Assembly: GCA_902795965.1 (NCBI GenBank) | Contig: CADBNI010000044.1 | Location: 1-32,332, forward strand | From: an uncultured bacterium | Lineage (GTDB): Bacteria > Cyanobacteriota > Vampirovibrionia > Gastranaerophilales > Gastranaerophilaceae | Reading direction: 5' to 3' | DNA: 32,332 nt | Shown: piece by piece, positions 1 through 32,332 of the stretch | Position numbering within the stretch: position 1 is the first letter of the stretch | Layout of the letters: each line of letters opens with the position of its first letter | The notes under the pieces: model-generated | The model's database searches: none | What the model was told of the DNA's origin: nothing | The model's input: only the letters and a program-made list of their open reading frames with translations | Program-made: the position numbers and the translations under genes

Positions 1-1
1 A

Positions 2-775
2 AGCAGTATAACAAACGGGTCAAAATTGAAAAGTTTGGGACTCGGAACGGCAGGCACTGCAACGGTAGGTATAGTAACAGGTGACGGAGTACCTATGATT
101 ATGACGTATTCACCACAATGTACTCAGCTTGAACCTTCGACTACGTTCAGTTGGACAAGCGTAGACGGAAAACCCGTGACGAATGCTACCACAAACTGTA
201 TAAGTGCGATATTTGATATCAACGGCGGAACAGGACCTAACAGAATAGGAAAAGATGTCAGAACGTTGAATTCATTATTCGGTTCGGTACAATTTCCTGC
301 AACTCCTGCAACCAAAGCGGAATGTGAAGAATTACAAAAGAAAGGTCTTGTGAACGGATGCAGTTATGATTCCGATTATTATGCAGGAGCGGTAAAGAAA
401 TGTAACGAACTCGGACTTCACCTGCCGAGTTTTCAGACTTTAGCGGTAGTAGCGGGAGCAAGATACGGACGTACTGACATAGGACCGTATACCTTGATTA
501 TGGTGAACGGGTACGGCGGTTATGCAAACTGCGAGGACTACTACAAGTCCCACGATTATAACGGACGCCTTGCCTCAACCGACAAAATCATTTGCGTGGA
601 CGGAAGTAGCATACCGAACGGCGCAGATGCTCCTATCGTCCTGACCGGCTACTTTTGGTCGAGTTCCGAGAGGACGGCTACTACGGCCTTGGTACGCAAC
701 ATCTACTCGAACAGCAGCTCGTGGGGCGAGGGCAGCCGTATCTACAACTACGTTCCTCTGTGCGTAGGTGATTAG
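2..775 (+). CDS. Pilin-like protein with C-type-lectin-like C-terminus (5' truncated by window edge)
   Basis: The frame is open from base 2 with no stop, so the true start lies outside the window; the first in-frame start-like codon (TTG at 26) is not a convincing initiation site. The segment around DINGGTGPNRIGKDV resembles the 'D-NG-GPN-G-D' segment that I recall from prepilin-like (type II secretion/type IV pilin) proteins of Gastranaerophilales, whose hydrophobic N-terminal helix would be upstream. The C-terminal half, with paired Cys, LPS and FWSSSE, resembles DUF1566/FISUMP-type C-type-lectin folds. Likely secreted or surface-exposed. The last 42 residues, from GYFWSSSE to the stop, are encoded by DNA that is clearly more GC-rich (about 57 % in 661-774, versus about 38-43 % in 181-360) and rich in NNC codons; see the separate variable-repeat entry. 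Which pilus or adhesin it belongs to cannot be told from here. Confidence 0.7.
   Translation, partial: SSITNGSKLKSLGLGTAGTATVGIVTGDGVPMIMTYSPQCTQLEPSTTFSWTSVDGKPVTNATTNCISAIFDINGGTGPNRIGKDVRTLNSLFGSVQFPATPATKAECEELQKKGLVNGCSYDSDYYAGAVKKCNELGLHLPSFQTLAVVAGARYGRTDIGPYTLIMVNGYGGYANCEDYYKSHDYNGRLASTDKIICVDGSSIPNGADAPIVLTGYFWSSSERTATTALVRNIYSNSSSWGEGSRIYNYVPLCVGD
647..772 (+). other. Candidate variable repeat (VR) of a diversity-generating retroelement
   Basis: These bases encode the C-terminal ~42 residues of the pilin-like protein. In the 19 codons from CGC (698) to TAC (752), 14 end in C, and many are what adenine mutagenesis of AAC codons would give (AAC, ATC, TAC, AGC, GGC), in an otherwise AT-rich genome that favours A/T third positions. 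Position (3' end of a C-type-lectin-like gene) and the FWSSSE motif fit known DGR targets. No template repeat and no reverse transcriptase were found in the window, so this is an inference; an ordinary FISUMP/DUF1566 terminus with unusual composition is the alternative. Confidence 0.45.
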
Positions 776-836
776 TTTTTAAAGAGGTTTGATAAGTAAG
801 ATAAGTGTTATGTAAGTTCGATAAGTACTTATAAAT

Positions 837-870
837 AAACGGCATTGAGATTTTCTTGGTGCCGTTTTAT
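837..870 (+). terminator. Rho-independent terminator after the pilin-like gene
   Basis: An 8-bp stem, aaacggca (837-844) with tgccgttt (860-867), is followed by a T-rich tract. It lies 60 bases after the stop at 775, and nothing else nearby needs a terminator. The loop is rather long (15 bases). Between the stop and this hairpin are three copies of gataagta/g (791, 800, 820) and the 12-base palindrome ataagtacttat (821-832). Confidence 0.6.
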
Positions 871-945
871 TCTCCCCTCTCCCGCAGTTGTAACTCGCTT
901 TCGCTCGAACAACTGCTCCCTCTCCCTCAAGGGGCGAGGGAAAAG
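871..945 (+). repeat. Interspersed palindromic repeat, CTCCC/GAGGG family, intergenic copy
   Basis: Two adjacent hairpins: cagttgt (885-891) with acaactg (909-915), then ccctc...gaggg around 918-940. The same two-part architecture recurs inside the next gene at 1855-1930, and the second part alone recurs at 1378-1420 and 1658-1700. It has no coding potential of its own. Sequences of the type CTCCCTCTCCC-AAGGGG-GAGGG are widespread non-autonomous palindromic repeats in many bacterial genomes. Confidence 0.75.
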
Positions 946-951
946 TTTTCA

Positions 952-974
952 TGTCATTCCGTGACACGGAATCT
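952..974 (+). repeat. Short palindromic repeat, GTCATTCCGTGACACGGAATC type
   Basis: A perfect 7-bp stem, attccgt (956-962) with acggaat (966-972), sits directly after the CTCCC/GAGGG element. It resembles the common GTCATTCC...GGAATC class of dispersed repeats. No T tract follows, so it is unlikely to be a terminator for the upstream gene. Confidence 0.5.
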
Positions 975-992
975 ATCAATTTTATTAATAAT

Positions 993-1021
993 TTGCCACA
1001 GTAAATAAAAAAACATATAAT
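993..1021 (+). promoter_or_regulatory. Sigma-70-type promoter placing the start point at the ATG (leaderless)
   Basis: TTGCCA (993-998), a 17-base spacer and a perfect TATAAT (1016-1021). Only six bases separate the -10 box from the ATG at 1028, so the predicted transcription start coincides with or directly neighbours the start codon. No Shine-Dalgarno sequence is visible, which agrees with a leaderless mRNA. Confidence 0.7.
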
Positions 1022-1027
1022 ATTTAC

Positions 1028-2554
1028 ATGGCTAAATACGATATTATTATTGTCGGGGGCGGAACTGCGGGCTGTGCAGCCGCTTACACGGCAGGAAAAT
1101 CAGGGCTCAAAACCCTTTTAATAGAAAAGAAAATTCACCTTGGCGGAGCAATTACCTCAGGGCTTGTCGTTCCCGCAATGAAAGCGGGCGACAACCAAAT
1201 TAATACGGATTTTTTTAACGCACTTGTCGCTGAGCTAAAAAAACTTGGCGGGCAAATCACTTATCAAGGCAACGACGGCTGGTTTAATCCCGAATTGACA
1301 AAAATTGCACTTGATAATTTAATGCAAGATGCAGGTGTTGAAGTAGTTTTTGGTGCAACGGTTGAGGAGGTCAACCTTAGCCCCTCACCCCAACCCTCTC
1401 CCCAAAGGGGCGAGGGAATGAAACATATTTCATCGCTAAAAATATTATCGCCATATAACTGCTCGTTACAAAACTGCAGAAATATATTATCTGAACCTAT
1501 CGAAACGAGATATGTAATTGACACAACAGGAGATTGCGAAATCGGAAAACTTTGCGGGTGCGAGTTTTGGGATTGTCATTCTGAGCCGAACCGTAAACAG
1601 ATTCTTCGCTATGCTCAGAATGACGTGAAAGGCGAAGAATCTAATATTAATCAATATTCCCACTCTCCCCACCCCTCCCCCTCAAGGGGGGAGGGAGCTG
1701 CGCCCACGCACCTGTTCTTAGGAGGAGAGGTGGCTTTGTCACAGCCTGTAAGTCTGCGGTTTATCATGAGCAACATAGACCTAAAGGCCTTTTCAGAATG
1801 GATTTTGGAGCTTGATAAGGACAGAAGTGTTACTACTGCAGAGTATTACCTCACCCGCGGTTGTAATGCTCATTCTTCGCAAACAACCGCTCCCTCTCCT
1901 ACCGAAAAAAGCTGTAGGAGAGGGGAACATGAAATTCACCTTTCTACCGCATATACCTGGGATAGCGGGAAAAACTGGGCATTAAAGCCTTTATTTGATG
2001 ATGCGGTTGAAAAAGGTATTCTAAAAGACGCTGACCGCAACTATTTTCAAATATTTACCGTTGCGGGAATGCCTGATGCGGTCGCTTTCAACTGTCCGCG
2101 AATACTTGAACCCGAAAGTCTTACTGATGCCGTACAACAAGGCAGGCAAAGCATTTTGCGCATTTCTGATTTTTGCAAAAAATATCTTAAAGGATTTGAA
2201 AATGCTTATATCTCAAACATTGCGGACGAACTCGGAGTGCGCGTTTCAAACCGCATAAAAGGGAAATATGTCTACACCGTTGACGATTTAAAATCGGGTA
2301 AAAAGTTTGAAAACCCGGTTGTAATTTCCAATTACCCCGTAGATGTTCATTCCGCGAAAAAAGATGCCTCAACGCTTGAAAAAGTGCAAGATTATCAGCT
2401 TCCCGTCGAAAGTCTTATGTCTGCGGACATAGAAAACCTTTTTGTAGCGGGCAGATGTCTGTCGGCGGATTTTATGGCGCAAGGCGCGTTGCGAGTTCAA
2501 CCAAACTGCTTTGCAATGGGGGAAGGATTGGTGAAATATATTAGGCAGCTATGA
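1028..2554 (+). CDS. FAD-dependent oxidoreductase (FAD_oxidored family) with four in-frame repeat insertions
   Basis: The N-terminus has a Rossmann FAD-binding motif, IIIVGGGTAGCAAA (residues 7-20, GxGxxG-type), an IEK acidic segment at the end of the second strand and LGGAITSGLV, as in PF12831-type enzymes. A conserved core resumes at YVIDTTGD, SLRFIMSN, FTVAGMPDAVAFNCPRI and, at the C-terminus, ENLFVAGRCLSADFMAQGALRVQPNC (the FAD-contacting end of the fold). The substrate is unknown. Between these blocks lie low-complexity stretches that do not look like enzyme: SPSPQPSPQRGEG (about 118-131), CHSEPNRKQILRYAQND (about 182-206), SPHPSPSRGEG (about 211-225) and APSPTEKSCRRGE (about 276-301). 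Each corresponds exactly to a palindromic DNA repeat and each preserves the frame, giving 508 residues where about 430-450 would be expected. The repeats probably form surface loops, or the gene is on the way to decay; the open frame and intact C-terminal motif favour the first. It may be translated from a leaderless mRNA. Confidence 0.88.
   Translation: MAKYDIIIVGGGTAGCAAAYTAGKSGLKTLLIEKKIHLGGAITSGLVVPAMKAGDNQINTDFFNALVAELKKLGGQITYQGNDGWFNPELTKIALDNLMQDAGVEVVFGATVEEVNLSPSPQPSPQRGEGMKHISSLKILSPYNCSLQNCRNILSEPIETRYVIDTTGDCEIGKLCGCEFWDCHSEPNRKQILRYAQNDVKGEESNINQYSHSPHPSPSRGEGAAPTHLFLGGEVALSQPVSLRFIMSNIDLKAFSEWILELDKDRSVTTAEYYLTRGCNAHSSQTTAPSPTEKSCRRGEHEIHLSTAYTWDSGKNWALKPLFDDAVEKGILKDADRNYFQIFTVAGMPDAVAFNCPRILEPESLTDAVQQGRQSILRISDFCKKYLKGFENAYISNIADELGVRVSNRIKGKYVYTVDDLKSGKKFENPVVISNYPVDVHSAKKDASTLEKVQDYQLPVESLMSADIENLFVAGRCLSADFMAQGALRVQPNCFAMGEGLVKYIRQL
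1378..1420 (+). repeat. CTCCC/GAGGG repeat inserted in frame in the oxidoreductase gene (copy 1)
   Basis: The core is ccctctcccc (1395-1404) facing ggggcgaggg (1408-1417), preceded by cccctcacccc. Same family as 871-945. It encodes SPSPQPSPQRGEG and interrupts the protein just after VEEVN, where homologues run directly into the next beta strand. Confidence 0.75.
1572..1645 (+). repeat. GTCATTCTGAG/GAAGAATCT repeat inserted in frame (copy 2)
   Basis: Two interleaved perfect 11-base inverted repeats: gtcattctgag (1575-1585) with ctcagaatgac (1614-1624), and agattcttcgc (1599-1609) with gcgaagaatct (1632-1642). Arm order is B-A-B'-A'. It encodes CHSEPNRKQILRYAQND, the peptide signature typical of this widespread repeat when it is translated. 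A second copy precedes rpsE at 7371-7442. Confidence 0.85.
1658..1700 (+). repeat. CTCCC/GAGGG repeat inserted in frame (copy 3)
   Basis: A C-rich arm (about 1665-1682) faces a G-rich arm (1685-1696) across a caa loop; it encodes SPHPSPSRGEG. It lies only about 15 bases after the preceding repeat, so two different repeat families are stacked in one insertion hot spot. The enzyme sequence resumes near QPVSLRF. Confidence 0.75.
1855..1930 (+). repeat. CTCCC/GAGGG repeat inserted in frame (copy 4, two-hairpin form)
   Basis: The hairpin ggttgt...acaacc (about 1859-1888) is followed by the perfect 11-bp stem ccctctcctac (1892-1902) with gtaggagaggg (1914-1924). The order and spacing match the intergenic copy at 871-945, so this is a full-length element. 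It encodes the stretch around APSPTEKSCRRGE. Confidence 0.75.
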
Positions 2555-2601
2555 AGCTGAGTCTAATAAAATCTAAACTGCCTAACTTCTGAGCTTCTTA
2601 G
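2541..2601 (+). repeat. Hairpins at the convergent 3' ends
   Basis: ttaggcag (2541-2548, last codons of the oxidoreductase) pairs with ctgcctaa (2578-2585); a second, overlapping pairing is cctaa (2581-2585) with ttagg (2597-2601). No clear T tract follows, so its role as a terminator between the two convergent genes is uncertain. Confidence 0.35.
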
Positions 2602-3959
2602 GTGCTTTCCTCTGTTTTGCTCGCCAATATCTGTGCAGCGTTCAATAAAGGATCAATGGTCGGAGAATACGGCGGAGCATATGTAATATCGTTGTTATAA
2701 AAATCTCTCGCGCTCATACGAGCCAAAAGTGCCGAAGTTACAACATTAACCCTTTTATCTGCATCACCCGCTCCAACCGCCTGACAACCCAAAAGCAGTC
2801 CTGTTGTCTTGTCTGCAACAAGTTTTAGCGTAATATTGTTTGCATCAGGCATAAATCCGACCTTATCATATTTTGTTACCGTCACAAAAACGGGATTATA
2901 CCCGGAATTTTCAGCCTCACGAACGGTTAAGCCCGTCATAGACATGGTAAGTGAAAGACATCTTGTGACCGCAGAGCCTAAAACTCCTTTAAAAATATCG
3001 TTACCGCCAGATACATTGATGGCAGCGGTTCTTCCTTCTTTATTGGCGGTTGAGCCGAGCGGAATCCAACTCATTTTTCCCGTAACAATCATTCTGTCCT
3101 CACAACAGTCACCGCAAGCATAAATATCTTCAAAATTTGTCTGCATTCGTTCATTAACTTTTATGGCACCCGTTTCACCGACTTCAATTCCCGATTCACA
3201 AGCAATTTCGGAATTAGGTCTTACACCCGAAGCAATAATCACCAAATCAGCGGGAATATCCTTGCCCGAAAGCGTTTTTACGGATTTAACACCGTTATTG
3301 TCACCCGAAAATTCGGTAACAATTTCTGACGTAAGTATTTCAAATCTGTCATTTGCGCATTCGGTCAACTGCTTTAAAATCAATTCCGACATATCTTCGT
3401 CGAAACGCTTCATAATGTGTGTACCGTGTTCCAAAAGCGTTACTTTTAAATTCTGTCTGACGAGTGCTTCAACGAGTTCAAGTCCGATATATCCGCCCCC
3501 GATTATAACGGCATTTTTTGATTTTAAAACTTGGTTTTTGATATTTATACCGTCCTCAATTTTTCTTAAGGTAAAAATATTTTTTAAATCAAGATTTTTA
3601 ATGTTCGGAATAAAAGGTCTTGCACCCGTTGCGATTATCAATTTGTCGTAATCAGTAAGAAATGCGCGATTGTTGTCAAAATCTTCAATCAAAACCTGTT
3701 TATAATGCGGAAGAATTTTTGTTGCTTTGTTTCTCAAATGAACGTGAATATTTTTTTCTTCAAATTCTTCGGGAGAGCGCACCAACAGTTGCCTGTAATC
3801 CTCAAAATTACCTTCAATGTAATAAGGCAATCCGCAAGAAGAATAAGAAATATGTGTGTCGTCCGTATAAAGATTAATTTCCGCATCAGGGAGCATTCTG
3901 CGCGCTTTTGCGGCAGCTTTTGCGCCTGCTGCAACTCCGCCTAAAATTATAATTTTCAT
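2598..3959 (-). CDS. CoA-disulfide reductase / NADH oxidase family flavoprotein
   Basis: A 453-residue pyridine nucleotide-disulfide oxidoreductase. It has an FAD-binding GGVAAG near residue 8, the single redox cysteine Cys42 in SYSSCGLPYY (the CoADR/Nox signature, one Cys in place of the CxxxxC pair), an NAD(P)H-binding GGGYIGLE at about 152-159, a second FAD motif with YACGDCCED, and a C-terminal dimerisation domain containing YAPPYSPTIDPL. Members reduce CoA disulfides or related low-molecular-weight disulfides or polysulfides, or reduce O2 with NAD(P)H; the exact substrate cannot be read here. No rhodanese domain is fused. It lies 55 bases downstream of the ABC permease gene on the same strand and could be co-transcribed. 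No strong Shine-Dalgarno is visible: TATATT-N6-ATG precedes the start, but without a good -35 box. Confidence 0.88.
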   Translation of the reverse strand: MKIIILGGVAAGAKAAAKARRMLPDAEINLYTDDTHISYSSCGLPYYIEGNFEDYRQLLVRSPEEFEEKNIHVHLRNKATKILPHYKQVLIEDFDNNRAFLTDYDKLIIATGARPFIPNIKNLDLKNIFTLRKIEDGINIKNQVLKSKNAVIIGGGYIGLELVEALVRQNLKVTLLEHGTHIMKRFDEDMSELILKQLTECANDRFEILTSEIVTEFSGDNNGVKSVKTLSGKDIPADLVIIASGVRPNSEIACESGIEVGETGAIKVNERMQTNFEDIYACGDCCEDRMIVTGKMSWIPLGSTANKEGRTAAINVSGGNDIFKGVLGSAVTRCLSLTMSMTGLTVREAENSGYNPVFVTVTKYDKVGFMPDANNITLKLVADKTTGLLLGCQAVGAGDADKRVNVVTSALLARMSARDFYNNDITYAPPYSPTIDPLLNAAQILASKTEEST

Positions 3960-4014
3960 AACCTGAATATAACGTTCTGATAAATTTTAAACATCAGCCG
4001 ATAAGATATAATAT

Positions 4015-4896
4015 TTATTCTTCGTTATAAACTAATTTTTTGCGCAAATTCCACTGAATTAAGGTCAAAACTAATATTATTGTAAACAAAACGTAGGCGA
4101 TTGCTGAGGCTTTTCCTACATTAAAAAATTCAAACGCATTTTGATAAATGGCATAAACCAAAACATTTGTACTGTTAAGCGGACCGCCCTCCGTCATAAG
4201 ATAAATCAGGTCAAACACCTGAAAAGAACTTATTGCCGTGATTATTACCACAAAAAATATAGTGGGCGACAACAACGGAACCGTAACATTTTTGAAAGTT
4301 TGAAAAGAATTTGCTCCGTCAATTTTTGCCGCCTCAAACATACTCTGGGAAATACCGCTCAAAGATGACAAAAATATTACCATATTGTACCCGATAAGTT
4401 TCCAAACCGAAACAATTATCATTGCACTCATTGCAAAATGTGTATCATATAACCAATTTATATTGAGATGCAAAATATGATTTAACATTCCGATATTCGG
4501 GTCAAATATCCATTCCCAAATTATACCGACTACAATCATAGGAGTAATAAACGGCAAAAAATAAGCGGTTTTATAAAATTCAGATCCCCTGATTTTTGAA
4601 TTTAATATGCAGGCCAATATTAACGGTATAATAACCCCGAAAACTGATGTCGAAACCGCAAAAACAATCGTATTCCAAAAAATTTGAAAGAAAACACTAT
4701 CAGAAAATATTTCCTTGTAATTATCAAATCCGACAAATTGTATCGGATTTAACAAATCCCATTTGGCAAAACTTAAACCGAATGAGCAAATAACGGGAAT
4801 TATAATAAAAATCAAAGTTCCTAACAGTGCAGGCAAAATAAAAATCAGACCCGCAAATTTTTCCGTATTAAATATTGAATTAATAAAATTTTTCAT
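4015..4896 (-). CDS. Sugar ABC transporter permease (MalF/UgpA type)
   Basis: A 293-residue membrane protein with about six predicted transmembrane helices and the binding-protein-dependent permease signature EAAKIDGANSFQTF (EAA at 188-190, Gly194) followed by VPLLSP, which docks the ATPase. Family members import sugars, glycerol phosphate or related solutes together with a second permease, a solute-binding lipoprotein and an ATPase. None of these partners is adjacent, which is unusual because they are normally encoded together; they must be elsewhere, or the locus has been rearranged. The upstream side is a 340-base repeat-rich gap. The start has no convincing Shine-Dalgarno sequence. Confidence 0.9.
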   Translation of the reverse strand: MKNFINSIFNTEKFAGLIFILPALLGTLIFIIIPVICSFGLSFAKWDLLNPIQFVGFDNYKEIFSDSVFFQIFWNTIVFAVSTSVFGVIIPLILACILNSKIRGSEFYKTAYFLPFITPMIVVGIIWEWIFDPNIGMLNHILHLNINWLYDTHFAMSAMIIVSVWKLIGYNMVIFLSSLSGISQSMFEAAKIDGANSFQTFKNVTVPLLSPTIFFVVIITAISSFQVFDLIYLMTEGGPLNSTNVLVYAIYQNAFEFFNVGKASAIAYVLFTIILVLTLIQWNLRKKLVYNEE

Positions 4897-4926
4897 AATT
4901 TGCCGTTATTGATATATTCATTTAGC

Positions 4927-4984
4927 GGGGCTTATGCAGCCCCTGCACCCAGCAGTTTCTTTCTTGTACCGACAAGAAAGAAAC
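4927..4984 (+). repeat. Two adjacent hairpins, second with a perfect 13-bp stem
   Basis: ggggct (4927-4932) pairs with agcccc (4938-4943). gtttctttcttgt (4955-4967) pairs perfectly with acaagaaagaaac (4972-4984) across an accg loop. The second belongs to a common dispersed repeat type (GTTTCTTTCTTGT-ACAAGAAAGAAAC). Confidence 0.7.
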
Positions 4985-5060
4985 CAAAGAAACTCCCGAC
5001 CTGCTCCTCGTTCATATCAAATGTAATTGTTCGGCTAAAGGCTCGTAAACTCGCTATACT

Positions 5061-5102
5061 GTCATTGCGAGCGAGCCAAAGGATTGGCTCGCGTGGCAAT
5101 CC
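5061..5102 (+). repeat. Palindromic repeat, GTCATTGCGAGCGAGCC type
   Basis: The core stem gcgagcca (5071-5078) with tggctcgc (5085-5092) is extended outward by attgc (5064-5068) with gcaat (5096-5100). This GTCATTGCGAGC...GGCAATCC sequence is a widespread bacterial palindromic repeat. Confidence 0.75.
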
Positions 5103-5237
5103 AGCTTTTGATTATACTTTACCGCTCAAACAATACGAGCCTCTGTTGTTTCCTCACAAACATTTGATTATTCACTTCGTCAAAGGTCGGTTTTATTTGT
5201 TTATGATAATATAAAAATAAAAAAGGGAGAATAGTAT

Positions 5238-6716
5238 ATGCAAAAATATGAACATGCTTTCGGAAAAAACGATATAAGAGGGATTTACGGAGAAGATATA
5301 ACGGAAGAACTTTATTATAATACGGGTATCGGATTTGTTAATTGGCTGAAAAAACAGTCCGGACTGAATGAAAATGATATTTGGATTACCGTAACAAAAG
5401 ATGCAAGACTTCATTCAACATCTCTTGAAACAGCTTTGACCGACGGCATTTCATCAACAGGTGCGCATGTGGTTAAATTGGGGCTTGCGCCGACACCAAT
5501 CGGATATTATTCTGAAGTTGTCGGACTTCCTAAAGATATAACGGACGGAAAAGATATCACCGCCGCAGCAATTATTACCGCAAGTCACAATCCTAAAGAG
5601 TATAACGGTTTGAAAATGACTTTTGCAAAACGGACGTTGACGGAAAGTCAAATTGCCGAAGTTAAAGAAGAAACATTTAAGATGCTGAGAAACCAAGCAG
5701 CTAAGCAGCTAAGTGAAGGAACAGTAAAAGAATATAATATTATCCCGGACTATATTTCTGAAATGAAATCAAAATTCGGACGAATTGGTGAAGGGGTAAA
5801 GGTTGTTGTCGATAGTGCAAACGCAACCGGTGGTATTGTTGGACCACAACTCTACAGAGAGCTTGGTTGTGAAGTTATTGAACTTTTTTCCGAACCTGAC
5901 GGAAATTTTCCCAATCACCACCCTAATCCGAGTGTTGAAAAAACTCTTGATACGCTTAAACAGGTTGTTGTCGAAAACAAAGCCGATATCGGAATTGCTT
6001 ATGACGGCGACAGTGACAGAATAGGAATTATAGACAGTGAAGGGAGATTTTTGACGGGTGATAAATTATTGTTGATTTATGCTCAGGATTTGATTGCAGA
6101 CTGCAAAAAGAAAAATATTGTACCGACTGTCGTAAGCGAAGTTAAATGTTCACAGGTTTTATATGATGAAATCAACCGTCTTGGCGGTAAAGCCGTTATG
6201 TGCAAAACAGGTCACGGATATATCAAATCAATGATGAAAGAAACAAATGCACTTTTGGCAGGCGAAATGAGCGGTCACACATTTTTTAAAGACAGATATT
6301 ACGGGTTTGATGATGCGGTTTATGCAGGTTGCAGAATTATAGAAATTATCGCTAAGAATAAGAATATAAACCCTGAATTCAAAATAAGCGATATGCTGAA
6401 AGCCTTTGATAACGTTTATTCTTCCCCCGAAGTGCGTTATCCCTGTCCGAACGAACTTAAAAAATCTACTTTGGAAAACGTAAAAAAAGCGGTTGAAAAT
6501 GATAAAAATATTTTTGGTTCGGAAATTAAAGATATCATTACACTTGACGGTATGAGAATTGTTTTTGACGGCGGTTTTGCGCTAATCAGACAAAGCAATA
6601 CGGAACCCGTTTTTACGTTGCGTTTTGAGGCAAAAACAAAGGACGAATGTGAAAGATTTAAAAATGTTATGACGGGGATTCTTGATGAAATTTTGCAAAA
6701 AAATTTAACAATTTAG
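5238..6716 (+). CDS. manB: Phosphomannomutase / phosphoglucomutase (alpha-D-phosphohexomutase family)
   Basis: A 492-residue enzyme interconverting hexose 6- and 1-phosphates in the cytoplasm. All four family signatures are present: the phosphoserine loop TASHNP (Ser116), the Mg2+ loop DGDSDR (255-260), the sugar-specificity loop GEMSGH and the phosphate-binding RQSNTEP near the C-terminus. The GEMSGH form is shared by enzymes that accept mannose and glucose phosphates, so the substrate preference is open. The start is supported by the ribosome-binding sequence aaaaagggag ten bases upstream. With glgC (17386-18621) it could supply glucose-1-phosphate for glycogen, or mannose-1-phosphate for surface glycans. 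The stretch 5690-5715 contains a short agctaag repeat. Confidence 0.92.
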   Translation: MQKYEHAFGKNDIRGIYGEDITEELYYNTGIGFVNWLKKQSGLNENDIWITVTKDARLHSTSLETALTDGISSTGAHVVKLGLAPTPIGYYSEVVGLPKDITDGKDITAAAIITASHNPKEYNGLKMTFAKRTLTESQIAEVKEETFKMLRNQAAKQLSEGTVKEYNIIPDYISEMKSKFGRIGEGVKVVVDSANATGGIVGPQLYRELGCEVIELFSEPDGNFPNHHPNPSVEKTLDTLKQVVVENKADIGIAYDGDSDRIGIIDSEGRFLTGDKLLLIYAQDLIADCKKKNIVPTVVSEVKCSQVLYDEINRLGGKAVMCKTGHGYIKSMMKETNALLAGEMSGHTFFKDRYYGFDDAVYAGCRIIEIIAKNKNINPEFKISDMLKAFDNVYSSPEVRYPCPNELKKSTLENVKKAVENDKNIFGSEIKDIITLDGMRIVFDGGFALIRQSNTEPVFTLRFEAKTKDECERFKNVMTGILDEILQKNLTI

Positions 6717-6761
6717 CAAAAAATATTTTTTCCGATTTTAAAATTAAAAAAGGATATAAAT

Positions 6762-7250
6762 ATGAAAATTACAAGATTAAACTTTGACGATATAAAACTT
6801 TCAAGAAATCCGCTGATGTATTTGGAACGTTCAGATTCGGAAAGTACTTCAAAATTTGCACTTGAAACCTTGCCAAAATTTCAAAAAATAAACGCGGAAT
6901 TACAAAATATTTCATCAACACTTGAAAACTTTGCCAAAGACGAAAATATTAAAATAAAATTTAAATTTGATCCTTCTTCGAACAACGAAGCAGATCACCA
7001 GCTTAATATAACAGTAACGGATAACGGATTTTTGAGAAAATATTTATCGGAAAACAGATCAATTTCTGCTGATACAGAAGCAGTAACCGTTTTTCAGCCG
7101 GAAAAAGAGTATAAATATGAAGAAAATTTTGCGCGCCGTGTTTTCAGAACGGTAGGTGAACTTACTGTACAACTAAGAAATCAATATTTAAAAAATCTAA
7201 AAGACTATCTGGAATTTGTACGTGACTATCAGTTAAATAATTTATATTAA
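6762..7250 (+). CDS. Conserved hypothetical protein, 162 aa
   Basis: I do not recognise this protein. It is soluble, charged and has no signal peptide or membrane segment. An amphipathic region at about residues 35-60 (AELQNISSTLENFAKDEN) and the C-terminal FRTVGELTVQLRNQYLKNLKDYLEFVRDY suggest helices. The middle (IKIKFKFDP...HQLNITVTDN) has beta-strand character. A good ribosome-binding sequence, aaaaaagga, precedes the ATG. It starts 45 bases after the phosphohexomutase stop with no terminator between, so co-transcription is likely. Confidence 0.7.
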   Translation: MKITRLNFDDIKLSRNPLMYLERSDSESTSKFALETLPKFQKINAELQNISSTLENFAKDENIKIKFKFDPSSNNEADHQLNITVTDNGFLRKYLSENRSISADTEAVTVFQPEKEYKYEENFARRVFRTVGELTVQLRNQYLKNLKDYLEFVRDYQLNNLY

Positions 7251-7258
7251 CGTTAGAC

Positions 7259-7287
7259 TTGATTTTTATTTTTATTTGCTATAAAAT
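7259..7287 (+). promoter_or_regulatory. Promoter of the rpsE-rpmD-rplO-secY operon
   Basis: TTGATT (7259-7264), 17 bases, then TAAAAT (7282-7287), overlapping an alternative TATAAA at 7280. It would give a 5' leader of about 170 bases before rpsE. This operon cannot be read from an upstream ribosomal gene here, so a local promoter is required. Confidence 0.5.
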
Positions 7288-7310
7288 AAATATTGTCAGA
7301 AAAGTTACTC

Positions 7311-7356
7311 ACGAATATCTTACCATAGGCGCAAGCCTTTGTTTTGGTGTATTCGT
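7311..7356 (+). promoter_or_regulatory. Structured hairpin in the rpsE leader
   Basis: Nested pairings: acgaata (7311-7317) with tattcgt (7350-7356), acca (7322-7325) with tggt (7345-7348), and aggc (7327-7330) with gcct (7335-7338) around a gcaa tetraloop. Such a leader could mediate autogenous control by a ribosomal protein, but it could also be another dispersed repeat. No known riboswitch or ribosomal-protein leader was recognised. Confidence 0.4.
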
Positions 7357-7370
7357 TAAAATCAAATAAA

Positions 7371-7442
7371 ATGAGATTCTTCAGCATCTTGTCATTCTGA
7401 GCCTAAAAGGCGAAGAATCTCATATAAAAGCCTCAGAATGAC
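7371..7442 (+). repeat. GTCATTCTGAG/GAAGAATCT repeat directly upstream of rpsE
   Basis: Two perfect inverted repeats are interleaved: atgagattcttc (7371-7382) with gaagaatctcat (7412-7423), and gtcattctgag (7391-7401) with ctcagaatgac (7432-7442). Arm order A-B-A'-B' means the two hairpins exclude each other unless they form a pseudoknot. A small gcct/aggc hairpin (7401-7411) lies between. It ends 23 bases before the rpsE ATG, so it is within the transcribed leader. Confidence 0.85.
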
Positions 7443-7465
7443 AGACACATGAAAGGTTAAAATTA

Positions 7466-8101
7466 ATGGAAAACGAAGAAAAAATTACTGAAGTAACTGA
7501 AGAAACCGCAGAAGAAACTGCTGCTAAAGCAGTTGAAACTGTTGAAGAATCAGCAGAAGAAAAACCCCGCAGACGTGGTCGCGGAAGAAAACAAAAAATT
7601 GAAACTACGGAAGAAAAACCTCAATCGGAATGGATTGAACGTGTTGTTCAAATCAGCCGTGTTACAAAAGTTGTTAAAGGCGGTAAAAAATTGAGCTTCC
7701 GTGCAATCGTTATTGTAGGAAACCAAAAAGGTCAGGTAGGTGTCGGTTGTGCTAAGGCATCAGAAGTTATTATTGCTATCCAAAAGGCAATCGCTGACGG
7801 AAGAAAAAATCTTATCAACGTTCCTATTTTCAAAACTACTATTCCTCACCCGATTACGGGAAGATCAGGTGCAGGTTCGGTTATGCTCAGACCCGCATCT
7901 CAAGGTACAGGTATTATTGCAGGCGGTGCGGTACGTTTGGTACTTGAACTTGCCGGTATCGAAAACATTTTGGCAAAATCTTTGGGTTCAAAAGCTCCTC
8001 TTAATGCAGCTAACGCTACGTTAGAAGCATTAAAGGCCTTGACTCCGTTTAATGAAGTTGCTAAAAAACGCGGTTTGACTATGGCTGAATTGCTTAATTA
8101 G
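7466..8101 (+). CDS. rpsE: 30S ribosomal protein S5
   Basis: The S5 double-stranded-RNA-binding domain and fold start at about residue 55 ([23 protein letters not shown]) and continue through [37 protein letters not shown] and [18 protein letters not shown] to the C-terminus. The protein helps build the 30S decoding centre and the mRNA entry site. It is 211 residues against about 165 in E. coli because of an N-terminal extension: a Glu/Ala/Thr-rich acidic stretch (1-35), then PRRRGRGRK. The ATG at 7466 follows gaaaggttaaa. First gene of an operon that continues with rpmD, rplO and secY; the usual upstream neighbour rplR is absent. Confidence 0.97.
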
Positions 8102-8148
8102 TTAATTGCAAAAACACGATAATTATTAAAATAATAAGGAAAAGAAAA

Positions 8149-8340
8149 ATGGCAAAAACACAAAATAAACAAATAAAAATCAAACTTACGGGCAGCCTTA
8201 TCGGTGCGTCCGAAAAACAACGCAAAGTTGTTGCAGGTTTGGGTTTGAAAAAACAAAACCAAATAGTTGAACACTATGATTCTGCAACAATTTTGGGTAT
8301 GGTTAACAAAGTACCTCATTTGGTTACTATTGTTGAGTAA
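8149..8340 (+). CDS. rpmD: 50S ribosomal protein L30
   Basis: A 63-residue protein with the L30 pattern: IKIKLTGSLIGASEKQRKVVAGLGLKK, then NQIVEHYDSATILGMVNKVPHLVTIVE. Length and order (S5-L30-L15-SecY) are canonical for the spc operon. The ribosome-binding sequence aataaggaa precedes the ATG. L30 is, as I recall, missing from photosynthetic cyanobacteria, so its presence would place this organism outside that group. Confidence 0.95.
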   Translation: MAKTQNKQIKIKLTGSLIGASEKQRKVVAGLGLKKQNQIVEHYDSATILGMVNKVPHLVTIVE

Positions 8341-8342
8341 GT

Positions 8343-8400
8343 GAAATGTGAGATGTAAAACGTGAAAAGTTTATAATAAATGACTTTTTACGGCTCACTT
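8343..8400 (+). repeat. Hairpin element in the rpmD-rplO spacer (first of two)
   Basis: cgtgaaaagt (8361-8370) pairs with actttttacg (8383-8392) with one G-T pair, and gtgag (8348-8352) with ctcac (8394-8398). The left arm is built of short gtgaaa/gtgaga-like units, a common dispersed-repeat composition. No T tract follows, so it is not an obvious terminator. Confidence 0.5.
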
Positions 8401-8424
8401 TAAATATTTCATTATATAGTATCT

Positions 8425-8474
8425 TGATTGCGTATAACGGACGTAGTTTCCGTGACAGTGAAAGCGAGCAATCA
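8425..8474 (+). repeat. Hairpin element in the rpmD-rplO spacer (second of two)
   Basis: The outer stem is tgattgc (8425-8431) with gcaatca (8468-8474), the inner stem acgga (8437-8441) with tccgt (8449-8453). Together with the preceding hairpin it fills most of the 158-base spacer, which is far longer than usual between these two ribosomal genes. Confidence 0.5.
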
Positions 8475-8498
8475 TACAAGAAAAAAAGGAATAAAAAA

Positions 8499-8945
8499 AT
8501 GACAATCACATTAGAAGATTTGAAACCCGCAGAAGGTTCAACACATAAAATTAAAAGAGTAGGCAGAGGTCGTTCATCAGGCAGGGGTAAAACATCTTGC
8601 CGCGGTCATAATGGTGAAGGACAACGCTCCGGTAATTCTTCAAAAAGAGGATTTGAAGGCGGACAAATGCCCGGTTACAGACAAATGCCGAAATTGAAAG
8701 GTTTCAAACTTATCAATCAGCTTAAATATGCAGAAATCAATGTAGGCAGAATTGCTCAATACGGTTTGAAAGAAGTTTCTCTTGAAAAATTGATTGAATT
8801 AGGCAGAGTTTCAAAAGAATGCGTAGGTTTGAGAGTATTGGGTAACGGTGAATTAAAAGATGCTATTACCGTAAAGGCTTGCTACGTAACACCTTCGGCA
8901 AAAGAGAAAATAGAAAAAGCAGGCGGAAAGGTTGAGTTAGTATAA
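8499..8945 (+). CDS. rplO: 50S ribosomal protein L15
   Basis: 148 residues. The N-terminal basic, glycine-rich tail (KRVGRGRSSGRGKTSCRGHNGEGQRSG) is typical of L15 and reaches into the 23S rRNA core; the C-terminal globular domain ends AKEKIEKAGGKVELV. The ATG at 8499 is preferred over upstream in-frame starts because aaaaaaagga lies just before it and the protein then begins MTITLEDLKPAEGS, as in the family. The stop overlaps the secY start by one base (TAATG), so the two are translationally coupled. Confidence 0.96.
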   Translation: MTITLEDLKPAEGSTHKIKRVGRGRSSGRGKTSCRGHNGEGQRSGNSSKRGFEGGQMPGYRQMPKLKGFKLINQLKYAEINVGRIAQYGLKEVSLEKLIELGRVSKECVGLRVLGNGELKDAITVKACYVTPSAKEKIEKAGGKVELV

Positions 8946-10282
8946 TGGCACAAGGAATGAGAATGCCTACAACCGATGATTTGATGTCAATGTGGAATGC
9001 ATCGGGATTAAAACAGAAAATTCTGTTTACTTTTCTGATGATTGCCGCATTTAGATTCGGGGTTCAAATGCCTTTGTTCGGTATCAATAACCAAATTTTC
9101 TCAAATATTGCTCAAGGTAACAATATTATCGGATTTTTGGATTTGTTTTCGGGCGGTGCATTGGGTAAAGTTTCAATCTTTGCACTCGGCATCGGACCTT
9201 ATATCACATCATCAATTATTATACAGTTAGTTTCTGTCGTTATTCCTTCGTTGGAAAAACTTCAAAAAGAAGAAGGAGAAGCGGGCAGACGAAAATTATC
9301 ACAGTACACAAGAATATTTACGGTTGTGCTTGCTGTATTCCAATCGTTAATATTTATGTTGTATTTGCATCATTTACCGGGTTCAATCCTTCCGAACGTC
9401 AATCCCGTAATGTTCTTTATAAGTTCAATTATTGTTTTGACTTCGGGTTCGGTGCTTGTGATGTGGATATCCGAACTTATTACGGAAAAAGGTATCGGAA
9501 ACGGAGGTTCGCTGATAATCTTTATCGGTATCTTGTCCGGAATACCTATTTATGCCTCAAGAACCGCACAGATTGTTGCAAATAATACAATGATGCAATT
9601 AGGTTTGGCAGCTTTGCTTTTAATCTTCTTTGCGGCAATGATTTTCATTGTTATTATGCAGGAAGCGGTAAGAAAAGTTATTATTGTTAATCCTAAAAGA
9701 CAAGTCGGAAACAAGGTTTACGGCGGTATGAACTCGTTTATTCCGTTCAAACTTAATCCGGGCGGTGTTATGCCGATTATCTTTGCTATTGCGATTTTGC
9801 TTTTCCCGTCAACAGTATTAAGCCTTGTCGGACAAGCTAATTTCAAGAGCGAGGCTGTAAAAAACCTTGTAGTTCAGTTTACTCAGTTTATGAGTCCCGA
9901 CGGAATTACTTATTACGTAATATATTTCTTATTAATTGTTGCATTGACTTTCTTTTATGCTTCAATTATGCCGAATATGCAGCCAAAAGATATTGCGGAC
10001 AATCTAAAAAAATACGGTTCGTCAATTCCGGGTGTAAAACCGGGCAGACCGACAGCCGAAGCACTTGATAAAATTTTGACAAAAACAACATTTATCGGTG
10101 CTATGGGACTTGGTATTATCGCACTTGTTCCGTCACTTGCAAGTTATGTTACAAACATAAAAACAATACAAGGTATCGGAGCAACTTCGCTGATAATTAT
10201 GGTCGGTGTAGCTCTTGACTTGATAAATCAAGTCAGAACACACCTTTTGGCACGTAATTACGAATCATTCTTGAAAGAATAA
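8945..10282 (+). CDS. secY: Preprotein translocase subunit SecY
   Basis: A 445-residue integral membrane protein with the ten-helix SecY pattern. Visible landmarks are the plug region after helix 1 (FSNIAQGNNIIGFLDLFSGGALGKVSIFALGIGPYITSSIIIQL), EKLQKEEGEAGRRKLSQYTR, ITEKGIGNGGSLIIFIGI, the cytoplasmic loop with NPKRQVGNKVYGG before helix 7, and NLKKYGSSIPGVKPGRPTAE before helices 9-10. It forms the protein-conducting channel with SecE/SecG. Last gene of this operon; adk and map, which often follow, are replaced by a terminator. Confidence 0.97.
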   Translation: MAQGMRMPTTDDLMSMWNASGLKQKILFTFLMIAAFRFGVQMPLFGINNQIFSNIAQGNNIIGFLDLFSGGALGKVSIFALGIGPYITSSIIIQLVSVVIPSLEKLQKEEGEAGRRKLSQYTRIFTVVLAVFQSLIFMLYLHHLPGSILPNVNPVMFFISSIIVLTSGSVLVMWISELITEKGIGNGGSLIIFIGILSGIPIYASRTAQIVANNTMMQLGLAALLLIFFAAMIFIVIMQEAVRKVIIVNPKRQVGNKVYGGMNSFIPFKLNPGGVMPIIFAIAILLFPSTVLSLVGQANFKSEAVKNLVVQFTQFMSPDGITYYVIYFLLIVALTFFYASIMPNMQPKDIADNLKKYGSSIPGVKPGRPTAEALDKILTKTTFIGAMGLGIIALVPSLASYVTNIKTIQGIGATSLIIMVGVALDLINQVRTHLLARNYESFLKE

Positions 10283-10303
10283 TTTTAAAAACGATAAAAT
10301 AGT

Positions 10304-10336
10304 AAAGGAACAGCTATATAGCTGTTCCTTTTTTAT
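10304..10336 (+). terminator. Rho-independent terminator of the rpsE-secY operon
   Basis: A perfect 12-bp stem, aaaggaacagct (10304-10315) with agctgttccttt (10320-10331), with a four-base loop and a T-rich tail, 21 bases after the secY stop. Confidence 0.92.
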
Positions 10337-10362
10337 TAACAAAGTAATTTTAACAATAAAGG

Positions 10363-10397
10363 CTAATCTTCTAATCATCTATTCATCTAATCTTCTA
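10363..10397 (+). repeat. Four-unit 8-bp tandem repeat
   Basis: The units ctaatctt / ctaatcat / ctattcat / ctaatctt are followed by a partial cta. It is imperfect and low-complexity, in a non-coding gap. The length is not a multiple of three, consistent with absence of coding constraint. Confidence 0.75.
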
Positions 10398-10439
10398 AAA
10401 AAATATTAAGCAAAAAGTAGAATGATTTAAGGAAAAAAT

Positions 10440-10518
10440 ATTTGTATTATGAATATGTAAATCCTCAACTCTTCTGATTGCTCAATACTTTGCCCTTCAT
10501 TTTGAAGGGCTTTTTTTT
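10440..10518 (+). ncRNA. Possible small RNA ending in a strong terminator
   Basis: A clean terminator, gcccttca (10492-10499) with tgaagggc (10503-10510) and eight Ts (10511-10518), lies about 155 bases beyond the secY terminator with no gene ending nearby. A TATTAT box (10445-10450) could be the -10 of a short transcript, but no good -35 was found. A back-up terminator for secY is the plainer explanation. Confidence 0.3.
10492..10518 (+). terminator. Second Rho-independent terminator between secY and the PilZ gene
   Basis: An 8-bp perfect stem with a three-base loop is followed by eight T residues. It insulates the PilZ gene from upstream transcription. Confidence 0.85.
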
Positions 10519-10534
10519 ACGGTTTCTTTACATA

Positions 10535-10563
10535 TCGACAAAAAATAATTAATATAGTAATAT
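10535..10563 (+). promoter_or_regulatory. Candidate promoter for the PilZ gene
   Basis: TCGACA (10535-10540), 17 bases, TAATAT (10558-10563). The -35 box matches five of six consensus positions and the -10 four of six. It is followed by an agagga ribosome-binding sequence and the ATG at 10585. Confidence 0.45.
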
Positions 10564-10584
10564 AAAGGCAAAGAGGATAACAAT

Positions 10585-11175
10585 ATGAGAGAACTTATTG
10601 AAAAAGACAAAAAAATAACCGTTGTGCCTGCTGATTTCAAATGCGCTAACAAAGGTACGGTTATTAGTGTTGAACCTAAATATTTTACAATGGAATTGGA
10701 ATACGAACCCGAAGGTATAATGCGCCATAACTATTGCGAATTTTATACACAGACAAGTCATGGAATGTTATATTTTGATTCATTTGCAGAAACTATTGAC
10801 GGTAAGACCATAAAAGTTGCAAACCCGGCAAAACACAAGTTTTTGCAAAGACGCCAATACAGACGTATAAAGTTTGTTCATGATTTGGATTTAAAATTTG
10901 ACGGCGGTTCACACAGAGTTACTACACTTGATATCTCTGCAGGCGGTATGAAGTTCAAAACAAACGAAAATTTTGATATTGAAAAGAAATACACGGTAGT
11001 TTTACCGCTTTCCGAAAAACAATCCGTTGAATGTATTTTCAGCCCGATAAGAATAGAGAAAAACGAAGTTGAAGGCTATACACTTTCGGGAAGATTTGAA
11101 TATCATAACAGTAAAGACAAAATGACTTTGACACAATATTGTGCAAAGAGAAGTATCGAAATAAGAAATAAATAA
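10585..11175 (+). CDS. PilZ-domain cyclic-di-GMP-binding protein (YcgR-like arrangement)
   Basis: 196 residues. The C-terminal PilZ domain begins with the arginine motif RRQYRR (89-94, RxxxR) and contains DISAGGMKF (Asp116, Ser118, Gly121: the D/NxSxxG motif), the two elements that clamp cyclic-di-GMP. The N-terminal ~85 residues look like the small beta-barrel that precedes PilZ in YcgR-type proteins. Such proteins couple the second messenger to motility, adhesion or polysaccharide export; no target is visible here. Ribosome-binding sequence: agagga. Its stop is one base from the GTG of the next gene, so the two are probably an operon. Confidence 0.88.
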   Translation: MRELIEKDKKITVVPADFKCANKGTVISVEPKYFTMELEYEPEGIMRHNYCEFYTQTSHGMLYFDSFAETIDGKTIKVANPAKHKFLQRRQYRRIKFVHDLDLKFDGGSHRVTTLDISAGGMKFKTNENFDIEKKYTVVLPLSEKQSVECIFSPIRIEKNEVEGYTLSGRFEYHNSKDKMTLTQYCAKRSIEIRNK

Positions 11176-11176
11176 A

Positions 11177-12214
11177 GTGAGTTTAATAAATTTATTACGT
11201 AAAACAAACAGAAAACTTTTGTTCACGACTCCGTCACACGGGCAAAAGTTTTTTGTATTCAATAAACTCAGACAATTTTATAAGTACGATATTTCGGAGA
11301 CTGATGCTTACAATCCGCAGGAAGCTCTTTCAGAAGCTCAGGAACGCGTTTCAAAAATCTATGGGACAAATTATACCCGATTTTTAACAAACGGTTCCAC
11401 AAGCGGTATAATTGCCTCTGTTTTGGCTTGCACCCAAAAAGGTGATAAGGTGCTTTTGTGGAGAAATTCTCACCCATGTCACTTGAATGCGGTAAAATTA
11501 GCTGGCTGTGAACCTGTTTTTTATGATATTCCGAAAATAAATGATTGGGGAGTTCCCGATAAAACAATCCCAAATTTGATTGACATTAAAGGTGTAAAAG
11601 CCGTAATTGTAACATCACCGACTTATGAGGGAATTGTTTCGGATATAAAAGCATTAAAAGAAATTTGTAATAAAAACAATGCTTACCTGATTGTTGATGA
11701 GGCGCACGGGGCTTTGTATCCGTTTTCCGAAAAATTACCGCAAAGTGCAGTCAAAATTGCGGATTTTACCGTTCAATCATTACACAAAACCGCAGGCGGT
11801 TTAAATCCTACCGCATTGCTTCACGTAAACTGCGATATAAATCCCGATAATGCTTTGAGTATGATAAATACTACTTCGCCTTCATATCCGATTTTGGCAA
11901 GTATTGAAAAAAATATCAGTTACCTGAATTCAAAAGAGGGAAGAAAAAATCTTGATAATTTGATAACTTATATTGAAAATCTTAGGAAGAATATTACAAA
12001 TATTGAGTTTGGCGGAGATGACATTACAAAAATTCTTATCAAAAAAGAGGGTTTGACGGGATATGAACTTTCTGAACTTCTTTATGACAAATTTAATATT
12101 GAAGATGAAAAGACGAACGAAATTTCGACAATGCTTCTTTGCGGAATCGGAACAGATGAAAAAAAATTGCTAAGATTGGAACATGCTCTGCGCAAAATTT
12201 CCGTGATAAAATAA
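11177..12214 (+). CDS. Short Orn/Lys/Arg decarboxylase-like PLP enzyme (fold type I)
   Basis: 345 residues. The sequence has TPSHGQ (family TPGHxxG), NGSTSG (72-77, cofactor phosphate cup), VDEAHGA with Asp174 (binds the pyridine nitrogen) and His177, and SLHKTAGGLNP with Lys204 as the Schiff-base lysine. This is the pattern of the group III (bacterial Orn/Lys/Arg) decarboxylases, which make polyamines. Full-length stand-alone members are about 480 residues; this one lacks most of the C-terminal domain, ending soon after LRLEHALRKI. It may be a trimmed active form or have another activity. The start is a GTG one base after the PilZ stop; no strong ribosome-binding site is seen, so translation probably depends on coupling. 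Confidence 0.8.
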   Translation: MSLINLLRKTNRKLLFTTPSHGQKFFVFNKLRQFYKYDISETDAYNPQEALSEAQERVSKIYGTNYTRFLTNGSTSGIIASVLACTQKGDKVLLWRNSHPCHLNAVKLAGCEPVFYDIPKINDWGVPDKTIPNLIDIKGVKAVIVTSPTYEGIVSDIKALKEICNKNNAYLIVDEAHGALYPFSEKLPQSAVKIADFTVQSLHKTAGGLNPTALLHVNCDINPDNALSMINTTSPSYPILASIEKNISYLNSKEGRKNLDNLITYIENLRKNITNIEFGGDDITKILIKKEGLTGYELSELLYDKFNIEDEKTNEISTMLLCGIGTDEKKLLRLEHALRKISVIK

Positions 12215-12231
12215 AGAAAAAAGGAGAAAAT

Positions 12232-13476
12232 ATGGGTCAAACTTTAGCCGAAAAAATAATTTCCGAACACGCAGGCAAAAACGTTAAAGCAGGTGAACTT
12301 GTTATTGCAAAAGTTGATGTTACGGCAGTGCAGGACGGAACAGGACCGTTAACGGTTCAGGAATTTAAGAAATTGGGCAAAGAAAAATTGTTTAATCCTG
12401 AGAGAACAATTTTGTTTATTGACCACGCATCTCCGAGTCCGAGAAAAGAACTTTCCAATACTCATAAGGTTTTGAGAGATTTTTCAAAAGAATACGGATC
12501 GATTTTGTCTGATGTCGGTGCGGGAGTTTGTCACCAAAGGCTTGTGGAAACTTTTGTAAACCCTTGCGAAATTCTTGTGGGTGCTGATTCTCACACCTGT
12601 ACTTCCGGTGCATTGGGTGCGTTTGCAACGGGTATGGGTTCAACCGATATTGCGGTTGCTATGGCTCTCGGAAAGACTTGGCTCAAAGTTCCCGCAACAT
12701 TTAAGATTGAAGTTACGGGTGAATTTAGAGAAGGAATTTGTTCCAAAGATTTGATGCTGCATCTTATCGGAATGATAGGTGCTGACGGTGCAACATACAA
12801 AGCATTGGAGTTTTGCGGTGATACAATAGAAAACATGTCAATGTCGGAAAGGTTTACACTCGCAAACATGGCTGTTGAAGCGGGAGCTAAGGCGGGATTG
12901 TTTATTGCCGACGAAAAAACAAAAGAATTTTTAAGACAAAGAGACCGCGAGGATAAATTCAGAACTCTAAAACCCGATGATGATGCGGTTTATGAAAGAG
13001 TTATAAAAATCAATGCTCAAGACATAAAACATACTGTTTCCTGTCCTCATACCGTTGATAATACAAAAACCGTCGATGAATTGAAAGATGTAAAAGTAGA
13101 TCAAGTATTTGTCGGAACTTGTACAAACGGAAGAATTGAGGATTTGCGAATTGTTGCAAAAATTTTAAAAGGCAAAAAAGTTAATCCGAATGTCAGAATG
13201 TTGATTTGTCCTGCTTCAAAAGAGGTTTATTTGCAGGCTTTGGACGAAGGTTTGATTACGACATTTGTTGAAGCAAACGCTGCGATTTTACCTCCCGGGT
13301 GCGGTCCTTGTGTCGGTGTTCATGCGGGAACATTAGCTGACGGAGAAGTTTGTCTTGCAACTCAGAATAGAAATTTTCAGGGCAGAATGGGTAATGTAAA
13401 CGGATTTATTTATCTTGCCTCTCCCTATGTTGCAGCTTATACCGCATTAAAAGGTTGTATTTGTGCCGATTATTAA
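12232..13476 (+). CDS. leuC: 3-isopropylmalate dehydratase large subunit (aconitase family)
   Basis: 414 residues. The three [4Fe-4S] ligands are Cys297 (VGTCTNGR), Cys357 and Cys360 (PGCGPC). Other landmarks are QDGTGP, IDHASPSP, GVCHQ and GADSHTCTSGALG. The length and the PGCGPCVG form match the archaeal-type LeuC/homoaconitase branch; with LeuD it isomerises 2- to 3-isopropylmalate in leucine synthesis. leuD is not adjacent, so homoaconitase-like or dimethylmalate-type activity cannot be excluded. A good aaaaaggag precedes the ATG, 17 bases after the upstream stop. No clear terminator follows. Confidence 0.9.
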   Translation: MGQTLAEKIISEHAGKNVKAGELVIAKVDVTAVQDGTGPLTVQEFKKLGKEKLFNPERTILFIDHASPSPRKELSNTHKVLRDFSKEYGSILSDVGAGVCHQRLVETFVNPCEILVGADSHTCTSGALGAFATGMGSTDIAVAMALGKTWLKVPATFKIEVTGEFREGICSKDLMLHLIGMIGADGATYKALEFCGDTIENMSMSERFTLANMAVEAGAKAGLFIADEKTKEFLRQRDREDKFRTLKPDDDAVYERVIKINAQDIKHTVSCPHTVDNTKTVDELKDVKVDQVFVGTCTNGRIEDLRIVAKILKGKKVNPNVRMLICPASKEVYLQALDEGLITTFVEANAAILPPGCGPCVGVHAGTLADGEVCLATQNRNFQGRMGNVNGFIYLASPYVAAYTALKGCICADY

Positions 13477-13569
13477 ACTTTTACTGTAAAAAATATATTC
13501 AATCGGTTATGTAGTAAGGTATGTGCATTTTAGACCCAAAATTCTTTATCATACTGATAAGGAGATTTT

Positions 13570-14157
13570 ATGGCGGGCTTGCAATACAAAAAAATGTCTT
13601 TGGAAGAAATTATTATTCTTTCACAGCAAAACGACTTTAAAGCTCTTGAAGAACTGATAAAACGCGAGCAAAAGAACGTTTTTGCATCTTTTGTATATTT
13701 AAGCAGAAACGGTGAAAATGTCTCCGATTTAACCCAAGAGGCACTTTTACGTGTCGCAAAAAATATTCAAAATCTTAAAAATCCAAAACTTTTTAAAAGT
13801 TGGCTAAATCAGATTGTAACCCATTTATTCTATGACGAAATGAGAAAACAAAACCGCCACCCGGATATAATTTCGCTTGATATAGAAATTGAAGATAAAC
13901 CTCAAATAAAAATCGAACTGCCCGACAAAAAATGTAAACCAAACGAGAAATGCCTGTCAATCGAACTCGAACAAGTTATAAAAACCGCAATTCGAGCCCT
14001 GCCGGATCAGTTTAGAATTGCAATAGTCTTGAGAGAATTTCAAGGACTGAGTTACGAAGAAATTGCCCAGGCTACTAATTCCACAATAGGTACGGTAAAA
14101 TCTCGAATTGCACGTGCAAGAGGCAAACTTCAAGAAGATTTGAAAGCATATATTTAG
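13570..14157 (+). CDS. ECF-type RNA polymerase sigma factor
   Basis: 195 residues. Region 2 is FKALEELIKREQKNVFASFVYLSRN...DLTQEALLRVAKNI (core binding) and KSWLNQIVTHLFYDEMRKQ (-10 recognition). Region 4 is ALPDQFRIAIVLREFQGLSYEEIAQATNSTIGTVKSRIARARGKL, a helix-turn-helix that reads the -35. The linker at about 100-130 is charged. Ribosome-binding sequence: ataaggag. The next gene, nine bases on, encodes its probable anti-sigma factor. No self-like promoter could be identified upstream. Confidence 0.93.
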   Translation: MAGLQYKKMSLEEIIILSQQNDFKALEELIKREQKNVFASFVYLSRNGENVSDLTQEALLRVAKNIQNLKNPKLFKSWLNQIVTHLFYDEMRKQNRHPDIISLDIEIEDKPQIKIELPDKKCKPNEKCLSIELEQVIKTAIRALPDQFRIAIVLREFQGLSYEEIAQATNSTIGTVKSRIARARGKLQEDLKAYI

Positions 14158-14166
14158 GAGAATTTT

Positions 14167-14679
14167 ATGAAAAACAAATTAACATGCGAACAAATTGACG
14201 CACTTATATATTTTTACCGCGAAGGGAAATTGAATGAAAATCTTGCAAAAATCGTAAAAGAACACATTGAATCCTGTCCCGTATGCAATGAAAAATACAA
14301 CAAAGTTTCAACAAACAGACAAACTGTTGAAACGGTAAAAGATGAAAAGCGTTATGAATTATTCAAAAACAATCTTTCCGCATACATTGACAATGAATTA
14401 GATAACACGGAAAGTATTAAAATAAAAAAAATTGCTATCTCAAATCCCATTGCACGCCAAGACCTTGAAAATATTTATTCGTTTAAAAAACTTATGTATG
14501 ATACGTTTGAAAAAACCAAGAACGGTATGAAAGACGATTTTTCTCAAGGTATAATCAATCAGGTCAAATATGGCGGGCATGAGGCTGCTATCGGCTCTTT
14601 CTATAAATTAACAGCAATTTTTGCAGCAATGATATTATGTATTTTAGCGGGATTTTTTAGTCTTTTGCATTGGCTTTAG
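14167..14679 (+). CDS. Zinc-finger anti-sigma factor, membrane anchored
   Basis: 170 residues. The N-terminal HIESCPVC gives the anti-sigma zinc signature Hx3Cx2C (His33, Cys37, Cys40). A second charged helical region spans about 70-145, and a single membrane helix (about 148-168, TAIFAAMILCILAGFFSLL) is followed by only a residue or two, so almost nothing lies outside the membrane. It should sequester the ECF sigma factor encoded just upstream; with no extracytoplasmic sensor domain, the signal may be intracellular or sensed by a partner. Its 3' end overlaps the 3' end of the convergent cstA-family gene by 23 bases. Confidence 0.82.
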   Translation: MKNKLTCEQIDALIYFYREGKLNENLAKIVKEHIESCPVCNEKYNKVSTNRQTVETVKDEKRYELFKNNLSAYIDNELDNTESIKIKKIAISNPIARQDLENIYSFKKLMYDTFEKTKNGMKDDFSQGIINQVKYGGHEAAIGSFYKLTAIFAAMILCILAGFFSLLHWL

Positions 14680-16096
14680 ATTTATGTATTAAATATATAA
14701 ATACAATCAAAGTCAAAACAAATCCGATTATTTCAGCATATTTTAACGGCAAATTAAATCCGACTTTTTCGCTAAAAATAAATGACATTGTAATAAAAAC
14801 ATAAAATAAAGCAGGCAAAAGCGTTACAAGGAAGTTTTTCTTATTTGAAGCCAAATACAACGTTGCACAAGATAAAGCAGGTATAGCTATTAATTGATTA
14901 AAGAAGGTAAAGTATCTCCAAATCATAGAAAAACTGTCAGCACTCGTTTTAGCCCATATTAAAATTGCCATAACACAAACTGTTACAGGCACAACTATTA
15001 CAAGTCTGTTTATTATTTTCTTTTGTTCAAGATTTATAGCATCGGCAATCGTAATTCTCAAACCCCTTAGTGCAGTATCACCCGAAGTAACAGGAAGTAT
15101 TATAATCGCCAAAGTAACAATAAAAGCCAAATTTAACGGAACGAATTTATTTGCAGCAATATTTACGACATTAACCGTTCCGATTAAATTTTGCGGTACA
15201 ATACCGCTGCTGTACACGTCCATTGCAGCAGCTGCCCAAATCATTGCGATTAAACATTCAAGGCACATCATTCCGTAAAAAATATATTTGCCGTCTTTTT
15301 CTTTGTCAACGGTTCTTGAAATTATCGTTGCCTGTGTTGAATGAAACCCTGACAACAAACCGCAGCTCACTGTCATAAAAAACATAGGAATAAGAGGCAG
15401 ATTTTTTGGGTGCAGATTTAAATTTTGAAAGGATATTTCCTGTAAATTAATACCGTTTATAAAAAATCCGACTAATACAAGCCCCGTACCCAATATCAAA
15501 AAAGCACCCAATACAGGATAAAATTTACCGATAATTTTATCTATCGGGAATAAAGTCGCAACAATAAAATATAAAAGAATTACAATATATGTTCCAAAAA
15601 CTTTAGGATCGGTAATTACAAAATCTTTCACACCCATAAACCTTTCGGCAAACAAATCTCCTGCCGTATAAACAAAAACCGTTGCCAAAAGCAGTAACAT
15701 TATTGACACAATTACTATAAAAATCCTGAAGAAATTTTTGCCTAAATATTTGTTTATAAGTCCCGTTATTTGCGCTCCTTTGTTTCTTACGGAAAGCATT
15801 CCCGAAAAATAATCGTGAACCCCGCCCGCAAAAACACACCCCAGCGGTATTAAAATAAAGGCAATCGGACCGAATAAAATCCCTTGTATTGCACCGATTA
15901 TAGGCCCCATACCAGCAATATTCAAAAGATGTATAAGCGCATTTTTTAATCTTGACATCGGAATGAAATCAATATTGTCCCGATTTTTATGCGCAGGTGT
16001 CAATCTGTCATCAGGCGCAAATATTTTATCTATATATTTTGAATAAAATATATAACCGAAAAATAAAATACAAATACCAATTATAAAAGTTGTCAT
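14657..16096 (-). CDS. cstA: CstA-family transporter (carbon starvation protein)
   Basis: 479 residues from the chosen start, with many membrane helices. CstA-family blocks include RLTPAH, IAGMGPIIGAIQGILFG, GGVHDYFSGMLSVRNKG, TVSCGLLSGFHSTQATIISRT and LPVTSGDTALRGLRI. Characterised members import pyruvate or peptides during carbon limitation. It is shorter than E. coli CstA (about 700 residues), like other short homologues. The frame is open to an ATG at 16117, but a consensus promoter -10 box lies between that ATG and the next one at 16096; I therefore choose 16096 (MTTFIIGIC), which makes the mRNA leaderless. The upstream two unknown genes and glgC are on the same strand. Confidence 0.88.
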   Translation of the reverse strand: MTTFIIGICILFFGYIFYSKYIDKIFAPDDRLTPAHKNRDNIDFIPMSRLKNALIHLLNIAGMGPIIGAIQGILFGPIAFILIPLGCVFAGGVHDYFSGMLSVRNKGAQITGLINKYLGKNFFRIFIVIVSIMLLLLATVFVYTAGDLFAERFMGVKDFVITDPKVFGTYIVILLYFIVATLFPIDKIIGKFYPVLGAFLILGTGLVLVGFFINGINLQEISFQNLNLHPKNLPLIPMFFMTVSCGLLSGFHSTQATIISRTVDKEKDGKYIFYGMMCLECLIAMIWAAAAMDVYSSGIVPQNLIGTVNVVNIAANKFVPLNLAFIVTLAIIILPVTSGDTALRGLRITIADAINLEQKKIINRLVIVVPVTVCVMAILIWAKTSADSFSMIWRYFTFFNQLIAIPALSCATLYLASNKKNFLVTLLPALFYVFITMSFIFSEKVGFNLPLKYAEIIGFVLTLIVFIYLIHKSKANAKD

Positions 16097-16102
16097 AATG
16101 AT

Positions 16103-16131
16103 ATTATATATCGGCATTTGAAATTTGTTAA
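16103..16131 (-). promoter_or_regulatory. Consensus promoter for the cstA-family gene, leaderless arrangement
   Basis: On the minus strand: TTAACA (16131-16126), a 17-base spacer, a perfect TATAAT (16108-16103), six bases, then ATG at 16096. There is no Shine-Dalgarno sequence. The geometry is identical to that at 993-1028. Confidence 0.75.
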
Positions 16132-16151
16132 ATATATTTCATTAATTAACA

Positions 16152-16775
16152 TTAAACTCTCATTGAACCGGAATATTTCATTGCAGATAATTTTTGATAA
16201 TCTTCAATGGAAATTCCGCGAGGTGATTGCATTTGTGGAGTATTTGCATTCATTCTTGCTATTGCCTGTTTTTGTTTTTTTGCAGCATATTTATTTCTGA
16301 CAATCGGGGTAACAATGTTACAGGAAATTACCGACCCTATAACGCTTGCTATAACGTCAACACCATTTTTAAAGGGTCTGTATTCATTCTTTATAATTCC
16401 AAAATTTGGCAAACTTTCTATATTAAAACTTGAATTGCCGATACAATCACTTTTACCGGAATTTTTGAGAAAATCCTTTATGGGTTTTGTTGTCAACTTA
16501 CCTGTAGATACTAATTTTGAGGCAAATCTTTTAAAAGAACTTGTAATTACATAAAACGACAGAATATTAACCGCAGCATCGGCAATTTCTTGAGGAATCA
16601 GAAAACTCTTTTGTTCGGGTGAAATTTTATCGTTAAATACAACCGCGCTTACCTGTGCCAAAGATGATAAAATCCAGCCTAAAACACCGGTGTGAACAAG
16701 CATTGTCCCGGGATTTTCACCGTAATTTTTGTATAAAACATTTTTGAATGAGGAAAATGAATTAATTAAGTTCAT
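16152..16775 (-). CDS. Unknown membrane-associated protein, 207 aa
   Basis: Function not recognised. The N-terminal part (MLVHTGVLGWILSSLAQVSAVVFND) and AAVNILSFYVITSSFKRFASKL are hydrophobic or amphipathic and could be membrane segments; DVIASVIGSVISCNIVTPIVRNKYAAKK is another. The C-terminal tail (about 170-207) is polar, with KKQKQAIARMNANTPQMQSPRG. Its start overlaps the stop of the upstream gene by four bases (ATGA), so the two are translationally coupled. From memory, similar protein pairs occur widely in Gastranaerophilales genomes without assigned function. Confidence 0.72.
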   Translation of the reverse strand: MNLINSFSSFKNVLYKNYGENPGTMLVHTGVLGWILSSLAQVSAVVFNDKISPEQKSFLIPQEIADAAVNILSFYVITSSFKRFASKLVSTGKLTTKPIKDFLKNSGKSDCIGNSSFNIESLPNFGIIKNEYRPFKNGVDVIASVIGSVISCNIVTPIVRNKYAAKKQKQAIARMNANTPQMQSPRGISIEDYQKLSAMKYSGSMRV

Positions 16776-17305
16776 TGATTTTCCTCCTGCTTTTTAATTA
16801 ATCTGTTTGTTAAAAATCGGGTGAGCGGGGCATCAATAGCAAAGTTTGTAAACATCATTACAAGCAATGCTACTATTGTACCCATTGCATTTCTGTACTG
16901 CGCAAAAGCATCTGTCTTATTATCCTTAATATTTTTAGGGGTAAATATGGTTTTATATTTCGGCACATTCGGACCGGGAATTTGTGAAAGTGCTTTTATT
17001 CCCTTTATACAACCTTTTCTTATCAAAAATCCCGTGGTTGTACCTGCAATAATTTTGGCAATAGTGCGTGCAACGGAAACTTTTCGGGTTTTTTCGTCAA
17101 CATTTCTGTTATGACTGTCAATAAATGGTTGTGACATAAGGGCAGAAGCTCCCAAAATAAGGCGTTGTTCGGCTGATGAAATCTTCTCTCCGGTATTTTT
17201 TATAAATTTTACACTCGTTGGGCTTGTATATTCGGAATTAGGCAAAAAGTTCAAGACTTTTTGCTGCACATTTTGATAATAAATTTTTACACTACCGAAT
17301 GCCAT
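16772..17305 (-). CDS. Unknown membrane-associated protein, 177 aa, partner of the following gene
   Basis: Function not recognised. Characteristic stretches are ISSAEQRLILGASALMSQPFID and KVSVARTIAKIIAGTTTGFLIRKG (probable membrane helix), then a membrane-like MGTIVALLVMMFTNFAIDAPLTRFL near the C-terminus and a basic end. The frame opens at 17338, but the ATG at 17305 (MAFGSVKIYY) is preferred because gggtgg precedes it at a plausible distance. It overlaps the next gene by four bases. It lies 80 bases downstream of glgC on the same strand and could be read from the glgC promoter. Confidence 0.7.
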   Translation of the reverse strand: MAFGSVKIYYQNVQQKVLNFLPNSEYTSPTSVKFIKNTGEKISSAEQRLILGASALMSQPFIDSHNRNVDEKTRKVSVARTIAKIIAGTTTGFLIRKGCIKGIKALSQIPGPNVPKYKTIFTPKNIKDNKTDAFAQYRNAMGTIVALLVMMFTNFAIDAPLTRFLTNRLIKKQEENQ

Positions 17306-17385
17306 ATTTCCACCCAAATGAATAAAGACAATCAACATTACGGATTGCCTTTATTTCGGGAAATATTAAGAAAATTTTACAAAAT

Positions 17386-18621
17386 TTACAACTTTGCACC
17401 TTTCGGAACAACGGTTACGCCGTTTGGAGATACGTGAAATCCTCTGCGTTCGTCCTCTTCGCGGTTAAAACCGATTCTTGTATTTGGCGGAACAGAAACG
17501 TTTTTGTCAATAATTGCACGTCTGATTTGTGAATATCTTCCGATTTCAACATTTTCCATCAAAATACTCTCCGAAATTTGAGAAAAGCTGTTTACTTTAA
17601 CTTTAGGTGACAAAATACAACGCGACAATCCGCCTCCCGATACGATACAACCCTCTGAAACCATCGAGTTAGTAGCCATACCGACACGTTCGTTTTCTTC
17701 CCAAATAAATTTTGCGGGAGGATAGTTGTAATTAAACGTTCTCAAAGGCCATTCCTGAGAGTACAAATTTAATTCGGGATCATAGTCAAGCAAGTCCATA
17801 TTTGCCTGCCAATATGCGTCAATACTTCCGACATCACGCCAGTAACCTTTTTCGCGCTCTGACATTCCCGGGAAAGTATTACTTCCAAAGTTGTATATAT
17901 AAATATCTTTTCCTTGATGCAAAAGCATTGGAATTACGTTTTTTCCAAAATCGTGGTTTGAAGTTTCTATTTTATAATCTTCTTCCAAAGCGTTTACGAG
18001 AACATCTTTGTTAAAAATATAATTTCCCATTGATGCAAGACACATATCGGGATTGCCGGGAATTGATTTAGGTCTGTATTGGGGTTTTTCGACAAAATTA
18101 GTCAATTTCCAGTTGTCATCAACCTCAATAATCCCAAATTCGTGTGCTTCTTCAATAGGAATGGGAATTGCCGAAATAGATAAATCCGCATTCTTTTCTT
18201 TGTGGTAATCAAGCATTTGCGAAACGTCCATTTTGTAAATATGATCACCGCCAAAAACGCATACGTAATCGGGATCTTCATCATTTATATGAAATATGTT
18301 TTGATAAATTGCATCAGCCGTACCGCGATACCAATCCATACCGGTTCTCATTTGTGCGGGAGCAAGATCAACGTATTGGTTTAAAAACGGAGATAATGCC
18401 CAGCCTCGTGTGATATGTTTGTTTAACGAATCTGATTTGTATTGTGTCAGAACTTTTATCTTGAAAAATCCCGAGTTAATAAAATTGTTTAATACAAAAT
18501 CAATAATCCTGTATCTTCCGCCAAACGGAACAGCAGGTTTAGCCCTGTCTTTTGTCAGCGGATAAAGTCTTTTACCTTCACCGCCCGCCAAAATCATAAC
18601 CAGTGCATCATCAATAGACAT
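17386..18621 (-). CDS. glgC: Glucose-1-phosphate adenylyltransferase (ADP-glucose pyrophosphorylase)
   Basis: 411 residues. The nucleotidyltransferase loop AGGEGKRLYPLTKDRAKPAVPFGG occupies the N-terminus; GTADAIYQN, the catalytic-site segment VCVFGGDHIYKMD and FVEKP follow. The C-terminal left-handed beta-helix shows hexapeptide repeats (CIVSGGGLSRCILSPKVKVN...ILMENVEIGRYSQIRRAIIDKNV). It makes ADP-glucose from ATP and glucose-1-phosphate, the committed step of bacterial glycogen synthesis. No glgA, glgB or glgP is adjacent. The start is supported by aaggag eight bases upstream and a good promoter. Confidence 0.96.
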   Translation of the reverse strand: MSIDDALVMILAGGEGKRLYPLTKDRAKPAVPFGGRYRIIDFVLNNFINSGFFKIKVLTQYKSDSLNKHITRGWALSPFLNQYVDLAPAQMRTGMDWYRGTADAIYQNIFHINDEDPDYVCVFGGDHIYKMDVSQMLDYHKEKNADLSISAIPIPIEEAHEFGIIEVDDNWKLTNFVEKPQYRPKSIPGNPDMCLASMGNYIFNKDVLVNALEEDYKIETSNHDFGKNVIPMLLHQGKDIYIYNFGSNTFPGMSEREKGYWRDVGSIDAYWQANMDLLDYDPELNLYSQEWPLRTFNYNYPPAKFIWEENERVGMATNSMVSEGCIVSGGGLSRCILSPKVKVNSFSQISESILMENVEIGRYSQIRRAIIDKNVSVPPNTRIGFNREEDERRGFHVSPNGVTVVPKGAKL

Positions 18622-18644
18622 ATAAAAACTCCTTTGCTGACTTT

Positions 18645-18674
18645 ATTATATATCAAATTTGAATATTTTTGCAA
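18645..18674 (-). promoter_or_regulatory. glgC promoter
   Basis: On the minus strand: TTGCAA (18674-18669), 18-base spacer, perfect TATAAT (18650-18645), then a short leader with aaggag before the ATG at 18621. Confidence 0.75.
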
Positions 18675-18710
18675 TACTTTATTTAAAAATAAGATACTTA
18701 GTCAATAATA

Positions 18711-18738
18711 AAAAAGACCGATAAAAATCGGTCTTTTT
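18711..18738 (-). terminator. Terminator of the birA-oadGAB operon
   Basis: A perfect 12-bp stem, aaaaagaccgat (18711-18722) with atcggtcttttt (18727-18738), four-base loop, T-rich in the minus direction. It lies just past the oadB stop and separates the operon from the glgC promoter. Confidence 0.88.
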
Positions 18739-18742
18739 ATTT

Positions 18743-18772
18743 TGTCATTATGAGGGCAAAGCCCAAAGATTA
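18743..18772 (-). repeat. Decayed copy of the GTCATTCTGAG repeat overlapping the oadB stop
   Basis: The plus strand reads gtcattatgagggcaaagcc followed by caaagatt, close to the GTCATTCTGAG-GGC-GAAGCCC-GAAGAATC form of the repeat seen at 1572 and 7371. It runs up to and includes the last base of the stop codon's complement. The match is by eye and partial. Confidence 0.4.
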
Positions 18773-19945
18773 GTGGCAAAGTGCAAGCAAGATACCTGCA
18801 GCAACGGCAGAACCGATTACACCTGCAACATTCGGTCCCATAGCGTGCATCAAAAGATAGTTTTGAGGGTTAGCCTCCAAACCTACTTTATTTGCTACAC
18901 GTGCAGCCATAGGAACGGCTGAAACACCTGCCGCACCGATAAGCGGATTGATTTTTGTTTTTGAGAAAAGGTTAATAACTTTAGCAAATATTACACCGCC
19001 TGCGGTTGCAAACGAGAATGCCAAAATTCCCAATATCAAAATGAACAATGTCTGCAATGTCAAAAACTGATCGGCAGAAAGTTTTGAACCTACCGAAAGT
19101 CCGAGGAAAATCGTCACAATATTAATTAAAGCGTTCTGCATTGTATCGGACAATCTTTCAACAACACCGCATTCTTTACACAAATTACCAAATGTCAACG
19201 CACCGATTAGCGGGCAGGCATCAGGCAGGAATATAATACAAAGTCCCAAAACTACGAGCGGGAAAACAATTTTTTCACGCTTTGAGACTTCGCGCAACTG
19301 TGTCATTTCAATTACTCGTTCTTCTTTGGTTGTTAACAGCTTCATAATAGGAGGTTGAATAACGGGTACGAGTGCCATATAAGAATATGCCGCAACCGCA
19401 ATAGCACCCAAAAGTTCGGGAGCAAGTTTTGAGGTTACGTAAATTGATGTCGGGCCGTCAGCACCACCGATAATACCGATAGCACCCGATTGAGGAAGCG
19501 TAAATCCGAATACGCACAATGCCAAAAGCAATGCACCGAAAATACCGAATTGAGCAGCACCGCCCAAAAGTGCCATCTTAGGGTTTGCAATCAAAGGACC
19601 GAAGTCAGTCATTGCGCCAACACCCATAAAGATTATCAACGGGAACAAACCCTGATGAATACCCGCTTCGTAAATAATCCCCAAAAATCCGTGAGGACCT
19701 GCAATATCCGCAACGGGAATATTTGATAACAACCCGCCAAATGCAATCGGGATTAAAAGCAAGGGTTCATACTGTTTTTTAATACCAAGCCACAAGAGGA
19801 AACAACAAATTACGAGCATTATCGGTGAACCGAACTGATGCAGGAATTGTTCAAATCCGCTTGCAATATTAGGGTCTGCGGGTTGAACAAAATTTGCTAT
19901 ACCCGTAGATTGCCATAATTTATATAAACTTTCAGTTATATCCAT
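18770..19945 (-). CDS. oadB: Sodium-ion-translocating decarboxylase beta subunit
   Basis: 391 residues with about ten membrane helices. Signature segments are [27 protein letters not shown], the conserved [47 protein letters not shown] (its Asp is essential for Na+ transport and decarboxylation) and, at the C-terminus, [19 protein letters not shown] and [18 protein letters not shown]. It decarboxylates carboxybiotin and exports Na+. Ribosome-binding sequence: aaggaa. It lies 18 bases after oadA and ends the operon. Confidence 0.95.
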
Positions 19946-19963
19946 TTTTTAAATTCCTTATAA

Positions 19964-21766
19964 TTAAGCAACAGTAACCAATACATCACCGTTCTTAACT
20001 TTACTGCCTACTTCAATTTCAACGGAAGTAACCGTACCTGAAACAGGTGACTTAATTTCCGTTTCCATTTTCATTGCTTCGACTACGGCAATGACATCAC
20101 CTTCCGCAACACTGTCGTTAACGGCAACAAGGACTTTCAAAACAACACCCGGCAAGGCTGCTTTAATCGGCTGACCGTCGCCTGCGGGAGCAGAAACGGC
20201 ATCAATACCCGATTTAACATCAAAGTCATAAAGTTTACCGTTAACTGTTGCTTTATTTCCTTCGAGAGCAACGGCATATTTTTTACCGTTGACGGTAACT
20301 GTATATCCGTTTGAAGAATCATCATTTTGTGCTTCGGTTTGAGCAGATGCCGATTTTTTATTAACCGAAATAACACCTTTGCCAAGCAAGAAGTTAATGC
20401 CTTTATCTTCTTTAGCATCTTTGCAGGCTGCCGCAATAAATACGTTTTCGTCATTAACGGGCAAACCTGCTGCTTTCAATCTTTCTTCAGCGGCTTTTAC
20501 ACCTTTTTCGGGATCTCTGTCGTTGATATCAACAACTTTTTCGGTTGTAGGTTCAAGACCCAATTTTTCCGATGCCCATTTTACCAATTCGGGATCGGGT
20601 TCACAAGGAGTTTTGCCAAAATAGCCCAAAAGCATTTTTCCATACCCCGGGTTAACCTGTGACCAAGGCTCGCTGACTGTGTTCAAGAAAGCCTGCTGTG
20701 CATAGAATTGAGAAACGGGTGTAACCGAAGTTCCAAAACCGCCTCTTGCAACAACTTCTTTCATGTGTTTGATAAGTTCGGGGAACTTGTCAAGCATGCC
20801 CATATCTTTGAGCTGGTTTACGGTTGTAGCCGTAGCACCGCCCGGCAAAGGAGCCTGAATAAGAATCGGATTTACTGCCAAAGAAATCGGAGAAATCGGA
20901 TAATCTTTCATACATTCTTTGAAAATTTCTTCCGTTTCCATAATTTTTTGGATATCCAATCCCAAATCATATTCCGTACCGCGCAAAGCATGCCACATAG
21001 AAATAATATCGGGTTGACCCGTACCGCCCGAAACAGGTTTCATAGCAAGGTCAATTCCGTCCGCACCGCCGTCTAATGCTGCCAAATATGCGGCAAGACC
21101 CGTACCTGCGGTTTCGTGAGAATGGAATCTGATATGAGCATCAGCACCCAAAATTTCTCTTGTACGTTTAACCGTTTCGTAAACTTTACGAGGAGTAGAA
21201 GTTCCCGAAGCATCTTTAAATGCCAAACTGTCAAACGGAATACCCGAATCCAATATGTTTCTTAATACTTTTTCATAAAAATCAACATCATGTGCGCCTT
21301 CACAACCGTAAGGAAGTTCCATCATTGTAATTGTAACTTCGTGCTGCAATCCGTATTTTTTAATACTGTTAGCAGAATCAATAAGGTTGTTTACATCATT
21401 GAGTGCATCAAAGTTTCTGATAACGTTTACACCGTGCTTTGCAAACATTTTTGCGTGAAGATCAATGATATCACGAGATTGAGAATTTAACCCGACAACG
21501 TTTACACCGCGCGCAAGCGACTGCAGTTTTACGTCAGGACCGACTGCCGCTCTGATTTTGTCCATTGTTTCAAAAGCATTTTCGTTACAAAAGAAAATCG
21601 GAGCCTGAAATCTTGCACCGCCCGCGGTTTCAAAGTGAGTCAAACCTGCGTTGACTGCGGCCTGCAAAGCGGGGATAAAATCGTCAACAAGGACTTTTGC
21701 CCCGTAAATTGATTGGAAACCGTCTCTAAAAGACGTATCCATAACTTTGATAAGTTTTTTAGCCAT
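19964..21766 (-). CDS. oadA: Decarboxylase alpha subunit: carboxyltransferase plus biotin carrier
   Basis: 600 residues. The N-terminal TIM-barrel carboxyltransferase has MDTSFRDGFQS (metal and catalytic Asp), SLAFKDASG (the metal-ligand lysine) and RFHSHETAGTG (His ligands). A PYC_OADA domain runs to about 430, then an Ala/Ser linker and a C-terminal biotinyl domain with VEAMKMETE (biotinylated Lys566). It transfers carboxylate from a keto acid to biotin for OadB. The N-terminal sequence, with FETAGGARFQAPIFFCNENAFETMDKIR, departs from the classical Klebsiella form (WGGATFD...) and recalls a variant seen in epsilonproteobacterial 'biotin attachment' proteins, so oxaloacetate is probable but not certain as substrate. 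A good aaggaagg precedes the ATG. Confidence 0.92.
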   Translation of the reverse strand: MAKKLIKVMDTSFRDGFQSIYGAKVLVDDFIPALQAAVNAGLTHFETAGGARFQAPIFFCNENAFETMDKIRAAVGPDVKLQSLARGVNVVGLNSQSRDIIDLHAKMFAKHGVNVIRNFDALNDVNNLIDSANSIKKYGLQHEVTITMMELPYGCEGAHDVDFYEKVLRNILDSGIPFDSLAFKDASGTSTPRKVYETVKRTREILGADAHIRFHSHETAGTGLAAYLAALDGGADGIDLAMKPVSGGTGQPDIISMWHALRGTEYDLGLDIQKIMETEEIFKECMKDYPISPISLAVNPILIQAPLPGGATATTVNQLKDMGMLDKFPELIKHMKEVVARGGFGTSVTPVSQFYAQQAFLNTVSEPWSQVNPGYGKMLLGYFGKTPCEPDPELVKWASEKLGLEPTTEKVVDINDRDPEKGVKAAEERLKAAGLPVNDENVFIAAACKDAKEDKGINFLLGKGVISVNKKSASAQTEAQNDDSSNGYTVTVNGKKYAVALEGNKATVNGKLYDFDVKSGIDAVSAPAGDGQPIKAALPGVVLKVLVAVNDSVAEGDVIAVVEAMKMETEIKSPVSGTVTSVEIEVGSKVKNGDVLVTVA

Positions 21767-21787
21767 AATTTATACCTTCCTTTTTAG

Positions 21788-22015
21788 TTATTTCTTTAAC
21801 ATAATTGCAGCTAATGCAACTGCTATTGCTGCGTCATCAGATGAATTTACCGATTTTTTCTCGACAACTTCAATTTTTTCTGGGAATATTTTATTCAAAT
21901 ATCCTACGATTAAGGACATAACGTGCATTGAACCAATCAAAACGCACAGGAATGATAATACAAAACCCATTCCGAGTCCTAAAAGGGCTAACCCTTCACC
22001 TAAATTTCCTGTCAT
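21788..22015 (-). CDS. oadG: Decarboxylase gamma subunit
   Basis: 75 residues with one N-terminal membrane helix (LGLGMGFVLSFLCVLIGSMHVMSLIV) and a short polar tail ending DDAAIAVALAAIMLKK, the usual OadG plan; the subunit anchors and assembles the complex. Ribosome-binding sequence: aggaga. Its ATG overlaps the birA stop by four bases, and it precedes oadA by 21 bases. Confidence 0.85.
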   Translation of the reverse strand: MTGNLGEGLALLGLGMGFVLSFLCVLIGSMHVMSLIVGYLNKIFPEKIEVVEKKSVNSSDDAAIAVALAAIMLKK

Positions 22016-22731
22016 AATATATCTCCTATTGTTAGTGTGATTTCATTTCCCGAGTTTTCAAGAACAAGCTCGCCGTTGCCGGTTAAATACTTTGCCGTAC
22101 CGGATTTTGTATCGTTAAAGACACGCACGCACAGAGATTTGCCTAAAAAATTTGTTCTTTTAATATACTCGTCCTTTATATACGGAAAACCTTTTGATAA
22201 AAATTCTTCATAGCGTTCAAAGAATTTATTCAAAAGGTTTTCTAAAAAAATTTCTTTATCAATTTTGTTTCCGATTTCAAGGTTTAATGCCGCAGCCTCT
22301 TTGTCTTTAATATTTTTCAGATTTTCTGCGGAAGAATTTAAATTAACTCCGAGTCCTAAAACCAAACCTTTAAAATTTGTACCCTGCATAACGGTTTCGG
22401 ATAAAATTCCCGCGATTTTTTTACCGTTTATTAAAACATCATTAGGCCATTTTATCTGAGGATTTAAACCGTATTCCTCAAAAACATTACATAAAACAAG
22501 CGAAAGATACTGCGTAATATTTGTGTAAACGGTTTCAAATTTATTTGAGGGTTTGAGAATAATTGAAACAAATAAATTTTCATGCCCCAAGTCAATCCAT
22601 ACCCTGTCAAAGCGACCTCTGCCGGCGGTTTGTCTTTCGGCACTAATAACCGATTTATCCGCAAGTTCGGACAAATTTTGCTTTGCATAAAGATTTGTGG
22701 ACTCGGTTGAGTCAAGTCTGATAAGGTTCAT
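22012..22731 (-). CDS. birA: Biotin-[biotin carboxyl carrier] ligase, lacking a DNA-binding domain
   Basis: 239 residues from the ATG at 22731, which follows tgagggagag at good spacing; the upstream in-frame ATG at 22785 lies in the promoter region and is rejected. Motifs are STNLYAKQNL, the biotin/ATP loop AGRGRFDRVW, IKWPNDVLINGKKIAGIL, and GLVLGLGVNLN. A C-terminal small barrel is present. There is no N-terminal helix-turn-helix, so it is a class I ligase that modifies carrier lysines but does not repress biotin genes. It is first in the operon and overlaps oadG by four bases, implying it is made together with its client OadA. Confidence 0.93.
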   Translation of the reverse strand: MNLIRLDSTESTNLYAKQNLSELADKSVISAERQTAGRGRFDRVWIDLGHENLFVSIILKPSNKFETVYTNITQYLSLVLCNVFEEYGLNPQIKWPNDVLINGKKIAGILSETVMQGTNFKGLVLGLGVNLNSSAENLKNIKDKEAAALNLEIGNKIDKEIFLENLLNKFFERYEEFLSKGFPYIKDEYIKRTNFLGKSLCVRVFNDTKSGTAKYLTGNGELVLENSGNEITLTIGDIL

Positions 22732-22755
22732 TCTCTCCCTCAATAATACACATTT

Positions 22756-22785
22756 ATTGTAAACCAAACAAAAAAAATTTGCCAA
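22756..22785 (-). promoter_or_regulatory. Candidate promoter of the birA-oadGAB operon
   Basis: On the minus strand: TTGGCA (22785-22780), 18 bases, TACAAT (22761-22756), about 25 bases before the ATG at 22731. Its -35 box is shared, on the opposite strand, with the atpB promoter. Confidence 0.6.
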
Positions 22786-22807
22786 ATTTTTTTTATCGTA
22801 TTAAAAT
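22779..22807 (+). promoter_or_regulatory. Candidate promoter of the ATP synthase operon
   Basis: TTGCCA (22779-22784), 17 bases, TAAAAT (22802-22807), then aaggagaggg and the ATG at 22827. The -35 overlaps that of the divergent birA promoter by five bases within a near-palindrome, aaaatttgccaaatttt. Confidence 0.6.
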
Positions 22808-22826
22808 AAGTTACAAGGAGAGGGAC

Positions 22827-23516
22827 ATGGAACATTGGGTTTATACATTTTATATAAACGGACATGCCGTATCGGTAAATCTTGATACGATATTTACAAT
22901 GTGGTTTGCCATGGGTGTTGTTATAGCATTTGCAATTTTAGCAACCCGTAATCTTTCCTTAATCCCGAATAAAATTCAGGCACTCGGAGAAAGTATCATG
23001 AAATTCTTCTACGGCACGCTTGATACAATGATTGAAGGTAAAAACAGAGAACACGTTCCTCTTGTTGCCTCTTTGTTTTTATTTATTTTAACTGCAAACC
23101 TTATGGGGCAGCTGCCGTTGAGAATTATTCACCTTAAACAGGGCGAAATTGCATCTCCGACAAATGATATAAATTTGACGGCGGCTATGGCGGTAATTGT
23201 GCTTTTGTACTATGTATTTATGGGAATAAAAGCAAAAGGAGCAAAGTTTTTTATTCATGATTTCAGTTTTACGGGTATAGTAATGGCACTTGTGGAGGTT
23301 TTGGAAATGTTTACAAGACCTTTAAGCCTTGCAATCCGACTTTTCGCAAATATATTTGCGGGAGAAATTTTAGTTTCTATAGCACTGGGTTCAATGGCAT
23401 ATTTTCTGCCGCTTCCCATAATGCTTTTTGAAATTTTGGTTGCATTTATTCAGGCAACCGTATTTATGATGCTTACGATAGCGTATATCGGTTCGGCAGT
23501 AAAAGAAGAACATTAA
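22827..23516 (+). CDS. atpB: ATP synthase F0 subunit a
   Basis: 229 residues from the ATG at 22827, chosen because the strong ribosome-binding sequence aaggagaggg lies directly upstream. The protein has five or six membrane helices; the essential arginine is Arg171 in PLSLAIRLFANIFAGE, and the final helix contains IQATVFMMLTIAYIGSAV. It forms the ion half-channels against the c ring. atpI, which often precedes it, is absent; the divergent neighbour is birA. Confidence 0.96.
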   Translation: MEHWVYTFYINGHAVSVNLDTIFTMWFAMGVVIAFAILATRNLSLIPNKIQALGESIMKFFYGTLDTMIEGKNREHVPLVASLFLFILTANLMGQLPLRIIHLKQGEIASPTNDINLTAAMAVIVLLYYVFMGIKAKGAKFFIHDFSFTGIVMALVEVLEMFTRPLSLAIRLFANIFAGEILVSIALGSMAYFLPLPIMLFEILVAFIQATVFMMLTIAYIGSAVKEEH

Positions 23517-23533
23517 AATATAAGGAGAAAAAA

Positions 23534-23770
23534 ATGGACACAACAACAATTTCACAAATGGCACACTTGGGTGCTGGTATTGCAATCGGTTTTGGTGCGG
23601 TTGGCGCAGGATTGGGTATCGGATTTGCGACAAAAGGGCTTATGGACGCGGTTTCAAGACAACCCGAAGTTGCGGGTAAAGCATTCGGTTTCTTCCTTTT
23701 GGGTGCCGCATTGTCTGAAGCATGCGCACTTTATGCATTCGTAATCGCATTTATGTTGTTGGGAAAATAA
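23534..23770 (+). CDS. atpE: ATP synthase F0 subunit c
   Basis: 78 residues forming a hairpin of two membrane helices joined by the polar loop SRQPE (Arg42-Gln43-Pro44). The ion-binding carboxylate is Glu62 in ALSEACALYAF. At positions matching the Na+ ligands of the Ilyobacter c ring (Gln32, Ser66, Tyr70) this protein has Ile29, Ala63 and Tyr67, so two side-chain ligands are missing and proton coupling is more likely. Ribosome-binding sequence: aaggagaa. Confidence 0.96.
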   Translation: MDTTTISQMAHLGAGIAIGFGAVGAGLGIGFATKGLMDAVSRQPEVAGKAFGFFLLGAALSEACALYAFVIAFMLLGK

Positions 23771-23771
23771 G

Positions 23772-24206
23772 ATGGAATTCAATGCTACGTTTTTAATATC
23801 GGCAATAAGTTTTGTTTTATTCACATTAATAATGAATAAAATATTCTACAAACCGCTCGAAAAAACCATGAACGAAAGACAAAATTTTATTGATAAAACT
23901 TTGTCGGAAGCCAAGTTTTCGAGCGATAAGGCTGATGCAATTTTAAAAGACAGAGATGAAAAACTTGCGCAGTCTGTTGTTCAAGCAAAGAAAACAGTTT
24001 CCGATAAAACAAACGAAGCAAATGAAGAAGGTAAAAATATTATCAATAATGCAAAACAACAAACTGCAGAGCAAACCGCACTTGCAAAAGAAAATTTGTA
24101 TAATGAATCAAAGAAATTGGAAGAAGATTTAGCACCCGAAGTTGAGCGTATAGCTCGACTAATAACATCAAAAGTGCTGAAAGAAAACTTGGAGAGTGTA
24201 TCATGA
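23772..24206 (+). CDS. atpG: ATP synthase F0 subunit b' (short b-type subunit)
   Basis: 144 residues: one N-terminal membrane helix (FLISAISFVLFTLIMNKIFY), then a long charged coiled coil rich in Lys, Glu and Ala. KPLEKTMNERQNFID is the typical start of a b-type stalk. It pairs with the second b-type subunit encoded next. Starts one base after atpE and overlaps the next gene by four bases. Named atpG in the cyanobacterial convention. Confidence 0.9.
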   Translation: MEFNATFLISAISFVLFTLIMNKIFYKPLEKTMNERQNFIDKTLSEAKFSSDKADAILKDRDEKLAQSVVQAKKTVSDKTNEANEEGKNIINNAKQQTAEQTALAKENLYNESKKLEEDLAPEVERIARLITSKVLKENLESVS

Positions 24207-24685
24207 GTTTTTGGAGTGCCGTTGTCGAAACAAATACATTCAATTTTGTCATACTTCTTTTGATTTTTGCGATTTTATACAAAAAGCTGAATGTGTCGGA
24301 TATGCTTGAAAAAATGAAAAAAAGCATAATTACCGCTATCGAAATTGCAAAAGCTGAAAAGTCTGATGCGGAAAATAAATTAAATGATGCTCAAAAAACG
24401 GTTAAAAATTTGGACAATGAGCTTAAAGAACGGGCAAAAGATGCGGAATTAAAAGCAAACGCAATTTCCGAGAAAATAATTTCTGATTGTAACGACAAAG
24501 TTAAATCCTTACAAGAAAATGCTCAAGGCATCATTTTTGCGGAAGAAAAAACAATCAGTGCAAAAGCTCAAAACGACACGCTAAAATCTGCAACAGAACT
24601 CGCAAAACGTAATATTATCGAACGTTTGTCAAATGACAGAGGATTGCATGACAGACTTATTGAAGAAAGTATTGGTGAATTATGA
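24203..24685 (+). CDS. atpF: ATP synthase F0 subunit b
   Basis: 160 residues with an N-terminal membrane helix (TNTFNFVILLLIFAILYKKL) and a long alpha-helical stalk (KKSIITAIEIAKAEKSDAENKLNDAQK...). It makes the peripheral stalk as a heterodimer with b'. It overlaps both neighbours by four bases (ATGA), giving tight translational coupling. Confidence 0.92.
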   Translation: MSFWSAVVETNTFNFVILLLIFAILYKKLNVSDMLEKMKKSIITAIEIAKAEKSDAENKLNDAQKTVKNLDNELKERAKDAELKANAISEKIISDCNDKVKSLQENAQGIIFAEEKTISAKAQNDTLKSATELAKRNIIERLSNDRGLHDRLIEESIGEL

Positions 24686-25197
24686 TAACGACATCTTCAA
24701 AGACATACGCAAATTCACTTATTGAAACAGGATTGGACAACCGATTAATTTCCGATTCACTTAGTGCTATTATGGAAATTATTGATAAATCCGAGGATTT
24801 TTCTCAGGTTATACTCAATCCTGCAATTCCTTCTTCAACAAAGTTTGAGATTATTGACGAAATTTTTCAAAATAAAATTGATGAAAAAATAATTAACTTT
24901 TTAAAAATTATTGTTGAAAAAAACAGATTTTCACAATTCAAAGAAATTGTATCCGCGTATTTTGAAAAATCTGATGAAATTAATAACATAAAAAGGGTGG
25001 AAATTATTTCTGCCGTTGAACTCTCTGAAAATCAGAAATCAAAAATTACGGAAAAACTTCAGTCAAAATTACAGAAAACAGTTATTCCGAATTGGGTTTT
25101 GAACGAAGAAATTATAGGCGGTTTGGTCGTTAAATATGATGATGAAGTAATAGACAACAGCCTGAAAAACAAGTTGGAAAAAATCAGTAAAATATAG
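24682..25197 (+). CDS. atpH: ATP synthase F1 subunit delta
   Basis: 171 residues. The N-terminal helical domain has TYANSLIETG, a common opening in the family; the central part has VILNPAIPSSTKFEIIDEIF and NFLKIIVEKNRFSQFKEIVSAY; the C-terminal end EEIIGGLVVKYDDEVIDNSLKNKLEKI is the conserved delta signature. It joins the b/b' stalk to the top of F1. Located between b and alpha as in cyanobacteria, where it is named atpD. Confidence 0.93.
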   Translation: MITTSSKTYANSLIETGLDNRLISDSLSAIMEIIDKSEDFSQVILNPAIPSSTKFEIIDEIFQNKIDEKIINFLKIIVEKNRFSQFKEIVSAYFEKSDEINNIKRVEIISAVELSENQKSKITEKLQSKLQKTVIPNWVLNEEIIGGLVVKYDDEVIDNSLKNKLEKISKI

Positions 25198-25206
25198 GGG
25201 AAAATT

Positions 25207-26718
25207 ATGGCTTTAATGAAACCTGACGAAATAAGTTCAATAATTAAAAACAAAATTGAAAATTACGAAATTCAATCCGAAATTTCAAATACCGGTACGG
25301 TAATTTCCGTCGGTGACGGTATTGCAACGCTTTACGGACTGAGAAACGTTATGTCAAACGAGCTTGTAGTATTTGATGACGGAAACGATACACTCGGGAT
25401 TACAATGAACCTTGAAGAAGACAGCGTAGGCGTTGTAATTTTGGGCGAATATACAAAAATTAAAGAAGGTATGACCGTCAAAACGACGGGAAGAATTGCA
25501 TCAGTTCCCGTAGGCGAAGGACTTATAGGAAGGATTGTAGATCCGACAGGAAAACCTATTGACGGCAAGGGTGAAATTAACTACGACAAAACAAGACCTA
25601 TTGAAAGAGTTGCACCCGGGATTGTCACAAGAAAATCCGTTCATCAGCCTTTGCAAACGGGCTTAACCGCTATTGATGCTTTGACCCCTATAGGCAGAGG
25701 TCAGCGTGAACTTATTATCGGCGACAGACAAACGGGTAAAACCGCTATTGCAATAGATACAATCATCAACCAAAAAGGGCAAAACGTAATTTGCATCTAT
25801 GTTGCAATAGGGCAAAAAGCCTCAACGGTTGCACAAATTGCAAAAACCTTGCAGGAAAAAGGTGCCATGGACTATTCAATAATCGTTTCGGCTACCGCAA
25901 ACGAAGCTGCTCCGCTTCAATATATTGCTCCTTTTGCGGGTGTTGCAATCGGTGAAGAATTTATGGAACAGGGGAAAGATGTTCTTATAATTTATGACGA
26001 TCTTTCAAAACACGCTCAAGCATATCGTGCAATGAGTTTGCTTCTTAAAAGACCTTCGGGTCGTGAAGCATACCCGGGGGATGTTTTCTATCTGCACTCA
26101 AGATTGCTTGAAAGAGCTGTCAAATTGAATGACGAATTGGGCGGAGGAAGCATAACCGCACTACCGATTATTGAAACTCAAGCGGGTGACGTGTCGGCAT
26201 ATATTCCGACTAACGTAATTTCTATCACGGACGGACAAATTTTCCTTGAAAACAATCTGTTTAACTCAGGCGTCAGACCCGCAATCAACGCAGGTATTTC
26301 GGTATCTCGTGTGGGCGGTGCGGCACAAACTAAAGCAATTAAGCAGGTTGCGGGCAAATTAAGACTTGATTTGGCGCAATTCAGAGAACTTGAAGCGTTT
26401 GCTCAATTCGCCTCAGACTTGGATCAGGCAACAAAAAATCAACTTCTCAGAGGTGAAAAATTGACCGAAGTCTTGAAACAACCGCAATATTCTCCGTTGA
26501 GTGTTGCCGAACAGGTTTCAATCCTTTTTGCGGCAAACGAAGGAATTTTAGACGATATTGCAAATGCGGACATGCCGAGATTTAAGAAAGAATGGTTTGC
26601 GCATCTTGCAGGTAATCTCAAATCCCTTTCCGACAATCTTAACGACGGAAGTGCATTGTCTGATGAGGATAAAATCGAATTAAAAACTGAACTTGAAAAA
26701 TTCAAAAAGACATTTTAG
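25207..26718 (+). CDS. atpA: ATP synthase F1 subunit alpha
   Basis: 503 residues, the normal length. The Walker A motif GDRQTGKT is at 172-179; [32 protein letters not shown] (Walker B region), [22 protein letters not shown] and the arginine-finger segment [17 protein letters not shown] are all intact. It is a non-catalytic nucleotide-binding subunit of F1. The ribosome-binding sequence taggggaaaa precedes the ATG. Confidence 0.97.
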
Positions 26719-26721
26719 AAT

Positions 26722-27654
26722 ATGGCAAATTTAAAAGACATTAAAAACAGAATAAACAGTATCAAAAGTACGCAGAAGATTACTCGTGCAATGAAGATGG
26801 TCGCGGCTGCAAAAGTCAAAAAAGCCGAAAATACGGTAAAAGCATCACGTCCGTTTACGAAAGAGTTGACGGAAATGTTCAAAAAACTGTTAAATTCGGT
26901 CGGAACATACAACGCTCAGACATTAAAAATTAAGTCGGCAATAGACAATTATCCCGAACTTTTGCAGGTAAGAGAAATCAAAACGGTTGGTCTGCTTGTT
27001 TTGACTTCGAACAAAGGACTTGCGGGAGCTTATAATGCAAACGTTATAAGAAAAACGCTGCAAACCGTTGAAGAATATGAAAAGCAAGGAATTAAGACAC
27101 TATTGTTTATTGTTGGACAAAAAGGTATTTCAACATTAAAGCGCAAATGCAAAAACAAAAATTGCGAAATAGTAAAAACTTATCTTGGTGTAGCAAATGA
27201 CCCGTCAGGCGAGGGCGCGCAAATTGTTATTGAAGATATAGCAGAATACTTCGTTTCGCACAAAATTGATAAAATAGAAGTTATTACAACACGTTTTAAA
27301 AATATGATGAGCTATTTTGTTGAAAGCTGGGTTATTTTACCTTTAAAAGATTTGAGTACCGATTATGAAAAACTTCATGACAATGTGCTTGAACCTCTAA
27401 TGGAATTTACTCCGGATATGCACCATATTTTGCAAAAAGTTGTTCCTATGTATATGACAAATATTTTGTATCAATCACTTTTAGAAGCTCAGGCAAGTGA
27501 ACTTGCAAGCAGAATGACCGCAATGTCTGCAGCCTCAAACAATGCTGAAAAAATGCTTCATGAATTGTCCATTCAGTACAACAAAACTCGTCAATTCGCT
27601 ATTACGCAGGAAATTATCGAAGTTGTTTCGGGTGCAAATTCATTAAATAATTAA
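26722..27654 (+). CDS. atpC: ATP synthase F1 subunit gamma
   Basis: 310 residues. The N-terminal coiled coil is MANLKDIKNRINSIKSTQKITRAMKMVAAAKV; the Rossmann-like part has TSNKGLAGAYNANV and FIVGQKG; the C-terminal helix is ASELASRMTAMSAASNNAEKMLHELSIQYNKTRQFAITQEIIEVVSGA. It is the rotor axle. Between VILPL and FTPDMHHILQ there is only a short linker, so the ~35-residue regulatory insertion of photosynthetic cyanobacteria and chloroplasts is absent. It is the last gene of the cluster; beta and epsilon are not here. Named atpC by cyanobacterial usage (atpG in E. coli). Confidence 0.94.
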   Translation: MANLKDIKNRINSIKSTQKITRAMKMVAAAKVKKAENTVKASRPFTKELTEMFKKLLNSVGTYNAQTLKIKSAIDNYPELLQVREIKTVGLLVLTSNKGLAGAYNANVIRKTLQTVEEYEKQGIKTLLFIVGQKGISTLKRKCKNKNCEIVKTYLGVANDPSGEGAQIVIEDIAEYFVSHKIDKIEVITTRFKNMMSYFVESWVILPLKDLSTDYEKLHDNVLEPLMEFTPDMHHILQKVVPMYMTNILYQSLLEAQASELASRMTAMSAASNNAEKMLHELSIQYNKTRQFAITQEIIEVVSGANSLNN

Positions 27655-27748
27655 TTGTAAACAAATGTTAATCACAATAAATTTTCAGGCAATTATCTAA
27701 AATTTATATACTTTATATATAAGAGAGTATAAATTTAAGGATATTGTC

Positions 27749-29080
27749 ATGAATTTATCATTTTATCATTATCTGAAAGGACCGCGAACATTTTGGGGTT
27801 GTGGTATGACAGAATGGGACATGCACAGACTGCGCTATATGCAGCCGTTTCCGCCAATTCGTTTTGGTTGTGGTTTTGCGGGGCCGATGATTGAAATGAT
27901 GAAAATGAATATGTTCATGAATGTTCTTGATCGGGGCATGAATGCTTTAACGAGCCTTATCAGAGGCGAACGACCAACTCAGTATACCCAACAATCAAAT
28001 TATTCATCATTCTACCCGTATGTCAATTTTTCAAATTATGACGGCAGAGGAGGATATACACAGAATTGGCAAGATATACCTCAATATCAGCCTCCTTCAA
28101 CACCTCAAAATACAACAGCAAATCTTGAGGACAGACTTTCTCAAGCACAACAGACACAGGAAGCCGCAAATGAGGTTTCTCAAAAAGCAGCACCCGAAGC
28201 TGCACAGGAAACTCTACATAATGACGGAGCAGTACCTCCAACAAATGAAGCACCTCCCAAAGTTCCGCCAACAGGAAGCCGCAAAGTCAAAGTTCCTGAA
28301 GGCTGGGTAAAATGCAACGTTGACGGATTTTGGAAACCGCATTTTAAAGATGCTAAAAGTGCTACCGCACAACAAGTTTATGATGCAATCGTAAAAGATA
28401 TCGGCAAAAACGGAAAATATGAATTACCAAAAGATTTATTGCAGCAGATTATTAATGCAAATCCTTCCTGCTTTGACGGAAAAAATAAGATAAAAAACAC
28501 CTTTGACCTCAAAAAACTGGATTTGCCTCCGTATAAATTGTTTGAAAAGAAAGCTGATGCTTCTAAAAAATCTTTAGCGGCTGACAATCCCAAAACAAAA
28601 ATTGCAGCAATAAAAGAACGAAATACGAATGAGTATGACGTCAAAGAACGTCTTGAATACACTCCGAAAAACTACATTGAGCAAAGCGTACAGCATCCGA
28701 AAACTAAAACATCAAATATAATCGACTCTGATGCTTATCTTTACATAAACGGTAAAAAATATGAAATTCACAGCGGTACAAATACCTGCGATTATTACTC
28801 ATTGACATCAAGGAGTAATTGGCCGGGTAATAATTACAAACTGATTAATCCCAATACGGGACATTTCGATTCAAATAACGAATGGGAGTTTTACCTAAAA
28901 GACGAAAAAGGAGATGAATCTCTCAAAATGCGTTCGGAAGCACACGGCGGCAAAAAATATTTTGTCTTAATCTGTGGAAACAACAGGTTCTCAATGGATG
29001 ATGTAATGGCAGGAAATGTACCGCCTGACATGATTAATGATAATCAAAACAATCCTTTTGCACTCTACAACAAGAAATAA
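27749..29080 (+). CDS. Unknown protein with Gln/Pro-rich linker and possible LysM-like domain, 443 aa
   Basis: Not recognised as a named family. The N-terminus is rich in Met, Phe, Gly and Cys (FWGCGMTEWDMHRLRYMQPFPPIRFGCGFAG) and then has an amphipathic helix. Residues about 85-180 are a disordered, Gln/Pro/Ala-rich linker. From about 180 a folded part begins, EGWVKCNVDGFWKPHFKDAKSATAQQVYDAIVKDI, followed by LLQQIINANPSCFDGKNKI...LPPY, which recalls the NP...N.I...LP pattern of LysM/FimV-type domains. The C-terminal ~120 residues are polar and aromatic. No clear signal peptide is seen. An aaggat precedes the ATG. It converges on the 690-residue gene with a shared terminator. Confidence 0.75.
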   Translation: MNLSFYHYLKGPRTFWGCGMTEWDMHRLRYMQPFPPIRFGCGFAGPMIEMMKMNMFMNVLDRGMNALTSLIRGERPTQYTQQSNYSSFYPYVNFSNYDGRGGYTQNWQDIPQYQPPSTPQNTTANLEDRLSQAQQTQEAANEVSQKAAPEAAQETLHNDGAVPPTNEAPPKVPPTGSRKVKVPEGWVKCNVDGFWKPHFKDAKSATAQQVYDAIVKDIGKNGKYELPKDLLQQIINANPSCFDGKNKIKNTFDLKKLDLPPYKLFEKKADASKKSLAADNPKTKIAAIKERNTNEYDVKERLEYTPKNYIEQSVQHPKTKTSNIIDSDAYLYINGKKYEIHSGTNTCDYYSLTSRSNWPGNNYKLINPNTGHFDSNNEWEFYLKDEKGDESLKMRSEAHGGKKYFVLICGNNRFSMDDVMAGNVPPDMINDNQNNPFALYNKK

Positions 29081-29107
29081 AAAAATCCCTTTTCAGGGAT
29101 TTTTTTT
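29079..29107. terminator. Bidirectional terminator between convergent genes
   Basis: Stem atccct (29085-29090) with agggat (29095-29100), extended by A and T runs on either side, so it can terminate transcription from both directions. The stop codon of the minus-strand gene lies in its T run. Confidence 0.85.
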
Positions 29108-31178
29108 ATGAGTAAAGTTTGAATGTTCTTTCAACGTTTTTATCTATAGCAGCTTTAATTGACTCGTATTCCGTTTGAAGTGAATTATGTTCCGTATCAA
29201 TATTTTTCAATTCAAGATCGTAACGTTTATCTTTGTTTTCAATTTTATTCATTGCGGTTTTATATTCAGCTTCGGCTTTTGTAACCGCAACACTATCGGT
29301 TTGCTGGGTAATATCACTACAATTTGAGTAAATCAAATTGTTCCAGTTGTTATTTTCATCAACCTGTTCCATAGTGATAACACCGCTTTCAAAGGCAAAT
29401 TGTATCCATTCCGGACTTGCTGCAAGTCCGTCTTTCAAAACCTGATATCCGCTTTTTTCTATACGATTAAACAAATTTTCATACCATTGAGCTTTTGCCT
29501 CACCGTTTTCATTATGATTATAAATATCAATCCAGGTAGTTTTCGGTTCACCGTATGTATCCATTACGTTATCCAAAACTATGTTCAAAAATACCTGATA
29601 CATGTCGTCAGTAAAGTTTGGATAACCGTTTCCGACACCGTTATAAACATCATTGATAGCATCCAAATCTTTTATTGACGGCATACCGTTGTTGGGTGTA
29701 TAAGTATAATCCGAACCTGAGACACTTAATGTTCCGCATGATTTACCTTCACCAAACATAAATGCAGCAAGTGCATTACCTGCATCAATATAATCTTTAT
29801 AAGCCGTTTTTATTGTATCATTTGTGTTAGCCCAAATTGTTTTATCGGGATCCCAAACTTTATATATAGCTTTTTCAAGAGATTTGACAATAGTATTGGC
29901 GGTATTTTTCAAGTTTGCAAGTGAGTTGTCTTTTTTAACCTGAATTTCCCAATTTGTACCGGTTGTCCAACTAATCCAAGATGTATCTCCGTCTTCATCC
30001 GTAAATTCTGCACCTTGAGCTAATCCTGATTTTATAATATTACCGGAATCATCATGTACATTAATAGTAGTACCGTTAAGTCCGCTAAATCTTGTTATAC
30101 CTTTTGCATCAACAACATTACCCGTTGAAGAATCAAGTGTATATCCGGCAGCAGCATTATAAATTGATGTGGCATAAGCACCACCGTTAGTTTGAATTAA
30201 TTTCAACAAATAATCAAAGTATGCTTGAGTTTCATTAGCCTGTTCTTCTTCAGCTTCAGTCGGTCTGTTGCCTAAAGTATAGATATAATCAGATGCGTTT
30301 GCAGAGTTTATAATGGCTTTTAATTTATCAAAGATACCGCCAGATTGCGTAAAATCATTTCTGTCAGTTGAACTTGAGATAAGAGCTTTTAATTTTTCGG
30401 TTGAAAAATCATCTCCAAACTGGTCGTTTACCAATTTGTCCAACTCGTAATCCATTGCATCGGCAATCAAGCCGTAGTAAAGAGTTTTCTTATCAACATA
30501 ATCTGTCATTAATTTCGTATAATTATACATTGCTTCGGAATCTTGGGTAATATCATATCCGTTAGCATCAATAGAGCCTTTGCCGTTCACGGGTACGGTA
30601 GCATTTGGCAAATCGGCAGCTTTCAATGCTGTTTCATCTTTACCGTAAAAAATCTTTTTCAAATCATCTCTTGTAAATCCTGAAGATTGGATTGATAAAT
30701 TACCTTCTTCATCATAATAATTGTACAAAACAGGATCTCCCGATGCATTTGTATAAATAGCGTTTCCGTCAATAGACGAACCTGTTTTCAGATTGTCAAA
30801 ATACGTTGTAGTTTTTTTCAATCCGTAAGCGGCAAGAAATGTGTCTAACTCCCCGCCTGATTTATCATAATTTTGAGCATCAGTTTCGGAAATTAAAACA
30901 CTGCCTGATGAATTTACAAGGCAATATTGGTTGTTATAAGGATTGTAAGAAGTCAATGCGTTAAAGGTTAACTGCTTATAACTTGCATTATTATCCGCAT
31001 CATAGTTGGCGAACATCAACTGAGCCTGATTTAAAGCCGTAACATAGGCTTCGCTCACCTGAGAGCTTTCAGAGGCAAGGCGCATCTTGTTATTGTTGAT
31101 AATTTGGGCTCTAAGCTCGTTATCAGACATACGCGATGTTATTGATAATAATCTTGCTTGTCCTGCCGCCATTCCCAT
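29106..31178 (-). CDS. Large unknown protein with conserved helical ends, 690 aa (axial-protein-like architecture)
   Basis: The start is the ATG at 31178 (MGMAAGQARLLSITSRMSDN), preceded by aaaggga at good distance; an in-frame GTG at 31196 lies upstream of that site and is rejected. The first ~65 residues and the last ~70 (TKAEAEYKTAMNKIENKDKRYDLELKNID...VERTFKLYS) are predicted helices or coiled coils, while the long middle is Asp/Asn/Gly/Thr/Tyr-rich with beta character. Helical termini that could pair around a variable centre are the plan of flagellar axial proteins (hook, hook-associated, flagellin), but I see no specific motif of those families. From memory, proteins beginning MGMAAxQARLLxxTxR are abundant in Gastranaerophilales. 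No signal peptide. Function unknown. Confidence 0.8.
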   Translation of the reverse strand: MGMAAGQARLLSITSRMSDNELRAQIINNNKMRLASESSQVSEAYVTALNQAQLMFANYDADNNASYKQLTFNALTSYNPYNNQYCLVNSSGSVLISETDAQNYDKSGGELDTFLAAYGLKKTTTYFDNLKTGSSIDGNAIYTNASGDPVLYNYYDEEGNLSIQSSGFTRDDLKKIFYGKDETALKAADLPNATVPVNGKGSIDANGYDITQDSEAMYNYTKLMTDYVDKKTLYYGLIADAMDYELDKLVNDQFGDDFSTEKLKALISSSTDRNDFTQSGGIFDKLKAIINSANASDYIYTLGNRPTEAEEEQANETQAYFDYLLKLIQTNGGAYATSIYNAAAGYTLDSSTGNVVDAKGITRFSGLNGTTINVHDDSGNIIKSGLAQGAEFTDEDGDTSWISWTTGTNWEIQVKKDNSLANLKNTANTIVKSLEKAIYKVWDPDKTIWANTNDTIKTAYKDYIDAGNALAAFMFGEGKSCGTLSVSGSDYTYTPNNGMPSIKDLDAINDVYNGVGNGYPNFTDDMYQVFLNIVLDNVMDTYGEPKTTWIDIYNHNENGEAKAQWYENLFNRIEKSGYQVLKDGLAASPEWIQFAFESGVITMEQVDENNNWNNLIYSNCSDITQQTDSVAVTKAEAEYKTAMNKIENKDKRYDLELKNIDTEHNSLQTEYESIKAAIDKNVERTFKLYS

Positions 31179-31258
31179 GACGATATTCCCTTTCACTTAG
31201 TAACTTTCATTATGATATATCGGCTGATTTTTATATATTCTTTAATAATTTGAGTTAA

Positions 31259-31276
31259 ATGTTACAGAATGTTACA
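31259..31276 (+). promoter_or_regulatory. Direct repeat ATGTTACA spaced by one helical turn (possible operator)
   Basis: ATGTTACA occurs at 31259-31266 and 31269-31276, with starts exactly 10 bases apart, on the same DNA face. The repeats overlap the -35 box and spacer of the promoter proposed for the downstream gene and lie between two divergently transcribed genes. Confidence 0.4.
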
Positions 31277-31290
31277 TTTAAAAATATTAT
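31262..31290 (+). promoter_or_regulatory. Candidate promoter of the haemolysin-III family gene
   Basis: TTACAG (31262-31267), 17 bases, TATTAT (31285-31290), then a leader with aaaaaggag before the ATG at 31329. Confidence 0.45.
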
Positions 31291-31328
31291 TTTTTGTGTT
31301 ATTATATTTTTTCAAAAAGGAGTTTGTA

Positions 31329-31961
31329 ATGGAAGAAAAAAAATATACACCTGTTGAAGAATTTTTGAATGCGTTTACACATTCTCTCGGAGCGTTATTT
31401 GCAATATATGCAATCGTAATGTTGGCTGTAGCATCTCACAATCCGACAGAAGCTGCCTCAACGGCAATTTTTGGTGCAACATTGTTTATATTGTTTCAGT
31501 CATCAACTCTATATCATGCAATGGTAAATGAGACTGCAAAAAAAGTATTTCAAAGGATTGACCATAGCGCAATATTTATGCTTATAGCAGGAACATACAC
31601 CCCGATATTGCTTTTGGTTGTAAAATTTCCTCTGTCGGTTGCACTGCTTGCAATGACTTGGTACCTTGCAATTACCGGTATTGTTTATTCATGCCTTACA
31701 TTAAAATTTAAATACCTTTCAACCGGGCTTTATCTTGTCATGGGCTGGTTATCAGCATTTCTTGTCTATTATATTTGGAATAACGCAAGCCATCTGTCAG
31801 TTTGGTATTTACTTTTGGGCGGACTTTTATATTCTTCGGGCTGTATATTCTACCTCTTAAAAAAGAGGTACATGCATTGCGTTTGGCACGTATTTGTAAT
31901 TTTAGGTGCAGTAGCGCATTATTTGAGCATTATGGAAATTCTAAGAGCGATAAATTCTTAA
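31329..31961 (+). CDS. Haemolysin III / PAQR family membrane protein (YqfA-like)
   Basis: 210 residues, seven predicted membrane helices. Conserved family features are NAFTHSLGALFAIYA near the N-terminus, SSTLYHAMV, RIDHSAIFMLIAGTYTP, and HCVWHVFVILGAVAHY near the C-terminus; the histidines of STLYH and HVF...H form the zinc site in adiponectin-receptor relatives, which are hydrolases of lipid amides. The bacterial role is unclear; haemolysis was reported for one Bacillus member only. The ATG at 31329 is chosen because aaaaaggag lies just upstream; the earlier in-frame ATG at 31269 lies inside the operator/promoter region. Confidence 0.92.
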   Translation: MEEKKYTPVEEFLNAFTHSLGALFAIYAIVMLAVASHNPTEAASTAIFGATLFILFQSSTLYHAMVNETAKKVFQRIDHSAIFMLIAGTYTPILLLVVKFPLSVALLAMTWYLAITGIVYSCLTLKFKYLSTGLYLVMGWLSAFLVYYIWNNASHLSVWYLLLGGLLYSSGCIFYLLKKRYMHCVWHVFVILGAVAHYLSIMEILRAINS

Positions 31962-32004
31962 TATTTATTGTAATAAATTATTAAGAAATATACTTTTATG
32001 TAGT

Positions 32005-32031
32005 CTGTAGGTTGGGCATACCTGCCCAACA
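32005..32031 (+). repeat. Palindromic repeat, GTTGGGCA/TGCCCAAC type
   Basis: gttgggca and tgcccaac pair around a tacc loop, preceded by tctgtag. The GTAGGTTGGGCA...TGCCCAAC pattern is a common dispersed repeat in bacteria. Confidence 0.65.
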
Positions 32032-32130
32032 ATAATTTTTTGTATGCAATTAAAACGAGACTATTCGAGCGTGGAGCAAATTCAAGACAGGGTCTTGTCC
32101 AAATGTAGTTACACGCAGTTTTTGCAAGTT

Positions 32131-32151
32131 GCTGAAACAAGTTCAGCATGA
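32131..32151 (+). repeat. Palindromic repeat, GCTGAAACAAGTTCAGCATGAC type
   Basis: gctgaa (32131-32136) and ttcagc (32142-32147) pair around acaag, followed by atgac. This is the reverse of the common GTCATGCTGAACTTGTTTCAGC repeat. Confidence 0.65.
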
Positions 32152-32200
32152 CATCACACCTATTTCCTTCCGACCAAATGTCCTGTTAAAAGGTACTCAT

Positions 32201-32238
32201 ACTAAAAAGCAGATAACAAAAGTTATCTGCTTTTTAGT
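32201..32238. terminator. Strong bidirectional hairpin, probable terminator
   Basis: A perfect 17-bp stem, actaaaaagcagataac (32201-32217) with gttatctgctttttagt (32222-32238), aaaa loop. T-runs inside both arms suit termination in either direction. It is about 240 bases past the haemolysin-III-family gene, so it may instead serve a gene beyond the window edge. Confidence 0.6.
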
Positions 32239-32287
32239 GGGGCGGGTTATGGGATTGTCTTGGATTTTTTGCGTTAAACGTGTCTGC

Positions 32288-32328
32288 GTGTTTTGCCATC
32301 GTGATTTACAATCACTTGGCAAAAGCAC
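32288..32328 (+). repeat. Nested hairpin at the right edge
   Basis: gtgttttgcca (32288-32298) pairs with tggcaaaagcac (32317-32328, one bulged g) and the inner gtgat (32301-32305) with atcac (32311-32315). Family unknown; it may extend past the window. Confidence 0.5.
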
Positions 32329-32332
32329 TCCG

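Follow-up and report, generated by a model that had tools for sequence, protein, structure and literature searches.

The window, by which we mean the whole 32,332-nucleotide stretch of DNA analysed here, begins within a gene that is almost certainly the target of a diversity-generating retroelement (DGR), a confidence that we attach to this explanation as a whole, as the best account of the evidence taken jointly. The gene (positions 2-775, forward strand) encodes a pilin-like fragment of 257 amino acids whose 5' end was lost at the contig edge. Judged from its sequence, this ORF is a hypermutation target with a variable repeat (VR) at its 3' end, and its template repeat (TR) is found in the same frame sense. 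The genome examined is the window's own, a fragmented draft of 1.81 Mb in 85 contigs that is 97% complete.

A variable repeat and its template

The VR occupies positions 646-772 (forward strand), within the lectin-like C-terminal domain, and is 89% identical to TR1, a 127-bp near-copy on contig C48 (53344-53470, reverse strand). When the two are compared without gaps, over 121 columns with 38 template adenines, all 14 mismatches fall at a template A (hypergeometric P = 1.3 × 10^-8). A first-pass annotation, made from the letters of the window, had proposed that the 3' end of the gene is a DGR target shaped by adenine mutagenesis, placed the repeat at 647-772 and called for a near-copy with mismatches confined to its A positions, together with a DGR-type reverse transcriptase (RT) and Avd. 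The predicted repeat was nearly exact, and the template, the A-only mismatches (14 of 14, on C48), the RT and the Avd were all found in the same genome, the latter two adjoining the template.

We accept the window VR because this near-copy with A-only mismatches exists, as GC content and codon traits alone are insufficient. The distinct composition that the annotation had seen at the 3' end is there, with a GC content of 55.6% at 560-775 and 44.6% at 2-559; the figures given for it, 57% against roughly 40%, do not hold, the lower one being valid for positions 200-399 only. Similarly, 13 of the 19 codons in 698-754 are of the NNC type, not 14, and the codon make-up of this segment is by itself weak evidence for a DGR target.

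The product of ORF 2-775 ends in ...GYFWSSSERTATTALVRNIYSNSSSWGEGSRIYNYVPLCVGD, and FWSSSERTATTALVRNIYSNSSSWGEGSRIYNYVPLCVGD is the end of the 257-residue fragment. In the alignments, TR1 and the VRs of C44 (the window contig) and C42 have an invariant 3' end in common, GTTCCTCTGTGCGTAGG (752-768, forward strand), which is a candidate IMH-like initiation site for homing. The VR 3' edge and the stop codon, GGTGATTAG (767-775, forward strand), correspond to GGAGATGAA in TR1, and the VR-type T that replaces a template A there is common to C44, C42 and C7; this shared T-for-A difference may be a mark of target versus template. The first and the last of the 14 window mismatches recur in the C42 VR, perhaps as marks of the repeat edges, and the other 12 likewise all lie at A.

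TR1 and its VR share a reading frame in which 11 TR1 codons are AAC, so that mutations mostly alter residues of the lectin-like domain at a small risk of a stop. Of the 11 codons that changed in the compared stretch, 10 did so nonsynonymously, including the stop codon at the edge of the VR; the reachable variants number about 1 × 10^19.

The TR1 cassette and its further targets

Cassette 1 on C48 has the order avd-TR1-RT1. Its Avd matches the Pfam family bAvd at 66.3 bits (cut-off 40) and the PHROG family 'Avd protein of DGR' at 2.4 × 10^-28, and scores 68.4 with NCBIfam DivGenRetAVD, under the cut-off of 80. DGR RTs carry [IVL]GxxxSQ in place of QGxxxSP, and the C48 RT has IGNLTSQ, a motif invariant in six RTs. 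This RT has a PHROG RT match at 4 × 10^-98, and among solved structures it is closest to 8ub7 (8 × 10^-38), the DGR RT of the Bordetella phage, with retron-type and group II RTs matching at only 5 × 10^-9 or weaker. On these sequence features, we class the C48 locus as a DGR. The RT1 frame is open across TR1, as a 443-aa open frame (L014:8678-9928, reverse strand), so that translation could run through TR1 and give RT1 an N-terminal extension.

A second VR of TR1 lies on C42, again with 14 of 14 mismatches at template A, and shares several substitutions with that of C44. C7 holds a diverged VR relative with 49 mismatches to TR1 in the ungapped comparison, 18 of them at A; part of these 49 stems from a 3-base insertion recognized in a later alignment, so C7 is left out of the tally of current VRs. 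The paralogues of the window gene comprise two tails (C42 and C7) and a head with a prepilin signal (C56). The head overlaps the tails of C44, C42 and C7 yet differs from each one, and therefore represents either another paralogue or a strain-level variant.

A second cassette with dispersed targets

A second RVT_1 match, on C10, is part of a complete cassette with the order target-avd-TR2-RT2. TR2 has eleven VRs, located on eleven contigs, in which template A is changed at 206 of 462 positions and non-A at 42 of 858 (Fisher, 5 × 10^-68). One of the non-A differences, a C-to-T change close to the VR 3' edge, is common to 10 of the 11 VRs and may be a template/target mark that resembles the edge difference of TR1. 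The targets on C41 and C10 are cut off by contig ends.

Two templates, TR1 and TR2, are thus predicted to serve at least 13 dispersed pilin-like genes, only one of which was observed next to its RT. These genes tend to coincide with contig breaks, so that the target counts are lower bounds, and neither their copy number nor the joining of heads to tails is certain.

A further six paralogues, with tips of a similar kind, are found on C40 (two), C2, C31, C53 and C58. A search of the assembly yielded no third template for them: the matches fell in targets or in TR2 and its VRs, barring one 19-base match on C46. Since an A occurs in only 30 of the 43 variable columns among the three paralogues that were compared, the six are not counted as proven VRs; they are possibly VRs of a third template that is unassembled or lost.

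The hairpin TTGGGGCTAAAGCCCCAA occurs, with up to two mismatches, at 12 sites in the genome (for example, C6:3803-3820, C7:831-848 and C17:222-239). Eleven of these are directly 3' of a gene of the pilin-like family and one is at a contig end; downstream of the window gene and of C42 the hairpin is missing. An intrinsic terminator is disfavoured, as no T-run follows the hairpin, and this leads us to lean towards a possible role as a DGR target-site element. Its position recalls that of the hairpin that the Bordetella phage BPP-1 has 3' of its VR.

Prepilin signals and a likely lectin-like tip

The window gene's own N-terminus lies off the contig; a prepilin signal is present on the C56 paralogue and on the complete TR2 targets, which supports the earlier description of the gene as pilin-like. 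The complete TR2 targets start with a prepilin signal of the GFTLAEVLITLGIIGVVAA type, such as GFTLAEVLITLGIIGVVAAVSMP, and the C56 head, the one nearest to the window gene, carries KRKTAFTLAEVLITLGIIGVVAAVTMP, which scores 22.7 bits with Pfam N_methyl (cut-off 21.2) and 18.8 with NCBIfam TIGR02532 (cut-off 16.3).

The tip domain likely has a C-type-lectin-like fold, as suggested by profile matches and by a structural model. Pfam Lcl_C matches seven of eight TR2 tips (best, 6 × 10^-8); the homologue at L190 scores 29.2 bits, below the cut-off of 34.9, and the Pfam search gave no Lcl_C match for the window protein. The model of a homologue (pLDDT 69) matches the C-terminal domain (CTD) of Bd2740 and InvE with a Z score of 9.2, the Lcl CTD with 8.7 and Mtd with 7.0. 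Foldseek by itself returned no match at 0.001 or better, and the AlphaFold model of the window protein is poor (pLDDT 45), so that the fold is likely rather than proven.

Relatives of the host and of its reverse transcriptases

The uncultured host is placed with Candidatus Gastranaerophilales, the gut Melainabacteria, in agreement with the 'gut-type bacterium' expected by the first-pass annotation. Outside this genome, the nearest RTs belong to Candidatus Gastranaerophilales and related MAGs. A tree of 48 RTs joins them with RT1 and RT2 (97/93) and keeps them separate from the sampled proteobacterial and viral-contig RTs. RT1 and RT2 fall into separate subgroups, each with an RT from the roe-deer MAG RGIG4789, and are thus not a recent duplication; in a scan of viral contigs the best RT had 51% identity, and thus a close phage origin did not emerge. 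RGIG4789 has three DGR-type RTs (L177, L180 and L182); one of them clusters with RT1 and the other two with RT2. The distribution of DGR RTs is patchy: one is present in 9 of the 97 relatives and in 21 of the 146 genomes of the family.

Pairs of TR and VR near the RT target genes with a prepilin signal in L190, L192, L197, L199, L202, L204 and L208, seven loci that are partly non-independent, as L190/L192 and L197/L199 are close pairs. The DGR of L191 also targets a prepilin-signal gene, with a different tip, and outside the Gastranaerophilales group the prepilin motif is present in 0 of 49 targets. The automatic TR/VR finder returned no pair in the flank of many loci, and the pilin share among Gastranaerophilales DGRs is therefore not to be read as a rate. 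Four relatives (G029, G035, G042 and G051), with genomes 89-95% complete, each have between 15 and 40 genes that encode this lectin-like tip but yielded no DGR RT; their DGRs may have been lost or may lie on missing contigs, or the variation may come from elsewhere.

L190 and L192 belong to two species of the same genus with an orthologous DGR-pilin, and the comparison of these relatives, which are not the window species, stands in for one between strains. Outside the VR, their genes differ by 57 synonymous and 8 nonsynonymous codon changes, compared to 1 synonymous and 10 nonsynonymous within it (Fisher, 4.5 × 10^-7). The two templates differ at one aligned base, which is not an A, and the VRs show the same difference, as TR-to-VR copying predicts. 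These patterns support TR-to-VR transfer in the L190/L192 pair.

Proposed mechanism and alternative explanations

By analogy with DGR biology, the RT with Avd would reverse transcribe the TR RNA, erring at adenines, and the mutated cDNA would enter at the conserved 3' end (window 752-768) and replace the VR of the target. The prepilin N-terminus would then direct the protein into the machinery of a type IV pilus or pseudopilus, through which the variable domain would be exposed outside the cell, each target adding one binding tip to a repertoire. The displayed tips would most likely serve attachment to changing partners and might possibly vary the surface met by phages or antibodies. More tentatively, we envisage genome-wide adhesion or antigenic variation, in which the lectin-like tips of some 20 scattered pilin-like genes are rewritten in trans by at least two templates, the 3' hairpin helps mark the targets, one cell line shows changing pilus tips and the arrangement recurs through Gastranaerophilales.

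A real DGR could also act on pseudopilin-like or other membrane-anchored surface proteins that share just the prepilin signal, with the variable domain lying outside a pilus filament, which we regard as possible, if short of probable. It would agree with N-terminal scans that score alike for GspG, GspH, ComGE and PilA, all far under the family cut-offs, and with targets that are scattered in the stretches read and not part of a pilus operon, whereas the prepilin signal of C56 passes its own cut-offs and points to processing by a prepilin peptidase; none of these features separates a minor pilin from a pseudopilin. That the DGR formerly diversified the window gene and is now inactive, its VRs being relics retained as fixed alleles, seems unlikely to us: C44 and C42 are without any non-A mismatch to TR1 in 121 columns, a state that would soon fade without renewed copying, both RT frames are open, and recent change in the same-genus pair is confined to template-A sites. 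What such an inactive system would explain is the divergence of C7 with its many non-A changes, the six paralogues that have no template in the assembly and the several substitutions common to C44 and C42.

Many related pilin-like paralogues exist in the genome, and the shared 5' parts of C44, C42, C7 and C56 appear recently exchanged or conserved, as might be expected if the repeats were alike through ordinary duplication and gene conversion among paralogues, with no adenine-directed mutagenesis. However, we consider this extremely improbable, as 14 of 14 mismatches lie at template A in both C44 and C42, 206 of 462 template-A positions are changed across the TR2 VRs against 42 of 858 non-A positions, and an RT and an Avd accompany each template. 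Ordinary duplication and gene conversion alone are refuted by this A-specific mismatch pattern.

Relation to known systems

Several aspects of the DGR reading preferred here have precedents: besides DGRs themselves, these are Lcl_C targets, genomes with several DGRs and DGRs that have several targets. The prototype DGR is that of BPP-1, with the order mtd-avd-TR-brt. Cassette 2 on C10 resembles it in its target-avd-TR-RT order, and the systems are further alike in A-specific TR/VR differences and in a VR within a lectin-like C-terminal domain, for which the homologue model matches Mtd with a Z score of 7.0. In contrast to BPP-1, the system described here is bacterial and was not found in a phage, most of its targets lie in trans on other contigs, and these targets bear a prepilin signal.

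Thiohalocapsa PB-PSB1 likewise has several DGRs in its genome and several targets per DGR locus, but those targets putatively act as antigen sensors in conflict systems, and the word 'pilin' is absent from the report (PMC10907252). Multi-VR DGRs with DUF1566 (Lcl_C) targets have also been described, with a mention of putative pilin structures for proteins of this kind (PMC6642488); they share with the present system the use of one template for several targets and the Lcl_C/DUF1566 tips, whereas neither a Gastranaerophilales system nor a dispersed prepilin family was found there. The cellular membrane-anchored targets of a large metagenome survey of DGRs resemble those found here in combining an N-terminal membrane anchor or signal with a C-terminal VR, but pili are unmentioned there and the survey states that remote targets could not be detected (PMC8144416). 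Remote targets are the main layout in this genome, where most lie on contigs other than that of the RT. A literature search, with most subscription papers outside it, found no publication on DGRs in Gastranaerophilales, on type IV prepilin targets or on a scattered set of type IV pilin-like genes controlled by a DGR.

If this reading is true, gut Melainabacteria devote a dedicated mutation system to a repertoire of pilin-like surface proteins. They would then provide a testable model for attachment to changing partners or for variation of the exposed surface, as well as a natural set of parallel targets in which to study how a single template RNA picks among a dozen genes.

Other features of the window

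Rfam gave no match anywhere in the window, and the ORF at 29106-31196 (reverse strand, about 695 aa) had no Pfam match at 0.001. A 25-nt G+C-rich repeat of the CCCTCTCCCTCAAGGGGCGAGGGAA type occurs at 918-942, 1394-1418 and 1673-1697; it is found between genes and twice within the FAD-oxidoreductase ORF at 1028-2554, where it leaves the frame unbroken, as if inserted.
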